In this document: one piece after another, positions 1 to 64,000 of the stretch
Layout of the letters: the number at the start of each line of letters is the position of its first letter
Position numbering within the stretch: the first letter of the stretch is position 1
DNA from: Comamonas antarctica
GTDB lineage: Bacteria > Pseudomonadota > Gammaproteobacteria > Burkholderiales > Burkholderiaceae_C
NCBI RefSeq assembly: GCF_013363755.1
Contig: NZ_CP054840.1
Location: 1,605,501 to 1,669,500, forward strand
Length of the DNA: 64,000 bases
Direction of reading: 5' to 3'
Made by a program: the position numbers and the translations under genes
The notes under the pieces: generated by a model
Database searches by the model: none
What the model saw: the letters and a program-made list of their open reading frames with translations, nothing else
Told to the model about the DNA's origin: nothing

Positions 1-58
1 TGTAGATCTGCCCGGTAAAGGCTTGCGGACGCGGGTTCAATTCCCGCCAGCTCCACCA
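1..58 (+). ncRNA. ssrA: tmRNA (ssrA), 3' end only
   Basis: The window opens inside a tmRNA. Positions 29-58 carry the T-arm (GGACGCGGGTTCAATTCCCG) and the acceptor strand ending in CCA, as in the tRNA-like 3' half of betaproteobacterial tmRNA. tmRNA rescues stalled ribosomes. The 5' half and the tag-peptide reading frame lie upstream of the window. A tRNA was considered, but the upstream bases do not form an anticodon arm. Confidence 0.85.
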
Positions 59-65
59 TCCATGA

Positions 66-97
66 AGGCCAAGTGATTGATTCACTTGGCCTTTTTC
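66..97 (+). terminator. Intrinsic terminator after ssrA
   Basis: An 11-bp perfect stem (AGGCCAAGTGA, 66-76, with TCACTTGGCCT, 82-92) closes a 5-nt loop and is followed by a T run. It begins 8 nt after the tmRNA CCA end. Confidence 0.9.
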
Positions 98-151
98 GTT
101 GCGTCGTTAAATGGCCGCAAACCGGTCTTTCAAAGGCCCCGGATAGCTAAG

Positions 152-925
152 ATGGCTGCAAGCCATCTTGCCAATGACGCCATGCCCCGTTCCTTCCTGT
201 TGAAAAGCGCTGACCCAGGTCTCGAAGATCGCCTGTTCAACGAGGCTTTCTGCCAGACGCTGGCCATGGTGATGGGACTGCGTCCCGTGGCCGTGCAACT
301 GCAGGCATTTGGCGGGCGAAACTTTTTGCAGGTCGAGCGCTTTGATGTGGCAGCCGACGCGCCGGGGGTGGCCCGGCAGTTGCGGCAGGGAGACTTCCGC
401 ACCGCGCTGGCTGCTGTGCCGCAGCCTACGGGCAAGCGCAATGGCGAGCTGGGTCTGGCGCAATGCTTTGCACTGTTGCGCAGTGCCGCTTGTCCCGCGA
501 TGCCGCAGCTTTTGCGTTTTCTGGATTATGTGGTTTTCAATGCGTTGATCGGCAATGACGACGCCCACGCAGGCAGCTATTGCCTGCTGTACCCTGACCG
601 GAATGCCGTGTTGGCGCCGCTGCATGGCACGTTGTCGACGGCGATCGACGTGCCGGGCGATGGCCGCATGGCCATGGGCATCGGCGGCCAATACCGGTTC
701 AGCGAGCTTGAGGCGAAGAATTGGATGCGATTCGCGCAGGAAACCGGCCTGGGCGAAGCACGGGTACGCACGCAGGTACTCGAGATGGCGCGAACACTGC
801 CGGTGGCGGCACGCCGGCTCTCCTTGCGGCACGACCTGGGGTTTGCCGAGATGACATTGGTCCCGCGCATAGTGGCTTTGGCGGCGCAGCGCTGCCATAT
901 CGCCACGGCGGGTTTTGCTGCATGA
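152..925 (+). pseudogene. HipA-like kinase remnant, N-terminally truncated and catalytically degraded
   Basis: About 257 residues align by eye with the C-terminal kinase part of HipA-family toxins, which phosphorylate a tRNA synthetase and pair with the HipB antitoxin. Visible landmarks are a FLLK strand followed by FNEAF, a GNDDAHAGS catalytic-loop equivalent and an AMGIGGQY segment. The usual HipA length is about 400-440 residues, so the N-terminal domain is missing. Two key positions look lost: the Asn of the normal DxHxxN loop is replaced in DAHAGS, and the metal-binding Asp of the LYDxxST motif is Gly in LHGTLST. No hipB is seen beside it. It sits directly behind the tmRNA gene, a common integration site, so it is probably the residue of an inserted element. 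ATG 152 is the first plausible start, without a clear ribosome site. Confidence 0.65.
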
Positions 926-935
926 CGAAAACCAC

Positions 936-1046
936 TCAGAGCAAAGGCGGCATGTTGCCTTTGGTGGCAACCGCGGCAATGAAGCCGAATGCCATGATGG
1001 AAAGCCAAAGCAGCAAGTAAAACAGGAATTTGATCGTTTGGGACAT
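936..1046 (-). CDS. Small predicted membrane protein (36 aa)
   Basis: The frame starting MSQTIKFLFYLLLWLSIMAF encodes one hydrophobic helix (about residues 5-27) and a short polar tail. The start at 1046 is preceded by only a weak purine-rich site. It is too short for family assignment; its support is the clean single-helix pattern. It lies tail to tail with the HipA remnant. Confidence 0.35.
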   Translation of the reverse strand: MSQTIKFLFYLLLWLSIMAFGFIAAVATKGNMPPLL

Positions 1047-1312
1047 GGATGATCCGGGCCGAGAAAAGGCAATCGAAGTGTTGATTTGTTCCTTGTCTGG
1101 TGGCTCGCGCGCATGAGCCACCTTGATGGCGCAAGCGGATGCCGAAGGACGGGCCCCGCGTGCTCACGCGTCCATTCTTGGTGCGGTTGGCCACGCTGGA
1201 CGTAGGCCAACATCTCGTTACAACGCCGTTTGTGTTGGATGAGGTGTCGAAGTTCCCCGATCGTCCGCGCGTGTTCTGGATGGCAAGCTTTTCGCTGCCG
1301 GGGATGAACGGC

Positions 1313-1334
1313 AAAGGCCCGCGCATGGCGGGCC
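1313..1334 (-). terminator. Possible terminator downstream of the Gly/Gln-rich gene
   Basis: GGCCCGC (1316-1322) pairs with GCGGGCC (1328-1334) and, read on the minus strand, is followed by a short TTT. It lies about 45 bp past the stop of the gene ending at 1381. The rest of 1047-1380 shows no convincing gene. Confidence 0.4.
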
Positions 1335-1380
1335 CGTTCGTTCCGTGGCGCAGGCCCCCGTTTCGGGGAGCCAAGGTCAC

Positions 1381-2190
1381 TCAGGAGGATTGATCCTTGC
1401 CCTTGGTGCCGCCGCTGTTTTGCTGCTGCTGCTCCAGGTTCTTGCTGTTTTCCTGGTTGCGATTGCTGCGCCAGGTGTTGAACTCATCCGAGAATTTCTT
1501 GTAGCGGTCGGCGCGCCAGCTTTCGTAGTCGTTGTCCAGGTTGCGCAGTTGTTCGCTGCGCCATTGCTGGTAATCGGGGTCGTGCTGGTTGTGCGACTGG
1601 GATTGGTGGCCCTCGTCGCGCATGCCGCCGCGCGAAAAACGGCTGGCGTCGCCATAGAAGCCTTCGTTGTAGCGGTCGCCGGACTGGCCGCCCCCGTAGC
1701 CACCGCGGCCGAAGCCGCCCTGGCCGCCACCGAATTGCTCACTGCGGGTGCTGTGGCCGTAGCCCGACTGGCGGCCGCCGCTGCCTTGGTCGAAGGCCTG
1801 CTGCTGGCGGTCCCAGCCGCCGTAGGAGCGGTCATCCTGGTATTGCTGGCCGCCGCCCTGGCCATGGCCCTGGGACTGGCGGTCCCAGCCGGAGCGGTCG
1901 TCCTGGTAGTTCTGGCCGCCGCCGTAGCCGCCATAGGTCGATGTGCCGGAGCCGCTGTAGCGGCTCGAGCCGTAGTCGGAACCGAAGTCGTGGCGGCCGG
2001 CACGGCCGCCATAGTTGTCGAAGTCGCTTTGCGATTGCTGGCCGTATTCGCGTTCCTGGTAATTGTGCTGGCCACGCGGTGCGCCGATCTGGCCCCCGCC
2101 GCCGTTCTCGCCGCGCACAGACGGGCGATCGTCGTATTGCTCTTGTCCTCGGTTGCGGCGTTGATGTTCGTTGTGGTCACGAGAAGCCAT
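1381..2190 (-). CDS. Low-complexity Gly/Gln/Arg-rich protein, probable stress-related
   Basis: A 269-residue hydrophilic protein without signal peptide. Residues of roughly 1-180 are a disordered stretch rich in Gly, Gln, Asp, Tyr and Arg with repeated YQDDRS, GGWDRQ and YGGG units. The C-terminal part (about 195-245) is more ordered and charged, with repeated WR elements such as YQQWRSEQLRNLDNDYESWR and a Gln-rich tail. Similar WR-repeat proteins occur in Burkholderiales as uncharacterised stress-associated proteins. The start at 2190 was chosen because GGAG lies 6 nt upstream; ATG 2196 would sit directly against it. Function is unknown. Its Tyr/Gly/Arg composition is of the kind that can drive phase separation, which is inference only. 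Confidence 0.7.
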   Translation of the reverse strand: MASRDHNEHQRRNRGQEQYDDRPSVRGENGGGGQIGAPRGQHNYQEREYGQQSQSDFDNYGGRAGRHDFGSDYGSSRYSGSGTSTYGGYGGGQNYQDDRSGWDRQSQGHGQGGGQQYQDDRSYGGWDRQQQAFDQGSGGRQSGYGHSTRSEQFGGGQGGFGRGGYGGGQSGDRYNEGFYGDASRFSRGGMRDEGHQSQSHNQHDPDYQQWRSEQLRNLDNDYESWRADRYKKFSDEFNTWRSNRNQENSKNLEQQQQNSGGTKGKDQSS

Positions 2191-2420
2191 ATCCATCTCC
2201 AAAAGAAAGTGACGCAGCCTGGCTGCAAGCCCGTACGAGGAAATTCCGCGTACCCGGTAGAGCCACTTTGGATCAGGGTTTTTCCTTGATTTGTAGGAGC
2301 TCGCCGTCCTGGCTGTCAGCACGGCGACCGCGCTGGTTACCAGGGCTTTCATCGTTTAGCGAGGTGCTACGAATGTAAGTTTGCTCTGCGGCTGGCTTAC
2401 AGACTTCCGAAATCCGAAAT

Positions 2421-2450
2421 GAAAAAACCCGCCGGGTTTGCCGGCGGGTT
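2421..2450 (-). terminator. Intrinsic terminator after the YbaY-type lipoprotein gene
   Basis: A 10-bp stem (AACCCGCCGG, 2426-2435, with CCGGCGGGTT, 2441-2450) is followed by six T when read on the minus strand. It lies about 20 bp beyond the stop at 2471. Confidence 0.85.
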
Positions 2451-2470
2451 CGAGGCAATACAGGTGAACG

Positions 2471-2908
2471 TCAGGGTGCGACGCGCACCAGCGACAGGTG
2501 GGCGGTCCTGCCCGCGCCCCGGGTCAGCACGGGGTAGGCGGTATCGCTGGCATAGGTCGTCTGGTTGCCCAGCGTGATGCGCGCATTGACGCGGTATTCG
2601 GCATCGGCGTTGATGGGAGCGGCGTTGGTGGGCAGCATGAACTTGTAGGGCGGCTTCAGGTTCTCGATCTGCAGCGCGGTCTGGCCCACGACGCGCGCCG
2701 GAGCGCCGACGCTGGAGATCTCATGCAGTTCGACGATCAGCGTGGATTGCGGCGGCACCATCATGGGCTGCGTCAGATCCACCGTGCCGACGATGGCATT
2801 GGCCTGGGGCGCGGGCGTGCGGTCGGTGTTGGCGCAGGCGGCCAGCAGTGCGGCCGCAGACATGATGCTCGCCAGGACGGCGCGGCGTGGAGTGATGTTT
2901 GCAATCAT
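2471..2908 (-). CDS. YbaY/YscW-family lipoprotein
   Basis: A 145-residue protein starting MIANITPRRAVLASIMSA with a lipoprotein signal whose lipobox is LLAAC (Cys about residue 24). The mature part matches the YbaY/YscW beta-sandwich family: a GTVDL strand, MVPPQSTLIVELHEIS, a polar segment PPYKFMLP and YRVNARITLGNQTTYASD. Members are outer-membrane lipoproteins linked to surface or secretion function, mostly uncharacterised. AAGGA upstream of 2908 supports the start. It is divergent from the riboswitch operon. Confidence 0.8.
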   Translation of the reverse strand: MIANITPRRAVLASIMSAAALLAACANTDRTPAPQANAIVGTVDLTQPMMVPPQSTLIVELHEISSVGAPARVVGQTALQIENLKPPYKFMLPTNAAPINADAEYRVNARITLGNQTTYASDTAYPVLTRGAGRTAHLSLVRVAP

Positions 2909-3096
2909 TTCAATCCTTCTTCTTGGTGCAGAGACTGAAGTCTCGGCGCATGGCGCAGGGGTTGGCTGTAGGACGAGGGTCAGCAAGCACCGCTGTAATT
3001 TCTTAAATGCCGTGACCTCCCAAGCACACGGCGGCACCCGCGAAGGCAATACCGTTGCAACCCACCCGTCCACCGGGGCTGCGTTAAGATAGCGCT

Positions 3097-3174
3097 TCGC
3101 TCCGGGGTGCACGCCAGTGCTGAGATCCATACCCGAGAACTTGAACCGGGTCATTCCGGCGGAAGAAGAGCTTG
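3097..3174 (+). promoter_or_regulatory. TPP riboswitch (THI element)
   Basis: The conserved blocks occur in order: GGGGTGC (3104-3110), GCTGAGA (3119-3125), ACCCG (3131-3135), GAACTTGA (3137-3144, the counterpart of GAACCTGA), and a CCGG-GTCATT-CCGG arm followed by CGGAAGAAGAGC that closes helix P1 with GCTC near 3099. This is the thiamine pyrophosphate aptamer. It lies about 80 nt before the LuxE-like gene and is expected to switch the operon off when TPP is plentiful. Confidence 0.9.
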
Positions 3175-3216
3175 CGTCTCGACGTGGCTGCGCCTTGCGC
3201 GCGCCCGGGCGAGGGG

Positions 3217-3247
3217 CCTTCGGAGCATCACGTCCCGCTCTTGAAGG
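3217..3247 (+). promoter_or_regulatory. Candidate ribosome-site-sequestering helix of the riboswitch
   Basis: CCTTCGG (3217-3223) can pair with TTGAAGG (3241-3247), five Watson-Crick and two G-U pairs, which would bury the GAAGGA ribosome site of the ATG at 3254. No T-rich terminator is seen between the aptamer and the gene, so translational control is more likely than transcription termination. Confidence 0.4.
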
Positions 3248-3253
3248 AATTCC

Positions 3254-4336
3254 ATGGACAAGGCCGCCTCGCTGGTCGCAGACCTGCTTGCATTCATCGC
3301 GCTCGATGGCTGCACCGATGAACAGTTCGACGCGCTGGCGCTGCAGCTGTTTGCCTACCAGTACGAATCCAATCTTCCTTTCCGCAGCTTCTGCCAGCGC
3401 CGCGGCGCGACGCTGCGCAACGTGAAGACCTGGAGCGACATTCCCGCCGTGCCCATCGATGCGTTCAAGGCCATGGAACTGCGCAGCGCGCCGCCGTCGC
3501 CGGCCGAGCGGGTGTTCATGACCAGCGGCACCACGGGCCGCACCACGCGCGGGCGCCACTTCCATCCGGCACTTGAGGTGTACGACCTGTCGATGACGCG
3601 CAATTTCGCGCAGCGCTTCATGCACGGCGAGGCGCGCCTGCCCATGGGCATCCTGTTTCCCGACGAGCAGGCGATGCCCAACTCGTCGCTGGCGCATTAC
3701 CTGGCACTGGCCAAGTCCGCGTTCGGCAGCGCGGACAGCCGCTATTTCCTCACGCCCGAGGGCCTGGACATGCCCGGCCTGTGCGCGGCCCTGGAAGCAT
3801 CTGAACAAAGCGGCCAGCCCTATGCGCTGCTGGGCGCGAGTTTCAGCCTGGTGCATGTGATGGACGCACTGCGCGCCCAGGGCCGCAGCTTCCGGCTGCC
3901 CGCGGGCAGCCGCATCCTCGACACGGGCGGCTACAAGGGCCAGTCGCGCGAGTTGCCGCTCGAGCAGTTCTATGCCGATCTGTCGCAGTTGCTGGGCGTG
4001 CCGCATTCGCATTGCATCAACATGTACGGCATGACCGAGCTGAGCACCCAGTTCTATGACGATGGCAATGCCACGCTGCCGTCGGTCAAGTCGGGGCCGC
4101 ACTGGATACGTTCGCGCCTGGTCGAGCCGGTCACGGGACGCAGCGTCGCGCCCGGCGAGCGCGGCATCCTGGTGCACTGCGACCTGGCCAACTACAACGC
4201 GGTGACCACCATCCTGACCGAGGATGTGGGCCTGTGGGCCGAGGGCGGCTTCCTGCTGCTGGGGCGCGCCGAGGGCGCGGCGGCCAAGGGCTGTTCGCTG
4301 GCAGTGGATGAATTTGTCAAGGCTTCGGCCGCATGA
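3254..4336 (+). CDS. LuxE-like acyl-protein synthetase / acyl-activating enzyme
   Basis: A 360-residue member of the LuxE family, which adenylates a carboxylic acid with ATP and passes the acyl group to a LuxC-type reductase. The ATP-binding SGTTG motif of the ANL superfamily is at residues 91-95, followed by TTRGRHFH; a later MYGMTELSTQFYD segment is the second adenylate-binding motif. GAAGGA 5-6 nt before ATG 3254 gives the start. It is the first gene behind the TPP riboswitch and overlaps the LuxC-like gene by 4 nt. In light-emitting bacteria the partner set includes LuxD and LuxAB, all absent here. The acid activated is unknown; the control element suggests a thiamine-related carboxylate. 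Confidence 0.85.
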   Translation: MDKAASLVADLLAFIALDGCTDEQFDALALQLFAYQYESNLPFRSFCQRRGATLRNVKTWSDIPAVPIDAFKAMELRSAPPSPAERVFMTSGTTGRTTRGRHFHPALEVYDLSMTRNFAQRFMHGEARLPMGILFPDEQAMPNSSLAHYLALAKSAFGSADSRYFLTPEGLDMPGLCAALEASEQSGQPYALLGASFSLVHVMDALRAQGRSFRLPAGSRILDTGGYKGQSRELPLEQFYADLSQLLGVPHSHCINMYGMTELSTQFYDDGNATLPSVKSGPHWIRSRLVEPVTGRSVAPGERGILVHCDLANYNAVTTILTEDVGLWAEGGFLLLGRAEGAAAKGCSLAVDEFVKASAA

Positions 4337-5805
4337 GGCTGGAGCGCATCAAGGCCGGGTATCTGCCGGGGCTCGAAGACGGGGCGGTGCAGTGGCACGT
4401 GCTGCCGTTCGCGCACGAGCGTGGGCGGCTCGAGGTGGCCGTGCCGGTGCTCACGGCTGCGCAGATGCAGGCGCTCGCCGACCGCGTGCGCGCGGCCGCG
4501 CACCGGAATCTGCGCGCGATGCCGGTGGCCGAGATCATTGCCGCGATCGACCGCGCCATCATGCGGCTGCTGGACCGTGACGACCCGTACCGGCGCCAGG
4601 CCGAAACCTGGCTGCCCGTGGTCAGCGGCTACGACGCCGACATGGTGCGGCTGGGCCTGACGGGATTCTTCAAGACCTTCCGCGCGGCGCAGCTGCGGCG
4701 CTTCGTGGCCGAGGATTTTGCCAATCCAGCCGTGCTTGACGGTTTCGAGCCCGCGCCCAAGGGCGGCGCGGTCCGGGCCTTCGGGCCCGACCTGCTGATG
4801 CACAGCTGGGCCGGCAACGTGCCCGCGCTGTCGCTGTGGAGCCTGGTCTGCGGGCTGCTGGTCAAGGCGCCCGCCATTGGCAAGCTGGCCAGCGCCGAGC
4901 CGCTGTTCGCGGGCTGGTTTGCCCAGCTGCTGGCCGAGGTGCATCCGCCGCTGGCCGAATGCCTGGCCGTGGTCTGGTGGAGCGGCGCGGGCGGATCGAA
5001 CGGTGCGGGCGCCAAGGGCGCGCAGGTGCTGCTCGCACAGGCCGATACGGTGCTGGCGTATGGCGGCAACGAGACCCTGGACGCGCTGCGCCGGCGCCTG
5101 CCCGTGACCACGCGCTTCCTGCCGCATGGGCACAAGCTGGGCTTTGGCATGGTGAGTGCGCAGGCGCTCGATGCGCTCAAGGCGCCGGCCGTGGCGCGGC
5201 TCGCCGCCTGGGACGTGATGCGTTATGACCAGCAGGGCTGCTATTCGCCGCATGTGTTCTATGTCGAGCGCGGCGCTCCCGTGGCGCCGCGCGCGTTTGC
5301 CGACCATCTTGCGGCCGAGCTGGCGAATCTGCAGCGGCGCTTCGCGCGCCGGCCGCTGGCGCTGGAGGAGGGCGCGGCGGTGGCCAGGTGGCAGCAGACC
5401 GCCGAGTGGGGCGGCGGTGCCGACGATCTGCTGATCGGACCGGCCGATGCAGCCTGGAGCGTGGCGTACTGCGACAAGCTGGCGCCTTTGGCGCCCACCG
5501 CGCTGTACCGCAGCATTGCGGTCGTGGCGGTCGAACGCCTCGATGATGTGGTGCCCGTGGTGGCGGCGCAGCGTGCGTTCCTGCAGACCGCGGGCGTGGC
5601 CGCCGGCCCCGAGGAGTTGTACCGGCTGGCCGGCCTGCTGGGCGCAGCGGGCGTCACGCGCATCAGCGCCATTGGATCGATGAGCATGCCCGAAGCCGGC
5701 TGGCACCATGACGGCCGCTTCAATCTGCTCGATCTGGTGCGCATGGCCGAGATCGAAGCATCGGCCGAAGCCGCGGCGCAGCCGTTTGCCGGCTATGCGG
5801 ACTGA
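4333..5805 (+). CDS. LuxC-like acyl-CoA/acyl-protein reductase
   Basis: A 490-residue protein of the LuxC family, which reduces an enzyme-bound acyl thioester to an aldehyde with NAD(P)H. The probable nucleophile is Cys 303 in YDQQGCYSPHVFY, the usual LuxC context; the cofactor region around residues 155-190 reads HSWAGNVPALSLWSLVCG and then KLASAEP. Its ATGA start overlaps the LuxE-like stop, implying translational coupling and a stoichiometric complex. Both LuxE and LuxC homologues being present, without luciferase, means the aldehyde itself or its reduction product is the goal. The SDR at the operon end is the natural next enzyme. Confidence 0.85.
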   Translation: MRLERIKAGYLPGLEDGAVQWHVLPFAHERGRLEVAVPVLTAAQMQALADRVRAAAHRNLRAMPVAEIIAAIDRAIMRLLDRDDPYRRQAETWLPVVSGYDADMVRLGLTGFFKTFRAAQLRRFVAEDFANPAVLDGFEPAPKGGAVRAFGPDLLMHSWAGNVPALSLWSLVCGLLVKAPAIGKLASAEPLFAGWFAQLLAEVHPPLAECLAVVWWSGAGGSNGAGAKGAQVLLAQADTVLAYGGNETLDALRRRLPVTTRFLPHGHKLGFGMVSAQALDALKAPAVARLAAWDVMRYDQQGCYSPHVFYVERGAPVAPRAFADHLAAELANLQRRFARRPLALEEGAAVARWQQTAEWGGGADDLLIGPADAAWSVAYCDKLAPLAPTALYRSIAVVAVERLDDVVPVVAAQRAFLQTAGVAAGPEELYRLAGLLGAAGVTRISAIGSMSMPEAGWHHDGRFNLLDLVRMAEIEASAEAAAQPFAGYAD

Positions 5806-5815
5806 CGGGCCGGGT

Positions 5816-6562
5816 ATGGCATTTCTCGCTATCGAGCAGGTGCGCTTCACCTATCCCGGCCGCAAGCCCGTGGTCGACGGCGTCGACTGGCGCATGCTGG
5901 CGGGCGAATTCCACTGCCTGCTGGGGCGCAGCGGCTGCGGCAAGACCACGCTGTTGAAGCTGGCCGCAGGGCTGTTGCGGCCGCAGTCCGGGCGCATCCT
6001 GCTGCGCGGCGGCGAGCTGGCATCGCCCGGGCCGCAGCTCGGATTCATGTTCCAGGCGCCGACGCTGCTGGAGTGGCTGAGTGCGCTGGACAACGTGCTG
6101 CTGCCGGTATCGCTGCAGCGCCGGCCCACGACGCAAGACCGGCAGCGCGCGCTGCAGCTGCTGGCGCAACTGGGACTTGAGGACCATGCGCCACACCATC
6201 CACGCCAGCTCTCCGGGGGGCAGCAAAGCCGCGTCGCGCTGGCCCGGGCGCTGATGCTCGAGCCGCCGCTGCTGCTGTTGGACGAGCCCTTTGCGGCGCT
6301 CGACGCGATCACGCGAGCCGAGCTGCAGGACGATCTGCTGCGTACCTGCCGCGCGCGCGGCACGACGGTGCTGTTCGTCACGCATGACATCAACGAGGCG
6401 GTCTACCTCGGCGACCGCATCGCACTGATGCAGCACGGGCGCATCGTCGACGATATTGCCGTCGCGCTGCCCGCGCCGCGCAGCCAGGCCATGCGCCACG
6501 GCGCGGCCTTCAATGAATACTGCGCGCGCGTGCGCGCTGCGATGGACCGGAGCGGCGCATGA
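5816..6562 (+). CDS. ABC transporter ATP-binding protein (SsuB/TauB/ThiZ type)
   Basis: A 248-residue nucleotide-binding subunit. With the start at 5816, Walker A is GRSGCGKTT (residues 37-45); the ABC signature LSGGQQSRVALARAL, Walker B LLLLDEP and the switch VTHD follow. It is closest to ATPases of the nitrate/sulfonate/taurine/HMP-precursor importers. ATG 5795 is an alternative start that would overlap the LuxC-like stop. Its own stop overlaps the permease start (ATGA). It powers import by the permease and binding protein encoded next. Confidence 0.9.
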   Translation: MAFLAIEQVRFTYPGRKPVVDGVDWRMLAGEFHCLLGRSGCGKTTLLKLAAGLLRPQSGRILLRGGELASPGPQLGFMFQAPTLLEWLSALDNVLLPVSLQRRPTTQDRQRALQLLAQLGLEDHAPHHPRQLSGGQQSRVALARALMLEPPLLLLDEPFAALDAITRAELQDDLLRTCRARGTTVLFVTHDINEAVYLGDRIALMQHGRIVDDIAVALPAPRSQAMRHGAAFNEYCARVRAAMDRSGA

Positions 6563-7335
6563 GTCCCTCGGCATTCCAGGTTCGCCTGCTTTCCGCGGCG
6601 CTTTTGCTCGCGTTGCTGGGCCTGTGGGAACTCGTGGTGCGCAGCGCGGGTTTGTCGGCGCTGGTTTTGCCCGCGCCTTCGGCCGTGGCCATGTCGCTGT
6701 GGTCGGGCTTGGCCTCGGGCTATTTCTGGCCGCACCTGGCGGCGACGCTGCAGGCGCTGCTGCTCGGGTTCGCGGCGGGCAGTGTGGTGGGGCTGCTGGC
6801 CGGCATGGCGCTGGCCGAATCACCCCTGCTCGAGCGCGTGCTCAAGCCCTATGTGGTGGTGAGCCAGGTCGTGCCCAAGCTGGCGCTGGCGCCGCTGTTC
6901 GTGCTCTGGTTCGGCTTCGGCTTGCTGCCGACGGTGCTGATCACGGCGCTGATCTGCTTTTTCCCGCTGATGGAAAACACGCTGACGGGCCTGCGCCAGG
7001 CCGATGTCCAGCGGCTGCAGCTGTTTCGGATGCTGGGCGCGACGCGAATGCAGACGCTGCTGCGGCTGAAGCTGCCCACGGCCCTGCCGGCCATTCTTGC
7101 AGGCCTGCGCGTAGCGCTGGTGCTGGCACTGGTGGGCGTGGTGGTGGCCGAGTTCATGGGCGCGAGCCGCGGCCTGGGTGCGGTGGTCATTGCCGCGCAG
7201 GGAATGATGGATACCAGCTTGATGTTCGCGGCGCTGGTGCTGATCGCCGCCATCGGCCTGCTTTTGTACCAGGGCTGCCTGCTGCTCGAACGCCGGCTGC
7301 TGCGCGCCCACGCCATTTCCAACGACCCCGCTTGA
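6559..7335 (+). CDS. ABC transporter permease (SsuC/TauC/ThiX type)
   Basis: A 258-residue inner-membrane permease with about six helices, beginning with a long hydrophobic segment at residues 8-30. The EAA-type cytoplasmic loop is visible around FRMLGATRMQTLLRLKLPTA, followed by LPAILAGLRVALVLALVG. Family members import sulfonates, nitrate or thiamine precursors. It overlaps the ATPase by 4 nt and is followed after 14 nt by the binding protein. Confidence 0.9.
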   Translation: MSPSAFQVRLLSAALLLALLGLWELVVRSAGLSALVLPAPSAVAMSLWSGLASGYFWPHLAATLQALLLGFAAGSVVGLLAGMALAESPLLERVLKPYVVVSQVVPKLALAPLFVLWFGFGLLPTVLITALICFFPLMENTLTGLRQADVQRLQLFRMLGATRMQTLLRLKLPTALPAILAGLRVALVLALVGVVVAEFMGASRGLGAVVIAAQGMMDTSLMFAALVLIAAIGLLLYQGCLLLERRLLRAHAISNDPA

Positions 7336-7349
7336 TTGCGCTACACGCC

Positions 7350-8363
7350 ATGCATACATCCCTGCCGCCTCTTTTCCTTTCGCGCCGCCGCCTGCTGGGC
7401 GCGGGTCTTGCCGGCCTGGCGCTTGCGGGAAATTCCGCCACCGCCCAGGGCCTGGGCAAGGTCCGCCTGGCCGGCTGGAGCAAGCCGATCAGCGAGATCA
7501 CCAACCTGCTGGCCGAACCCGACAAGGGTTTCTTCAAGGCGCGCGGCGTCGAACTGGTCTACCTGCCGGGTGCGGGTGGCGGCGACGCGATCCGCAACAC
7601 GCTCAGCGGCCAGGCCGATGTGGCGTTCACCGATCCCGGCTCGTTCTTCATGGCGCTGGACAAGGGCGAGAAGCTGGTGGCGATCTACGACATCTACCCG
7701 CAGAACGTGTTCAACGTGGTCTCGCTCAAGACCTCGGGCATCCGCAAGCCGGCCGACCTCAAGGGCAAGAAGATCGGTGTCTACAGCCTGTCCAGCGGCA
7801 CGCGCCAGAACCTGCTGGTCATGCTGCACCAGGCGGGCCTCAAGGAGTCGGATGTGCAGATCGTGGTCACCGGCCTGCTGAACTTCGCGCCGCTGATGCA
7901 GGGCCAGGTCGATGCCACGGCGGCGACCGACACCGGGCTGGCCGTGGGCCTGCGCAAGGGCATTGGCGACGTGAACGTCATGCCGGTGCGCGAGCACCTG
8001 AACATGTCCAGCGACCTGTTCGTGGTGCGCGAGGAAGTGTTGCGCCAGAAGAAGGACCTGCTCAAGGCCTTCCTTCAGGGCTACCGCGACAGCGCGGCAT
8101 GGATGATCGCCCACCCCGAAGAGGCCGCGCAGCTGGCGGTCAAGCACGCGATCGACGGCACGCACCGCGACATCAACCTCGATGTGATCCGGCTGCGCAA
8201 TGCGTCCTCGCTGCCCACGGGGCCGGGCGCTGCCTCGCGGCTGGGCAGCTTCGACCTCGCGGCGCTGCAAAAGGGCGCCGATGCGTATCGGGCGCTGGGA
8301 CTGGTGCAGCGGCAGATCAAGGTGGCGGACGTGGTCGACACCAGCCTGCTGCCGGGAGCCTGA
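7350..8363 (+). CDS. NMT1/THI5-like ABC substrate-binding protein (ThiY-like)
   Basis: A 337-residue periplasmic binding protein. The N-terminus LSRRRLLGAGLAGLALAG is a twin-arginine type signal cleaved near ATAQG. The mature part has the NMT1/THI5-like fold signature: KPISEITNLLAEPDKGFF, then a GGGDAIRNTLSGQADVAF loop. This family includes ThiY, which binds the pyrimidine precursor of thiamine, but also sulfonate, taurine and nitrate binders. The TPP riboswitch upstream is what points to a thiamine-related ligand; the pocket residues cannot be judged by eye. Confidence 0.85.
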   Translation: MHTSLPPLFLSRRRLLGAGLAGLALAGNSATAQGLGKVRLAGWSKPISEITNLLAEPDKGFFKARGVELVYLPGAGGGDAIRNTLSGQADVAFTDPGSFFMALDKGEKLVAIYDIYPQNVFNVVSLKTSGIRKPADLKGKKIGVYSLSSGTRQNLLVMLHQAGLKESDVQIVVTGLLNFAPLMQGQVDATAATDTGLAVGLRKGIGDVNVMPVREHLNMSSDLFVVREEVLRQKKDLLKAFLQGYRDSAAWMIAHPEEAAQLAVKHAIDGTHRDINLDVIRLRNASSLPTGPGAASRLGSFDLAALQKGADAYRALGLVQRQIKVADVVDTSLLPGA

Positions 8364-8364
8364 G

Positions 8365-9147
8365 ATGGATGCGTCTGCCATGGGCCTGCGCGGCAAGGTG
8401 GTGCTGGTCACGGGAGCGAGCCGGGGCATCGGTGCGGCCATTGCCGTGGCGTTCGCGCGACAGGGGGCGACGGTGGCCGTCAACCACCTGTCCAACGATG
8501 CGGCCGCGGCGCAGACGGTCGCGGCCTGCGTGGCTGCGGGCGGCGATGCCTGGGCCGCCAAGGCCGACGTCGGCGACCGGTCCGCGGTGCAGGCCATGGT
8601 GGACGGCATCGTGCGCGAGGCCGGAACCATCGACATCGTGGTCAACAACGCCTTCAAGCCCTTTGCATTCGACCCCGAGCGCCGGCGCCGTTTCGAGGAC
8701 CTGGAGTGGAGCGACTACCAGGCGCAGTTCGACGGTGCCGTGGGCGCGGCCTACAACGTGTGCCATGCGGCGCTGCCGCAAATGCGCCGGCGCGCGCGCG
8801 GCAGCATCGTCAACATCGCCAGCAATCTGGTCGAGCATCCGGTCGTGCCGTACCACGACTACACCACGGCCAAGGCCTCGCTGGTGGCTTTCAGCCGCAA
8901 CCTTGCCAGCGAACTCGGGCCGGTGGGCATCCGCGTCAACTGCGTGGCGCCAGGGCTGGTCTATCCCACCCAGGGCAGCCTGGGTACGAAGGAGTCGTTC
9001 CGTGAGGCGCTCATGGCGGCCACGCCCTTGCGGCGGCTGGCGCGCCCTGAGGATGTCGCAGGGCCGGTCCTGTTCCTGGCATCGGAGCTCAGCGGTTTCA
9101 TGACGGGGCAGGTGCTGCTCGTGGATGGCGGATTGGTGATGCGCTGA
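8365..9147 (+). CDS. Short-chain dehydrogenase/reductase (FabG-like)
   Basis: A 260-residue classical SDR: cofactor motif TGASRGIG near residue 17, NNA strand, NIASN with the catalytic Ser, and the YTTAK catalytic pair. The C-terminus ends SGFMTGQVLLVDGG as is usual. It starts one base after the binding-protein stop and is the last gene of the TPP operon. In context it is the best candidate to reduce the aldehyde made by the LuxE/LuxC pair to an alcohol, but oxidation or another carbonyl substrate cannot be excluded. Confidence 0.9.
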   Translation: MDASAMGLRGKVVLVTGASRGIGAAIAVAFARQGATVAVNHLSNDAAAAQTVAACVAAGGDAWAAKADVGDRSAVQAMVDGIVREAGTIDIVVNNAFKPFAFDPERRRRFEDLEWSDYQAQFDGAVGAAYNVCHAALPQMRRRARGSIVNIASNLVEHPVVPYHDYTTAKASLVAFSRNLASELGPVGIRVNCVAPGLVYPTQGSLGTKESFREALMAATPLRRLARPEDVAGPVLFLASELSGFMTGQVLLVDGGLVMR

Positions 9148-9304
9148 ATTGCCCATTGCGATCATGGCGGTATCGGGGTGTAAGCCAGGGCCGACCACGC
9201 ATCCGCTTTTGCTCCTACCGCGGCGCCGCCCGGGCTGATGCATCCTTGAGTCATACACCAACCCATGGATCCCCGCGAAGGATCCAAGCCACAAAGGAAC
9301 CGTT

Positions 9305-9484
9305 ATGAACACCGATCAAGTCAAGGGTACCCTCAAGGACGCAGCCGGCAAGGTGCAGCAAAAGGCTGGCGAGGTGGTCAACAGCCCCGAGCAGCAAGCC
9401 AAGGGCGTTGCCAAGCAGGTCGAGGGCAAGACCCAGAAGGCCGTGGGCGACGTGAAGGAAGCCGCGAAGGACGCAACGAAGTAA
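9305..9484 (+). CDS. CsbD-family stress protein
   Basis: A 59-residue hydrophilic protein beginning MNTDQVKGTLKDAAGKVQ, rich in Lys, Ala, Glu and Gln, with the KGxxKxxxGKVQxKxG pattern of the CsbD family. CsbD proteins are general-stress proteins of unknown biochemical role. AAAGGAA precedes the start. It is too short for ordinary gene calling but is clear by composition and has its own terminator. Confidence 0.9.
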   Translation: MNTDQVKGTLKDAAGKVQQKAGEVVNSPEQQAKGVAKQVEGKTQKAVGDVKEAAKDATK

Positions 9485-9526
9485 CCGTTGTTCGTGCCGG
9501 TTACCGCTAGGTAACCGGTGAGCACG

Positions 9527-9559
9527 AGCCCAGGCATGCGTATGCAGCCTGGGCTTTTT
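9527..9559 (+). terminator. Intrinsic terminator after the CsbD gene
   Basis: AGCCCAGGC (9527-9535) pairs with GCCTGGGCT (9547-9555), followed by a T run. Confidence 0.9.
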
Positions 9560-9634
9560 CACAGGCGCGCTGCGGCGCGTCAAATGCGCCGATGTCCGAC
9601 ATCCCGGCGCATGCAAGCCCCATAAGGTACCTGC

Positions 9635-9769
9635 ATGAATACACCTCCCGACGAAAACCAGGCCAAGCGCAACGCGTCTTTCCGCAGCCGCTTTTTCACC
9701 TCCCGCGGTCTCACGGTCATTGCCGGCGTATTGATTTTCCTGTTGATCGCGATCTTCGTGCCCTGGTAA
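9635..9769 (+). CDS. Small single-helix membrane protein (44 aa)
   Basis: The frame MNTPPDENQAKRNASFRSRF has a polar, basic N-terminus followed by a hydrophobic helix (about residues 26-43) ending at a Trp. An AAGG about 8 nt upstream supports translation. Tail-anchored topology is likely. Function unknown; it lies in a run of stress-related small genes. Confidence 0.55.
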   Translation: MNTPPDENQAKRNASFRSRFFTSRGLTVIAGVLIFLLIAIFVPW

Positions 9770-9852
9770 GCCGGAGCCACTCCATGACATGAGGCCCTGG
9801 TTGTGAAGACAGCCAGGGCCTTGTTGTTCGCGTCAGCATCGCCCCGGCGCTC

Positions 9853-10053
9853 TCAGTGCGGTGCTGCCGACAGCGCCTGCGGCGGCGCCGAAGTCGCGCC
9901 GTGCGGTGATGCGGGCAAAGCGTTGAGCGCCGCCGCCCAGGTATCCTTCATTTGGTTCACGACGCCGTGGCAATAGCGGTCGCCTTCCTTGTTGAGGTTG
10001 TACCCGCAGTTGCGGGCATAGGCTTCAAAGCGAAGTTTTTCCAGCGGAGTCAT
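9853..10053 (-). CDS. Hypothetical protein (66 aa)
   Basis: The frame MTPLEKLRFEAYARNCGYNL contains two Cys (Asn-Cys-Gly and Tyr-Cys-His) and one amphipathic helix, then an Ala/Pro-rich tail. AAAGGC precedes the start at 10053. No family is recognised. The gene is divergent from the TerB-like gene. Confidence 0.5.
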   Translation of the reverse strand: MTPLEKLRFEAYARNCGYNLNKEGDRYCHGVVNQMKDTWAAALNALPASPHGATSAPPQALSAAPH

Positions 10054-10231
10054 GCGATGCCTTTGCGCGCAGAACGCGTTGTCATGTGGTGTCAGTAACC
10101 GGGGCAGGCGAGTGGTTCCCGAACTTGGTATGTTCTTCCTGCGGCGCGGCGCCATGGCGGCAAACTTGCGGAACCCGCGGCGCGTTCGAGGCTCCAACTG
10201 CCTTGTTATCCATCCAGGAGCTGAAGCAACC

Positions 10232-11335
10232 ATGACACATGACGAAATCCGCGCCACTCTCACCCTGTGCCTGCTGGCCTCATTTGCCGACGGCGAGAAG
10301 CATGACCGTGAACGCGAGCAGATCCGCGACGTGGCCGAAGGCCTGGCGGGTGACCAATCCGTCAACCTGCCGGGCCTGTACCAGGACGTCCTGCTGCGCC
10401 GTGTAAAGCTCGACGATGTGCTGGCGCGCCTGGGCAGCACCGAGGCCCGCCAGCTGGCCTATGAGATGGCCGTGTGCGTATGCGATGCCGACGGCCAGAC
10501 CAGCCCCAAGGAAGAAGCTTTCCTGGCGCAGGTGCGCCAGGCCTGGGCAATGGGCGTGTCCGGCAACGCAGGCGAGGGGCCCGCAATGGGTGGGGCAACG
10601 GCCGCAGCGGCGGGCATCACCGCGGCCGGTACCGACTGGGGCCGCTCGGACGAGAGCTTCGATGTGCAGGCGCGCGCCGTGGCCGATGCGCCATTGCAGA
10701 GCCGCTTGCCCGAGCCGCAGCTGGCGCACGGCGGCTTCGACCAGGATGCGCTTGTGCCGCATCCGGAATCAGTGGACAGCCTCGCGGCCACCGCTGCGCA
10801 GCGCCGCCCGGGCACGCTCTCGGCCGCGGAGATGGACAGCAAGATCCTCAAGTCGTCGATCATGAACGGCGCCATCGAGCTGCTGCCGGAAAACCTGTCG
10901 ACGCTGGCCATCATTCCGCTGCAGATGCGGCTGGTCTACCAGATCGGGCAAAGCTATGGCTATGAACTCGACCGCGGCCACATCAAGGACCTGCTGGGCG
11001 CACTGGGCGTGGGACTGACTTCGCAATACCTCGAAGAAGCCGGGCGCAAGCTGCTGGGCGGCTTGCTGGGCAAGGCCGGCAAGGGCCTGCTGGGCGGCCT
11101 GGGTCGGCAGGCGGTGAGCAGCGGCATGAGCTTTGCCGCCACCTACGCGCTGGGCCATGTCGCAAACCAGTACTACGCGGGCGGCCGCACGCTGTCGACG
11201 GCCATGCTCAAGGACGCCTACCAGCATGTGATGCAGGACGGCCGCGCGCTGCAGTCGCGCTATCTGCCGCAGATGCAGGAGACCGCGCGCGGCCTGAACA
11301 CGGCCAAGATCATGGCCATGGTGCGCGGCGCCTGA
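10232..11335 (+). CDS. TerB-like / DUF697-domain protein
   Basis: A 367-residue protein in two parts. Residues 1-115 are an all-helical TerB-like region (LLASFADGEKHDREREQI, later CVCDADGQTSPKEEAFL with its acidic helix signature). A Gly/Ala linker leads to a C-terminal region (about 205-360) resembling DUF697: IELLPENLSTLAIIPLQMRL, a Gly/Leu/Lys-rich hinge and a hydrophobic helix AVSSGMSFAATYALGHVAN. TerB-type proteins are linked to tellurite and envelope stress. AGGAG about 11 nt upstream supports ATG 10232; an in-frame ATG at 10052 lacks support and crosses the divergent gene. Confidence 0.75.
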   Translation: MTHDEIRATLTLCLLASFADGEKHDREREQIRDVAEGLAGDQSVNLPGLYQDVLLRRVKLDDVLARLGSTEARQLAYEMAVCVCDADGQTSPKEEAFLAQVRQAWAMGVSGNAGEGPAMGGATAAAAGITAAGTDWGRSDESFDVQARAVADAPLQSRLPEPQLAHGGFDQDALVPHPESVDSLAATAAQRRPGTLSAAEMDSKILKSSIMNGAIELLPENLSTLAIIPLQMRLVYQIGQSYGYELDRGHIKDLLGALGVGLTSQYLEEAGRKLLGGLLGKAGKGLLGGLGRQAVSSGMSFAATYALGHVANQYYAGGRTLSTAMLKDAYQHVMQDGRALQSRYLPQMQETARGLNTAKIMAMVRGA

Positions 11336-11354
11336 GCCAGGGGGCAGCCGCGCA

Positions 11355-11663
11355 ATGGATTGGACGCCGCTGGAACATGCAGCCATTGCGGTCGGCCTGC
11401 AGTTGGCCGTGGGCATGCGCCTGCGCAACTGGTGGCTTGGCGGACTGCTCGGCTGCTGCTGGTTCCTGGCCCGGGAGCATACCCAGGCCGAGTACCGCTG
11501 GATTGCGCAGTTCGGCGCGGGTCTGCGTGCCAACCTGCCCTGGTGGGGTGGGTTCGATGCCAACGCCTGGGACCTCGGGTCGATGATGGACTGGATGGCG
11601 CCTGCGCTGGCCTGCACTGCGGTGTGGGCCTTGCTGCGCAAGCGCCGGCCGGCGCCGGCATGA
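11355..11663 (+). CDS. Hypothetical membrane-associated protein (102 aa)
   Basis: The frame begins MDWTPLEHAAIAVGLQLAVG and has two or three hydrophobic segments (about 8-20, 28-40 and 78-95) separated by a Trp/Arg-rich loop with REHTQAEYRW, ending in a basic tail. It follows the TerB-like gene by 19 bp and may share its transcript. No known family is recognised. Confidence 0.6.
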   Translation: MDWTPLEHAAIAVGLQLAVGMRLRNWWLGGLLGCCWFLAREHTQAEYRWIAQFGAGLRANLPWWGGFDANAWDLGSMMDWMAPALACTAVWALLRKRRPAPA

Positions 11664-11712
11664 ACCGCGCCGCCGGCTTGCAGCTGTGTCGGCTGCATGA
11701 CAATAATGCCGG

Positions 11713-12759
11713 ATGGAGCCTTTACTAGAACAATTGTCCGCCACGGTCACCCGTGCCAAGTCGCTGGAGGAGCTGTCGCGGCCGCTGCTCGACATGCTGG
11801 CCGCAGTCACCGGCATGGAGTCGACCTATCTCACCGCCATCGACTGGCAGCGCGACCTGCAGCACGTCCTGTACGCGCGCAACAGCGGCGAGATGAACAT
11901 TCCCGAGGGAATTTCCGTACCCTGGGGCCACACGCTGTGCAAGCGCGCGCTCGATGAGGAACATCTGTTTGCCAACGATGTCGATGCCCGCTGGGGTGGC
12001 GACGTGCCGGTGGCCCGGGACCTGCATATCCATTCCTACGTGAGCACGCCCGTGCGCCTGGCCAACGGTACGCTCTACGGCACTTTGTGCGCCGCCAGCT
12101 CGGCGCACCACGAGATGCCCGCGCAGGCACAGCGCATCCTGGCGCTGTTCGCGGCGCTGATTGCGCAGCAGATCGAGCGCGAGCAACTGGTGCATCAGTT
12201 GATGGAGGCCAATGCCCGCCTGAGCGCCTATGCGTCGACGGATCCTCTGACCGGGTTGCCGAACCGGCGCGCGCTGCAGGAGGCGCTCACCCGCTTGCAG
12301 GAGCAAGGACGGCGGCGCGGCATTGCGGTGCTCGTGGCGTTTGTCGACCTCGACGGTTTCAAGGACATCAACGATGCGCACGGGCATGAGGTCGGCGACC
12401 AATTCCTGCGCGCCGTGGCCGAGCGCCTGCGCGCCATGCTGCGCGCCGAGGACCTGGCGGCGCGATGGGGCGGCGACGAGTTCGTGGTGATCGCCCCGGG
12501 CCCCGAGGCCGGCGGTGCGCTCGCTGCGGCCGAAAGCGCATTCCAGCAGCGCGTGTTCGAGGCCACGCAGGGGGACTACCTGCTGGAGGCGCTGCGCATT
12601 GCCTACGCTGGCGCCAGCGTCGGCGTGCTGGGCGTGGCCCCGGGCACGCTGGGCGCGCTGCAGGCACTGGAAGCCGCGGACGCGGCCATGTACCGGGTCA
12701 AGAAGGCGCGGCGGCAGCAGCGGGTTGCGGCCGGCGCGGTAAGCACTGTCATTTCCTGA
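11713..12759 (+). CDS. GAF-GGDEF diguanylate cyclase
   Basis: A 348-residue cytoplasmic protein. Residues about 15-160 form a GAF sensor domain (STYLTAIDWQ, PWGHTLCKRALDE, YVSTPVRLANGTLYGTLCAA). The GGDEF domain follows: STDPLTGLPNRRAL, VDLDGFKDINDAHGHEVGD and the intact catalytic GGDEF at about residue 254. An inhibitory-site RxxD (RAED) lies exactly five residues before GGDEF, so product inhibition by c-di-GMP is expected. It converges on the stressosome-kinase operon together with the response regulator downstream. Confidence 0.9.
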   Translation: MEPLLEQLSATVTRAKSLEELSRPLLDMLAAVTGMESTYLTAIDWQRDLQHVLYARNSGEMNIPEGISVPWGHTLCKRALDEEHLFANDVDARWGGDVPVARDLHIHSYVSTPVRLANGTLYGTLCAASSAHHEMPAQAQRILALFAALIAQQIEREQLVHQLMEANARLSAYASTDPLTGLPNRRALQEALTRLQEQGRRRGIAVLVAFVDLDGFKDINDAHGHEVGDQFLRAVAERLRAMLRAEDLAARWGGDEFVVIAPGPEAGGALAAAESAFQQRVFEATQGDYLLEALRIAYAGASVGVLGVAPGTLGALQALEAADAAMYRVKKARRQQRVAAGAVSTVIS

Positions 12760-12901
12760 ACCGAGGTGGCGGCAGCGAGCGCTGCGCGATGTCCTGCAAC
12801 CGGCCGGACATTGCCTTACTTGTCGCGCGCACAAGCCCTAGAATCGGGAAAACCCTTTGCGTGCCTGAGTGACGCAAACCTTTTGCCATCAAGCCGCACG
12901 A

Positions 12902-13273
12902 ATGATTTCCTATTTATACGTAGAAGACGACGAAGATATCCGCGAGGGCGTGGCGTCGGTCATGGAGGCCGCGCACCGCGAGATCGTCACGGTGCCGCAT
13001 GCCGAAGCAGCATTGGCCCTGGCCGATACCGCGCGTTTCGATGTACTGGTCACCGACATCAGCCTGCCCGGGATGTCCGGCGTGGAGCTGGCGCGCGTCT
13101 GGCTGGAGCGCGACCCCGCGCGGCATGTGCTGCTGTTTTCGGGCTATGAGCTCAACCACGGGCTGGACGCGATCGGGCCCAACGTGCGTGCGCTGCTCAA
13201 GAGCATGGAACCCGAGGAGCTTGAAAGCATGCTGCAGTCGATCGAGCGCGCCTTGCCCTCCCGCGTCGCCTAG
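12902..13273 (+). CDS. Single-domain response regulator
   Basis: A 123-residue receiver domain without output domain. Acidic pocket VEDDED near residues 8-12, phospho-acceptor Asp in VTDISLPGMSG (about residue 52), and the Ser of LLFSGYE are present. The Lys position reads ALLKSME rather than KP, so the last loop is atypical. It lies 12 bp from the converging hybrid kinase and is the likely phosphate partner of one of the two kinases of the stressosome module. Confidence 0.85.
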   Translation: MISYLYVEDDEDIREGVASVMEAAHREIVTVPHAEAALALADTARFDVLVTDISLPGMSGVELARVWLERDPARHVLLFSGYELNHGLDAIGPNVRALLKSMEPEELESMLQSIERALPSRVA

Positions 13274-13284
13274 GATCCGGCGGC

Positions 13285-15261
13285 TCAGCCTTCGCCGGGC
13301 TGCGCCGGTCGCGCCAGCAGCGACTTGATCGCATCGAGCAGTTTCTGCGGCTGCAGCGGCTTGGCGAGGTGGTGATCGAAACCTGCCTCCAGCGCCAGTT
13401 GCCGGTCGGCTTCACGGCCGAACGCCGTCAAGGCAATTGACGGCACCCGGGAAAAGGCCTGCTGCGACGCGCGCACCTCGCGGATCAGATCGTAGCCGTC
13501 CTTGCCGGGCAAGCCGATGTCGCTGACGATGACGTCGGCACCCTGGGCCTGCAGCGAGGCCATGGCGGCGTCGTAGTCTCCGGCCATGGAAACCGTTGCG
13601 CCGCGCTCCTGCAGGATCAGCACCAGCAAATTGGCGGCTTCGGTATCGTCTTCGACCACCAGGATGCGCACGCCCGGCAGCATGTCGGCATCGTCGCCCA
13701 GCCCGGTCCATCCCGGTTCCTGGTGCGGCGACTCCGACTGGCCCTGCGGCAGCAGCACGGTGACGGTGGCGCCCTGGCCGAGGCCGGGGCTGGTGACCGA
13801 GATCTGTCCGGAGTGCAGGTCGACGAGGTGCTTGACGATGGACAGGCCCAGCCCCAGGCCGCCCGCCGTGCGGCTTCCGGGTGTGGCCGCCTGCGTGAAC
13901 TTCTCGAAGATGCGGTCGAGGAACTGCGCTTCGATGCCCTTGCCATGGTCGCGCACCGTGAGCACCAGATCGCTGTCGCGGGCCTCGAGGCCGACTTCGA
14001 GCGCGCCGCCTTCGTTGGAGAACTTGATCGCGTTGTTGAGGATGTTCCAGAAGATCTGCTGGAAGCGGGCCGGGTCGAGGAACGCCTTGATGCCGCGCGT
14101 GTGGGTGTCGAGGCGCAGCGTCAGGCGCTTGGCCTCCATCATCGCCTTGAGCGAGTCGAGCGACGATGAAATCAGCGCCGCCGGCTCGATCCATTCGCGC
14201 TCCAGCGCCAGCTTGCCCGAGTTGATTCTCGAGACGTCCAGGATGTCGCTGATGATGCGCGCCTGGGTGCTTGCATTGCGCTTGATCGCGTCCAGGCTGC
14301 GCGCGAACTCGGGCGGCGGCGACTTGCGCAGCAGCTGGTGCACGTTCATCATGATCGCGCTCAGCGGGTTGCGCAGCTCGTGCGACAGCACGGCGACGAA
14401 GTCGTCCTTCGAGCGGCTGTAGCGCTCGGCAGCGGCGCGCGCGGCCTGCTCGCGCTCGAGCAGCAGCTTGCGCTCCTGTTCGAGCTGGATGCGGTTGGAG
14501 ACGTTCGACACCGCGGCCACGCGCAGTTCGCCGTCGGCGCTGGGCGCCATGCTCCATTCGAGGTGCAGCAGATTGCCCTGTGCGTCGAGGAAAACGACTT
14601 CCTCGCGCCACAGCGGCTGCACATTTTGCGGCGTGCCGATGCGCTGGATCTGCTCCTCATGCCCGGGCGCGGAAAAGTCCGTCAGCGGGCGGCCCAGCAC
14701 CTCTTCGGCGCCGCGCCCCATCATCTCCAGCATCGCGGGATTGGCGTCGACAAAACGGCCTTGCTCGTCGATCAGTGCAATGCCGCTTTGCGCCTGTTCA
14801 TAGATCGAGCGGAACTTGGCTTCGCTGTGGTGGACGCGGTCCTCAGCCAGCCGGGCGCGCACCAGCGCCTGCACGGTGGCCACCAGCATTGCGGGCTCGG
14901 CCGGGTGGGTCAGATAGGCATCTGCGCCTGCATCCAGGCCGGCGACCTTGTCCGTTTCGGCGATGAAGGCCGCCGACAGATGCACGATGGGCAATGCACT
15001 GGTTGCTTCGCGCTCGCGCATGGCGCGGCAGACCTCGAAGCCGCCGATGTCCGGCAGGTGCACGTCAAGGACCACCGCGGAAATGTCGCCCAGAGAAAGA
15101 TCCAGTGCCTCCTGCCCGGTGCCGGCTTCGAGCGTGCGGAATCCGGCGGCGCGCAGCGCACGCGAGGTCGCATAGCAGGTGACCGGATTGTCATCGACGA
15201 CCAGCACGGTGTGCTTGGATCGGTCGATGCTGACATTGAGCCTGGCGGAAGTGGGTGGCAT
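13285..15261 (-). CDS. Hybrid sensor histidine kinase (REC-PAS-HisKA-HATPase-REC)
   Basis: A 658-residue cytoplasmic kinase. Domains: N-terminal receiver (Asp 66 in VVLDVHLPD), PAS domain (FRSIYEQAQSGIALIDEQGR), HisKA with SHELRNPLSAI, HATPase_c with NAIKFSNEGG, DHGKGIE and GGLGLGLSIVKHLV, and a C-terminal receiver with SDIGLPGKDGYDL and HLAKPLQ. In the first receiver the normally invariant Lys before Pro is His (YLTHPAE), so it may not respond to phosphorylation in the usual way. It is the last gene of the rsbR operon, 5 bp behind the other kinase, and probably connects stressosome output to the nearby response regulator. Confidence 0.9.
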   Translation of the reverse strand: MPPTSARLNVSIDRSKHTVLVVDDNPVTCYATSRALRAAGFRTLEAGTGQEALDLSLGDISAVVLDVHLPDIGGFEVCRAMREREATSALPIVHLSAAFIAETDKVAGLDAGADAYLTHPAEPAMLVATVQALVRARLAEDRVHHSEAKFRSIYEQAQSGIALIDEQGRFVDANPAMLEMMGRGAEEVLGRPLTDFSAPGHEEQIQRIGTPQNVQPLWREEVVFLDAQGNLLHLEWSMAPSADGELRVAAVSNVSNRIQLEQERKLLLEREQAARAAAERYSRSKDDFVAVLSHELRNPLSAIMMNVHQLLRKSPPPEFARSLDAIKRNASTQARIISDILDVSRINSGKLALEREWIEPAALISSSLDSLKAMMEAKRLTLRLDTHTRGIKAFLDPARFQQIFWNILNNAIKFSNEGGALEVGLEARDSDLVLTVRDHGKGIEAQFLDRIFEKFTQAATPGSRTAGGLGLGLSIVKHLVDLHSGQISVTSPGLGQGATVTVLLPQGQSESPHQEPGWTGLGDDADMLPGVRILVVEDDTEAANLLVLILQERGATVSMAGDYDAAMASLQAQGADVIVSDIGLPGKDGYDLIREVRASQQAFSRVPSIALTAFGREADRQLALEAGFDHHLAKPLQPQKLLDAIKSLLARPAQPGEG

Positions 15262-15266
15262 GGTGC

Positions 15267-16172
15267 TTATGAGAGGGTGCGCGGGTCGGCGGCCGTGGGC
15301 GTGACGCGGATGGGAATGGTGACGTAGAACGTCGATCCTTTCTGCGGTTTGCTTTCGACCGACACGTCGCCGCCCAGCAGCTCGGCCAGGCGCTTGCTCA
15401 GCGACAGTCCGAGCCCGGTGCCGCGCAGGCGCTTCTGGATCGGCGAATCGATCTGCGAATAGTCCTGGAAGATGGCGCCGTGGAACTCCGGTGCGATGCC
15501 GATGCCGGTGTCGGCCACGGCAAACTGCACGGATTCCTCCGAAAAGCGCCGCGCGCTGACGCGGATCTCGCCGCGCAGCGTGAATTTCAGCGCGTTGCTG
15601 ATGAAGTTGCGCAGGATCTGCGCCAGCTTGCGGTCGTCGGAAAACAGCTTGGGCACATCCACCGGTTCCTCGAAGATCAAGGTCACGTCCGGGTTGAACA
15701 CCACCGGCTTGAACATGCCGCGCAGCGCCGAGAACACGTCGACCATCTCGAACCAGTCCGGCGAGACCTCGATGCGTCCGGCCTCGACCTTGGCCAGGTC
15801 CAGCAAGTCATTGACCATCTCGGCGAATTCGGCCGAGGTGGTCTGGATGAAGCGCACCTGCTTTTCCTGCTCCTCGGTCAGCGGTCCGTCTACGCGGTCC
15901 TGCAGGATGCGCGCAATGCTCTGGATGGCGCCGATCGGCGTGCGGAACTCGTGGCTCATATAGGCCAGGAAGCGGCTCTTGAGCTCGGTGGCCTGGCGCA
16001 GGTGCTCGGCCTGCGCGTCAAGCTCGGCATAAAGCGCGAGCACGCCGCGGTTGGTTTCCTCGAGCTCGGTGCGCAGGGCATCGAGCTCCGCCTCGGCGGC
16101 GGCCAGCGCCCGCGCCAGGTCTTCGCTGGCGACAGGGGCGCCCTCAGCTTCTGTTCGGGTCATATCGTTCAT
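15267..16172 (-). CDS. Sensor histidine kinase, cytoplasmic
   Basis: A 301-residue kinase. A coiled coil (residues about 18-70, ALAAAEAELDALRTELEETN) precedes HisKA with YMSHEFRTPIGAI, then HATPase_c with NFISNALKFT, ADTGIGIAPE and GTGLGLSLSKRLAE. There is no membrane segment or periplasmic sensor, so it takes its input from a protein partner; the operon position behind rsbRST and the PP2C gene suggests the stressosome branch. It is spaced 9 bp from the upstream gene. Confidence 0.9.
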   Translation of the reverse strand: MNDMTRTEAEGAPVASEDLARALAAAEAELDALRTELEETNRGVLALYAELDAQAEHLRQATELKSRFLAYMSHEFRTPIGAIQSIARILQDRVDGPLTEEQEKQVRFIQTTSAEFAEMVNDLLDLAKVEAGRIEVSPDWFEMVDVFSALRGMFKPVVFNPDVTLIFEEPVDVPKLFSDDRKLAQILRNFISNALKFTLRGEIRVSARRFSEESVQFAVADTGIGIAPEFHGAIFQDYSQIDSPIQKRLRGTGLGLSLSKRLAELLGGDVSVESKPQKGSTFYVTIPIRVTPTAADPRTLS

Positions 16173-16181
16173 GGGAGATTC

Positions 16182-17207
16182 CTAGTCGCTGCGGCGCACC
16201 ACGAGCACGGTGACATCGTCGCGGCCGCGGCCGAAGTCGCGCACCAGAACCGCCGCAGCCAGCGTGGGATCGTGCCCGATCAGCGGCTCCACTGCCGCGG
16301 GAGGCCAGCGCGACTGCAAGCCGTCGCTATGGCACACCACCAGTGCATGCGGTGGCCAGGCCATCCGGGTTTCCTCCACGCGCCGCATCTGGACACCGAC
16401 GGTGCCGTATTGCGCCAGCATGGAACGGTTGAAAGTGCCGCTGACCACGCGGACCGCGACATTGCCCGCGCCGACCGACAGCAGGGTGTCGCTTTCGGCA
16501 TCGATGAGCGCGCGCGTCACTGCCGCGCCGCGCGTCATGCGCAGGATCACATGCGCTTCATCCAGCGCACTCCTGAGCTCGGCAAACGGCTTCTTGACGA
16601 ACTGGTCGGCTGCTGCCTGCGACGCCTGCGCGGCGTGCACGCCGTGTCCGAGGCCGTCGGCCACCAGGATGGCTGCGCGCTGGCCGTCAAAGGCCACCCC
16701 CCAGCTGTCGCCGCAGACCGTCTCGCCCGGAGCGGGCAGGGCGACCACGCCCCACTGGAACGCCTGCTTCGGGCGTGGACTGGCGCGCAGGCGCGCCAGG
16801 ATCACGGTGCCCTTGCCGACTTCGGAGTGGATGTCGAAATCCGTGGCAAGCCGCTGCACCGCGCCCAGCCCGGTGCCGGGTGAGCCGGCCGTGGAAAAGC
16901 CGTCGCGCATGGCCAGCGACAGGTCGCGTATGCCCGGGCCATTGTCCACCGACAGGATCTCGATTTCCGGGCCATCGGCCTGGCGCGATGCAATCCACAG
17001 CTGGCCCTGCTGCGCATGCTTGCACAGATTGGTGCCGAGCTCATTGACCAGGATCGCGGCCTGGCCGCAGGCCACTTCGCCAAATCCCAGCTCGCGGCAC
17101 AACGCTGCCACATGCCTGCGCGCTTCGCCCACACAACTCGGATCGCCCATCGGAAACGAGGTGTGGCTGGATCCTTGAATTATTTCCACCGTGTCACACT
17201 GACGCAT
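16182..17207 (-). CDS. ATPase-PP2C fusion phosphatase of the stressosome module (RsbX/RsbU-like)
   Basis: A 341-residue protein. Residues about 10-135 form an RsbT/RsbW-like HATPase domain (VNELGTNLCKHA, SVDNGPGI, GSPGTGLGAVQRL). Residues about 150-340 are a SpoIIE-type PP2C phosphatase (ETVCGDSWGVAF, VADGLGHGVHAAQA, CHSDGLQSRW, RGRDDVTVLVVR) with metal-binding Asp residues intact. In stressosome modules a PP2C of this kind dephosphorylates RsbR and RsbS and resets the complex. The start overlaps rsbT by 28 nt; a start at the inner Met of FPMGDPS would avoid the overlap. Confidence 0.85.
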   Translation of the reverse strand: MRQCDTVEIIQGSSHTSFPMGDPSCVGEARRHVAALCRELGFGEVACGQAAILVNELGTNLCKHAQQGQLWIASRQADGPEIEILSVDNGPGIRDLSLAMRDGFSTAGSPGTGLGAVQRLATDFDIHSEVGKGTVILARLRASPRPKQAFQWGVVALPAPGETVCGDSWGVAFDGQRAAILVADGLGHGVHAAQASQAAADQFVKKPFAELRSALDEAHVILRMTRGAAVTRALIDAESDTLLSVGAGNVAVRVVSGTFNRSMLAQYGTVGVQMRRVEETRMAWPPHALVVCHSDGLQSRWPPAAVEPLIGHDPTLAAAVLVRDFGRGRDDVTVLVVRRSD

Positions 17208-17584
17208 GTACCTACACCCACGGTGGATTCGAGTTCGAACTCATGAACCAACCTCTTGCTGCCGGAAAGTCCCAGGCCCATTCCCTTGCCCGAGGTCCAG
17301 CCGTCCTTGAGAGCCAGCGCCATGTCGGGAATGCCCGGGCCCTGGTCCTTGAAACGCAGGCGCAGCCCCTGCTTGAGCATGTCGGTGACCAGCTCCCATT
17401 GCATCTCGCCGCCGCCGCCATACACCAGCGTGTTGCGCGACAGTTCGCTGGCCGCGGTGATCATCTTGGTCTGGTCGACCAGCGAGAATTTGAGCTGAAC
17501 CACCAGCTTTCTCACCATCTGGCGGCAGGTCACGATGTCGGCCTCGCTGCGCAGCGGCACTGAACCCTGGGTGTCATTCGACAA
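17180..17584 (-). CDS. rsbT: RsbT serine/threonine kinase (switch kinase)
   Basis: A 134-residue HATPase kinase: AASELSRNTLVYG, DQGPGIPDM and SGKGMGLGLSGSKRL are the ATP-binding boxes. RsbT is held by the RsbR/RsbS stressosome and, on stress, phosphorylates them and leaves to act on its target. A TTG start at 17584 is chosen: GGGAG lies 6 nt upstream and the product is then the usual RsbT length, overlapping the rsbS stop by 11 nt. The longer ATG frame from 17626 would overlap rsbS by about 50 nt. Confidence 0.9.
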   Translation of the reverse strand: MSNDTQGSVPLRSEADIVTCRQMVRKLVVQLKFSLVDQTKMITAASELSRNTLVYGGGGEMQWELVTDMLKQGLRLRFKDQGPGIPDMALALKDGWTSGKGMGLGLSGSKRLVHEFELESTVGVGTCVSVTRWK

Positions 17585-17948
17585 GGAATTCTCCCTCGGC
17601 AGCGGCTTCGAGAAGCGCCATTCCACGGCTGACGTTGAGGGCGGTCTTCACGCCGTCGAGCGACATGCCCAGTTCCACCAGCGTGATGGCCACCGCGGGC
17701 TGCATGCCCACCACGACCGTAGTGGCATCGAGGATGCGGCCGATGCCGGAAATTGCGGCCAGCATGCGGCCGACAAACGAATCGACGATTTCCAGCGCCG
17801 AGATATCGATGAGGACGCCATTGGCGCCGGTGGCAGCGATCTGCTCGGCAAGATCGTCTTGCAGCGCCATGGCGGTCTGGTCCTCCATGTCGTACTGGAT
17901 GGTCACGAGCAGCGAGCGCCCCATGCGCAGGATTGGAATGCGGTACAT
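17574..17948 (-). CDS. rsbS: RsbS stressosome scaffold (STAS domain)
   Basis: A 124-residue single STAS domain. The switch Ser is in SALEIVDSFVGRML, the position phosphorylated by RsbT. The protein starts MYRIPILRMGRSLLVTIQYD as in other RsbS. It lies between rsbR (10 bp gap) and rsbT (overlap), the conserved order of stressosome operons. Confidence 0.93.
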   Translation of the reverse strand: MYRIPILRMGRSLLVTIQYDMEDQTAMALQDDLAEQIAATGANGVLIDISALEIVDSFVGRMLAAISGIGRILDATTVVVGMQPAVAITLVELGMSLDGVKTALNVSRGMALLEAAAEGEFLVE

Positions 17949-17958
17949 GGCGTCGGGC

Positions 17959-18795
17959 TCAGCGCGGCTTGGTGACGACGTAGCCGTTGCGCTTGAGCGC
18001 CAGCGCCAGCGCGTCGGCCAGCGTGGCTTTCGAGGTCACAGTCTGCAGATCGATGCCCAGGTGGACGATGGTCTGCGCGATCTGAGGACGGATGCCGCTG
18101 ATGATGCAGTCCGCGCCCATCAGGCGGATCGCGGTGACGGTTTTGAGCAGATGCTGGGCCACCAGCGTATCGACCGTGGGCACGCCGGTGATGTCGATGA
18201 TGGCCAGCGAAGCCTCCGTCTCGACGATGCGCTGGAGCAGCGTTTCCATCACCAGCTGGGTGCGGTTGGAGTCGAGCGTGCCGATCATGGGGACCGCCAG
18301 CACCCCGTCCCAAAGCTTGATGACCGGGGTCGACAGCTCCAGCAGTTCTTCCTGCTGGCGCGCGATCAACTGTTCGCGGGTGCGCTGGTAGGCATCCACG
18401 GTCCATTGCGCCATCGCATCGACCAAGCCGGTGACTTCGGCAATGGCCTGCACCAGACCCTGGCTGTCGGACGCCAGGTCCTTTTGCAGTGCGGTGAACA
18501 CCGGCTGCTTCAGCGCCAGCACGAAGGCGCTGGTGCTACCGGCACTGGTGCCTTGCGCCGCGCGCGAGGCAGACAGCTGCTCCAATGCGGATTTGACCGG
18601 TTGCCAGCCATTGGAGCCGGAGTCATGCCGCGTTTCGGATTGAATGGCTGGCAGCAAGGTTGCCAGGATGTTGACGGCCTCGGCGCGCACTTTCGGCGAG
18701 GCATTGACGCCGCCAGCTGCCGAAACCCAGCCGTCCACGATTTCGGACGATTCGCGTTGCAACAAACGCGCCAAAGTGTCATAGCTATTGCTCAC
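17959..18795 (-). CDS. rsbR: RsbR-type stressosome sensor (N-terminal sensor plus STAS)
   Basis: A 278-residue protein with an all-helical N-terminal part (about 1-150, beginning MSNSYDTLARLLQRESSEIV) and a C-terminal STAS domain with TGVPTVDTLVAQHLLK, in which two Thr match the RsbT phosphorylation sites. The N-terminal part is the turret that senses the signal; it does not show the globin residues of Bacillus RsbR that I can recognise. It is first in a six-gene operon rsbR-rsbS-rsbT-phosphatase-kinase-kinase. Confidence 0.9.
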   Translation of the reverse strand: MSNSYDTLARLLQRESSEIVDGWVSAAGGVNASPKVRAEAVNILATLLPAIQSETRHDSGSNGWQPVKSALEQLSASRAAQGTSAGSTSAFVLALKQPVFTALQKDLASDSQGLVQAIAEVTGLVDAMAQWTVDAYQRTREQLIARQQEELLELSTPVIKLWDGVLAVPMIGTLDSNRTQLVMETLLQRIVETEASLAIIDITGVPTVDTLVAQHLLKTVTAIRLMGADCIISGIRPQIAQTIVHLGIDLQTVTSKATLADALALALKRNGYVVTKPR

Positions 18796-18985
18796 TGCAA
18801 CCTCTTTAAGTTACTTCTATTTACCCCGGAGGATTATGGGGCAAGCGCATTGCCTGCCGGCCTCGAAGCGTGGCGACCGAAGTAACTCGGCATGTTGGCC
18901 TACAAGCGGAAATTGATTTCACTCACTCTAAAGCTGCTTTCAGTGCCTTGGGCAGTGGCGTGTTGCCCGTAGCCAGCCAAAAGCG

Positions 18986-19021
18986 GCGCGGCCCCCGGTG
19001 CCAGGCAACCGGGGGCCGCGC
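18986..19021 (-). terminator. Strong GC hairpin downstream of the DUF3309 gene
   Basis: A 13-bp perfect stem (GCGCGGCCCCCGG with CCGGGGGCCGCGC) closes a 10-nt loop. Read on the minus strand it is followed by CGCTTTTGG, a weak T run. It lies 17 bp beyond the small gene ending at 19038. The rest of 18796-18985 shows no gene. Confidence 0.55.
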
Positions 19022-19037
19022 GATCAGAAAGTGGACG

Positions 19038-19196
19038 CTATATGCGGCCCATCAGCAGCAGCACGATCAGTACCACGACCACCAGGCCCAGCACGCCGCT
19101 GGGCGCATAGCCCCAACTCCGGCTGTAGTTCCAGGATGGAAGTGCTCCGATCAGGAGCAGGATGAGGACGATCAGCAAGATGGTGCTAATGGCCAT
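19038..19196 (-). CDS. DUF3309 small membrane protein (52 aa)
   Basis: The frame MAISTILLIVLILLLIGALP contains two hydrophobic helices joined by a conserved SWNYSRSWGYAPSG loop, the DUF3309 signature. These proteins are widespread, tiny and uncharacterised, and often occur with stress genes. AAAGGG precedes the start. Confidence 0.85.
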   Translation of the reverse strand: MAISTILLIVLILLLIGALPSWNYSRSWGYAPSGVLGLVVVVLIVLLLMGRI

Positions 19197-19237
19197 AGTC
19201 AACCCTTTCTAGGTGGTTAGTGGAATTGAAGGCGATC

Positions 19238-19456
19238 TCAGCGCTTGTCGACCTGGTTGCCGATCACGCCGCCCACGGCGGCGCCGCCCACCGTGCCCAG
19301 AGCGCTGCCGCCCGAAAGCACCGAACCGCCCACGGCGCCGACGCCTGCACCGATGGCGGTGTTGCGGTCGCGGGTGGACATGCCGCTGCAAGCGGCCAGG
19401 CTCATAACCATGGCGGCGGTCATCGCGGTGAGGGTGATTCGTTTGATGGTGGTCAT
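19238..19456 (-). CDS. Glycine-zipper lipoprotein (OsmB-like)
   Basis: A 72-residue protein starting MTTIKRITLTAMTAAMVMSL with a lipobox LAAC (Cys about residue 23). The mature part is a glycine-zipper region with repeated GxxxGxxxG spacing (AIGAGVGAVGG, TVGGAAVGGVIGNQ). Such 2TM glycine-zipper lipoproteins are osmotically or stress induced. AGAGG precedes the start. Confidence 0.85.
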   Translation of the reverse strand: MTTIKRITLTAMTAAMVMSLAACSGMSTRDRNTAIGAGVGAVGGSVLSGGSALGTVGGAAVGGVIGNQVDKR

Positions 19457-19863
19457 TGGCGGGCCTCTTTGTTGTAGGTCATGGCTTTGGCGGCCATGGG
19501 GTTGGATGGATGTTTCCTCGACTGTCATGGTCCGGGGGGCATCCCTTTGTGGACCACCCGTGCAGCAGGCGCATGCAACATGCACTCTGTACGGGCCTGC
19601 CCGGCGGCAATTGCCGGCCGGGGGGGCGCACCGCAGGCGGTGAACCCATGGTGCCGGGCATGAAACCCAGCTCCTGGCAGCGTGGGCCGATCGATCGCGA
19701 TAGCAGCAAATTCCGTGAACGACAAGCCGGTTTTGGTCGCTTGCGCCGACATTGCCGGCTTCATGCATCCCTGGTGCAAACCATAGCGCTTGGACGCAGG
19801 CGCCAAGGTAGGAGGCCGCCGCATCGATGCGCGCGCTTCCTGGAAGTACGGGGACAGCGCCAT
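19457..19863. other. Intergenic stretch without a supported gene
   Basis: About 400 bp between the glycine-zipper gene and the terminator of the NPGQQQ-repeat gene. Open frames here overlap in several phases and lack family features or ribosome sites. It should hold the promoter of the glycine-zipper gene, but I could not place it. Confidence 0.4.
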
Positions 19864-19864
19864 G

Positions 19865-19888
19865 AAAAAAGGGCCCGCAGGCCCTTCG
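19865..19888 (-). terminator. Intrinsic terminator after the NPGQQQ-repeat gene
   Basis: GGGCC (19871-19875) with GGCCC (19880-19884), extended by A-T pairs, is followed by six T on the minus strand. Confidence 0.7.
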
Positions 19889-19947
19889 AATGGCCGGGCG
19901 CGAGAACGCCTGCCACTCACGACATCGGGGCGCAAGCCCCTAGTGCA

Positions 19948-20343
19948 TCACTGTCCCGTGCGCTGCTGGCCGGGGTTGTTGCCGCCCGGCTGTTGCTGGC
20001 CTGGGTTGGACTGCTGCTGCTGCCCGGGATTGTTGGAACTGCCAGGTTGTTGCTGGCCTGGATTGGTCTGCTGTTGCTGACCCGGGTTGTTTTGCTGTTG
20101 CGCCTGGCTTGCATTGCTGGAACTGCCGGGCTGGTACTGGCCGGGATTGCTTTGCTGCTGCTGGCCCGGATAGTTGCTGCCGGTGCGCTGCTGACCGGGA
20201 TTGCTCTGCTGCTGCTGGCCAGGGGTGTTGCTGCCGGATTGCTGCTGGCCCGGGCTGCTTTGCTGTTGCTGGCCTTCCCGATTGGGATTGCTTTGCTGCT
20301 GCTGGCCCATGCCCGAATTGCGGTTCTGGTCTTGCTGTGTCAT
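19948..20343 (-). CDS. NPGQQQ-repeat low-complexity protein
   Basis: A 131-residue protein built almost entirely of Gln, Pro, Asn, Gly and Ser. The repeat core NPGQQQQS recurs roughly every 8 to 18 residues, with variants such as NPGQQRTGSN and NPGQYQPGSS. No signal peptide, membrane segment or known domain. The start at 20343 is chosen because AAGGAG lies 7 nt upstream; the ATG at 20349 is only one base from it. It is expected to be fully disordered. Function unknown; its neighbours are stress and envelope genes. Confidence 0.7.
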   Translation of the reverse strand: MTQQDQNRNSGMGQQQQSNPNREGQQQQSSPGQQQSGSNTPGQQQQSNPGQQRTGSNYPGQQQQSNPGQYQPGSSSNASQAQQQNNPGQQQQTNPGQQQPGSSNNPGQQQQSNPGQQQPGGNNPGQQRTGQ

Positions 20344-20619
20344 TTCCATACTCCTTGAGGGTGTTGGCGATGTTGCTCAGTGATCGGCTGCCACTGAACC
20401 CTTACTATGCGCGCCGGTCCAAAGATGAGGTGTAGGACGGTCCGGCTCTTACCTTTTGTTGCTCCCTTGTCAACTTGGGCAAACGCCAATGATGTGTTTT
20501 TGCTCAAAAAACCACGCTGCTGGAAGCGGGGATCTGCAGGCATTGGAACTTGAGCACCGCAACCGCCACTCATGGGGGCTTGCATCGGCGAGCGGCGTTA
20601 TGCATCGCAGGAGTCCCAA

Positions 20620-21075
20620 TTGCTTGATGATCCCTATTTCCGTTTGCTGGAAGCATTGGCGCAAGGCGTGCGCGGGATGGACCCGGCGGCTTTTCGCAGG
20701 GCCCAGACCCTGGAAGTGCGCGGCCGGCGCGTCGATTTTTTTCTCGAGCGCGATCTCCATGATCGCGCGGAGGACCGGATCGTGTTGCGCTGCGACGTGA
20801 CGCATCTTCCTGCCAGTGCGTCGGAGCCCCTGTGCCGCCTCCTGCTGCACGCCAACAACCTGTGGTCCGGCACGCGCGGCGCCACGCTGGGTCTGCGCGG
20901 CGAAGAAGCGGTCATGCTCAGCGTGGCGGCACGCGTCGGCTCGCTGGATGCCGCACGGCTTGCCACTGCGATCACCGGATTGCTGCGCCAGGCCGAGCGC
21001 TGGACCGAGGAAATCGCGCGTTCGGCCCTGTCGGCACCCGATGCGCCGTCCCATTCCCTTCATCTGCGCGCCTGA
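20620..21075 (+). CDS. CesT-type type III secretion chaperone homologue, copy 1
   Basis: A 151-residue acidic protein with the CesT/SycE-like fold pattern: an N-terminal helix (YFRLLEALAQGVRGMD), beta strands with DFFLERDLHDR and VLRCDVTHLPAS, the family hallmark LLLHANNLWSGTRGATLGL, and a C-terminal helix. A TTG start is chosen because AGGAG (20609-20613) is 6 nt upstream and the length then matches the other two copies; ATG 20572 lacks a ribosome site. First of three tandem paralogues. Confidence 0.7.
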   Translation: MLDDPYFRLLEALAQGVRGMDPAAFRRAQTLEVRGRRVDFFLERDLHDRAEDRIVLRCDVTHLPASASEPLCRLLLHANNLWSGTRGATLGLRGEEAVMLSVAARVGSLDAARLATAITGLLRQAERWTEEIARSALSAPDAPSHSLHLRA

Positions 21076-21093
21076 GCGTGCCCCCAAACTGCC

Positions 21094-21525
21094 ATGCCAA
21101 GTCCCATGACCTACCGCGAGGCGCTCGCCGCGCTGGCACTGGAGATCGGCGTCGATCCGGACGCGTTTGCCGAACGCGAGGAACTGCTTGTGAACGATGT
21201 TGCACTGGCGTTCTCGGCGGTGCAGCGCACCGGCACGCCCGCGATACAGGTGGCCTGCAGGATAGGCAGCTTGTCTTCCCAGGCGCCGTTGTCCTTGCTG
21301 CGGCTGCTGCTGCAGGCCAACACGCTGGGGGCCGCCACCGGGGGCGCGACACTGGGCCTGCAGCAGGCCACCGATGACCTGGTGCTGTCCAGCACGCATG
21401 CGCTGGAGACGCCTGCACCCGCGTTGGCACGCGTCTGCCGCGTGCTGGTCGAAGCGGCCGCCCTGTGGACCTCGGCGCTCGAACGCGGCCTGGGTCAGCC
21501 GGGCGCCACTGCGGCGCTGTCCTGA
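21094..21525 (+). CDS. CesT-type type III secretion chaperone homologue, copy 2
   Basis: A 143-residue protein with the same layout as copy 1; the hallmark reads LLLQANTLGAATGGATLGL. Overall identity to the neighbours is low outside this motif, suggesting old duplication and different partners. ATG 21106 (MTYREAL) is an alternative start. It is 18 bp from copy 1 and 29 bp from copy 3. Confidence 0.7.
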   Translation: MPSPMTYREALAALALEIGVDPDAFAEREELLVNDVALAFSAVQRTGTPAIQVACRIGSLSSQAPLSLLRLLLQANTLGAATGGATLGLQQATDDLVLSSTHALETPAPALARVCRVLVEAAALWTSALERGLGQPGATAALS

Positions 21526-21554
21526 CCGATCCCTGTCTTGTTGAAGGAGCCACC

Positions 21555-21983
21555 ATGACCCGCTACCAGCATCTGCTTGAAAACTACGCCCGGCTGATGG
21601 AGATCGAACCCGCCTCCGAGCTGACCGCCGTCCAGGAGGTGCAGGTTGCAGACCTGAGCATTGGATTCAATGTCGAAGGCGACGAGGAAAACGGCAGCAT
21701 CATGCTGTTCACCAGCCTGGGCCTGCCAGCGCCCGAAGTGCCGCGCGAGCGCCTGATGCAGCTGATGCTCGAAGCCAACGCCTTCTGGGTTGGCACGGGT
21801 GGCTGCACGCTGGGCTTGCAGGCGCATACCGGCGCGGTGCTGGTCTGCGCGCGCGCGCCGCTGGCGCTGTGCGATGCGCCGGCGCTGGCGGTCGTGGTCG
21901 AGGCATTCGCCGAGGTGGCGCTGCTTTGGCGCGAGATCGTGCAGGGGCGCGAGACGGCCAATATGGCAACACTGGCCGTTTGA
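21555..21983 (+). CDS. CesT-type type III secretion chaperone homologue, copy 3
   Basis: A 142-residue protein starting MTRYQHLLENYARLMEIEPA, with hallmark LMLEANAFWVGTGGCTLGL and strands SIGFNVEGDEE and GAVLVCARAP. Chaperones of this class are small acidic dimers that keep an effector partly unfolded and guide it to the secretion ATPase. AAGGAG about 5 nt upstream supports the start. It lies 15 bp before the large effector-like gene, the normal chaperone-effector arrangement. Confidence 0.8.
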   Translation: MTRYQHLLENYARLMEIEPASELTAVQEVQVADLSIGFNVEGDEENGSIMLFTSLGLPAPEVPRERLMQLMLEANAFWVGTGGCTLGLQAHTGAVLVCARAPLALCDAPALAVVVEAFAEVALLWREIVQGRETANMATLAV

Positions 21984-21998
21984 GGAAAGCGCAGACTC

Positions 21999-24335
21999 AT
22001 GGCCAACGAATCCATCTCCGCGCGTACCGGCAGCCCGCAACTGCCGTCCCTCGATGTAATGCATGAGAGCACGCCGCAGCTGCTTGCAAAGCCGGGGCAG
22101 GGCAGCAGCGCCGGAAAGGGCGCGATGCAAGGTTGCGTGCTGGAGGTGCCCAGTGGCCCCAAAAGCGCGCCCCTGGGCGGTTTCGACACGGAGGTGGAGG
22201 AGTATTTCGAGCTCCATGAGGCCAGCAACGAGGACGTTTTCCGGGCCCTGTCCGCAAGCCGCGACACGCCCGGGAGCTGGCAGCCCGTGGCGGCCGACGA
22301 CGAGTTCTTCGATTGCGAACCGTTCGCGGAAACCGGGTTGCCCGACTCCAGCCCTGTGCCGTTGCCAGGGTCTTCAGACCATGGCGGTGCCACCACCGGG
22401 ACCGAGGTGATCCAGGGCATCAAAGACCGGCAGGCGCAGCGCGCGGAACACGAAAAATCCAATGCCCTGGGCGGGGTGCGCAAGGAGACGCCTCCGGTGA
22501 CGCAGCCCGATACCTCCGGGCAGCGCGACCGCGCCGAAACCCAGACCGAGCAGCAGCAGCGCAGCGTGACGGACCAGCTGTACAGCCTGGCCAGTACCGG
22601 GCTGAAAGCCGCGATGTGGATGGGACATACGATCAACCACGGGCCGGACCTGCTGGGCCGAGGCCTGCTGAATGCCGGAGGCAGCGTCCTGGATGGCGCC
22701 TCGAAGCTGGTGCGCAGCCCGCCCGCGCCTCAGTCCCAGGCGGAGCAGAAAACGGCGCGCGACGAGGGTTTCGAAAAGATCGTCGCGCTGACGGCAAATT
22801 TGAGCCACATGGACCAGGTGCTCGATGCACAACTCGCAGGCAAGACCGGAAAGCCTAAGAATTCCTCCACGACCTTGCTGACGCCGGCGAAGCAGGGCCT
22901 GGGAGACCACATGTTCAACGCCTGGCACACCGCCGGCGGCTATGCGTCCGCAGCGACGTCGGCCCTGGGCTGGGCCTCCGTGTCCATGGCGGCTCCGGTG
23001 GTGGCCGGTGCGGTGGCTCCCATCTTTGGCACTGTCGCAGGGGTGTTGTTGCAGGGGGCGGCGTATACGGGGGGGACCTATCTGCTCTCCAAGACGGTGG
23101 CGGGTTTGCCATCCGACGGCAATGAACGGGGGATTCAGAGCCTCAAGGATGGCACGGAGCAAAGCCGCAAGCCATTGCAGCAGCAGCTCGACACGCTGAA
23201 GGAGCAGGAGCGCGCGCGCCTTCGGGCCGACGACCGCATCGTGCTGTCCGGCGGCAGCCGCGGGCTGCAGATCAACGCGCTGCAGGCGCAGCTGGCTGTG
23301 GTCAGGAAGGCATTGGGAGCCGATGCCTTGCCCGGTGCGGTGCCGTCCCGGCGCATCAGCGTCACGCTGGGCAAGGGCGAAGCGACCCGCAAGCTGGTGC
23401 AGGAAGCCCAGGCCACACGCGGGTTGTTCTCCCGCCTCTTCAGCCGGGTGGCCGATTTCTTCCTGGGCCGCCGCCGCGCGGCCAGCCAGGAGCTTGACCA
23501 GATTGCCGCAAAGAAGGACATGTTCGCGGCCCTGGGCCAGGTTGCGGATCCCGTCAGGCTGGATGGTCTCGAGGACTCGGCCGAGCAGCGGCGCGTGCGC
23601 ACCGGCCAGCCCAGGCTCGATGCCAACGTGCTTCGGCAGCAACTGTGCCAGGGCGAGAACCTGACGCATGCGCTGCGGGCTTCAAACCAGCACAATTTTG
23701 GTGTCGCGGCGTTCGATGGGGGGGCGCTCCATGGCGTGCATGCCGTGCATGCCACGCTGACCACGGCGCGCGCGCTGGCCGCTTATCTCGACGCGCTGGC
23801 GGATCTGTCGCCGGCGCAGCGCGCGCAGCATCCGAACGCGCCGCAGGTGGTGCGCCACGACGATGGCAGCCTTACGGTATCGGATCCGGGGCGCAAGCTG
23901 CACAGCTTTCTGATGGGTGCGCCCACCGCGTATTCGCCCTGGATGCAAGGCGCAGGCGCCACGCCGTCGGGCGCCATGGTGATCGACGATCACTCGCCCG
24001 GCATGCCGGGCGGAAAGTACGGAATGCAATTCGAGGCCGGTGTGGAGCAGGCCGGCGATGTGCTGCGGCTGTCTTTTGTTCCCAGGAGCGTCAGCCAGGT
24101 GTTCACGCCGCTGGCCAACGAAAAGGGCGCACTGGACCGGCTGCGTATCGCACTGCGCGGCACGGACGCGACGGCCGGGCCCTCACCCAGTGCGCTGGCA
24201 AAGATGTCGCCCGAAGCCTTGCGCGCCCGGGAGGCCCAGCTGGAGACGCAGCTCGCTCCGCTGCTGGCGCTGCACAAGGCCGACACGGCGCAGCGCGAAG
24301 CGCTGGAGAACTGGCGCGGCCCGGCGGCAGGCTGA
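21999..24335 (+). CDS. Putative type III effector-like protein (778 aa)
   Basis: A large protein with no recognised catalytic domain. The N-terminus (MANESISARTGSPQLPSLDV) is polar, Ser/Pro-rich and without Sec signal, typical of type III substrates. Residues about 1-180 are disordered; a short hydrophobic region at about 305-365 (YASAATSALGWASVSMAAP, then VAGAVAPIFGTVAGVLLQGA) could insert in membranes. Residues about 370-520 are helical and charged. A compact region at about 560-720 (NFGVAAFDGGALHGVHAVHA, DGSLTVSDPGRKLHSFLMGA) is the best candidate enzymatic or binding domain. It follows three chaperone genes by 15 bp. The assignment as effector rests on context, not on a known family. Confidence 0.55.
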   Translation: MANESISARTGSPQLPSLDVMHESTPQLLAKPGQGSSAGKGAMQGCVLEVPSGPKSAPLGGFDTEVEEYFELHEASNEDVFRALSASRDTPGSWQPVAADDEFFDCEPFAETGLPDSSPVPLPGSSDHGGATTGTEVIQGIKDRQAQRAEHEKSNALGGVRKETPPVTQPDTSGQRDRAETQTEQQQRSVTDQLYSLASTGLKAAMWMGHTINHGPDLLGRGLLNAGGSVLDGASKLVRSPPAPQSQAEQKTARDEGFEKIVALTANLSHMDQVLDAQLAGKTGKPKNSSTTLLTPAKQGLGDHMFNAWHTAGGYASAATSALGWASVSMAAPVVAGAVAPIFGTVAGVLLQGAAYTGGTYLLSKTVAGLPSDGNERGIQSLKDGTEQSRKPLQQQLDTLKEQERARLRADDRIVLSGGSRGLQINALQAQLAVVRKALGADALPGAVPSRRISVTLGKGEATRKLVQEAQATRGLFSRLFSRVADFFLGRRRAASQELDQIAAKKDMFAALGQVADPVRLDGLEDSAEQRRVRTGQPRLDANVLRQQLCQGENLTHALRASNQHNFGVAAFDGGALHGVHAVHATLTTARALAAYLDALADLSPAQRAQHPNAPQVVRHDDGSLTVSDPGRKLHSFLMGAPTAYSPWMQGAGATPSGAMVIDDHSPGMPGGKYGMQFEAGVEQAGDVLRLSFVPRSVSQVFTPLANEKGALDRLRIALRGTDATAGPSPSALAKMSPEALRAREAQLETQLAPLLALHKADTAQREALENWRGPAAG

Positions 24336-24424
24336 GCCTGGGGCGCCGACGAAACGTCGCGCGCGAAAGCCGCAGGCGCGGCCTTATGGCGCGAGAATGG
24401 CGCTTTTGCACCATCGAGGCGTTT

Positions 24425-24628
24425 ATGAACCATCCGGCCCATGCCGATCTGTTGAACCGCTACCGCAAGGCGGCGGCCGAAGCCGCGCAAAAGGAGCAGC
24501 TGGTGCGCGTCGTCGCGGCCAAGGGCCCGCGCGCCATCGCGCTGGCCAGCGAAACCGCGGCCAAGGCGGTGCGCCGGCGCAAGGTGCTCGAGACCCAGCT
24601 GGAGCAGTTGGGGATCGAGGAGCGCTAG
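24425..24628 (+). CDS. Hypothetical basic helical protein (67 aa)
   Basis: The frame MNHPAHADLLNRYRKAAAEA is a highly charged, Ala/Lys/Arg/Glu-rich helix throughout (KEQLVRVVAAKGPRAIAL, later RRRKVLETQLEQLG), probably a coiled coil. GAGG lies upstream. No function recognised. It may be separate from the effector unit, from which it is 89 bp away. Confidence 0.5.
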   Translation: MNHPAHADLLNRYRKAAAEAAQKEQLVRVVAAKGPRAIALASETAAKAVRRRKVLETQLEQLGIEER

Positions 24629-24667
24629 GCCACGGCGGGCGGGTTTGACGGCCTTTGACGGGCTCGG

Positions 24668-24714
24668 TCCGAACGGCAAGACGCAGTCCGAACGGACAGG
24701 CGCAGTCCGAACGG
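24668..24714. repeat. Three phased TCCGAACGG repeats (19-bp period)
   Basis: TCCGAACGG occurs at 24668, 24687 and 24706, with a partly shared GCAG before the last two copies. They lie just beyond the stop of cobA, between converging genes. Confidence 0.6.
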
Positions 24715-24723
24715 CAATGGAGT

Positions 24724-25539
24724 TCAGGCCCAGGCCTGCAGCGTGCCGGCTTCGAGCGGCGTGCGGTCCATCCACTGGGCAAAGCTGCGCGCGCAGCGCA
24801 CCACCTCGCCGACCACCAGCACGCTGGGGCTGCCCAGCTGCTTTTGCGCGACGACCTGCACGAGCTCGTCCAGGCGCGCGATCGCATGGCGCTGGTGCGG
24901 CAGCGAGGCATTCTGGATCACGGCCACGGGCGTGCCGGCGGGCAGGCCCTGCGCCAGGCCGTGCGCGATCTCGGCCACGCCCTTCATGCCCATGTAGACC
25001 ACCAGCGTGAGCCGCGCGGCCGCGGCCGTGGCCGCCAGTTGCGGCCAGTCGACGGGCGCCGCGCCGGGACGCGTATGGCCGGTGATGAAGAGCACGCCAT
25101 GCGCATGGTCGCGGTGCGTCAGCGGCGCGCCCAGCTGGGTCATGCCGGCCAGGCCCGCAGTGATGCCATTGACGACCTCGACGTCGATGCCCGCGGCGCG
25201 CAGGTGTTCGGCCTCCTCGCCGCCGCGGCCGAAGATGAACGGGTCGCCGCCCTTGAGGCGTACTACGTGTTCGCCCGCCAGCACATGGCTCAGGATCAGT
25301 TTTTCTATGAAGGCCTGGGGCGTGCTCTTGCAGCCGCCGCGCTTGCCGACCCAGACGCGGCGCGCGCCGCGCGGCGCGAGCGCCACGATGGCTTCGCTGA
25401 CCAGATCGTCGACCAGCAGCACCGTGGCGGCCTGAATGGCCTTGAGGGCCTTGATGGTCAGCAGTTCCGGATCGCCCGGGCCCGCGCCCACAAGTGTGCA
25501 ACGGCCGAAGCAAGAGGAGGGTGGCAAGAAGGTGGACAT
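24724..25539 (-). CDS. cobA: Uroporphyrinogen-III C-methyltransferase
   Basis: A 271-residue SAM-dependent methyltransferase that converts uroporphyrinogen III to precorrin-2, the precursor of sirohaem needed by NirB. Family motifs are GRCTLVGAGPGDPELLTIKAL near the N-terminus, then VRLKGGDPFIFGRGGEE, NGITAGLAG and LTHRDHAHGVLFITGH. It lacks the CysG dehydrogenase/ferrochelatase half. It is last in the nirB-nirD-nasA-cobA operon, 9 bp after nasA. Confidence 0.93.
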   Translation of the reverse strand: MSTFLPPSSCFGRCTLVGAGPGDPELLTIKALKAIQAATVLLVDDLVSEAIVALAPRGARRVWVGKRGGCKSTPQAFIEKLILSHVLAGEHVVRLKGGDPFIFGRGGEEAEHLRAAGIDVEVVNGITAGLAGMTQLGAPLTHRDHAHGVLFITGHTRPGAAPVDWPQLAATAAAARLTLVVYMGMKGVAEIAHGLAQGLPAGTPVAVIQNASLPHQRHAIARLDELVQVVAQKQLGSPSVLVVGEVVRCARSFAQWMDRTPLEAGTLQAWA

Positions 25540-25548
25540 GGCGGGGCC

Positions 25549-28395
25549 TCAGGCGTGGGTGGTTTCCGGCGTCGGGGCCACATCCGTGGCCTGCACCAGG
25601 CGTTTGAGTTCGGGAATGCAGGAGCCGCACTGCGTGCCGCAGCCCAGGCGCTGCTGCAGCTGCGCCAGGCGCTCGCCGGCGCTGCCCGCGCATTGCGCCA
25701 GTGCCTGCGCGATGCTGTCGGCGCGCACATCCATGCAGCTGCAGACCTGGGGACTGCGCGGCGCGGCGCCCCCAGGCGGCCGGGCTCCCTGCGTCAACAG
25801 CAATTGCAAGGGCTGGGGCGGGGCCAGCTCCTGGGTCAGCAGCTGGGCCAGCCAGGTGCCCGCGGCGGTGTCGCCGGCCAGCAGCAGGGCTTCAAGGCGC
25901 AGCGCGCCCGCGTCGGTGCGCTGCAGTTGCAGCGTGCGGCTTTGCTGGCGCCGCTTGTCTACGTAGCGGATCACCTCCAGGCCGTCCAGGCCCAGCAGCT
26001 GCTCGACGCGCTGCAGCACTTCGGGCGCGGGTGCCTCATGGGCCGCGGCGCGCAGCAGCACGCCGCTGCGCGTCTGCGCAGCGTCGCTCAGCGGCACCTG
26101 GTTGCTGAAGGGCACGCAGCTGGCAAACCCGAAATGCCCCATCAGCGTCGCCAGCGCCTGGCGGACTTCGAGCACGCGTTCCGCGGGCAGCCAGGCCATG
26201 GCCAGCAGCGTCCAGGGAAGCTCCACCTTGGCAATCTTCACCGCCGTGTGCTTGAGTTCGGGCTGCTTGGAGACCGGGCAGAACGCGGGTTGGGTCAGCG
26301 CGTTGATGCCCAGCAGCGGCTGGCCGTCTTCGCCGCGCCCGCCCAAAAACTCGCTGCCCCAGTGCATGGCCATGAACAGCCGCGTGGGCGCGAGCTGGTC
26401 GTCGGCCTGCAGCACCACGCGCAGCGCGCCGCGCCGGCTGCTGACCTGCACCAGTTCGCCGTCCGCGAAGCCGCGGCGCTGCATGTCCTGCGGGTGCATG
26501 TGCATGCGCGGCTCGGGCGCATGCGCAAACAGCCGGCCCAGCGTGCCGGTGCGGCTCATGCCATGCCATTGGTCGCGCAGGCGGCCCGTGGTCAGGCTGA
26601 AGGGATAGCGCGCATCGACCGGCTCGGACAGCGGCCGGTAGGGGCTGGCATCGAATCGGGCCCGGCCATCGGGCGTGGAAAACACGCCGTCTGTGTAGAG
26701 ACGCGACTGGCCCTGGGCCGCGCCGTGCGGCATCGGCCATTGCTGCGGGCCTTGTTCGAGGCGCTCCCATGACAGTCCCGTGATATCGAGATCGCGGCCT
26801 GCGGTGCTGGCGCGATGCTCTTCCCAGAGCGCCTGTGCGCCTGCGCTTGCGGGCTCGATGGCATACGGAAACAGCGTCGGCCGGCCTGGGCGCAGCCGCG
26901 TTTCAAGGCGCTGCGCGAGCTGCACCGCGATCTGCCAGTCATGGCGTGCCGCGCCGGCCGCGGGCACGGCGGCGCGCACGCGCGAGATGCGGCGTTCGCT
27001 GTTGGTGACGGTGCCGATCTTCTCGCCCCAGGTCGTGGCCGGCAGCAGCAGGTGCGCGTGGCGCGCGGTTTCGGTGGTGGCGAAGGCTTCCTGCACCACC
27101 ACCAGTTCGGCGCGCTCCAGCGCGCGCTGCACGGTGCGCTGGTCGGGCATGCTTTGCGCGGGGTTGGTGCAGGCAATCCACAGGGCCTTGATCTCGCCGT
27201 CCGCCGCGGCCTCGAACATCTCCACCGCGGTCTTGCCGGGAGCCGACGGCACCGCGGGAATGCCCCACAGCGCCGCGACTTCGGCGCGGTGCGCGGCGTT
27301 GGCCAGGTCGCGGTGGCCGCTGAGCAAGTTTGCCATGCCGCCGACTTCGCGCCCGCCCATCGCATTGGGCTGGCCCGTGAGCGACAAGGGACCGGCGCCG
27401 GGCCGGCCGATCTGGCCCGTGGCCAGATGCAGGTTGATCAGCGCGGCGTTCTTGGCCGTGCCGCTGCTGCTCTGGTTCAGGCCCTGGCAGTACAGGCTCA
27501 GCGTGGCCGGCGACTGCGCGAACCAGCGCGCGGCCTGCAGCAGGTCCGCTTCGCGCAGGCCGCATTCCTGCGCCACGCGCTCGGGCGTGGCGTCGCGCAC
27601 CAGGCGCTTGAGCGCATCGAAGCCCGTGGTGTGGTCGGCAATGTAGTGGTGGTCGATCCAGCCTTCCCAGAGCATCAGATGCAGCAGGCCCTGGAACATG
27701 AGCACATCGGTGCCGGGAGCCACCGGCAGGAACAGGTCGGCAAGGCTCGCGGTATCGGTGCGGCGCGGGTCGGCGACGATGATCTTCATCGCCGGGTTCG
27801 CAGCCTTGGCGGCTTCGAGGCGGCGAAACAGGATGGGGTGCGCCCACGCGGCGTTGCTGCCGACCAGGAACACACAGTGCGCGCGTTCGATGTCCTCATA
27901 GCAGGCCGGCGGCGCATCGGCGCCCAGCGTGGCCTTGTAGCCCGCCACGGCGCTGCTCATGCACAGCCGCGAATTGGTGTCGAGGTTGTTTGTGCCGATC
28001 AGGCCCTTGACCAGCTTGTTGAACGCGTAATAGTCCTCGGTCAGCAACTGGCCGCTGAGGTAGAAGCCCACGGCATCCGAGCCATGGTCGGTGATGATCC
28101 GCGCCAGTTGCTTGCTCGCCTGGTCGAGCGCCGCATCCCAGCCGATGGGCACTGGCTGCGCGCCACGCGCCAGGCGCTGCAGCGGCTGCAGCAGCCGCGC
28201 CTGGCGCGTGACTTCGGCCGTGGCCGTGAGGTGCAGCGTGCTGCCCTTGGTGCAGAGCTTGCCGAAGTTCGCGGGGTGCAGCGGGTCGCCCTGCACGCCC
28301 GTGATCCGGCCGTCTTGCGCCTCGATGATCACGCCGCAACCCACGCCGCAATAGGGGCAGGTCGAGCGCGTTTGCGTGACGGGGGCGGCGCGCAT
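25549..28395 (-). CDS. nasA: Assimilatory nitrate reductase, molybdopterin subunit with C-terminal [2Fe-2S] domain
   Basis: A 948-residue cytoplasmic enzyme reducing nitrate to nitrite. The [4Fe-4S] ligands are Cys 13, 16, 20 and 48 (CPYCGVGC, then GKLCTKG). The molybdopterin core contains RLCMSSAVAGYK, YCQGLNQSSSGT and GRPGAGPLSLTGQPNAMGGR, and the C-terminal dinucleotide-binding part PYRPLSEPVDARYPFSLTTG. A BFD-type [2Fe-2S] domain (VCSCMDVRADS, GCGTQCGSCIPEL) ends the protein and replaces a separate electron-transfer subunit. The start at 28395 follows the nirD stop by 2 nt. Confidence 0.93.
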   Translation of the reverse strand: MRAAPVTQTRSTCPYCGVGCGVIIEAQDGRITGVQGDPLHPANFGKLCTKGSTLHLTATAEVTRQARLLQPLQRLARGAQPVPIGWDAALDQASKQLARIITDHGSDAVGFYLSGQLLTEDYYAFNKLVKGLIGTNNLDTNSRLCMSSAVAGYKATLGADAPPACYEDIERAHCVFLVGSNAAWAHPILFRRLEAAKAANPAMKIIVADPRRTDTASLADLFLPVAPGTDVLMFQGLLHLMLWEGWIDHHYIADHTTGFDALKRLVRDATPERVAQECGLREADLLQAARWFAQSPATLSLYCQGLNQSSSGTAKNAALINLHLATGQIGRPGAGPLSLTGQPNAMGGREVGGMANLLSGHRDLANAAHRAEVAALWGIPAVPSAPGKTAVEMFEAAADGEIKALWIACTNPAQSMPDQRTVQRALERAELVVVQEAFATTETARHAHLLLPATTWGEKIGTVTNSERRISRVRAAVPAAGAARHDWQIAVQLAQRLETRLRPGRPTLFPYAIEPASAGAQALWEEHRASTAGRDLDITGLSWERLEQGPQQWPMPHGAAQGQSRLYTDGVFSTPDGRARFDASPYRPLSEPVDARYPFSLTTGRLRDQWHGMSRTGTLGRLFAHAPEPRMHMHPQDMQRRGFADGELVQVSSRRGALRVVLQADDQLAPTRLFMAMHWGSEFLGGRGEDGQPLLGINALTQPAFCPVSKQPELKHTAVKIAKVELPWTLLAMAWLPAERVLEVRQALATLMGHFGFASCVPFSNQVPLSDAAQTRSGVLLRAAAHEAPAPEVLQRVEQLLGLDGLEVIRYVDKRRQQSRTLQLQRTDAGALRLEALLLAGDTAAGTWLAQLLTQELAPPQPLQLLLTQGARPPGGAAPRSPQVCSCMDVRADSIAQALAQCAGSAGERLAQLQQRLGCGTQCGSCIPELKRLVQATDVAPTPETTHA

Positions 28396-28397
28396 GC

Positions 28398-28787
28398 TCA
28401 GGCGGGCGCGCAGGCCGGTTTGCGCGAGACCGGGCCGGCCACCGGGCGGGTCTGGGTGATGGCGTGTTCGGCCAACTCCCCGGCATCGAGATAGACCTGG
28501 CCTTGTTCCAGCTTGACGCGAAAGCCCGGCGTGCAGCCCTCGTCGGGCGCCGCGGCCTGGCCGTCGCAGCCAATGGTCCAGTTGTGCAGCGGGCAGGCCA
28601 CGCTGTTGCCCAGCACGATGCCCTGGGACAGAGGCCCGCCCTTGTGCGGGCAGCGGTCGAGCAGCGCAAAAACGCCATCGGCTTCGTTGCGGAAGATGGC
28701 GACATCGAGGCCGCGCGCGCGCGCCACGCGGCGCGCGCCCAGCACCGGGATGTCGTCCAGGGCGCAGATAGGGATCCAGTCGGACAT
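28398..28787 (-). CDS. nirD: Nitrite reductase (NADH) small subunit, Rieske type
   Basis: A 129-residue Rieske-fold protein with cluster ligands in CPHKGGPLSQG and CPLHNW. It pairs with NirB for reduction of nitrite to ammonium. AGGAAAG precedes the start at 28787, 11 bp behind nirB. Confidence 0.93.
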   Translation of the reverse strand: MSDWIPICALDDIPVLGARRVARARGLDVAIFRNEADGVFALLDRCPHKGGPLSQGIVLGNSVACPLHNWTIGCDGQAAAPDEGCTPGFRVKLEQGQVYLDAGELAEHAITQTRPVAGPVSRKPACAPA

Positions 28788-28798
28788 GTTCTTTCCTC

Positions 28799-31279
28799 TC
28801 AGGCGGGCAGGGTGGCGGTGGCGGCCGAATGGGACACCTGGGCGACGGGCGTGAACTGGCGTTCGTCCACGGCCGCCTTCTGCAGCTCGAACCAGGGATC
28901 GGGCTCGCCGTCGAGCGCGAACTGCAGCCGCTCCCAGAGTTCGGCGCGGCCCGTGTGGTCCTCGAGAATGCGCTGCTTGACATAGTCGAGGCCGACGCGG
29001 TTGACGTAATGCACGGTGCGCTCGAGGTACCAGCCTTCCTCGCGGTACAGCTGCATGAAGGCGCCCGTGTACTCGAGCACCTCGGCCGCGGTCTTGACCT
29101 TGGTGAAGAAGTGCGCGACCTCGGTCTTGATGCCGCCATTGCCCGCGATGTGCAGCTCCCAGCCGCTGTCGACGCCGATCACGCCCACGTCCTTGATGCC
29201 GCTTTCGGCGCAGTTGCGCGGGCAGCCCGACACCGCGAACTTGACCTTGTGCGGGGCGTACATGCGCCACATCGCGCGCTCCAGGTCCTTGCCCATCTGC
29301 GTGCTGTCCTGCGTGCCCATGCGGCACCATTCCGAGCCGACGCAGGTCTTCACGGTGCGCAGCGCCTTGGCATACGCGTGGCCGCTGGGCATGCCGATGT
29401 CGCGCCAGACGTTGACCAGGTCTTCCTTCTTCACGCCCAGCAGGTCGATGCGCTGCCCGCCCGTGACCTTGACGGTGGGAATCTGGTACTTGTCGACCGC
29501 GTCGGCAATGCGGCGCAGCTCGTCGGCCGTGGTCTCGCCGCCCCACATGCGCGGGATCACGCTATAGGTACCGTCCTTCTGGATGTTCGCGTGGCTGCGC
29601 TCGTTGATGTAGCGGCTTTGCGGGTCGTCCTGCGCCTCCTTGGGCCAGGTGCTCAGCAGGTAGTAGTTGATCGCCGGGCGGCAGCTCGCGCAGCCGTTGG
29701 GCGTGCGCCACTCCATGAAGCGGTAGACGGCCGGGATGCTCAGCAGCCTATTGGCGCGGATGGCGTCGCGCACCGCCTGGTGGCCGTGGTCGGTACAGCC
29801 GCACATGGCCTTGAGCCTGGGCTTGGCCGAATAGTCGCCGCCCGCGGTGAACATGATGATCTGCTCGACCAGCCCGGTGCACGAGCCGCAGCTGGCGCTG
29901 GCCTTGGTGTGCTTGCGCACTTCCTCGAGCGTGAACAGGCCCTTGTCCTTGATGGCCTGGCAGATGCTGCCCTTGGTGATGCCGTTGCAGCCGCAGACCT
30001 CGTCGCTGTCGGCCATGGCCGCGGCCTTGCTGTGGCCCTCGTGCCCGCTGTCGCCGAGATTCGATTCGCCAAACATCAGCCGGTCGCGGATGCCGGCGAT
30101 GCTCTGGCCTTCGCGCAGCAGCTTGAAGTACCAGCTGCCGTCCACCGTGTCGCCATAGAGGCAGGCACCGACCAGTTTGTCGTTCTCGATGACCAGCTTC
30201 TTGTAGACGCCGCCGATCGGGTCGCTGAGCACGATTTCCTCGGTATCGGCCGAGCCCTGGAAGTTGCCGGCCGAAAACAGGTCGATGCCCGTGACCTTGA
30301 GCTTGGTCGAGGTGACCGACCCTTCGTAGCGGCTGATGCCCAGCTCGGCCAGGTGGTTCGCCAGCACCTTGCCCTGCTCGAACAACGGCGCGACCAGCCC
30401 ATAGGCCACGCCGCGGTGGGCCGCGCATTCGCCCACCGCATAGATGCGCGGGTCGGTGGTGGTCTGCAATGTGTCGTGCACCACGATGCCGCGGTTCACA
30501 TGCAGCCGCGCCGACTCGGCCAGCGCGGTGTTGGGGCGGATGCCCACGGCCATCACCACCAGATCGGCCGGCACTTCGCTGCCGTCCTTGAAGCGCACGG
30601 CGCGCACGCGGCCGGCGTCATTGCCCAGCAGCTCCTGCGTCTGCGCGCCCATGAGGAAGCGCATGCCGCGCTCCTGCAGCGACTTGCGCAGCAGCTTTGC
30701 CGCGGTTTCGTCGAGCTGGCGCTCCATCAGCCAGTCGCCGACATGCACCACCGTGACCTGCATGCCGCGCTTCATCAGCCCGTTGGCGGCTTCGAGGCCC
30801 AGCAGCCCGCCGCCGATCACCACCGCATGCGGGTACTGCGTGGCGGCATCGATCATGGCCTGGGTGTCGGCAATGTCGCGGTAGCCCAGCACCCCTTGCA
30901 ACTGGCTGCCCGGAATCGGCAGGATGAAGGCATTCGAGCCCGTGGCCATGATCAGCCGGTCGTAGGGCGCGCTCAATGGCTCGCCCGCGGCGTTGACCGC
31001 ATGCACGCTGCGCGTCTGGCGGTCGATTTTCGTGACCGTGCAGCCGGCGTGCAGCGTGATGCCGTTGTCGGTGTACCAGTTCCAGTCATTGAGCACGATC
31101 TGCTCGAGCGTCTGCTCGCCCGCGAGCAGCGGCGACAGCATGATGCGGTTGTAGTTGGGATGCGGCTCGCTGCCGAATACCGTGATGTCGTACAGGTCGG
31201 GCGCGAGCTTGAGCAGTTCCTCGAGCGCGCGCACGCCTGCCATCCCGTTGCCGACCATGACCAGTCTGGATTGCTTCAT
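28799..31279 (-). CDS. nirB: Nitrite reductase (NADH) large subunit
   Basis: An 826-residue flavo-sirohaem enzyme. N-terminal FAD/NADH domain: VMVGNGMAGVRALEEL at the start and VVIGGGLLGLEAANGL in the middle. BFD [2Fe-2S] region with VCGCNGITKGSICQAIKDKG and SCGSCTGLVEQI. The C-terminal sirohaem/[4Fe-4S] domain has CVGSEWCRMG and VSGCPRNCAESG. First gene of the operon, behind an ANTAR/terminator leader. Confidence 0.95.
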   Translation of the reverse strand: MKQSRLVMVGNGMAGVRALEELLKLAPDLYDITVFGSEPHPNYNRIMLSPLLAGEQTLEQIVLNDWNWYTDNGITLHAGCTVTKIDRQTRSVHAVNAAGEPLSAPYDRLIMATGSNAFILPIPGSQLQGVLGYRDIADTQAMIDAATQYPHAVVIGGGLLGLEAANGLMKRGMQVTVVHVGDWLMERQLDETAAKLLRKSLQERGMRFLMGAQTQELLGNDAGRVRAVRFKDGSEVPADLVVMAVGIRPNTALAESARLHVNRGIVVHDTLQTTTDPRIYAVGECAAHRGVAYGLVAPLFEQGKVLANHLAELGISRYEGSVTSTKLKVTGIDLFSAGNFQGSADTEEIVLSDPIGGVYKKLVIENDKLVGACLYGDTVDGSWYFKLLREGQSIAGIRDRLMFGESNLGDSGHEGHSKAAAMADSDEVCGCNGITKGSICQAIKDKGLFTLEEVRKHTKASASCGSCTGLVEQIIMFTAGGDYSAKPRLKAMCGCTDHGHQAVRDAIRANRLLSIPAVYRFMEWRTPNGCASCRPAINYYLLSTWPKEAQDDPQSRYINERSHANIQKDGTYSVIPRMWGGETTADELRRIADAVDKYQIPTVKVTGGQRIDLLGVKKEDLVNVWRDIGMPSGHAYAKALRTVKTCVGSEWCRMGTQDSTQMGKDLERAMWRMYAPHKVKFAVSGCPRNCAESGIKDVGVIGVDSGWELHIAGNGGIKTEVAHFFTKVKTAAEVLEYTGAFMQLYREEGWYLERTVHYVNRVGLDYVKQRILEDHTGRAELWERLQFALDGEPDPWFELQKAAVDERQFTPVAQVSHSAATATLPA

Positions 31280-31309
31280 CTTCCGTCTTTCGTGGGCAGT
31301 GCTGAAAAC

Positions 31310-31358
31310 AAAAAAGGCGTCCGTCCCGGCACAGCAAAGCTGCGGGGAAAGACGCCTT
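31310..31358 (-). terminator. Leader terminator (attenuator) upstream of nirB
   Basis: GGCGTC (31316-31321) pairs with GACGCC (31351-31356), with inner CCCG/CGGG and CAGC/GCTG helices. Read on the minus strand it ends in six T, about 30 bp before the nirB start. It must be read through for expression of nirB-nirD-nasA-cobA. Confidence 0.85.
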
Positions 31359-31364
31359 CGTCAT

Positions 31365-31413
31365 GGGTTCAGGTCCACCGTTGCACCGAAACCCTGTGGC
31401 CGTCGGTGGCCAC
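31365..31413 (-). promoter_or_regulatory. ANTAR-type two-hexaloop RNA target in the nirB leader
   Basis: On the minus strand hairpin P1 (31413-31396) is GTGGCC with loop ACCGAC and GGCCAC; P2 (31394-31365) is a 12-bp stem with two mismatches and loop AACGGT. Both hexaloops have A at position 1 and G at position 4, the rule for ANTAR protein targets. The terminator follows at once, so binding by NasT is expected to prevent its formation. Confidence 0.75.
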
Positions 31414-31578
31414 GCAGCGTATGAAGCAATTTGCGGGCCAGCCTGACGCCAGAGCGCCGCTGGCCGCTCGCGGCGGATCGGTGCACCGCGATGGTGAACC
31501 GCCCGCCGCATTCGGGTGCATGGCCCGGGGCGACTGGCCAGCGCGGTGCGCGCGCAGGCCGATCACTGCCCCACGGAT

Positions 31579-32112
31579 TCAACCCTCCACATGCCGCGCC
31601 ACGAAAGGCCGGGCCAGCGCCGCCAGCAGTTCGATCCGCAGTTTGTCCAGCACGCTCCACTGCGCCACGGTGCCCAGCACGTTGAAGGTCGCAAAGCAGC
31701 GGCCATCGGCGCGCACCAGCGGCACGTTCAGCACCGACTGCAGTCCCATCGACAGGATCAGCCGGTGGTCGTCGAAGACCTGCTGCAGCGCCGCCTGGCC
31801 TTCGCCAATGAAGATTTCACTGTCCAGCAGCAGCTGCCGGGTCCAGGGCGTGAGGGTCTTGCGCTTGCGGCCCGCGACCGGATACTCGGCCGGGCGCGAG
31901 GACCAGATGCGCTGCAGCTCGATGGCCTCGGGCGCGCCGGCGGCATCGGGCCACAGCACATGGTTCACGGTGAGCAGGCCGTCGCCCAGCAGCAGCTGGC
32001 GCTGGGCCTCGATCAACTGCATCGCGGCCGTCAGATCGGCCGCGCGCGGCAGTTCGCGGCACAGCGCCGTGGCCGCGGCCGCCGGCAGCCTCAGGTCGCG
32101 GTCTTCACTCAC
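31579..32112 (-). CDS. GAF-domain protein
   Basis: A 177-residue cytoplasmic protein. The C-terminal half has a GAF pattern: ILSMGLQSVLNVPLVRADGR, CFATFNVLGT and WSVLDKLRIELLAALARPF. The N-terminal half is helical with a TRQLLLDSEIFIGEG segment. A GTG start at 32112, overlapping the stop of the preceding Bug gene (GTGAGTGA), is preferred; frames from upstream Met codons would overlap that gene more. It is co-transcribed with the Bug and glutamyltransferase genes and may sense a related small ligand. Confidence 0.65.
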   Translation of the reverse strand: MSEDRDLRLPAAAATALCRELPRAADLTAAMQLIEAQRQLLLGDGLLTVNHVLWPDAAGAPEAIELQRIWSSRPAEYPVAGRKRKTLTPWTRQLLLDSEIFIGEGQAALQQVFDDHRLILSMGLQSVLNVPLVRADGRCFATFNVLGTVAQWSVLDKLRIELLAALARPFVARHVEG

Positions 32113-33073
32113 CCTTGATACCCAGTTCGCGGATGATCTTGCCGTAGCGTTCGGCATCGGACTTGAGCACCGCGGCAAACTGCGCCGGCGTGGTCTTGAC
32201 GACCTCGACGCCCAGGCTGTCCATGCGCGCCTTTACGGCGGGATCGGCCATGGCGGCGTTGGCGGCCGCGTTGAGCCGGTCCACGAGCTCCTTGGGCATG
32301 TGGGCCGGGCCGAACAGGCCGTACCAGACGCCGAGCTCGTAGCCGGGCAGCGTCTCGCCGACCGTGGGCACGCCTTCGGGCATCAGCGCCGAGCGCTTGG
32401 CCTCGGTCACGGCCAGCAGCTTGAGCTTGCCGCTCTTGACATGCGGCAGCGTCTGCGTGCCGGCCGAGAACAGCACCTGGGTCTGGTCGGCCACGGTGTC
32501 GACCACGGCCGGCGCGCCGCCCTTGTAGGGCACATGCACCATCGAGATGCCGGCGGCCTTTTCAAACAGCACGGCGCTCAGGTGGTTGGTCGAGCCCTGG
32601 CCCGCGGTGGCGTAATTCAGCTTGCCGGGATTTGCCTTGGCGTAGGCAATGAATTCCTGCAGGTTGTTGGCCGGCACCGAGGTGCTCACCACCATGGTGT
32701 TGATCACGTTGGCCAGCTGGGCGATCGGCGTGAAGTCCTCGACGCCCTTGAAGGGCATGCTGGCCATCAGCGCCGGATTCATGGCATGCGTGCTCATCGA
32801 GCCCACCAGCAGCGTGTAGCCGTCGGGCCGCGCCTTGGCCACGAGGTTCGAGCCGATGTTGCCCGAGGCGCCCGCGCGGTTGTCGACGATCACCGTCTGG
32901 CCCAGCGACTTGGACATGCGCTCGCCCAGCGCGCGCGCCAGGATGTCGGTCGATCCACCGGGCGCCCAGGGAACGATCAGCGTGATGGGCTTGTCGGGGT
33001 AGGCGGCGGACGCCGCGCCGGCAACGGCCAGCAAGGCGGTGGCGCACAGGGCGCGGATACGGCGAGAGATCAT
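32105..33073 (-). CDS. Tripartite tricarboxylate transporter substrate-binding protein (Bug/TctC)
   Basis: A 322-residue periplasmic protein. Sec signal LCATALLAVAGAASAA; the mature part starts YPDKPITLIVPWAPGGSTDI, the Bug signature, with later VIVDNRAGASGNIG, ATAGQGSTNHL and GVPTVGETLPGYE. Bug proteins bind small carboxylates and other anions. No TctA/TctB membrane genes are adjacent. It lies 32 bp behind the glutamyltransferase gene. Confidence 0.93.
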   Translation of the reverse strand: MISRRIRALCATALLAVAGAASAAYPDKPITLIVPWAPGGSTDILARALGERMSKSLGQTVIVDNRAGASGNIGSNLVAKARPDGYTLLVGSMSTHAMNPALMASMPFKGVEDFTPIAQLANVINTMVVSTSVPANNLQEFIAYAKANPGKLNYATAGQGSTNHLSAVLFEKAAGISMVHVPYKGGAPAVVDTVADQTQVLFSAGTQTLPHVKSGKLKLLAVTEAKRSALMPEGVPTVGETLPGYELGVWYGLFGPAHMPKELVDRLNAAANAAMADPAVKARMDSLGVEVVKTTPAQFAAVLKSDAERYGKIIRELGIKGE

Positions 33074-33105
33074 GGAAGCTCCAGTGGTTGAAAGAGGAAA
33101 GGGGG

Positions 33106-34944
33106 TCAGCGGCCGACGGCGTAGCCCTGCATGCCGCGCGGGTTGGCCGCGGCGCGCAGCAGCAGCCGGCCTTGCGCGTCGCGTTCGCGGCTGCAGGCGG
33201 ACATGCGGCTCTCGGACCAGGCGTCGCCGACCTTGACCTGGTGGCCCGCAGCGCGCAGCGCGGCGATTTCCTCGGGCGCGAAACGCGATTCGACGGTCAG
33301 CTGGTTGAGCCGGGTCTGGCGCGGCCAGAACGACGCCGGGAAGTGGTCGACATGCCAGGCGGGCGCGTCGATGGCCTCCTGCAGGTTCATGCCGTGCACC
33401 GCGTGGCGCAGGAAGAAGGCGGGCGACCATTGGTCCTGCTGGTCGCCGCCGGGCGTGCCGAACACCATGTAGGGTTCGCCGTCGCGCAGGGCCAGCGAGG
33501 GCGACAAGGTGGTGCAGGGCAGCACGCGCGGCGTGACGGTATTGGCCAGGCCCTCGTCCAGCCAGGTCATCTGCAGCCGGGTGTTGACGGCGAAGCCCAG
33601 CGCGGGAACCACCGGGCTGGACGACAGCCAGCCGCCCGATGGCGTGGCGGCCACCATGTTGCCGTGCCGGTCGATGACATCGATATGGCAGGTGTCGCCG
33701 ACGAACACTTCGCGCTCGGCCCATTCCGACACCGGGGGCAGCGCCGCAAACGTCGGCTCGCCGATGCCGAAGCGGGTGTCGGCCGTGCGCAGCGTGCGCT
33801 CGGCCACGTCCAGGTCGGGCAGCTGCGGCGCGAGGCCCAGCGGCGCGCCCGCGCGCAGCTCGGCCGAGGCGCGTGCGCTGGTCTCGAGCCAGCGCGCGCG
33901 CAGGTATTCGTCGGACAGCAGCGCCAGCTGCGCGTCGCGCCGCGCCCCGGGGGCGTCGCCATACCAGGCCAGCCGGTCGGCCATGGCCAGCTTCGCGGCT
34001 TCGGCGATGCGGTGCACGAAGCCCGCGGTATGCGGCGCATGCCGGCCCAGGTCGGCGTGGCGCAGCATGCCGATCTGCTGCAGGAAGGCCGGGCCTTGGC
34101 TCCAGAAGCCGCACTTGGCCAGCGTGTAGCGGCCGAAGTCCAGCGTCAGCGGGGTCTCGACCGTGGCCTGCCAGTGCGCCATGTCGTCGTAGCGCAGCAG
34201 GCCGCCATGGCGCTCGCCGCTGCTGTCTTGTACTTTTTCCGTGCGGTAGTAGAGGTCGATTTCCCGGGCCACGAAGCCGCGGTACCAGATGTCGATGGCG
34301 GCGTCGATCTGCGCCGTGCGGCCGGTGGCCCGCCCCTGTGCTTCCTCGAGCAGGCGCTCGAAGGTGTCGGCGAGCCGCGGCAGCTGGAACAACGCACCGG
34401 GCTGGGGCACGCGGCCTTCGGGCAGCCATACCTGGGCCGAGCTGGTCCATTGCTCGCGGAACAGGTCCTGCACCGCATAGATCGCCTGCACGGCGCGCGC
34501 AATCAGCGGAAAGCCGTCGCGCGCATAGCCGATGGCAGGTGCCAGCACTTCGGCCAGCGACCAGGTGCCATGCTCGCGCAGCATGGTCATCCAGGCACCG
34601 AAGGCGCCGGGCACCGTGGCCGGCAGCATGCCTATGCCCGGCACTTGCTCGAAGCCCATCCGGCGGAAGGCTTCGGCGCTGGCCTCGGCCGGCGCCACGC
34701 CCTGGCCCCTGATGGCCTGGGTCTGTCCCAGCCGTTCGCTCCACAGCAGGATGGGCACTTCGCCGCCCGGGCCGTTGAGGTGGGGCTCGACCACCTGCAG
34801 CACGAAGCCGCCGGCCACCGCGGCGTCAAAGGCGTTGCCGCCGCGTTCGAGAACGCCCATGGCGGTTTGCGAGACCAGCCAGTGGGTGGACGAGACCACG
34901 CCGAAGGTGCCGGTGATTTCTGGACGGGTAGTGAATGCGCTCAT
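33106..34944 (-). CDS. ggt: Gamma-glutamyltransferase family protein
   Basis: A 612-residue Ntn-hydrolase that should self-cleave to two subunits. The nucleophile Thr begins TCHIDVIDRHGNMVAATPSG, where many family members have TTH. Substrate-binding elements PGGEVPILLW, PATVPGAFGAW and DEGLANTV with the GDQQDQW strand are present. There is no obvious signal peptide from the start at 34944. It may cleave gamma-glutamyl compounds or act on a related amide, as this branch is poorly characterised. It is first in a Ggt-Bug-GAF unit divergent from a LysR gene. Confidence 0.85.
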   Translation of the reverse strand: MSAFTTRPEITGTFGVVSSTHWLVSQTAMGVLERGGNAFDAAVAGGFVLQVVEPHLNGPGGEVPILLWSERLGQTQAIRGQGVAPAEASAEAFRRMGFEQVPGIGMLPATVPGAFGAWMTMLREHGTWSLAEVLAPAIGYARDGFPLIARAVQAIYAVQDLFREQWTSSAQVWLPEGRVPQPGALFQLPRLADTFERLLEEAQGRATGRTAQIDAAIDIWYRGFVAREIDLYYRTEKVQDSSGERHGGLLRYDDMAHWQATVETPLTLDFGRYTLAKCGFWSQGPAFLQQIGMLRHADLGRHAPHTAGFVHRIAEAAKLAMADRLAWYGDAPGARRDAQLALLSDEYLRARWLETSARASAELRAGAPLGLAPQLPDLDVAERTLRTADTRFGIGEPTFAALPPVSEWAEREVFVGDTCHIDVIDRHGNMVAATPSGGWLSSSPVVPALGFAVNTRLQMTWLDEGLANTVTPRVLPCTTLSPSLALRDGEPYMVFGTPGGDQQDQWSPAFFLRHAVHGMNLQEAIDAPAWHVDHFPASFWPRQTRLNQLTVESRFAPEEIAALRAAGHQVKVGDAWSESRMSACSRERDAQGRLLLRAAANPRGMQGYAVGR

Positions 34945-35051
34945 GAGGTGCGTTGGGCTAGGGTTGGATGAGCCTGGAACTATAGAAGCACGGAATAGGC
35001 CAGGGTGAATGTCTTTGCATCGGTATATGTACTGGAGGCTATAGTTGGAGC

Positions 35052-36002
35052 ATGACTCTTCCGCTGCCCGATGTGGCGCGCGCTATCGATGCGCGCCTGA
35101 AACTGCGCCATTACCGGCTGCTGGTCGCGCTCGACCGCTACCGCTCGGTCACGCGCGTGGCCGAGATCCTGGGCAGCAGCCAGCCCACGGTGACGCGCGC
35201 GCTGGCCGACATCGAAGCGATCTTCAATGCCGTGCTGTTCGAGCGCACCGGGCGCGGGCTGGAGCCCACGGCCGCGGGCCGGGTGGTGATCGCGCGCGCG
35301 GCCTATGCGATTGCCGAGAATGACGAGTTGTTGATCGAGCTCGACGGCGTGCGCGCCGGGCGCCAGGGCCGGCTGCGCGTGGGCGTGCTGCCCTATGCCT
35401 CGACCCGGGTGCTGGACCCCACCTGGTCGTACCTGTTCGCGCTGCGGCCGAAGATTGCCACGGTATCGATGGAAGATGTCACCGGCAATCTGCTCGCGGC
35501 GCTGCGCGCGCGCACGCTGGACTGCGCGATCTGCCGTTTTTCGCCGAACGGCCTGGAGGACGAGGCCATCGAGCAGGTGCTGCTCTACCAGCAGCAGCCG
35601 CGGCTGGTCGTGGCCCGGCCCAGCGCCGCGCTGCTCACGCGCTTTCCCGAAGTCGACATCGCCCGGCTGTCGGAGATGGACTGGATCTTCCCGCCTGCCG
35701 ATACGCCGATCCGCGGCATGATCGACGCGATCTTTTCCGCCGCGGGCCAGCGCGTGCCCGTGCCCACGCTCGAAGCCTATGCGGTGCGCACCATTGCCTC
35801 GGCGCTGCGCAACCTGCCGCGCGGCATCACCGTGCTGCCCGACGACATTGCGCAAGCCGTCTGCGTGGGCGGCGCGGCCGAGGTGCTGGAGCAGGCGCTG
35901 CCCTGGAGCCTGCCGCCCGTGGGCCTGGCCTGGCTGCGCAATTCACCGAAGATCGAGCTGATAGACGGACTGAGGCAGGCGATCCTGGCGCGTCCGGACT
36001 GA
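35052..36002 (+). CDS. LysR-family regulator (GbpR-like)
   Basis: A 316-residue regulator. HTH near residues 22-60 (HYRLLVALDRYRSVTRVAEI, SSQPTVTRALADIE), then the effector domain starting GRLRVGVLPYAS. It is divergent from the ggt-Bug-GAF unit with 107 bp between, so it is the probable regulator of that unit. Confidence 0.9.
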   Translation: MTLPLPDVARAIDARLKLRHYRLLVALDRYRSVTRVAEILGSSQPTVTRALADIEAIFNAVLFERTGRGLEPTAAGRVVIARAAYAIAENDELLIELDGVRAGRQGRLRVGVLPYASTRVLDPTWSYLFALRPKIATVSMEDVTGNLLAALRARTLDCAICRFSPNGLEDEAIEQVLLYQQQPRLVVARPSAALLTRFPEVDIARLSEMDWIFPPADTPIRGMIDAIFSAAGQRVPVPTLEAYAVRTIASALRNLPRGITVLPDDIAQAVCVGGAAEVLEQALPWSLPPVGLAWLRNSPKIELIDGLRQAILARPD

Positions 36003-36014
36003 GGGCTGCCGCGG

Positions 36015-36224
36015 CTAGATACCCGAGGCGTCCAGCGCCGGCGGGCGCAGCAGGTCGTTGTCCACGCCCATCACTTCGCTGGCGCGTTCCACGGCGGACC
36101 AAAGCGCCGCGGGCATCTTGAGGATTTCCTCGGGCGAGTCGGCGTTGGCGATCCAGGCGCCGATGTCGCGGTGCTGTTCGGGAGTCAGCAGGTCGAGGTG
36201 CAGCATTTCATCGATGGTCTTCAT
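36015..36224 (-). CDS. Small conserved-looking protein at the end of the nrt operon (69 aa)
   Basis: The frame MKTIDEMLHLDLLTPEQHRD is an acidic helical protein with a central ALWSAVERASEVMGVD helix. AGGCGA lies about 6 nt upstream. It follows the nitrate transporter ATPase gene by 95 bp. No family recognised. Confidence 0.55.
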   Translation of the reverse strand: MKTIDEMLHLDLLTPEQHRDIGAWIANADSPEEILKMPAALWSAVERASEVMGVDNDLLRPPALDASGI

Positions 36225-36319
36225 GGGGTCGCCTGCTAGGGTTTGCGCAAAGAGGCTGCGCGGCCTTGACCTCAATATACCGCCGATTCCGGGCCGCAAA
36301 AGCGAACCCGGAGCCGGGT

Positions 36320-37120
36320 TCAGGCGGCTTTTTCCACGTGGCTCTGGCGCGTGTACAGAAAGTCCATCACCGCCTGGCGGCAGCGCAGGTACTCGGGGTC
36401 GGTGGCCAGTTCGACGCGCTTGCGCGGGCGCGGGATGTCGACATGCAGCACTTCGCCGATATGCGCGGCCGGGCCGTTGGTCATCATCACGATCCTGTCC
36501 GACAGCAGCACGGCTTCGTCGACATCGTGCGTGACCATGACCACCGTGCTGCGCGTGCGCGCCACGATCTCCAGCAACTCGTCCTGCAGCTTGGCGCGCG
36601 TGAGCGCGTCCAGCGCGCCGAACGGCTCGTCCATCAGCAGCACCTGGGGTTCCATCGACAGGGCGCGCGCGATGCCCACGCGCTGCTTCATGCCGCCCGA
36701 GATCTCGCCCGGGCGCTTGCCTTGCGCATGGGCCAGCCCGACCAGGGCCAGCGCCGCCTCGGTGCGCTGCTTGAGCTGGGCGCGGTTTTCGGCCTGGCCG
36801 AACACGCGTTCCACGGCCAGGTATACGTTCTCGTAGCAGGTCAGCCAGGGCAAAAGCGAGTGGTTCTGGAACACCACGGCGCGCTCGGGCGCGGGACCCT
36901 GGATCTCGCGGTTGGCGCACAGCAGCACGCCCGTGCTCGGCGTGGTGAGGCCGGCAATCAGGTTGAGCAGCGTCGACTTGCCGCAGCCCGAGTGCCCGAT
37001 CAGCGCGACGAAATCGCCCTTGGGAATGCGCAGGTCGATGTTGTCGAGCGCCAGGAACTGGCCCTTGGCGGTCTTGAAGCTTTGCGAGACGCCTTGCAGC
37101 TCGATGAATCGGTCGTTCAT
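36320..37120 (-). CDS. nrtD: Nitrate ABC transporter ATP-binding protein
   Basis: A 266-residue ATPase: Walker A GHSGCGKST, signature ISGGMKQRVGIARAL, Walker B VLLMDEP and switch VTHD. The N-terminal segment SQSFKTAKGQFLALDNIDL is typical of NrtC/NrtD ATPases. It overlaps nrtB by 4 nt and has no NrtA-like regulatory extension of the cyanobacterial NrtC type. Confidence 0.9.
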   Translation of the reverse strand: MNDRFIELQGVSQSFKTAKGQFLALDNIDLRIPKGDFVALIGHSGCGKSTLLNLIAGLTTPSTGVLLCANREIQGPAPERAVVFQNHSLLPWLTCYENVYLAVERVFGQAENRAQLKQRTEAALALVGLAHAQGKRPGEISGGMKQRVGIARALSMEPQVLLMDEPFGALDALTRAKLQDELLEIVARTRSTVVMVTHDVDEAVLLSDRIVMMTNGPAAHIGEVLHVDIPRPRKRVELATDPEYLRCRQAVMDFLYTRQSHVEKAA

Positions 37121-38055
37121 GACTTCACCTCCTCATAGGTAAACGCCTTGGCGATCTGCACCAGCAGCAGCTCCAGCCCCAGCCCCACGACACCGATCAC
37201 GCCGATCGCGATGATGATGTTCATGACATTCAGGTTGTTCCATTCGTCCCAGACCCAGAAACCGATGCCGACGCCGCCGGTGAGCATCTCGGCGGCGACG
37301 ATCACCAGCCAGGCCGTGCCCACCGCGAGGCGCACGCCGGTCAGCATGTAGGGCAGCACCGAAGGCAGCAGGATCTTGGTGGCGATCTTCCATTCGGACA
37401 GGTTGAGCACGCGTGCCACGTTCATATAGTCCTGCGGCACGCGCTGCACGCCGATGGCGGTGTTGATGACCATGGGCCAGATCGAGCAGATGAAGATGGT
37501 CCAGATGGCCGCGGGATTCGCTCCTTTGAACACCAGCAGGCCGATCGGCAGCCAGGCCAGCGGCGATACCGGCTTGAGCAGGCTGATGATCGGGTTGAAC
37601 ATCTTCGACAGGAAGCGGAAGCGCCCGATCAGGAAGCCCGCGGGAATGCCGACGATGGCCGCGAGGCCGAAGCCGATGGCCACGCGCTCGAGCGAGGCCA
37701 GCACGTTCCAGCCCACGCCCTGGTCGTTCGGGCCGTTGCGGTAGAACGGGTCGCTGAACAGCTCCACGGCCTGGTCGAAGGTCGCGGCCGGGCCGGGAAT
37801 GCTGCCGCTGGTGGCCATGGAGATGCCGGCCCAGGCCAGCACCAGCAGCGCCAGGCCCAGCAACGGCGGCACCGCGGCCTGCACCCACTGGCCGGCCTTG
37901 GCGGACAGCGGGCTGGGAGTCCGTGGGGAGGAGGGGGCGGCAACGGGTATCGCCGCCGATAGCGTGGGCTCGGCAGCGGGTTCCACGGATTCCACGGGGC
38001 GGGCCGGGCGCGCGCCCGGCGGCGCGGCGGCGGGCAGCAGGGTCTGAGTGTTCAT
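37117..38055 (-). CDS. nrtB: Nitrate ABC transporter permease
   Basis: A 312-residue permease. An N-terminal Pro/Ala-rich cytoplasmic extension (about 60 residues) precedes about six helices. Characteristic strings are SLLKPVSPLAWLPIGLLVFK and the EAA loop VLNLSEWKIATKILLPSVLP, ending in a GIGFWVWDEWNNLN element typical of nitrate permeases. It lies 31 bp behind nrtA. Confidence 0.92.
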   Translation of the reverse strand: MNTQTLLPAAAPPGARPARPVESVEPAAEPTLSAAIPVAAPSSPRTPSPLSAKAGQWVQAAVPPLLGLALLVLAWAGISMATSGSIPGPAATFDQAVELFSDPFYRNGPNDQGVGWNVLASLERVAIGFGLAAIVGIPAGFLIGRFRFLSKMFNPIISLLKPVSPLAWLPIGLLVFKGANPAAIWTIFICSIWPMVINTAIGVQRVPQDYMNVARVLNLSEWKIATKILLPSVLPYMLTGVRLAVGTAWLVIVAAEMLTGGVGIGFWVWDEWNNLNVMNIIIAIGVIGVVGLGLELLLVQIAKAFTYEEVKS

Positions 38056-38086
38056 CGTGCGTTCTCTCTGTGGATGTGGGCCGGGC

Positions 38087-39331
38087 TCAGGCCTTGATCT
38101 TGAAGCTGTCGGCGTATTTCTGCGGCTGCGTGCCGTCCCAGACCACGCCGTCGATCAGCTTGCTGCTGCGCATGTCGCTCTTGGGCAGCGGCGTCTTGGA
38201 GGCCGCGGCGGCCTGCTTGTAGAGCTCGATGCGGTTGATGGACTTGGCCACGCCCAGGTAGTCGGGATGCTCCTTGAGCAGGCCCCAGCGCTTGTGCTGG
38301 GTCAGGAACCACATGCCGTCCGAGAGATAGGGGTAGTTGACCATGCCCTCGTTGTAGAACTTCATGTGGTCGGGGTCGTCCCAGGTCTTGCCCATGCCGT
38401 TCTGGTAGCGGCCCAGGATGCGCTGGTTGATGGCGTCGACGCTGGTGTTCACATAGGACTTGGCGGCAATGGTCTCGGCCATGCGGGTCTTGTTGGCCAA
38501 GCTGGCATCGATCCAGCGGCCGGCCTCGAGAATCGCGGCCGTGACCGCGCGCGCGGTGTTCGGGTACTTGTCGGCGAACTCGGCCGTGGTGCCCAGCACC
38601 TTCTCGGGGTGGTCCTTCCAGATCTGCTGCGTCGTGGCCGCGGTCACGCCTATGCCGTCCATGATCGCGCGGTGGTTCCAGGGCTCGCCCACGCAGAAGC
38701 CGTCCATGTTGCCGACGCGCATGTTGGCCACCATCTGCGGCGGCGGCACGGTGATGACCTTCGCATCCTTCATCGGGTCGATGCCGTTGGCCGCGAGCCA
38801 GTAGTAGAGCCACATCGCATGCGTGCCCGTGGGAAAGGTTTGGGCAAAGGTGTATTCGCGCTTCTCGCTGGCCATGAGCCTGGCCAGGCCCGGGCCGTCG
38901 ACCGCGCCTTTGTCGGCCAGCTTCTTGGCCAAGGTGATCGCCTGGCCGTTGTTGTTGAGGTTCATGAGCACCGCCATGTCCTTCTTCGGCCCGCCGATGC
39001 CCAGGTGCACGCCATAGACCAGGCCATAGAGCACATGCGCGCAGTCCAGCTCGCCATTGACCAGCTTGTCGCGCACGCCGGCCCAGCTCGCTTCCTTGGT
39101 CGGAATGATCTTGATGCCGTATTTCTGGTCGATGCCCAGCACCGAGGCCATCACCACGCTGGCGCAGTCGGTCAGCGGAATGAAGCCGATCTTCACCTCC
39201 TTCTTCTCGGGCGCATCCGACCCCTGGGCATGCACCAGTGCGCGCAGCGCGGGGGAGATTCCCGCGGCGCCCACGGTGGCGGCTTGCAATACGGTGCGGC
39301 GCTGGAGTCCGGTTTTCATCAGGTCGGGCAT
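38087..39331 (-). CDS. nrtA: Nitrate-binding periplasmic protein (NrtA)
   Basis: A 414-residue binding protein from the start at 39331, with twin-arginine signal LQRRTVLQAATVGAAGI. The mature part has KIGFIPLTDCASVVMA, a nitrate-binding GNMDGFCVGEPWNH loop and KDHPEKVLGTTAEFAD, all characteristic of NrtA/NasF. The ATG at 39376 lies inside the leader terminator and is rejected as start. It is first gene of nrtABD, downstream of an ANTAR leader. Confidence 0.92.
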   Translation of the reverse strand: MPDLMKTGLQRRTVLQAATVGAAGISPALRALVHAQGSDAPEKKEVKIGFIPLTDCASVVMASVLGIDQKYGIKIIPTKEASWAGVRDKLVNGELDCAHVLYGLVYGVHLGIGGPKKDMAVLMNLNNNGQAITLAKKLADKGAVDGPGLARLMASEKREYTFAQTFPTGTHAMWLYYWLAANGIDPMKDAKVITVPPPQMVANMRVGNMDGFCVGEPWNHRAIMDGIGVTAATTQQIWKDHPEKVLGTTAEFADKYPNTARAVTAAILEAGRWIDASLANKTRMAETIAAKSYVNTSVDAINQRILGRYQNGMGKTWDDPDHMKFYNEGMVNYPYLSDGMWFLTQHKRWGLLKEHPDYLGVAKSINRIELYKQAAAASKTPLPKSDMRSSKLIDGVVWDGTQPQKYADSFKIKA

Positions 39332-39359
39332 ATGCAGTCTCGGCGAAAAGGTGGCAAAT

Positions 39360-39417
39360 AAAAAAGGCGTCCACATCCTGGGCCGGGCATCGAGCCGGGC
39401 TGGTGGATGGGGACGCC
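39360..39417 (-). terminator. Leader terminator (attenuator) upstream of nrtA
   Basis: GGCGTCC (39366-39372) pairs with GGACGCC (39411-39417) around a GC-rich inner arm, followed by six T on the minus strand. The same GGCGTC core is used in the nirB leader. Confidence 0.85.
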
Positions 39418-39427
39418 TTTGTCCGGT

Positions 39428-39474
39428 GGCGCGCAGTCAGTCGTTGCTTGCACGCCGTGGGGTCTTCGTTGACC
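39428..39474 (-). promoter_or_regulatory. ANTAR-type two-hexaloop RNA target in the nrtA leader
   Basis: On the minus strand P1 (39474-39461) is GGTC with loop AACGAA and GACC. P2 (39456-39428) has an 8-bp base GGCGTGCA/TGCGCGCC and an apical AACGAC, though its upper stem is imperfect. Loop bases A1 and G4 fit the ANTAR rule. It is followed directly by the leader terminator. Confidence 0.65.
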
Positions 39475-39591
39475 TTGCCGGATATCAAGCAAGTTCGGTG
39501 CCAGCGGATTCGGCGTTGCAGGCCGCTGCGGCTGCGCCATTTGGGTGCGGATGCGCTGAATCAGGGCATGCGGGTCGGACATGGGTCGACA

Positions 39592-39684
39592 GGCTCGCCA
39601 TGAACGGGGAGCTCACCATGAACGGGAAGTTCACCATGAACTGGAGGCTCGCCCCGAATGGGCGGCTCAGCATGAACGGCCCGC
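39592..39684. repeat. Five 18-bp tandem repeats downstream of nasT
   Basis: The unit GCTCACCATGAACGGGGA recurs with exact 18-bp period; its CCATGAACGG core is at 39598, 39616, 39634, then degenerate at 39652 and near-perfect at 39670. The array ends at the nasT stop codon and lies between nasT and the nrtA leader. The 18-bp period keeps frame, but no ribosome site supports translation. Confidence 0.75.
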
Positions 39685-40311
39685 TCAGCCGAGCAGTTCG
39701 GCGGCGTCGATCATGCGCTGGGCGATTTGCACCATCTTGACGCCCTTGTCCATCGCGAGCTTGCGCAGCCGGTCATAGGCCTGCTTCTCGCTCAGCGCCT
39801 GGCGCTGCATCAGGATGCCCTTGGCGCGGTCGATGGTCTTGCGGTCCTTGAGTTCGTCGCGGGCATCCTTGAGCTCGGCGCGCAGCGCCTGCTCGTGTTG
39901 AAAACGCGCCATCGCGACCTGCAGGATGGGGCGTATGCGCGGCGGCGCCAGCCCTTCGACGATATAGGCGCAGACGCCCGCGGCCACGGCATCGGGCACA
40001 TGGGTGGTGTCGGGGTCGTTGGTGAACAGCACGATGGGCCGGCGCTCGTCGCGCGTCGCCAAGACCACATGCTCGAGCGCGTCGCGCGCCTCGCTTTCGG
40101 CGTCGACGATGATCAGGTCGGGGCGCAGCTGGGCGATGCGCTCGTGCAGGAATACGTCCGCGGGCAGCGTGGCCACCACATCGTATTGCGCCTCGAGCAG
40201 TCCCATGCGCAGCGCGCGCGAGCGCTCGAGTTGCTGGCGCACATGGTCTTCCTGGTCGTCCATGACGGCCAGGTCGGGAATGATGACCACGATGCGCAGG
40301 GGTTGGCTCAT
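39685..40311 (-). CDS. nasT: ANTAR-domain antiterminator (NasT)
   Basis: A 208-residue response-regulator-like protein. The receiver part has VVIIPDL at the start and LIIVDAESEARDALEHV; the C-terminal ANTAR domain reads LKDRKTIDRAKGILMQRQAL, then YDRLRKLAMDKGVKMVQIAQ. NasT binds two-hexaloop leaders and prevents termination; it is normally held by NasS, a nitrate-sensing NrtA homologue. No separate nasS is present in this window. It is directly upstream of the nrt operon. Confidence 0.92.
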   Translation of the reverse strand: MSQPLRIVVIIPDLAVMDDQEDHVRQQLERSRALRMGLLEAQYDVVATLPADVFLHERIAQLRPDLIIVDAESEARDALEHVVLATRDERRPIVLFTNDPDTTHVPDAVAAGVCAYIVEGLAPPRIRPILQVAMARFQHEQALRAELKDARDELKDRKTIDRAKGILMQRQALSEKQAYDRLRKLAMDKGVKMVQIAQRMIDAAELLG

Positions 40312-40422
40312 GGGTAAAGTGATGCAAGAAAAATGCCAGTGGTGGCGGGAGGGAAGGCGCAAGCGCTGGATGATTGCCCTGGGCAACGCCGCGTGGGATG
40401 AATGTAAGGTGAACATGACTTA

Positions 40423-40451
40423 TTGACAGGTTCTTTTGACATCGATACAGT
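40423..40451 (+). promoter_or_regulatory. Sigma-70 type promoter of the membrane protein/XRE pair
   Basis: TTGACA (40423-40428), a 17-bp spacer and TACAGT (40446-40451) lie 27 bp before the ATG at 40478. The match to the consensus spacing is exact, the -10 box matches four of six. Confidence 0.55.
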
Positions 40452-40477
40452 CAGGTTTGCTTTACATCGCCACGACC

Positions 40478-40888
40478 ATGCACTCTCCAGCTCCGCACAC
40501 GCCGGTCCCCTCCCCAGGCCGCAGCTATCTGCTTCACACCGCGATCCTGATGGCGATCTACGTATCGATCCATCTGGCCGCCATCCTGGGCGTGTTCGAC
40601 GGCATGCTCGGTCAGCCCGCGGGCTGGGGCGTGGCGCTGCTGCTGGCGCTGACCGTGGCCGGCCAGATCCGCGCGACCCTGCGGCTGATGGCGCAAAGCG
40701 ACGAGTACCTGCGTGCCATCATCGCCAAATGCTTCATCCTGGCGTCGGGTGCGACGCTGGCGCTGTGGACCGCCTGGGGCTTTGGCGAGACCTACGCGGC
40801 CGCGCCCCATCTGCCGGGCTGGCTTTGCTATCCCTTCTTCTGGGCCGCCTATGCGCTGGTGGCCCCCTTCGTGCGCCAGAGCCGCTGA
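40478..40888 (+). CDS. Four-helix membrane protein
   Basis: A 136-residue protein with hydrophobic segments at about residues 18-38, 48-66, 85-102 and 113-130. A short polar N-terminus (MHSPAPHTPVPSPGRS) precedes the first. No family recognised with certainty. The stop overlaps the start of the XRE regulator (TGATG), a pairing seen in many small regulator/membrane-protein units of unknown function. Confidence 0.7.
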   Translation: MHSPAPHTPVPSPGRSYLLHTAILMAIYVSIHLAAILGVFDGMLGQPAGWGVALLLALTVAGQIRATLRLMAQSDEYLRAIIAKCFILASGATLALWTAWGFGETYAAAPHLPGWLCYPFFWAAYALVAPFVRQSR

Positions 40889-41097
40889 TGAAGAACCAGT
40901 TGCGCGTGCTGCGCGCCGCAGCCGGCTGGACCCAGGCCGATCTGGCCGAGCGCCTGGGGGTCTCGCGCCAGGCGGTCAACGCCGTGGAAACCGAAAAGCA
41001 CGATCCCTCGCTGGATCTGGCGTTTCGCATCAGCAGCGTGTTCCAGCGGCCAGTGGACGAGATCTTCGAGAATCCGCACGCGGCCCGGTCCCGCTGA
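40888..41097 (+). CDS. Small XRE-family transcriptional regulator
   Basis: A 69-residue helix-turn-helix protein: MKNQLRVLRAAAGWTQADLA, then ERLGVSRQAVNAVETEKHDP and PVDEIFEN. It resembles the YozG/Cro-like short XRE regulators that control their upstream membrane partner. Translationally coupled to the preceding gene. Confidence 0.88.
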   Translation: MKNQLRVLRAAAGWTQADLAERLGVSRQAVNAVETEKHDPSLDLAFRISSVFQRPVDEIFENPHAARSR

Positions 41098-41148
41098 TGC
41101 GCGTGGCACGCCTGCGTCTGGCGTGCTAATTGCTTGCCGGGTGCGGCG

Positions 41149-41795
41149 ATGACCTCCGCCGCCTTGCCCTCTCCCGTGCCGCTGAATCTGCGGCAGATCG
41201 AAGTCTTCCACGCCATCATGATGGCCGGCACGCTCAGCGGTGCGGCGCGCATGCTGTGCGTCTCGCCGCCCGCGGTGAGCCGCATGCTGGCGACGGCCGA
41301 AAGCCGGCTGCGCATGCTGATGTTCGAGCGCGTGCGCGGCCGCCTGCAGCCCACGCCCGAGGCGCGGCGGCTGTTTTGCGAAGTGCAGGGCATCATCGAC
41401 GGCGTGCGCCACTTCAACACGCTGACCGCGGACCTGGTGGCAGGCGCGCAGGGCGAGCTGTCGCTGGTGTCGAGTCCGAGCTATGCCGAATGGCTGATGC
41501 CCATGGCGATCCGGCGCTTTCGCGCGCGCTATCCCGAGGTGCGCATCAAGTACCGGCCATTGCTCTTCGATGCGCTGCTGCCGCATGTGCTGCTGGGCCA
41601 TGCCGACCTGGCGATCTCGTCCATGCCCGCGCCGCCCAGCGCCAATGTGGTGGCGCGCGCCATCGGCCAGGGCTTCATCGAGTGCGCGGTGCCCGAGCGC
41701 CACCCGCTGGCGCAGGCCGCATCGGTGGGCGCGGCCGATCTGCTGGGCCAGACCTTCATCAGCTATGGCGGCGACACGCCGTTCGGCAACCTGGC
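41149..41795 (+). pseudogene. LysR-family regulator, 3' part deleted
   Basis: The N-terminal HTH (LRQIEVFHAIMMAGTLSGAA, SPPAVSRMLATAESRL) and most of the effector domain (GELSLVSSPSYAEWLMPMAI to FISYGGDTPFGN) are normal. At about 41790 homology stops and the frame runs on into unrelated residues to 42276. About 215 of the expected 300 residues remain. The sequence past the junction is the end of a Bug protein gene in another frame. Confidence 0.8.
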
Positions 41796-42166
41796 TGTTG
41801 TTCGAGAACATCACCTCGATTGCGCCGCACCTCAAGGGCGACAAGCTGACGGCGCTGGCCGTGACCGGCGCCGCGCGCGACAGCCGCCTGCCGCAACTCC
41901 CCACGCTGGCCGAGTCGGGCCTGACCAGCTACCAGGCCGTGGCCTGGAACGGCTATGTCGCGCCCGCAGGTGTCGACGCGAAAACGCTGGACTTCCTGAA
42001 TGCGGCCTTCAGCAAGGCGCTGTCGTCGCCCGCGGTCAAGCAGCAGTTGAATGCGCAGGCCTACGACGTGCATGTCGGCCCGCGCCAGGCATTGTTCGAG
42101 CTGGCGAAAAGGGAACGCCCGGTCTGGGCCGATGTGATCCGGCGCTTGGGCGCGAAACTGGATTGA
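41792..42166 (+). pseudogene. Bug/TctC binding protein, C-terminal fragment
   Basis: From WLLFENITSIAPHLKGDKLT through PQLPTLAESGLTSYQAVAWN and APAGVDAKTLDFLNAAFSKA to RRLGAKLD is the last 124 residues of a Bug protein. Its first two thirds and signal peptide are absent. It is joined out of frame to the LysR fragment, so a single deletion removed the regulator's end and the start of its neighbour. Confidence 0.8.
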
Positions 42167-42395
42167 GCCCCGGACCGGCACCCGCCGTCGCTGTGCGGGT
42201 CCCCGTCACGCGCATAGCGCAGTTCTTTGGATGCAGCTTACATGTAGGTGGTGGGAGTAACAGTCTTGGGCTTTGATCGCCCAAGGGCGCCCGTCCCGCT
42301 GGCGGGGCGGGAATTGCATGGCAGCAAAGTTTTTTGATTTTTTTCAACCATCTCGCCGGAAGCGCATTTTCGCGATGCTATGATTGCGGTATTGC

Positions 42396-42472
42396 AGGGG
42401 AGTCGCCAAGTTGGTTAAGGCACTGGATTTTGATTCCAGCATGCGAAGGTTCGAATCCTTCTTCCCCTGCCA
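42396..42472 (+). tRNA. tRNA-Gln (anticodon TTG)
   Basis: Acceptor AGGGGAG pairs with TTCCCCT, the anticodon arm CTGGA-TTTTGAT-TCCAG gives anticodon TTG, and the T-arm is GAAGG-TTCGAAT-CCTTC. Discriminator G and encoded CCA follow. Confidence 0.95.
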
Positions 42473-42481
42473 CGATATCTA

Positions 42482-42512
42482 CCCCGGTTGCGTCAAGCAG
42501 CCGGGGTTTTTT
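42482..42512 (+). terminator. Intrinsic terminator after tRNA-Gln
   Basis: CCCCGG (42482-42487) with CCGGGG (42501-42506), reinforced by TTGC/GCAG, is followed by six T. Confidence 0.9.
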
Positions 42513-42680
42513 CGTTGTGCCGCTGAAATGCGGTGCCTCCATGATCCTGGGGTATACCCGAATTGACCGCGCTGCAGCCATGGATGAGCGCTTGTCGTCA
42601 CAATCGCCGGCTCATTAGGATGGCGGGCTGCGCCGCGCGCGGGCAGGCCGACAACCCATTCTCTGGAATTGGAGTGATCA

Positions 42681-45119
42681 ATGGAAAAACAAAAATCCTC
42701 AAGCATTGGCGGCTGGCGCGCCTGGCTTCTTGCGCTGGCCTTGCTGCTGCTGGCCACCGGCCTGTATTTCGTGATTGGCGGCGCCGTGCTGCTGTCGCGT
42801 GGCGGCAGCTGGTACTTCGTGATTGCCGGCGTGTTCTTCGTGGCGTCTGCAGTGCAGATCGCGCGCGCCCGCGCTTCAGGCGCCTGGCTCTACCTGTTGG
42901 CGCTGGCCGGCACGGTGGCCTGGGCGCTGGCGGAAGTCGGCTTTGATTTCTGGGGCCTGATCTCGCGCCTGCTGGCGCTGGTGTTCATCGGTGCGCTGGT
43001 GGCGTTCACGCTGCCGTTGCTGGGCCGCGCCGAAGGCCGGGCTGCAGCGAGCCGCCCAGGCATCGTGATCGGCGCGGTACTGGTGGTGCTGGGCCTGTGG
43101 GGCTTCGTCGGCATGTTCCAGAAGCACCCCGAGGTGGCGGCAGCCGCTCCCGCGGCAAACCAGGTGCCGATTGCTCCGGGCACCGAGCAAAAGGACTGGG
43201 CGCACTATGGCAATGACGCCGGCACGCAGCGCTTTGCCGCGCTCGACCAGATCACGCCCGAGAACGTCAAGCAACTCGCCGTGGCCTGGACCTTCCAGCA
43301 CGGCGATGTGCCGCAATCGACGGGCGCGGGCGCCGAAGACCAGCTCACCCCCATGCAGATCGGCGACAAGCTGTTCATCTGCACGCCGCACAACAATGTG
43401 ATCGCGCTCGATGTCGACAGCGGCAAGCAGCTGTGGCGCCGTGATTTCAACGCATCGGTGGGCGGGGTCTGGGAACGCTGCCGCGGCCTGGCGTACTTCG
43501 ATGTGAACGCCGCAATTGCCGCGCCCACGGTGGCCGGTTCGACGCCCGTGACGCCGGTGTCGCTGCCGGCTTCGGGCGGCTGCGAACGCCGCGTGGTCAT
43601 GAACACCATCGATGCGCGCCTGGTCGCCATCAACGCCGACAACGGCGAGATGTGCGCCGAGTTCGGCAATCAGGGTGTGGTGGATCTCACGGCCAACATG
43701 GGCGCCGTGGCCAACAAGGCCTACTACACCATGACCTCGGCGCCCACGGTGGCCGGCACGACCATCGTCGTGGGCGGCCGGGTGGCCGACAACGTGCAGG
43801 TCGACATGCCCGGCGGCGTGATGCGCGGCTTCGACGTGGTGACGGGTGCGATGCGCTGGCACTTCGATCCGGGCACGCAGGATCCAAATGCGCAGCTCGA
43901 GCCAGGCAAGGACTTCCACCGCTCCACGCCCAATGTCTGGGCCGGCATTTCGTACGACCCGGCCATGAACACCGTGTTCCTGCCCGTGGGCTCGGCTTCG
44001 GTCGATCTCTATGGCGGCACGCGCACCGCGCTGGACCGCAAGTACGGCGCATCGGTGCTGGCGCTCGATGCCTCGACGGGCAAGGAAAAGTGGGTCTACC
44101 AGACCGTGCACAACGACCTCTGGGACTTCGACGTGCCGATGGCGCCCTCGCTGATCGACTTCCCCAAGGCCGACGGCAGCAAGGTGCCGGCCGTGGCGGT
44201 CGCCACCAAGGCCGGCCAGATCTATGTTCTCGACCGCGCGACGGGCAAGCCGCTGACGGCCGTCGAGGAGCGTGAGGTCAAGCCGGGCCATATCGCCAAC
44301 GAGGCGTATTCCAAGACCCAGCCGTTCTCGGTGGGCATGCCGCAGATCGGCGCGCAGACGCTGACCGAAGCCGACATGTGGGGCGCGACGCCGTTCGACC
44401 AGCTGCTGTGCCGCATTGCGTTCAAGGGCATGCGCTACGACGGCCTGTACACCGTGCCCGACACCGACAAGTCGCTGTCTTTCCCCGGCTCGCTGGGCGG
44501 CATGAACTGGGGCGGCATGTCGACCGACCCGAACAACCACCTGCTGTTCATCAACGACATGCGCCTGGGCCTGTGGGTGACCATGGTCGAGCAAAAGGAA
44601 AAAGCCAAGCTCTCGGACGGCGGCGAGTCGCCGAACGCCGGCATGGGCGAGGTGCCGCTGGGCGGCACGCCTTATTCGGTGGTGAAGAACCGTTTCCTGT
44701 CGCCGCTGCAGATTCCCTGCCAGAAGCCGCCGTTCGGCACGATGACCGCCGTGGACCTGAAGACGCAAAAGGTGGCGTGGCAGGTGCCGCTGGGCACGGT
44801 GCAGGACACCGGCCCGTTCGGCATCAAGATGCTGCTGCCCATGGAAGTCGGCATGCCGACGCTGGGCGGCTCGGTGGCGACGCAGGGCGGCCTGGTGTTC
44901 TTTGCCGGCACGCAGGACTACTACCTGCGCGCGCTGGAAAGCGCGACCGGCAAGGAGGTGTGGAAGCAGCGTCTGCCCGTGGGCAGCCAGGGCACGCCCA
45001 TCACCTACAAATCGCCCAAGACGGGCAAGCAGTACGTGGTGATCTCGGCCGGTGGCGCGCGCCAGTCGCCCGACCGCGGCGACTATGTGATTGCGTACGC
45101 GCTGCCTGACAAGCGCTGA
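42681..45119 (+). CDS. gcd: Membrane-bound PQQ-dependent dehydrogenase (glucose/quinate/shikimate family)
   Basis: An 812-residue quinoprotein. Five hydrophobic helices at residues about 15-150 anchor it in the inner membrane; the periplasmic part is an eight-bladed propeller with W-motifs (WAHYGNDAGTQRFAALDQI, later YDPAMNTVFLPVGSASVDLY). DLWDFDVPMAPSL and GGMNWGGMS line the PQQ site. It passes electrons to ubiquinone. The family includes both glucose and quinate/shikimate dehydrogenases, and sequence reading does not separate them, so the symbol is provisional. GGAG precedes the start. No pqq genes are nearby. Confidence 0.88.
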   Translation: MEKQKSSSIGGWRAWLLALALLLLATGLYFVIGGAVLLSRGGSWYFVIAGVFFVASAVQIARARASGAWLYLLALAGTVAWALAEVGFDFWGLISRLLALVFIGALVAFTLPLLGRAEGRAAASRPGIVIGAVLVVLGLWGFVGMFQKHPEVAAAAPAANQVPIAPGTEQKDWAHYGNDAGTQRFAALDQITPENVKQLAVAWTFQHGDVPQSTGAGAEDQLTPMQIGDKLFICTPHNNVIALDVDSGKQLWRRDFNASVGGVWERCRGLAYFDVNAAIAAPTVAGSTPVTPVSLPASGGCERRVVMNTIDARLVAINADNGEMCAEFGNQGVVDLTANMGAVANKAYYTMTSAPTVAGTTIVVGGRVADNVQVDMPGGVMRGFDVVTGAMRWHFDPGTQDPNAQLEPGKDFHRSTPNVWAGISYDPAMNTVFLPVGSASVDLYGGTRTALDRKYGASVLALDASTGKEKWVYQTVHNDLWDFDVPMAPSLIDFPKADGSKVPAVAVATKAGQIYVLDRATGKPLTAVEEREVKPGHIANEAYSKTQPFSVGMPQIGAQTLTEADMWGATPFDQLLCRIAFKGMRYDGLYTVPDTDKSLSFPGSLGGMNWGGMSTDPNNHLLFINDMRLGLWVTMVEQKEKAKLSDGGESPNAGMGEVPLGGTPYSVVKNRFLSPLQIPCQKPPFGTMTAVDLKTQKVAWQVPLGTVQDTGPFGIKMLLPMEVGMPTLGGSVATQGGLVFFAGTQDYYLRALESATGKEVWKQRLPVGSQGTPITYKSPKTGKQYVVISAGGARQSPDRGDYVIAYALPDKR

Positions 45120-45150
45120 ACGCAGCTGCCGCATGCCGGCGCCCACGCAA

Positions 45151-45176
45151 AAGGCCACCCTCGGGTGGCCTTTTTC
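45151..45176. terminator. Bidirectional terminator between gcd and dps
   Basis: AAGGCCACC (45151-45159) pairs with GGTGGCCTT (45164-45172) across a CTCG loop; T runs flank it on both strands, serving the two converging genes. Confidence 0.9.
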
Positions 45177-45196
45177 GTTGCCGCAGGGGCGCGGAG

Positions 45197-45709
45197 TTAT
45201 TCCGCGAGCAGCGAGCGCAGCATCCAGGCGGTCTGCTCATGCACCGCCAGGCGCTGCGTCAGCAGGTCGGCGGTGGGTTCGTCCTGGGCTTCGTCGGCGA
45301 TGGACAGCAGCGAACGCGCGGTGCGCGCCACGGCTTCGTGGCCGTTGACCAGGATGCGCACCATGTCGAGCGCCGCGGGCGGCGTGGTGGGGGCGTCGTC
45401 CAGCGACGCCAGCTGGCCGTACTGCGCGTACGAGCCGGGCGCGAAATGGCCCAGCGCGCGGATGCGCTCGGCAATCGGGTCGGCCGCATTCCACAGCTCG
45501 GTGTACTGCTCCATGAACATCTGGTGCAGGCTGTTGAACATCGGGCCGGTGACGTTCCAGTGGAAATTGTGCGTGGTCAGGTACAGCGTGTAGTTGTCGG
45601 CCAGCAGGCGCGACAGGCCGTCGGCAATGGCCTGGCGGTCTTCGGCCGAGATGCCGATGTTGATGGCGCTGGAACGCGCTGCGGTGGCTGGAACGGACTT
45701 CTTGGGCAT
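45197..45709 (-). CDS. dps: Dps family DNA-protecting ferritin
   Basis: A 170-residue protein forming 12-subunit shells that bind DNA and oxidise iron with peroxide. The ferroxidase motif [20 protein letters not shown] with [21 protein letters not shown] is complete. The N-terminus [14 protein letters not shown] is basic, as needed for DNA binding. Confidence 0.95.
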
Positions 45710-45788
45710 GCTGACTCCTTTGCAATGAAACCAGGGGTGGATGAAATCGGACGCATGAACGCGACGCCTGCGACTTTATCGCGTCGCG

Positions 45789-46667
45789 TCATCGCGCTGC
45801 GTCCTCACGCTCCATCGTCGCACGGATTTCACCCTGCGAAGGCGTCGGATGCGGGCAGCCATTGTCGGAATGTGCCGCGCGTGCGTTGGGCGGCAGGAAC
45901 TGGATGCGCGTGCGCTGCACCAGCTCGGCGTAGCTGATGGGCGGCAACACGCGGGTGTCGGGTGCGTTGGCCAGCCAGTGCGCCCAGCTCCTGCCCGTGC
46001 AGGGGTCGTAGACCAGCTTGAACAGATGGCTGGGCACCTGCACCCGGTTCGGGCCTATCGCCGGCGCGCCGGCCGCAAATACCGGGCCCGTGAAGACGTA
46101 GACATCGGCGCGCGCACGCAGCACGTACTGGCGCGTCTCCTGCTCGACCTGCGCCCAGGCGCCGCCGTTGAAGATCTGGTCCTGCGGCACCATGTTGGCC
46201 AGGCTGAAGCTTTGCGCCATGGCATCCGGCGTGCTCATGTCGCCGGCCGGCGCCATGTGGCCGCGCGAGTAGCCCGAGCCGCGGTAGTCGGCCAGTTCGG
46301 CGCGCTCGCCCCGGGGCAGGCGCGCATCGGCAAAGAAGCGGTTGCTGCGCTGCTGTGCGCGTGCCGCGTGGATCATGGATCGGTCGAGATGCTCGGCAAC
46401 GAACACCGGGGTCTTGGTTTCGCCGCTGTGCAGGATCGCAAAGGCGCTGTAGCACAGTTCGCGCAGTTGCGGCGCGCGCGGCACCACGGGCGCGGTCTGT
46501 GCCGGAAAGAACTGCGGGCATTCGGCAAACCGCGTATCGACGATCGACAGCTGCGGCGCCGGGCGCAGCGCGCAGCCGGCCAGCAGCGCCAGCAGGCTTG
46601 CGGCCGCACAGCAATGCAGCGCGTTGCGCCACGCGGCTTCAGCCGCTCCCGCCCGGACAGCGTGCAT
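45789..46667 (-). CDS. DNA/RNA non-specific endonuclease, lipoprotein
   Basis: A 292-residue nuclease of the beta-beta-alpha metal family. The catalytic His is in YSRGHMAPAGDM; the following SFSLANMVPQDQIFNGGAW carries the metal-binding Asn. The N-terminus has a lipobox LLALLAGC, so the enzyme is probably attached to the outer membrane or periplasmic face. The start at 46667 gives the shortest signal; no strong ribosome site is visible. Confidence 0.88.
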   Translation of the reverse strand: MHAVRAGAAEAAWRNALHCCAAASLLALLAGCALRPAPQLSIVDTRFAECPQFFPAQTAPVVPRAPQLRELCYSAFAILHSGETKTPVFVAEHLDRSMIHAARAQQRSNRFFADARLPRGERAELADYRGSGYSRGHMAPAGDMSTPDAMAQSFSLANMVPQDQIFNGGAWAQVEQETRQYVLRARADVYVFTGPVFAAGAPAIGPNRVQVPSHLFKLVYDPCTGRSWAHWLANAPDTRVLPPISYAELVQRTRIQFLPPNARAAHSDNGCPHPTPSQGEIRATMEREDAAR

Positions 46668-46789
46668 GCATCGATCCTTTCGGCGCTGGGCCGCATGGCT
46701 GCGCGCATGGCGACACGGCAGTGTCTGGCATGGCGCAACCGGTGGATTTTTATCATAGGAGGCAGAGGTTTCAGCACCGGGGAGAAACC

Positions 46790-47032
46790 ATGCACCAATG
46801 TCCGCTGCACACCCTGGCCGGCGTCGCCACGGCGCTGTTGCTCGTCGCCTGCGCGCCACAGCCGCCCCGGCCCGCTGGCCTGGTCAATCCAGCCACCAGC
46901 TACTGCCATGCGCGCGGCGGACGCACGCTGCTGGGCTACACGGCCGATGGCCGCGAAGGCCTGTGCTTTCTGCCCGATGGCGCGCTGGTCGACGAGTGGC
47001 AGCTGTATCGCGGCGATCACCCCTGCCGATAG
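46790..47032 (+). CDS. DUF333 (Hli/YoaF-like) lipoprotein
   Basis: An 80-residue protein with lipoprotein signal LLLVACAPQ. The mature part is one DUF333 unit: LVNPATSYCHARGGRTLLGY, GLCFLPDGALVDEWQLYRGD. Two Cys are conserved and probably form a disulfide. Function unknown. GGGGAG upstream supports the start. Confidence 0.85.
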   Translation: MHQCPLHTLAGVATALLLVACAPQPPRPAGLVNPATSYCHARGGRTLLGYTADGREGLCFLPDGALVDEWQLYRGDHPCR

Positions 47033-47140
47033 CGCTGGCGCCGCAGCAGGCCCGTGCAGGTTCTGCGGTCTTCCCATGGCAGGCAGAATGCGCGTCTGCG
47101 CCGGCCACCCCTGCTGGTTTGCTGTTTGTGATCGATCGAT

Positions 47141-48217
47141 ATGAATACCACGACTCTCCATGCCGCTGCGGCCTCCTTCGAGGCGGCGCGGCAACTAGGC
47201 CAGTGCGCGCCCGCGCACCCGGCATCCCGCCTGCATGGGCATGGCTTCACGGCGCGCGTGCAGTGCGCCATTGCCCCGGACTGGGCCGATTTCCCGGGCG
47301 GCGAAGTCGACAAGCTCCAGCAACGGCTGGCCGCAGTCCTTGCGCCGCTGGACTATCGCTGTCTGAACGAGCATCTTGCCGAGCCCAGCGACGGCAACAT
47401 TGCGCGCTGGCTGGCGCAGCAACTGGCCGATCCGGCATTGGGCGCGCTCGAAATCGGCGTGGACAGCACCGACCGGCAGGGCGCGCTGCGCGATGCGGCG
47501 GGCCGGATGCATGTCTGGCGCCGCTATGTTTTTCAGTCCGCGCACCGGCTGCCGAACGTGCCCGCGGGCCACAAGTGCGGGCGCATGCACGGCCATGGCT
47601 TCGAGGCCATCGTGCAAGCCGGTGAGGAGGACGGTGCCGTCGATTACGAGCGGCTCGATGCGCTGTGGGCGCCGCTGCAGCAGCAATTGCACTACGCCTG
47701 CCTCAACGAGATCGAGGGGCTGCAGAACCCGACCAGCGAGATGCTGTCGAGCTGGATCTGGCAGCGGCTGCAGCCTGCGCTGCCCTCGCTGTCGCAGGTC
47801 ACGGTGTTCGAGACCGCGTCCTGCGGCGCGCGCTTCGACGGCACGCACTACCGCATCTGGAAGGACATGACGCTGGACAGCGCGCGCCGCCTGCGCCGCG
47901 CGCCCGAAGGCAGCGCGCACCGGCGCCTGCACGGCCACACCTATACGCTGCGCCTGCACCTGAGCGCGCCGCTGGACCAGGTCATGGGATGGACGGTGGA
48001 CTTTGGCGATGTGAAGCAGCTCTTCAACCCGCTGTTCCAGGCGCTCGACCATCAGCCGCTGCACGAGATCGGCGGCCTCGAAGACTGCGACACCGCCAGT
48101 CTTGCGCAGTGGATCCTGGCCCAGGGCCGCGCCGGGCTGCCGCAGCTCGCGGGCGTGGATCTGTTCGAGACCCGCGGCTGTGGCGCGCGGGTTGCGGTGC
48201 AGGAGGGCTGGGCATGA
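47141..48217 (+). CDS. Three-domain 6-carboxytetrahydropterin synthase-like protein (QueD-like fusion)
   Basis: A 358-residue protein made of three tandem PTPS/QueD T-fold domains; a normal QueD is 120-150 residues. Domain 1 (about 1-120) has RLHGHGF but lacks the catalytic Cys and the first zinc His. Domain 2 (about 125-235) has SAHRL (His 135), Cys 146 and HGH (150-152), so it holds the zinc triad and nucleophile, but where QueD has LDH it reads LHY. Domain 3 (about 240-355) has HGH 264-266 and an intact LDH (Asp 303, His 304), but no Cys. Catalytic residues therefore seem shared between domains. It overlaps queE by 4 nt, supporting a role in 7-deazaguanine (queuosine) synthesis. Confidence 0.8.
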   Translation: MNTTTLHAAAASFEAARQLGQCAPAHPASRLHGHGFTARVQCAIAPDWADFPGGEVDKLQQRLAAVLAPLDYRCLNEHLAEPSDGNIARWLAQQLADPALGALEIGVDSTDRQGALRDAAGRMHVWRRYVFQSAHRLPNVPAGHKCGRMHGHGFEAIVQAGEEDGAVDYERLDALWAPLQQQLHYACLNEIEGLQNPTSEMLSSWIWQRLQPALPSLSQVTVFETASCGARFDGTHYRIWKDMTLDSARRLRRAPEGSAHRRLHGHTYTLRLHLSAPLDQVMGWTVDFGDVKQLFNPLFQALDHQPLHEIGGLEDCDTASLAQWILAQGRAGLPQLAGVDLFETRGCGARVAVQEGWA

Positions 48218-48849
48218 CCTACTCCGTCAAGGAAATCTTCTACACGCTGCAAGGCGAGGGCGGCCAGGCCGGGCGCGCGGCGGTGTTCTGCCGCTTTGCC
48301 GGCTGCAACCTGTGGACCGGCCGCGAGAAAGACCGCGCCAAGGCCATCTGCCAGTTCTGCGATACCGATTTCGTCGGCACCGATGGCGAAGGCGGCGGCA
48401 AGTTCGCGACGGCCCAGGCGCTGGCAGCCAAGGTGCGCTCGCTTTGGCCCGACACGCCGTCGGGCAAGCCGCTGGTGGTCTGCACCGGCGGCGAGCCGTT
48501 GATGCAGCTCGACCAGGCGCTGGTCGATGCGCTGCATGCCTGCGGCTTCGAGATTGCCGTCGAAACCAACGGCACCCAGCCCGCGCCGCGCGGCCTGGAC
48601 TGGATCTGCGTGAGCCCCAAGGCCGGCGCGCCGCTGGTGCTGACCGAGGGCGCGGAGCTCAAACTGGTGTTCCCGCAGCCTGGCGCGATGCCCGAGCAGT
48701 TTGCGCATCTGGCATTCACGCACCATTTCCTGCAGCCCATGGACGGACCCGAGCAGCAGCGCAACATGCGGCTGGCGGTCGAGTACTGCATGGCGCATCC
48801 GCAGTGGCGGCTATCCATCCAGACCCACAAGGTCGTCGGCATCGCCTGA
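48214..48849 (+). CDS. queE: 7-carboxy-7-deazaguanine synthase (radical SAM)
   Basis: A 211-residue radical-SAM enzyme converting carboxytetrahydropterin to CDG. The cluster motif has a long insert as in Burkholderiales QueE: CNLWTGREKDRAKAICQFC, preceded by CRFAG. CTGGEPLMQLDQ is the SAM-binding GGE. C-terminal LSIQTHKVVGI matches the family end. ATGA start overlaps the QueD-like gene. Confidence 0.92.
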   Translation: MTYSVKEIFYTLQGEGGQAGRAAVFCRFAGCNLWTGREKDRAKAICQFCDTDFVGTDGEGGGKFATAQALAAKVRSLWPDTPSGKPLVVCTGGEPLMQLDQALVDALHACGFEIAVETNGTQPAPRGLDWICVSPKAGAPLVLTEGAELKLVFPQPGAMPEQFAHLAFTHHFLQPMDGPEQQRNMRLAVEYCMAHPQWRLSIQTHKVVGIA

Positions 48850-48975
48850 CACGCCTTGTCGGGCCGTGGTCTTGCTTACCGCGGCAAGCAGAAACGGCTA
48901 CGCTGAAGCCCAGGTTCCACTCTCCAGGAGGGCGGAGGCAGCCCCGGCAAGGCCCTGGGCTGCGTCTGCAAAGCC

Positions 48976-51900
48976 ATGCTTCATGCCGATACGACCCCTG
49001 CCTTTGCGCCGCGCGCAATCGTGGACGGCCCGCTGCGCCAGGCGATTGCCCAGGCACAGTTCTTGAGCGAACCCGAAGCGCTGGCGCCGCTGCTGGCACA
49101 GGCGCGCGTGCCGCCGGCGATGGAGCAGGCCATCGAAGCCACCGCAGCGCGCCTGACACGCGGGCTGCGCGCGCGCAGCGGCGGCTTCCACAGCGGGCTG
49201 GTGCAGGGCATGCTGCAGCAGTTCTCGCTGTCTTCGGAGGAAGGGATCGCGCTGATGTGCCTGGCCGAAGCCCTGCTGCGCATTCCCGATGCCGAGACGC
49301 GCGATGCGTTGATCCGCGACAAGATCGGCGGCGGCCAGTGGCAGGCGCACCTGGGCAAGAGCCCGCTGCTGTTCGTCAATGCCGCCGCCTGGGGGCTGCT
49401 GCTCACGGGCAAGCTGGTGGAGCCGCCGGCGCAGGAAAACCTGGGCGCCGCGCTGCACCGGCTGGGCGCCCGGGGGGCCGAGCCGCTGGTGCGCGCTGCT
49501 GTGGATACGGCGGTGCGGCTCATGGCGCGGCAGTTCGTGGCCGGCGAAAGCATTGAGCAGGCGCTGGTCCGTGCGCGGGCGCGCGAAGCGCAGGGCTTTC
49601 GCCATTCCTACGACATGCTGGGCGAAGCCGCGCTGACCGAGGCGCAGGCGCAGCACTATCTCACCGCCTACTGCCACGCCATCGATGCCATCGGCCGCGT
49701 GGCCGCGGGGCGGGGCCCGCTGGACGGCCCGGGCTTGTCGATCAAGCTGTCGGCGCTGCATCCACGCTATGCGCGCGCGCAGCGCGAGCGCGTCATGGCC
49801 GAGCTCTACCCGCGGCTGCTGCGGCTGGCCGTCGCGGCGCGGCGCTACGACATTGCCATCCACGTCGATGCCGAGGAATGCGAGCGGCTGGAGCTGTCGC
49901 TGGACCTGCTCGAAAAGCTGTGCCATGCGCCCGAGCTGGCGGGCTGGAACGGCCTGGGTTTCGTGCTGCAGGCCTACCAGCGGCGCTGCGCGCGCGCCAT
50001 CGACTTCGTGATCGATCTCGCGCGGCGCAGCCAGCACCGGCTGCTGCTGCGCCTGGTCAAGGGCGCGTACTGGGACAGCGAGATCAAGCGCGCGCAGGTG
50101 CTGGGCCTCGACGACTACCCGGTGTTCACGCGCAAGGAGCATACCGACGTGGCCTATATCGCCGGCGCGCGCCAGCTGCTGGCCGCGCCCGATGCGGTCT
50201 ATCCGCAGTTCGCCACCCACAATGCGCACACGCTCGCCACCCTCTACCACCTGGCCGCGGCCGAGCATCCTGACTCACCCTATGAGTTCCAGTGCCTGCA
50301 TGGCATGGGCGAGCCGCTGTACGAGCAGGTCGTGGGCAGCCGCGGCGGCCTGGGGTGCAGCTGCCGCATCTATGCGCCCGTGGGCAGCCACGCGCATCTG
50401 CTGGCCTATCTGGTGCGGCGTTTGCTGGAAAACGGCGCCAATTCCTCGTTCGTGAACCAGGCGGCAGACCCCTCGGTGGCATTGCAGTCGCTGGTGCAGT
50501 CGCCGCTGGCACGCGTCGAGGCCGCGGCGTGCGATGGCGTGGCCGGCACCCCGCATCCGCGCATCGCGCTGCCGCGCGAGATGTTTGCCGGGCAGCGCGC
50601 CAATTCGCGCGGGCTGGATCTGAGCGATGAAGCCACGCTGCAGGCCTTTGCGAACACGCTGGCGCTGGCCGGGCCGGCGCATGCGCGGCCGCTGCTGGCG
50701 CAGGCACCCGCCACCTCGTCGGGACCGGCGCGCGCCGTGTGCAATCCCGCGCAGCGCGATGACGTCGTGGGCAAGGTGCACGAGACCGATGCGGCGCATC
50801 TCGAGGCTGCGTTGGCCGAAGCCAGCGCCGGTTTCGCGGCCTGGTCGGCCACGCCCGCGGCCGAGCGCGCCCAGTGCCTGCTGCGCGCGGCCGATGCCTA
50901 CGAGGCGCAGGCCCTGGCGTTGATGGCGTTGATGGTGCGAGAGGGCGGCAAGACCGCGGCCAATGCGTTGGCCGAAGTGCGCGAGGCGGTCGACTTCCTG
51001 CGCTACTACGCAAGCCAGGCGCAGCGCGATTTCGCCGAGGGCACGCATGTGCCGCTCGGGCCCGTGGCCTGCATCAGCCCCTGGAACTTCCCGCTGGCGA
51101 TCTTCACCGGGCAGATCGCGGCGGCGCTGGCCGCGGGCAACACGGTGCTGGCCAAGCCCGCGCAGCAGACGCCGCTGGTTGCCGCGCGCGCCGTGGCGCT
51201 GCTGCTCGAAGCCGGTGTGCCGGCGCAGGCCCTGCAGCTGCTGCCCGGCGCGGGCGCGGCCGTGGGCGCGGCGCTGGTCGCCGATGCGCGCGTGATGGGC
51301 GTGGTGTTCACCGGCTCGACCGAAGTCGCGCGGCAGCTGGCGCAGACGCTGGCGCAGAGGCTGCGCCCCGATGGCCAGCCCGTGGTGCTGATCGCCGAAA
51401 CCGGCGGACAGAATGCCATGCTGGTCGATTCGTCGGCGCTGCTGGAGCAGGTCGTGCCCGATGTGCTGGCGTCGGCGTTCGACAGCGCGGGCCAGCGCTG
51501 CTCGGCGCTGCGCATCCTGTGCGTGCAGCAGGACTGCGCCGATGCGCTGCTGCAGATGCTCGATGGCGCGATGCAGCAGCTGCAGATCGGCGACCCGCGC
51601 CAGCTGGCCACCGACGTCGGGCCGGTGATCGATGCCAAGGCCAGGGACGCCATCGAGCAGCACATCGCGGCGTTCCAGGCCAAGGGCTACGCCGTGCGCC
51701 GCTGCGCGCCGACGTCGCGGCGCAGGGCAGCTTCGTTGCGCCCACGGTGATCGAGATCGAGCGCATCGCCGATCTGGGCCGCGAAGTCTTCGGCCCGGTG
51801 CTGCATGTGCTGCGTTACCCGCGCGCGCGTTTCGACACTGTGCTGGCCCAGGTCAACGGCACCGGCTATGGCCTCACCCAGGGCCTGCACTCGCGGCTCG

Positions 51901-52718
51901 ACGCGACCGCGGCCCAGGTCACGGCGGCCTGCCGTGCGGGCAATCTCTATATCAACCGCAACACCATTGGCGCCGTGGTCGGCGTGCAGCCGTTTGGCGG
52001 CGAAGGGCTGTCCGGCACCGGGCCCAAGGCGGGCGGGCCGCTGTACCTGCGCCGGCTGCTGGCACGGCACCCGCATGACGCGCGCGCCATCGTGCTGCGC
52101 GCCGCGTCCGCCGCCGAAACGGTGCCCGAGCCGGCGCACCGCCCGGCGCTCGCGGCATTGCAGCAATGGGCCGCGGCGCAGGAAGATGCCGCGATGCAGC
52201 AGCTGGCGCTGCGCTGCGCGCTCTACGCGCGCGCGTCGCCAGCCGGACTGGAAGTGCTGCTGCCCGGACCCACGGGAGAGCGCAATCAGTACCGCCTGGT
52301 GCCTCGTGCCGCCACGCTGTGCCTGGCCGGCACACCCGAAGGACTGCTGCTGCAACTGGCCGCCGTGCTGGCCGTGGGCGGCAAGGCGCTCTGGCCCTCC
52401 GAGCACCTGGCGCTGCATGGGCGCCTGCCGGCCGCGGTAACGCAGCAGCTGGTGCTGGTCGGCGCCTGGGCGCAGGCGCTGGCCGAGAACCGCTTGTCGC
52501 TCGATGCGGTGGTGCACGCGGGCCCGGCCGACGCGCTGCTGGCATTGCAGCGCCGGCTTGCGGCGCGCAGCGGTCCGTTGCTGGCATTGATTGCGCTGGA
52601 GCGCGAAGACGCGGTGGTGCCGCTCGAGCGCCTGCTCATCGAGCGTGCGGTCAGCACCAACACGGCCGCGGCGGGCGGCAACGCGTCGCTGTTGGCCCTG
52701 GATGCGCCTGGCATCTGA
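48976..52718 (+). pseudogene. putA: Bifunctional proline dehydrogenase / P5C dehydrogenase, frameshifted
   Basis: Together the two frames cover about 1247 residues of PutA, which oxidises proline to glutamate. The first frame (48976-51750) holds the FAD proline dehydrogenase domain (AIHVDAEECERLELSLDLLE, RLVKGAYWDSEIK) and the start of the aldehyde dehydrogenase domain with Cys at about residue 842 (DSAGQRCSALRIL). At about 51695-51715 homology leaves this frame and continues in the -1 frame as DVAAQGSFVAPTVIEIERIA, through REVFGPVLHV and PFGGEGLSGTGPKAGGP, to the stop at 52718. One missing base explains it. There is no N-terminal ribbon-helix-helix domain, so it would not autoregulate. It may be a sequencing error, because both halves are otherwise intact. 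Confidence 0.85.
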
Positions 52719-52722
52719 ACGT

Positions 52723-53430
52723 TCAAGCCTGCCTGAATGCAATCCACGCGCTCCAGAACAGGCTGGAGAAAAAGCGTGCGGGCGCCGCGAAGCCGGCGTC
52801 GCGCAGCAGGGTTTCGACCTCGGTCTCGGACGCCGGCGGCACCGCGCCCGCGCGTATCTTGCCCAGCTTGGCTTGCACCTCGGCGTCGCCCGCGCCCGCC
52901 ATGCGCCAGCGCTCGGCTCAGGCCGCCAGAAACAGCGGCTGGGACGCGTAGGCGCAGCGGTTGCAGGCGAGGATGAAGGGGGCGCCAGGCAGCAGCCGCT
53001 GGGCAACGGCCTGCAGGATCTCCAGCTTGGCTTGCGGCGAGGGGATGTGATGGAGCACGCCAATCAGCGTGGCGGCGTCGGAGAGAGGGCTTGGCGGCAG
53101 TGCCTGCAGCGTGCCCGCGAAAGGCTGCACGCGTTCGGCCAGCCCGGCGTGCGCGATGCGCTGCAATGCCGCTTCGAGCATGGCCTGCGCGGGATCGGCG
53201 GCGACGAACTGCCAGTCGGGCTGCAGGCCTGCGATGGCGATGATCTCCTGGCCCGTGCCGCCCGCGCCGCCGACCAGAACGCGCCGCGGACCCGCGCCCA
53301 GCTGCGCGGACAGCAGGCAGGCCGCGAGTTCATGGCAGGCGTCGTAGCCGGCCAGCGCGATGCGGCTTTGCGTGGCGTACTCCCGGGCACGCGAAGGGTC
53401 GAACTTGCGGATGGATTCTTCGTTGGTCAT
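52723..53430 (-). pseudogene. Class I SAM-dependent methyltransferase interrupted by an in-frame TGA
   Basis: The first 170 residues (to 52918) contain SREYATQ-like start (REYATQSRIALAGYD), VLVGGAGGTGQEIIAIAG as SAM loop, FVAADPAQAML and IGVLHHIPS. A TGA at 52918-52920 ends the frame, but the same frame continues for 64 more codons as AERWRMAGAGDAEVQAKLGK, EVETLLRDAGFAAPARFFSS and LFWSAWIAF, the usual C-terminus of this family. A Trp codon (TGG) is expected at the stop. The truncated product may be inactive, or the TGA may be an error. It converges on putA. Confidence 0.7.
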
Positions 53431-53578
53431 CGGCCGATGTTAGGCAGCGACTGCGCGCACAAAAAGCCGTCGTGTGCGATCGGTCCCATCGCCGTTGCCG
53501 AGTGCATGCGACGCTTCATCCAACAATAAGCGTTGGCTTGGCGGCATCCAGGGCGGCGCGGCGCCATAATGCCCAACC

Positions 53579-53938
53579 ATGCAAGCCCTGCGCAACTCCC
53601 TGTCCCTGACCCGCCTGGTAATGGCGTGGTTTGCGCTGACGCTGGGCATTGCCGTGGCGTCGCCCATCGTGCAACCGCAGCATCTGGAGATGATCTGCGG
53701 AGCGGGCGGCAGCATGCAGATGGTCGTGCTCGATGACGAGGGCGAGCTGGTCGCGGGCGCGCACCATTCGCTGGACTGCCCGCTGTGCCTGTCCATCACC
53801 ACGCCGCCGGTCTACTCGACCCCGCATCTCACGCAGCCCCAGCCGCTGGGACATGCGCTGCAGCCGGTGGCGGCGGCGCGCATTGCCGCGCTGGTCGGGG
53901 CGCCGCTGCCCCCGCGCGGTCCGCCCGCGCGCGTGTAA
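53579..53938 (+). CDS. DUF2946-type periplasmic protein
   Basis: A 119-residue protein with a hydrophobic N-terminal segment (about 12-30, VMAWFALTLGIAVASP) and the conserved HHSLDCPLCLSITTPP motif with two Cys and two His, as in DUF2946 proteins found beside copper or metal receptors. It lies 82 bp before a TonB receptor gene. Confidence 0.75.
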   Translation: MQALRNSLSLTRLVMAWFALTLGIAVASPIVQPQHLEMICGAGGSMQMVVLDDEGELVAGAHHSLDCPLCLSITTPPVYSTPHLTQPQPLGHALQPVAAARIAALVGAPLPPRGPPARV

Positions 53939-54019
53939 GTCCTGCGCTGCCGGCCCGCCGGCCGCGCCATCGCTGCCGGGTCGTCCTGCCCGGCCGATTC
54001 CACTTGCACGCAGATTGCC

Positions 54020-56197
54020 ATGAACCGTCTTCTTTCCGCTGCGGCGCCGCGAGGTGCTGCCCGTTTTTCCTTGCCCGCCGTGCCCGGCCTTGCGGCCGCG
54101 CGCCCCTTGCCCTGGCTGGTGGCCCTTGCACTTGCCGCGCCTTTGCCGGGCCGGGCCCTGGCCGATGCGAGCCTGGACGCCGTGACCGTGCACTCGTCAG
54201 GCGAGAGCTCGCTGCGTCAAGCCGTGGACATCGGCAGCCGCCTCGATCTGAGCGTGCGCGACACCCCGGCCAGTGTCGAGGCGATCACGCGCGCGCAGCT
54301 CGAGGCGCGTGGCGACACCGCCGTCGTCGACGCGATCACGCGTTCGACGGGCATCACCAGCCTGGGCCATCCCGGCAACAGCGGCAGTTCGCTGTCGGTG
54401 CGCGGCTTCACCGACACCGCCTCGGTGATGCGCCTGTATGACGGCGCGCGCCAGTATGGCGGTGTGGGCGTGAGCTTCCCCTTCGATACCTGGTCGATAG
54501 AGCGCATCGAGGTGCTGCGCGGACCGGCCGCGGTGGTCTACGGTGATGGCGCCATTGGCGGCGTGGTCAATGTGATTCCCAAGAAGCCCACGCGCGGCGC
54601 GGTGCGCAATGAGGTCCAGGCAACGCTGGGCACGCAGGGCAAGCGCGCGCTGGCGTTTGGCAGCGGCGGCGCGATCGATGAACAGTGGTCGTACCGTGTC
54701 GATGCCAGCGGTGTTGCGTCGGACGGATGGGTCGAGCGCGGCGAATCCAGCGCCGGCACGCTGTCGGCCGCGCTGCGCTGGGACCCGAATCGGGATCTGA
54801 GCCTGCAGCTGTCGCATGCCGAGGGCCGGCAAAAACCGATGCGCTACTTCGGCACGCCGCTGATCAACGGCGCGCAGGACCCGGCGCTTCGCGAGCGCAA
54901 TTACAACGTCGCGGACAGCCGCATCGAGTACCGCGACCGCTGGACCGAACTGGCCGCGCAATGGGCGCCGGGCAGCGGCGTCATCGTGCGCAGCAAGCTC
55001 TACCACATCCGCAGCGCGCGCCAGTGGCGCAACGCCGAGGCCTACGCGTTCAACGCCGCCAGCGGGTTGATCGACCGCTCCGACAACACCGAGATCGGCC
55101 ATGACCAGACGCAGACCGGCAACACCACCGATGTCAGCATCGACGGCACTCTGTGGGGCCGGCCGAACCGCGTATCGCTGGGCTTCGACATCAACCGCGC
55201 GCAATTCCAGCACAGCAACAATACCTATGCCGGCAGTTCGGGCCCGGTGGACCGCTACCAGCCCGACCCGGGCTACTTCAGCAGTGCCGCGCCCTTCATT
55301 CCCCGCTACCGCAATGAAGCCGAGCAGTACGCGCTGTTTGCCGAGAACCGGCTTGAATTGAGCGCGCGCTGGTCGGTGGTGGGCGGCGTGCGTTTCGACC
55401 ACACGCAGCTGTCGCGCCAGGACCTGCTGGCGGGCAGCCAGGCCTTCTCGCGCAGCTATGCCAACACCGGCTGGCGGCTGGGCACGGTGTTCCTGGTCAA
55501 TCCGGATCTCGCGCTCTATGCGCAGGCCGCCGAAGCCGCCGACCCGGTCAGCGGGCTGCTGATGCTGTCGGCCGCGAACGCTGAGTTCGATGTATCGACG
55601 GGGCGGCAGTTCGAGATCGGCCTCAAGCAGGCGTTCTGGCAGGGCCGCGGCGACTGGACGCTGGCCGCGTACGCCATCACCAAGAACAATCTGCTCACGC
55701 GCGACCCGAACAACCCCGCGCTGCGCATCCAGGTCGGCGAGCGCTCGTCCAAGGGCATCGAAAGCACGCTGTCGCTGCAGGCCGGCAAGGCACTGCACAT
55801 TGATGCCAATGTGGCGCTGCTCAGGGCGCGCTACGACGATTTCAGTGAAGCGGCGGGCGGGCGCAGCGTCTCGCGCAACGGCAATGTGCCCACCGACGTG
55901 CCCGAGCGCGTGGCCAATCTGTGGGCCGGGTGGAAGTTCCAGCCGGCCTGGACGCTGTCGGCTGGATTGCGCTATGTCGGCAAGCGCTATGCCGACAATG
56001 CGAACACGCTCAAGCTGCCGGCCTACACCACGGCCGATCTCGCGCTGCAATGGCAGGCCGATGCCGACACCACGCTTGCGCTGCGCGGCTTCAATGTCTT
56101 CGACAAGCACTATTTCTCGACGGCCTATTACACGACCACGCAATGGCTCGCGGGCGAGGGCCGGCGCGTCGAAGTCACACTGAACCACCGCTTCTGA
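54020..56197 (+). CDS. TonB-dependent outer-membrane receptor
   Basis: A 725-residue receptor. A signal-like segment (about 20-48) precedes a plug domain (SLRQAVDIGSRLDLSVRDTP, VRGFTDTASVMRLYDGARQY, IERIEVLRGPAAVVYGDGAI, GGVVNVIPKKP) and a beta-barrel ending in VEVTLNHRF with the terminal Phe. The plug pattern is of the siderophore/catecholate group. The DUF2946 gene upstream suggests metal, possibly copper, uptake rather than a siderophore, but this is inference. Confidence 0.9.
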   Translation: MNRLLSAAAPRGAARFSLPAVPGLAAARPLPWLVALALAAPLPGRALADASLDAVTVHSSGESSLRQAVDIGSRLDLSVRDTPASVEAITRAQLEARGDTAVVDAITRSTGITSLGHPGNSGSSLSVRGFTDTASVMRLYDGARQYGGVGVSFPFDTWSIERIEVLRGPAAVVYGDGAIGGVVNVIPKKPTRGAVRNEVQATLGTQGKRALAFGSGGAIDEQWSYRVDASGVASDGWVERGESSAGTLSAALRWDPNRDLSLQLSHAEGRQKPMRYFGTPLINGAQDPALRERNYNVADSRIEYRDRWTELAAQWAPGSGVIVRSKLYHIRSARQWRNAEAYAFNAASGLIDRSDNTEIGHDQTQTGNTTDVSIDGTLWGRPNRVSLGFDINRAQFQHSNNTYAGSSGPVDRYQPDPGYFSSAAPFIPRYRNEAEQYALFAENRLELSARWSVVGGVRFDHTQLSRQDLLAGSQAFSRSYANTGWRLGTVFLVNPDLALYAQAAEAADPVSGLLMLSAANAEFDVSTGRQFEIGLKQAFWQGRGDWTLAAYAITKNNLLTRDPNNPALRIQVGERSSKGIESTLSLQAGKALHIDANVALLRARYDDFSEAAGGRSVSRNGNVPTDVPERVANLWAGWKFQPAWTLSAGLRYVGKRYADNANTLKLPAYTTADLALQWQADADTTLALRGFNVFDKHYFSTAYYTTTQWLAGEGRRVEVTLNHRF

Positions 56198-56234
56198 GCG
56201 CGCGCTGCGGCCGTGCGCGGGAGCGGCGGCGCGC

Positions 56235-57104
56235 CTACATGCCCGCCGACGCGACGAACGCCTGCTCCACGGCGTCGAGATTGCGCATGCCGGCATCGGC
56301 GCCGCGCCGCACCATGCAGATCTGGCGCACCGGCGCGCCGCGTCCGAGGGGGATTTCGCGCACGCCGTAGGCATCGCGCAGCTGGTAGCGGATCCTGGGC
56401 AGCACCGACACGCCCAGGCCCGCGGCCACCATGGCGACGATGGCGTCGATACCCGGCACGTCGAGCAGCGGCTGGCGCTGCGGCAGCAGCTGGTTGACGT
56501 AGCGCGCGGCCATCTGGCCCGCGACCACCGAGCGGTGCAGGCGTATCCAGGGCGAGTTGCTCAGGATCTGCTTGGCGGTGCCGGGCGCCATGCCCGCGGG
56601 CACCACCAGCACGAACTGCTCGCGCAGCAGCGGTGTCCACAGCAGGCGGCTCGAGCCGCCCGACAGCGGCCGCACCACCAGGGCCGCGTCGACGCGGCCG
56701 GCCTTGAGGCTTTGCAGCAGGTCGGGCGTCGTGCCGCGGTCGATCTGCAGTGCAATGCCGGGCGCATTGCGCTGCAGTTGCGCAAAGGCTTGCGGCAGCA
56801 GGGTGGTCATGGCCGACTCGGTGATGCCCAGGCGCACATTGCCGGCCGGCGCGGTATCGCTGGCGTGGCGCATGGACTCCAGCTCGGCCAGGCTGCGCTC
56901 GACCACGGCCGCCAGTTCGATGGCAAACGCCGTGGGCCGCGCATTGCGCGCCGAGCGGTCGAACAGCGGCTGGCCGAAGTACTGTTCGAGCTGCTTCATC
57001 TGCAGGCTCACGGCGCTGGGCGTGAGATTCACCTGCTCGGCGGCCTGCGCAAAGCTGCCTTGCTGCACGACCGCCGACAGGGTGGCAAGCAGTTGCATTT
57101 TCAT
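56235..57104 (-). CDS. LysR-family transcriptional regulator
   Basis: A 289-residue regulator starting MKMQLLATLSAVVQQGSFAQ with HTH NLTPSAVSLQMKQLEQY and an effector domain from GNVRLGITESAM. It is divergent from the 2-hydroxyacid dehydrogenase gene (57199), its probable target. Confidence 0.92.
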   Translation of the reverse strand: MKMQLLATLSAVVQQGSFAQAAEQVNLTPSAVSLQMKQLEQYFGQPLFDRSARNARPTAFAIELAAVVERSLAELESMRHASDTAPAGNVRLGITESAMTTLLPQAFAQLQRNAPGIALQIDRGTTPDLLQSLKAGRVDAALVVRPLSGGSSRLLWTPLLREQFVLVVPAGMAPGTAKQILSNSPWIRLHRSVVAGQMAARYVNQLLPQRQPLLDVPGIDAIVAMVAAGLGVSVLPRIRYQLRDAYGVREIPLGRGAPVRQICMVRRGADAGMRNLDAVEQAFVASAGM

Positions 57105-57198
57105 GAGTTTTTCTCGTGGATCGAACGACGAATGATCAAGCTACGACGCAGTATTGTCTCCTAGCATGGTGGCTTGTTCCATGCTTTTCGGCTGTTCC

Positions 57199-58443
57199 AT
57201 GCAACCCACTTTCCGCCTCGAGGATTACTCCGCGCCCAGTTCCTCCGCGCCCGCCGGCGCGAGCGCCCCCCGGCCGCCGCGCCGGCTGCGACGCATGTTG
57301 TCGCTCGATGATTTCGAGCATGCGGCACGGGCCTTTCTGCCCAGGCCGATCTTTGCGTATGTATCCGGCGGCTGCGAGACCAACCGCTCGCTGCAGGGCA
57401 ATCGCAGCGTGTTTGCCGACTACGCGTGGCAGACGCGCATTCTCACCAGTACCTCGGCACGCACGCTGGCCACCAAACTGCTGGGCCAGGACTGGGCCGC
57501 GCCCTTCGGTATCGCGCCCATGGGCATCAGCGCGCTGTCGGCCTACCGCGGCGACCTGGTGCAGGCGCAGGCCGCGGCCGCGGCCGGCATTCCGATGATC
57601 CTGAGCGGCACCTCGCTGATTCCCATGGAGGAGGTGGCGCGCGCCAATCCCAAAGCCTGGTTCCAGGCCTATGTGCCGGGAGAGCCCGAGCGCATCCTGC
57701 AGCTGCTCGACCGCGTCGAGCGCGCCGGCTTCGGCACGCTGGTGGTGACGGCCGACACGCCGGTATCGGGCAACCGCGAGAACAACATCCGCGCCGGTTT
57801 CTCCACGCCGCTGCGCCCCAGCCTGCGCCTGGCGTGGGATGGGCTGACGCACCCGCGCTGGCTCTGCGGCACGGCGCTGCGCACCTTGCTCCGGCATGGC
57901 ATGCCGCACTTCGAGAATTCGCAGGCACAACGCGGCGCGCCCATCCTGTCGTCCACGGTCACGCGCGACTTTGGCGCGCGCGACCATCTGGACTGGGGGC
58001 ATTTCGACCTGATCCGCGCACGCTGGAAGGGCCAGCTGGTGCTCAAGGGCATATTGCACCGCGACGACGCGCTCAGGGCGCGCGAGCACGGCGCCGACGG
58101 CATCATTCTCTCCAACCATGGCGGCCGCCAGCTCGATGGCGCGGTCTCGCCCATGCAGGTGCTGCCGGGTGTCGTCGAAGCGCTCGGACCCGACTACCCG
58201 GTGATGATCGACAGCGGCTTTCGCCGCGGCAACGATGTGCTGCAGGCGCTCGCGCTGGGCGCGAAGTTCGTGTTTGTCGGCCGGCCCTTCAACTACGCGG
58301 GCGCGGTGGCGGGCGAGGCCGGCGTGCGGCATGCGATCGGTATCCTGGGCGCGGAAATGCTGCGCAACATGGCGCTGCTGGGCGCCACCAGCCCGGCCAG
58401 CCTGCACCGCGACATGCTGGTGGCGAAAGTTTCTGGCGCCTGA
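57199..58443 (+). CDS. FMN-dependent alpha-hydroxy acid dehydrogenase
   Basis: A 414-residue enzyme of the lactate/mandelate dehydrogenase and glycolate oxidase family, oxidising an L-2-hydroxyacid to the 2-oxoacid. FMN-binding APMGISALSAYRGDL, GTLVVTADTPVSGNREN, and the catalytic His in LSNHGGRQLDGAVSP are intact; DSGFRRGNDVLQALALGA follows. The start MQPTFRLEDYSA (57199) is preferred; MLFGCS at 57181 and MSPSM at 57154 are alternatives. Substrate unknown. Confidence 0.88.
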   Translation: MQPTFRLEDYSAPSSSAPAGASAPRPPRRLRRMLSLDDFEHAARAFLPRPIFAYVSGGCETNRSLQGNRSVFADYAWQTRILTSTSARTLATKLLGQDWAAPFGIAPMGISALSAYRGDLVQAQAAAAAGIPMILSGTSLIPMEEVARANPKAWFQAYVPGEPERILQLLDRVERAGFGTLVVTADTPVSGNRENNIRAGFSTPLRPSLRLAWDGLTHPRWLCGTALRTLLRHGMPHFENSQAQRGAPILSSTVTRDFGARDHLDWGHFDLIRARWKGQLVLKGILHRDDALRAREHGADGIILSNHGGRQLDGAVSPMQVLPGVVEALGPDYPVMIDSGFRRGNDVLQALALGAKFVFVGRPFNYAGAVAGEAGVRHAIGILGAEMLRNMALLGATSPASLHRDMLVAKVSGA

Positions 58444-58449
58444 AGCAAC

Positions 58450-58480
58450 GCACGCCGGCATCCTCGGGATGCCGGCGTGC
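58450..58480. terminator. Perfect 14-bp hairpin between converging genes
   Basis: GCACGCCGGCATCC (58450-58463) pairs fully with GGATGCCGGCGTGC (58467-58480) over a 3-nt loop. No T run follows, but its place between two converging stops suggests a bidirectional terminator or RNA-stabilising structure. Confidence 0.6.
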
Positions 58481-58500
58481 CGGGTGCGATGCGGGACGCG

Positions 58501-59475
58501 TCACTCGAGCCTGATGTTGGCCTCGCGGATCAGATTGCCCCATTTCGTGTGTTCGGCCTTGATGAACGCGGCGAACTGTTGGGGCGTGCCGGTCGTGGGA
58601 ATGCTGCCTTCGAAGGCCAGCTTCTCCTGCACATCCTTGCGGCCCAGCATCGTGACGACTTCCTTGTTGACGCGCGCCACCACCTCGGCGGGCAGGCCGG
58701 CGGGGCCGACCAGCCCCAGCCAGGTGCTGGCATCGAAGCCCGGGAAACCCTGTTCGGCCACTGTCGGCACCTGGCCGATCACCGGCAGGCGCTGGGCCGA
58801 GCTCACGGCCAGCGCGCGCACGCGTCCGCCAGTCATCTGCGACATCACCGAGATGCTGTTGCCAAAATACAGCTGGACCTGGCCGCCGAGCAGCTCGTTC
58901 ATGGCCGGCCCCGCGCCCTTGTAGGGCACCTGCAGTACTTCGATGCCCGCGCGGCGCGCCAGCATCTCGCCGGCCAGATGGCCCACGGTGCCGTTGCCCG
59001 CATGCGCGATGCTGAACTCGCCAGGCTTGGCCTTGGCGGCCTTGATGAAATCGGCCAGCGTCTTGAACGGCGAATCGGCGCGCACCACCAGCACCACGGG
59101 CTGCACCGCGATCTCGACGATGGGCGTGAAGTCCTTGAGCGGGTCGAAGGGCATCCTGGCGTAGAGCGCCGGGTTGATCGACAGGTTCGAGGCCTGGCCC
59201 ATGCCGATGGTGTAGCCGTCGGCAGGCGCCTTGGCGACCGCGTCGAGGCCGATGTTGCCGGCCGCGCCCGGGCGGTTCTCGACCACGACGGTCCACTGGT
59301 TGAGCACGGTGAATTTCTCGGCCATCAGGCGCGAGGTGGCATCGGTGCCGCCGCCCGGCGGGAAAGGCACGATCAAGCGGATCGGCTTGGACGGCCAGTT
59401 GGGTTGGGCGCGCACGCCGGCGGCGGAAGCCGCCAGCGCCAGGGCGCCGGTCTGGAGGAAGTGGCGTCGTTGCAT
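58501..59475 (-). CDS. Tripartite tricarboxylate transporter substrate-binding protein (Bug/TctC)
   Basis: A 324-residue binding protein. Signal starts MQRRHFLQTGALALAASAAG (twin-arginine like); mature part PSKPIRLIVPFPPGGGTDAT, VVVENRPGAAGNIG, AHAGNGTVGHLAGEM. It follows the RraA-type gene by 41 bp and is probably the uptake component of this catabolic operon, supplying a di- or tricarboxylic acid. Confidence 0.93.
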   Translation of the reverse strand: MQRRHFLQTGALALAASAAGVRAQPNWPSKPIRLIVPFPPGGGTDATSRLMAEKFTVLNQWTVVVENRPGAAGNIGLDAVAKAPADGYTIGMGQASNLSINPALYARMPFDPLKDFTPIVEIAVQPVVLVVRADSPFKTLADFIKAAKAKPGEFSIAHAGNGTVGHLAGEMLARRAGIEVLQVPYKGAGPAMNELLGGQVQLYFGNSISVMSQMTGGRVRALAVSSAQRLPVIGQVPTVAEQGFPGFDASTWLGLVGPAGLPAEVVARVNKEVVTMLGRKDVQEKLAFEGSIPTTGTPQQFAAFIKAEHTKWGNLIREANIRLE

Positions 59476-59516
59476 GGAATGTCTCCTTGTGTTTTGTTGT
59501 TCCTGCGGGGCGGGTT

Positions 59517-60209
59517 TCAGATGGGTAAACCTTTTTCGCGCAGCACGGCGTCGAAGCGTTCGGGGTCGGCTGTGCCGGTGCGGTTGGTTTCGCGGATCTT
59601 TGCTTCCTTCGCCAGATGCGCGCGGGTCTTGGCCAGCACATCGGCGGCGTGCTCGGCGGGAATGGCGATCACGCCGTCGGCGTCGCCCACGACCAGATCG
59701 CCGGGCATCACCACCAGGCCGGCGCACGACACGGGAATGTTCACTTCGCCCGGGCCGTCCTTGCTTGGGCCGCGGTGCGTGTGGCCCTTGGCAAAGATCG
59801 GCATGCCGTCTTCGGCCCATTCGCACAGGTCGCGCACGGCGCCGTCGATGACCAGGCCGCCAAGCTTCTTGGCCACGCAGGTGGTGCGCATCAGGCCGCC
59901 GACCAGCGCCTGCGAGACATCGCCGCCGCCGTCGATGACCAGCACGTCGCCGGGCTCGACCATCATCAGCGCCTTGTGGATCATCAGGTTGTCGCCGGGC
60001 CGCACGCGCACCGTGACGGCCGGGCCGCACAGCACGGTGTCGAGGCGCTGGTGGTATTGGCGCAGGCCCACGGTGCCGACATTGCGGCTCATCGAATCGC
60101 CAATCGCCGCGACCGGCATCTCGCGGAAGGCGGCGACGGTTTCGGCGTCTGGCCCCGCGGCGCGCGGGTTGATGCGATAGCCCGCGGGCCAGGATTTGTG
60201 GTCGCTCAT
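59517..60209 (-). CDS. RraA-family aldolase (4-carboxy-4-hydroxy-2-oxoadipate aldolase-like)
   Basis: A 230-residue protein of the RraA/HMG-CHA aldolase family: AAIGDSMSRNVGTVGL, IDGGGDVSQALVGGLM, GLVIDGAVRDLCEW and PGDLVVGDADGVIAIP. The Arg/Asp pair of GAVRD is the metal and substrate site. Members cleave tertiary alpha-hydroxy oxoacids to pyruvate plus a second product. It overlaps the dehydrogenase gene by 4 nt and is near a PrpF-type isomerase, as in some gallate and protocatechuate 4,5-cleavage pathways. Confidence 0.85.
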   Translation of the reverse strand: MSDHKSWPAGYRINPRAAGPDAETVAAFREMPVAAIGDSMSRNVGTVGLRQYHQRLDTVLCGPAVTVRVRPGDNLMIHKALMMVEPGDVLVIDGGGDVSQALVGGLMRTTCVAKKLGGLVIDGAVRDLCEWAEDGMPIFAKGHTHRGPSKDGPGEVNIPVSCAGLVVMPGDLVVGDADGVIAIPAEHAADVLAKTRAHLAKEAKIRETNRTGTADPERFDAVLREKGLPI

Positions 60210-61198
60210 GCGATGCTCCGTTCGTTCTGGGAAAGCACCTGCGGGTTCACGCAGGAAAGGGGATCAGGGTGGCGGCCGGCGAGGAAGCCCAGCACGTTGT
60301 GCGCCGCGCCCGTGGCCATGCCTTCAAGCGCCGCGGGCGTCGAGCCGCCGACATGCGGAGTCAGCACGACGTTGGGCAGTGCGGCCAGCGCGCTGCCTGC
60401 GGGCAGCGGCTCGACGGCCATGGTGTCCAGGCCTGCGGCAAACAGCGCACCCGAGCGCAGCGCGTCGATCAGCGCTGGCTCGTCGATGACTTCGCCGCGT
60501 GCGGTGTTGACCACAATCGCGCCGCGCGGCAGCAACGCCAGGCGCTGCGCATCGAGCAGGCCGCGCGTGTGCGCGTTCAGCGGGATGTGCAGGCTCAGCA
60601 CATCGGATTGCGGCAGCAGCGCTTCCAGCGATGCGTGCAGCACCACGCCCTCGACGGGGCAGGGGCCGCGCAGGGCGGGATCGAAGGCATGCACCTGCAT
60701 GCCCAGCGCCCGCGCCACGCTGGCCACGCGCTGGCCGATCTGGCCGAAGCCGACCAGGCCCAGGCGCCGGCCCGACAGCTGCAGGCCGTCCTGCGCACGG
60801 GTCCAGCGGCCCGCGCGCAGCTCGCCGTCCATCCAGGCGAGCTTGCGCGCCGCGGCCAGCATCAGGCCCAGCGTCAGTTCGGCCACCGACTGCGCATTGG
60901 CGCCCGGCGTCACATAGACCGGAATGCCCGCCGCAGTGGCCGCGGCCACATCGATGTTGGGCACGCCCACGCCATGCTTGGAGATCACCTTGAGCGTGGG
61001 GCAGGAACGGATCGCGGCGCCCGAGAGTTCGACGGTGCGCGAGATGACCGCGTCGACAGGCTCGCGCGCCAGGATGCCTTCGACTTCGGCGGCGCTGTTG
61101 CCATCGCGCAGGAAGAGCACGCGGCAGCCCGCGTGTTCCAGGATGCGCAGGCCCGCAGGTGCCAGGCTGGTGGCGGTGACAAGAATCGTGAATGGCAT
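60206..61198 (-). CDS. D-isomer-specific 2-hydroxyacid dehydrogenase
   Basis: A 330-residue NAD-dependent enzyme related to phosphoglycerate dehydrogenase. NAD motif GRRLGLVGFGQIGQRVASVA, catalytic Arg in NTARGEVID, His in LTPHVGGSTPAAL. The start MPFTILVTATSL at 61198 is preferred to upstream Met codons. First of the dehydrogenase-aldolase-Bug operon, divergent from a LysR gene. Confidence 0.9.
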   Translation of the reverse strand: MPFTILVTATSLAPAGLRILEHAGCRVLFLRDGNSAAEVEGILAREPVDAVISRTVELSGAAIRSCPTLKVISKHGVGVPNIDVAAATAAGIPVYVTPGANAQSVAELTLGLMLAAARKLAWMDGELRAGRWTRAQDGLQLSGRRLGLVGFGQIGQRVASVARALGMQVHAFDPALRGPCPVEGVVLHASLEALLPQSDVLSLHIPLNAHTRGLLDAQRLALLPRGAIVVNTARGEVIDEPALIDALRSGALFAAGLDTMAVEPLPAGSALAALPNVVLTPHVGGSTPAALEGMATGAAHNVLGFLAGRHPDPLSCVNPQVLSQNERSIA

Positions 61199-61309
61199 GT
61201 TGTCTCGTGTTGGTTCCCGATGAAGACGCATTCTGCGCAGCGGCATTCATTCGGTCCATTCGATAATGTTCATTCATTCATTTCTTTTGGTAATTGAACG
61301 AGGCCTGCC

Positions 61310-62233
61310 ATGGACTTGCATCTGCGCGATCTGCGCTACTTTGAAACCGCGGCCGAACTGGGGCATTTCGGCCAGGCCGCGGAGCAGCTCGCGCGCAGCC
61401 AGCCCGCGCTCACCAAATGCATCCAGCGGCTCGAAGATGCGTTCGGCAGCCCGCTGTTCGAGCGCGACGGCCGCGGCGTCAAGCTCACGCCCGTGGGCGA
61501 GATGCTGCTGGCGCGCGCGCGCCTGCTGCGCAACACCGCCGACGAACTGGTGCGCCAGGTCAATGAATTCGCGCAGGGCCATGCGGGCCATGTGCGCGTG
61601 GGCAGCGGGCCCGTGGCCGCCGACCACCTGCTGCCGCAGCTGTGCAGCCTGGCGCTCGCGGACGGCCACAGGAACACGCTCGCCATCGTGGTCGGGCCCA
61701 GCTGGGAGTTGCGCGAGCAGCTGCGCGAAGGCCGCATCGACCTGCTGATCGGGCTGACGATAGAGGGCGATCCAACGACGATTTCCTATCCCATCATGGA
61801 GGACGTGGTGGTCGTTGCCGCCAGCCGCACGCACCCGGTGTTCGACGAGCCGCGCATCACCATGCAGACGCTGCTGGACTATGAATGGGCCTTGCCCGCG
61901 CCCAACATTCCCAGCCGCGCCTGGCTGGACATGGCGTTTTCCAACAAGGGCCTGGCCACGCCCAGCGTGCAGATCGAGGCCAGCTCGATTGCGCTGCTGC
62001 CGCGCATGATCGCCAGCACCCATCTGCTGAGTTTCGTCTCGCGCCATACCTTGGAGCTGCACCGCGGCGACCAGCTCAAGGAGGTGCCCCTCAAAGCCAC
62101 GACGCTGCGGCGCAAGCTGGGCGTCACGGTGCGTGCGAATGGTGAATTGTCTCCTGCCGCGCGGCGCATCGTGGGCCTGCTGCGCGGGGAGGCCGGCTCA
62201 GGCACGGCGCCGCGTTCGCAGCGCGGCCGCTGA
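61310..62233 (+). CDS. LysR-family transcriptional regulator
   Basis: A 307-residue regulator: HTH FETAAELGHFGQAAEQLARS, QPALTKCIQRLEDAF; effector domain GHVRVGSGPVAADHL. It sits between the dehydrogenase-aldolase-Bug operon (111 bp, divergent) and the PrpF-type gene (85 bp, same strand), and could control both. Confidence 0.92.
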   Translation: MDLHLRDLRYFETAAELGHFGQAAEQLARSQPALTKCIQRLEDAFGSPLFERDGRGVKLTPVGEMLLARARLLRNTADELVRQVNEFAQGHAGHVRVGSGPVAADHLLPQLCSLALADGHRNTLAIVVGPSWELREQLREGRIDLLIGLTIEGDPTTISYPIMEDVVVVAASRTHPVFDEPRITMQTLLDYEWALPAPNIPSRAWLDMAFSNKGLATPSVQIEASSIALLPRMIASTHLLSFVSRHTLELHRGDQLKEVPLKATTLRRKLGVTVRANGELSPAARRIVGLLRGEAGSGTAPRSQRGR

Positions 62234-62317
62234 TCAGGTGCTCCGGCCTGGTGCCGCGCGCCGCGAGAGACAATGCAATGCACCACAGGACTTTCTTGTC
62301 CAGACCCAGGAGACCCG

Positions 62318-63502
62318 ATGAGCGTTCCCCAGATCCGCATTCCCGCCATCTACATGCGCGGCGGCACCAGCAAGGGCGTGTTCTTTCGCCTGCACGACCT
62401 GCCGCTCAGCGCGCAGCAGCCCGGCGCCGCGCGCGATGCCATCCTGCTGCGCACGCTTGGCAGCCCCGATCCCTATGGCAAGCAGATCGACGGCATGGGC
62501 AATGCTTCTTCCAGCACCAGCAAGGCAGTGATTCTTTCGGCCAGCACGCGGCCGGGCCATGATGTCGACTATCTGTTTGGCCAGGTGTCCATCGACCAGC
62601 CATTTGTCGACTGGAGCGGCAATTGCGGCAATCTCTCGGCTGCCGTCGGGCCGTGCGCCATTCAGATGGGACTGATTGACGCAGCGCGCCTGCCGCGCGA
62701 CGGCACGTTCACGGTGCGCATCTGGCAGGCGAATATCGGCAAGACCATCGTTGCCCATGTGCCGATCACCAACGGCCAGGTGCAGGAAACCGGCGATTTC
62801 GAGCTCGATGGCGTGGCGTTTCCAGCGGCCGAAGTGGCGCTCGAGTTTCTCGACCCGGCCGACGAAGGCGGGCAGGGCGGCGCGATGTTCCCCACGGGCA
62901 ATGTGGTCGATGAACTCGAGGTGCCCGGCGTGGGCCGCGTGGCCGCGACGCTGATCAATGCCGGCATTCCCACCATCTTTCTCGATGCGCGCGACCTGGG
63001 CTACACCGGCTGCGAACTGCAGCAGGACATCAATGCCGACCCCGGGGCATTGGCGCGCTTCGAGGCGATACGCGCCCAGGGCGCGCTGCGCATGGGCCTG
63101 ATCCAGTCGCTGGCCGAGGCGGCGCTGCGCCAGCACACGCCCAAGATCGCGTTTGTCGCGCCGGCCGCGGGCTATACCGCGTCAAGCGGCAAGCGCATCG
63201 AGCCCGGCGATGTCGATCTGCTGGTGCGCGCGCTGTCGATGGGCCAGCTGCACCACGCGATGATGGGCACGGCTGCCGTGGCCATAGGTACGGCGGCGGC
63301 TATCCCGGGCACGCTGGTGAATCTGGCCGCGGGTGGCGGCGAGCGCGCCGCGGTGCGCTTTGGCCATCCCTCGGGCACGCTGCGCGTGGGCGCCGAGGCG
63401 CGCGAGGTCGATGGCCAGTGGCAGGTGACCAAGGCCTTGATGAGCCGCAGCGCGCGCATCCTGATGGAAGGCTGGGTGCGGGTGCCGGGCGATTGCTTCT
63501 GA
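62318..63502 (+). CDS. PrpF-family isomerase (4-oxalomesaconate tautomerase-like)
   Basis: A 394-residue diaminopimelate-epimerase-fold protein. IPAIYMRGGTSKGVFF and DWSGNCGNLSAAVGPCAIQM carry the two half-site Cys/Gly elements of the family, and VAPAAGYTASSG and AGGGERAAVRFGHPSGTLRV end it. PrpF members isomerise 2-methylaconitate or 4-oxalomesaconate. The RraA-type aldolase nearby favours the latter. AGGAG upstream supports the start at 62318. Confidence 0.88.
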   Translation: MSVPQIRIPAIYMRGGTSKGVFFRLHDLPLSAQQPGAARDAILLRTLGSPDPYGKQIDGMGNASSSTSKAVILSASTRPGHDVDYLFGQVSIDQPFVDWSGNCGNLSAAVGPCAIQMGLIDAARLPRDGTFTVRIWQANIGKTIVAHVPITNGQVQETGDFELDGVAFPAAEVALEFLDPADEGGQGGAMFPTGNVVDELEVPGVGRVAATLINAGIPTIFLDARDLGYTGCELQQDINADPGALARFEAIRAQGALRMGLIQSLAEAALRQHTPKIAFVAPAAGYTASSGKRIEPGDVDLLVRALSMGQLHHAMMGTAAVAIGTAAAIPGTLVNLAAGGGERAAVRFGHPSGTLRVGAEAREVDGQWQVTKALMSRSARILMEGWVRVPGDCF

Positions 63503-63526
63503 GATCCCAGTGATTGCCCGCGCAGC

Positions 63527-64000
63527 CTAGAACACGCCCATGGCCAAACCCGCCGCCATGGCTTCTCCCAGCGCTCGGCATTGCGCCAGGTCGGTGGCGG
63601 CAATCTGCTTCGTCGCGAGAATCGCTTCGGGCGTCTGTGCATGCGTGCAGACGATCAGCGGCTCGGCCACGGGCTTGAGGCGCCAGCCGGTGGCAATGCG
63701 CGCGATCTGGCGCGCGGCGTTCTGGCCGTCGCTGCCGGCGCAGACCAGGCTTGCATAGGGCCGGCCGTTGATGCGCTCCAACGCGCCGTAGTAGCTGCGG
63801 TCGAAGAAATCCTTGAGTTGCCCGCTGATGGCGGCCAGGTTTTCGGGCGTGGCGAAAAGATAGCCATCGGCCGCCAGCACGTCGCCTGCTCCGGCCTCGC
63901 GCGCATGCAGCAAGCGCACGTCGACGCTGCCCTCGGCGGCGGCGCCGTCCTTCGCGGCCTGCGCCATCTGGCGCGTGCCGTCGGTGAGCGAGTGGTAGAC
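63527..64000 (-). CDS. Flavodoxin-family protein, 5' end outside the window
   Basis: The visible 157 C-terminal residues (frame open to the window edge) include SLTDGTRQMAQ, LAADGYLFATPENLAAISGQ, LKDFFDRSYYG and VCAGSDGQNAARQIARI, matching NADPH-dependent FMN reductase/flavodoxin-like proteins. The N-terminal FMN phosphate loop is mostly beyond base 64000. Confidence 0.8.
   Translation of the reverse strand, partial: VYHSLTDGTRQMAQAAKDGAAAEGSVDVRLLHAREAGAGDVLAADGYLFATPENLAAISGQLKDFFDRSYYGALERINGRPYASLVCAGSDGQNAARQIARIATGWRLKPVAEPLIVCTHAQTPEAILATKQIAATDLAQCRALGEAMAAGLAMGVF

Follow-up and report, generated by a model that had tools for sequence, protein, structure and literature searches.

The window, a 64,000-nt stretch of Comamonas antarctica DNA, contains a TPP riboswitch aptamer (THI element; positions 3093-3184, + strand) followed by six tightly packed genes on the same strand. 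The first two encode a LuxE-like ATP-dependent acyl-protein synthetase of 360 aa (3254-4336; PF04443, 2.6e-20) and a LuxC-like acyl-protein thioester reductase of 490 aa (4333-5805; PF05893, 5.7e-73; PDB 7xc6_A). Next come an ABC transporter ATPase (5816-6562; PF00005, 5.3e-32), an ABC transporter permease (6559-7335; PF00528, 1.1e-28), an NMT1-family periplasmic binding protein with the ThiY fold (7350-8363; PF09084 NMT1, 1.4e-49), and a short-chain dehydrogenase/reductase (SDR; 8365-9147; PF13561, 2.2e-58), for which we propose an aldehyde-to-alcohol step. The genes overlap by 4 nt at two junctions, and the other gaps measure 10, 14, and 1 nt. A six-gene operon with such overlaps and short gaps had been proposed in an earlier sequence-only reading of this DNA and is confirmed by the domain matches and by the relatives: all six genes were found in the same order and on the same strand in 74 of 80 related loci, and in the remaining 6 the contig ends inside the operon. 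This conservation indicates that the arrangement is not due to chance.

The THI element noted earlier before the LuxE-like gene was recovered as an RF00059 match of 50.4 bits, with an E-value of 4.8e-9 for a 451-base search and 1.3e-8 for a genome-wide one. The covariance-model match supports family membership at a score below the gathering score of 54.3 bits. The element is therefore absent from the Rfam gathering scan, which missed it by 4 bits, and was recovered by an E-value-based scan. Many orthologous TPP elements score higher and exceed the gathering score; others also lie just below it. A TPP element heads the operon in 79 of the 80 related loci (64 detected by a sequence pattern and 15 more by the Rfam model), and the last locus (L074) is too short to tell. 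On plasmids, the element was present in all eight loci examined out of 27, spanning two phyla, with one of the eight below the gathering score. When orthologous operons lacking a THI element were looked for, a single exception was seen (L109). Six more distantly related LuxE homologues in the family sample were read over 9 kb, and none showed a TPP match. The free fold of positions 3093-3275 was no more stable than shuffled sequences (z 0.89), and thus we claim no on/off structure for the leader.

The sole PDB relative of the LuxE-like protein is LuxE (7xc6_E). Its candidate acyl-carrying residue is C347, which aligns with the C-terminal KGCSL of 7xc6_E and is identical across seven compared sequences; a C-terminal cysteine of this type is presumably the acyl acceptor of LuxE. 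In the LuxC-like protein, the DQQGC motif lines up with DQQAC in the LuxC structure (7xc6_A), and C303 is the candidate catalytic cysteine, the cysteine of DQQxC being the catalytic residue of LuxC. Both cysteines are conserved in the alignments with 7xc6 and with relatives, as are Y166 and K170 of the SDR YxxxK motif, identical in seven compared sequences. The LuxC-LuxE fatty acid reductase of bioluminescent bacteria (7xc6) has the same two families, the same gene pair, and both aligned cysteines, but it is distant from the operon proteins (E 4.6e-21 and 1.3e-14), which also fall below the cut-offs of the NCBIfam equivalogs for fatty-acid LuxE and LuxC (NF052244, 68.9 vs 550 bits; NF052251, 73.5 vs 750 bits). 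Unlike the bioluminescence system, the operon is under TPP control and lies in a thi gene context. Neither luciferase nor LuxD is among the six operon genes of the window, as the earlier reading had stated, and no luciferase gene was found inside the related units whose genes were identified.

The binding protein had been called ThiY-like, a description that holds for its fold but not for its sequence models. It has the ThiY-type fold of 3ix1, and the two closest solved structures are 3ix1 (a thiamine-pyrimidine binder) and 4nmy (a thiamin binder), with sulfonate binders behind. Among NCBIfam models, the nearest is SsuA_fam, with a score below the cut-off (106.3 vs 163.5 bits). A sulfonate-type binder, an outcome that would have spoken against the proposed function, appears disfavored by the fold ranking. 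We also considered a THI5 enzyme and rejected this candidate, since the aligned segment differs where the THI5 chain has its CCCFC motif. The protein further differs from THI5-type HMP-P synthases in its location in an ABC transporter operon and in its N-terminus, which by eye resembles a signal peptide.

Neighboring genes were clustered across the related loci using codon scoring of ORFs, and the identities of thiD and thiE were checked on locus L066. In 13 of the 80 loci, thiD is the gene immediately upstream of luxE, and thiE is located 3' of the SDR gene in 12 (directly in 8). Apart from thi genes, the gene maps of the clusters that were read revealed no additional enzyme conserved within the unit. 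One neighbor cluster comprises 19 proteins in 13 loci (representative L059:156-1115). Across loci, LuxE-LuxC-SDR is the constant core, while the transporter varies and may be a ThiY-like ABC system, an NCS2 permease, or none. Niallia carries tandem TPP-thiW-NCS2-luxE-luxC-SDR units, and two lactobacillus plasmids carry TPP-NCS2-luxE-luxC-SDR. TPP control is retained in units without a transporter (L091, L095, and L102) and in those with a different one (L099-L101).

ThiC belongs to the pyrimidine branch of thiamine synthesis and ThiG to the thiazole branch. Among 50 operon-bearing genomes tested, ThiG was present in all and ThiC in 41, leaving 9 without ThiC. Within the family sample, genomes lacking ThiC had ThiG in 8/8 cases when they carried the operon vs 5/72 when they did not (Fisher p 4.4e-8; genus-collapsed, 2e-5). 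Operon and ThiG occur together without ThiC in 17 genomes, and in 13 of these a TenA match was absent. Ramlibacter isolates (loci L069, L070, L073, L079, and L080) are among the operon carriers that lack ThiC. The operon shows no plain association with ThiC loss; the information lies in the combined ThiC/ThiG pattern alone. Because ThiC but never ThiG is missing from some of the operon genomes tested, and because the ThiC-less ones keep ThiG, we conclude that the half of thiamine provided by the operon is very probably the pyrimidine.

Both a pyrimidine carboxylate and a thiazole acetate had been suggested as substrates in the sequence-only reading; the genomes clearly favor the former, and the ThiC/ThiG pattern goes against the latter. 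Salvage of a thiazole acid (e.g., 4-methylthiazole-5-acetate) to hydroxyethylthiazole would follow equal enzyme logic and fits the TPP control, and the Niallia unit includes a ThiW-family thiamine-precursor transporter. However, thiazole supply would predict the opposite distribution of ThiC and ThiG, and the gene found directly before luxE in 13 loci, thiD, encodes a pyrimidine kinase. We rejected thiazole salvage on the ThiC/ThiG distribution and regard it as improbable.

We consider it likely that the operon salvages the thiamine pyrimidine under repression by TPP, reducing an imported acid to 4-amino-5-hydroxymethyl-2-methylpyrimidine (HMP). The ABC importer with its ThiY-fold binding protein would take up the thiamine pyrimidine in a carboxylated form; 4-amino-2-methylpyrimidine-5-carboxylate, or a compound close to it, is the most likely candidate. 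LuxE would activate the acid with ATP and then hold it as a thioester on C347, LuxC would reduce the thioester to the aldehyde with NAD(P)H via C303, and the SDR would convert the aldehyde to HMP, this being the direction we infer for each step. HMP would then be phosphorylated by ThiD and coupled by ThiE. Plentiful TPP is predicted to turn the operon off through the riboswitch. The genes, riboswitch match, conservation, thi clustering, ThiC/ThiG pattern, catalytic residues, and binding-protein fold were computed directly, and the pathway role of the operon is well supported. The initial proposal that a carboxylated compound related to thiamine is imported under TPP control and reduced by LuxE-LuxC-SDR is strongly supported by the conservation, the thi clustering, and the ThiC/ThiG pattern.

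The transporter could instead import HMP or a neutral analogue, with LuxE, LuxC, and the SDR serving an unrelated process, for instance the production of fatty aldehydes. The pyrimidine bound by ThiY is uncharged, and the database names of the two enzymes are long-chain fatty acid--CoA ligase (LuxE) and acyl-CoA reductase (LuxC). Nevertheless, the enzymes are TPP-controlled even in the units that lack the transporter or have another, they score far below the fatty-acid equivalog cut-offs, and luciferase is missing from the identified units, leaving this explanation with little probability. A ThiC-independent de novo HMP route from a primary-metabolism acid, with an importer for something else, would suit the genomes without ThiC, most of which had no TenA match either, and the transporter-free versions. 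Yet the sole transporter-free genome tested for ThiC (G663) has it, the importer fold is that of thiamine-precursor binders, and the cluster maps that were read add no conserved enzyme beyond the thi genes; such a route is very unlikely. Equally slim is the chance that the substrate is whole oxidised thiamine (e.g., thiamine acetic acid), taken up and reduced to thiamine: TPP control and the close match to 4nmy, which binds whole thiamin, would agree with it, but ThiG, ThiE, and ThiD would then be unneeded, and ThiG is kept in ThiC-less operon genomes while thiD and thiE cluster with the operon in many.

Salvage of the pyrimidine acid as proposed here differs from known systems. The Bacillus ThiXYZ/ThiY-YlmB-TenA system salvages formylaminopyrimidine by deformylation and amino-hydrolysis, whereas the operon would reduce a carboxylic acid by LuxE-LuxC-SDR; its six genes belong to other families, and TenA was not found in 13 of the 17 ThiC-less genomes with the operon. 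In its regulation, the operon resembles the TPP-riboswitch regulons described by Sun et al. 2013 (PMC3766115), in which TPP riboswitches govern thiamin biosynthesis and precursor transporters. The main text of that paper contains no word starting with "lux." Among the matches listed in an open library, no title pointed to a LuxE-LuxC-SDR thiamine pathway.

On balance, we lean toward a wider role: in two phyla, LuxE-LuxC-SDR may form a dedicated, horizontally moving B1 pathway that reduces the pyrimidine acid of broken-down thiamine to HMP. In several Burkholderiales lineages, it may have taken over from ThiC, leaving no other recognised source of the pyrimidine, with the oxidised fragment circulating as a vitamin precursor in nature. 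If true, this would extend vitamin B1 metabolism by a reductive branch and give a function to a large protein group currently annotated as fatty-acid ligases and bioluminescence reductases. Some ThiC-less bacteria scored as pyrimidine auxotrophs could then grow on an oxidised thiamine breakdown product. Proteins related to the enzymes supplying bacterial bioluminescence appear to rebuild the usable half of vitamin B1 from its acid form.

In the window, a TPP element and six close-set genes occupy positions 3093 to 9147 on the forward strand. The LuxE- and LuxC-like genes overlap by 4 nt, as do the ABC ATPase and permease genes, and the remaining intergenic gaps measure 10, 14 and 1 nt. At 50.4 bits (E 4.8e-9), the TPP hit falls slightly below the Rfam gathering score, and folding of the free leader gave no unusual structure; we took the element as real because it is conserved across relatives. 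Two further TPP candidates were detected in the Comamonas antarctica genome. The first lies upstream of thiC, a site consistent with the ThiC search of the family sample, and the second, weak at 31.6 bits, precedes a gene which, from our own reading, we take to be thiO-like. The window also contains the 3' end of a tmRNA gene (1-58; RF00023, 53.5 bits) and, 3' of the operon, a small open reading frame (ORF; 9306-9485) resembling a CsbD-type stress protein by eye.

The LuxE protein was searched against 84,980 species genomes, and the best 80 of 125 relatives were retained. The complete gene set, on one strand and in the same order, was present at 74 of these 80 loci, and a contig end interrupts the operon at the other 6, bearing out the THI-headed six-gene operon of the sequence-only reading. 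That reading had also suggested surveying LuxE relatives for THI elements. The TPP core pattern was found within 400 nt 5' of luxE at 64 of the 80 loci, plus the window, and the Rfam model recovered TPP at 15 of the 16 loci lacking a pattern match (including L056, L058, L065 and L078); the sixteenth, L074, has only 55 nt of upstream sequence. A scan with the Rfam model placed one TPP element at the operon head in 17/17 genomes scanned. For six distant LuxE homologues from the family sample (22-27% identity), the 9 kb of sequence scanned per locus contained no TPP match. Thus, TPP control tracks this LuxE subfamily, not LuxE generally.

The commonest neighbor outside the operon was thiD (16 loci); a single protein cluster ranked next, at 13 loci, ahead of thiE at 12. 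At 13 loci thiD lies immediately 5' of luxE, after the TPP element (L056, L058, L060, L065, L066, L069, L070, L072, L073, L076, L078-L080); at three it is 3' of the SDR gene on the opposite strand (L074, L075, L077). All 12 thiE genes lie 3' of the SDR gene, eight adjoining it with a 4-nt overlap (L066, L069, L070, L072, L073, L076, L078, L079) and four separated by at least one ORF (L060, L074, L077, L080). From size and position, the intervening ORFs look like thiO/thiG. Loci L092 and L093 have the order operon, thiO-like, thiG, thiE; L092 also carries thiD, encoded on the other strand. Pfam and NCBIfam confirmed thiD and thiE on L066; on L092, Pfam confirmed thiG and assigned the thiO-like gene to the DAO family.

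Outside the family, 397 genomes of the phylum yielded two more carriers. L090 is of a different class and has the TPP element plus the complete gene set; L091, of a different order in the same class, has the TPP element but only luxE, luxC and SDR. Both genomes (G502 and G663, respectively) contain ThiC. Among 249 genomes of L090's order no additional operon was found; 247 genomes of the order of G663 gave one further locus, L109 (5430-6198 noted), with all six genes and no detectable TPP element. Plasmid records gave 27 matches, of which 8 were opened. All six genes occur on plasmids of Azospirillum (2) and Priestia megaterium, a member of the Bacillota whose operon (L098:8001-13837) encodes a LuxE 57% identical to that of the window; this looks like transfer between phyla. 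Two Pantoea plasmids carry luxE-luxC-SDR without transporter genes. Two small lactobacillus plasmids encode identical proteins in a compact TPP-NCS2-luxE-luxC-SDR unit (L100:1390-6321 and L101:2947-7878), perhaps a mobile vitamin-precursor cassette. A Niallia megaplasmid unit (L099; 5778-6074 and 6104-6640 noted) comprises thiW, an NCS2 permease gene, luxE, luxC and SDR, which suggests that NCS2 is a thiamine-precursor transporter. A TPP element heads 8/8 opened loci; that of P. megaterium scores 49.0 bits, below gathering, and in Niallia two stand in tandem ahead of thiW (85.0 and 72.9 bits).

Where the 120 matches listed of 2247 give a LuxE relative a name, it is usually "long-chain fatty acid--CoA ligase" or "LuxE/PaaK family acyltransferase"; LuxC annotations in the plasmid records carry a bioluminescence tag. 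Among the papers listed by searches of an open library, no title links LuxE/LuxC to thiamine metabolism, and the main text of a TPP-regulon survey (PMC3766115) contains no "lux". Within those listings and that main text, the LuxE/LuxC-thiamine link is therefore likely, not certainly, new.

ThiC and ThiG mark the pyrimidine and thiazole halves of thiamine. In 50 of the 80 operon genomes, hand-picked for lineage spread, ThiG (PF05690) was present in 50/50 and ThiC (PF01964) in 41/50. The nine genomes in which ThiC was not found, of unstated completeness, are six isolates (L048, L069, L070, L073, L079, L080) and three MAGs (L075, L076, L077). On the LuxE tree, ThiC presence or absence changes five times, and well supported branches require at least three changes. 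The sequence-only reading had offered a pyrimidine carboxylate or thiazole acetate as example substrates; these counts clearly favor the pyrimidine branch and make the thiazole example unlikely.

As background we used 300 genomes of the window's family (completeness at least 95%). A LuxE orthologue (identity at least 58%) occurs in 31, and ThiC is absent from 83. The operon is not enriched among ThiC-less genomes (ThiC absent in 8/31 operon versus 75/269 other genomes, p 1.0). ThiG was tested in 80 of the 83 and was present in 8/8 with the operon versus 5/72 without it (Fisher p 4.4e-8; 3.3e-7 in the worst case for the three untested; 2e-5 with one entry per genus and state). In ThiC-less members of genera g65, g73 and g101, operon and ThiG are jointly present or jointly absent; g79 has one ThiC-less genome with ThiG and without the operon. 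The ThiC-less, ThiG-positive, operon-free genomes are G051, G074, G166, G204 and G282, with a TenA-family match only in G282. Among the 80 tested, the operon was not seen where neither thiamine half can be made. The joint pattern therefore indicates that the operon is usual where thiazole can be made and pyrimidine cannot. TenA was present in 4 of 17 operon-bearing ThiC-less genomes, so that, of the routes checked (ThiC and TenA), the operon is the sole pyrimidine source recognized in the other 13. Judged from sequence, the operon is real, conserved and, by its predicted riboswitch, TPP-controlled, and is part of thiamine metabolism. It very probably serves the pyrimidine branch of thiamine synthesis, and its reaction is best read, with fair likelihood, as reduction of a carboxylate to HMP.
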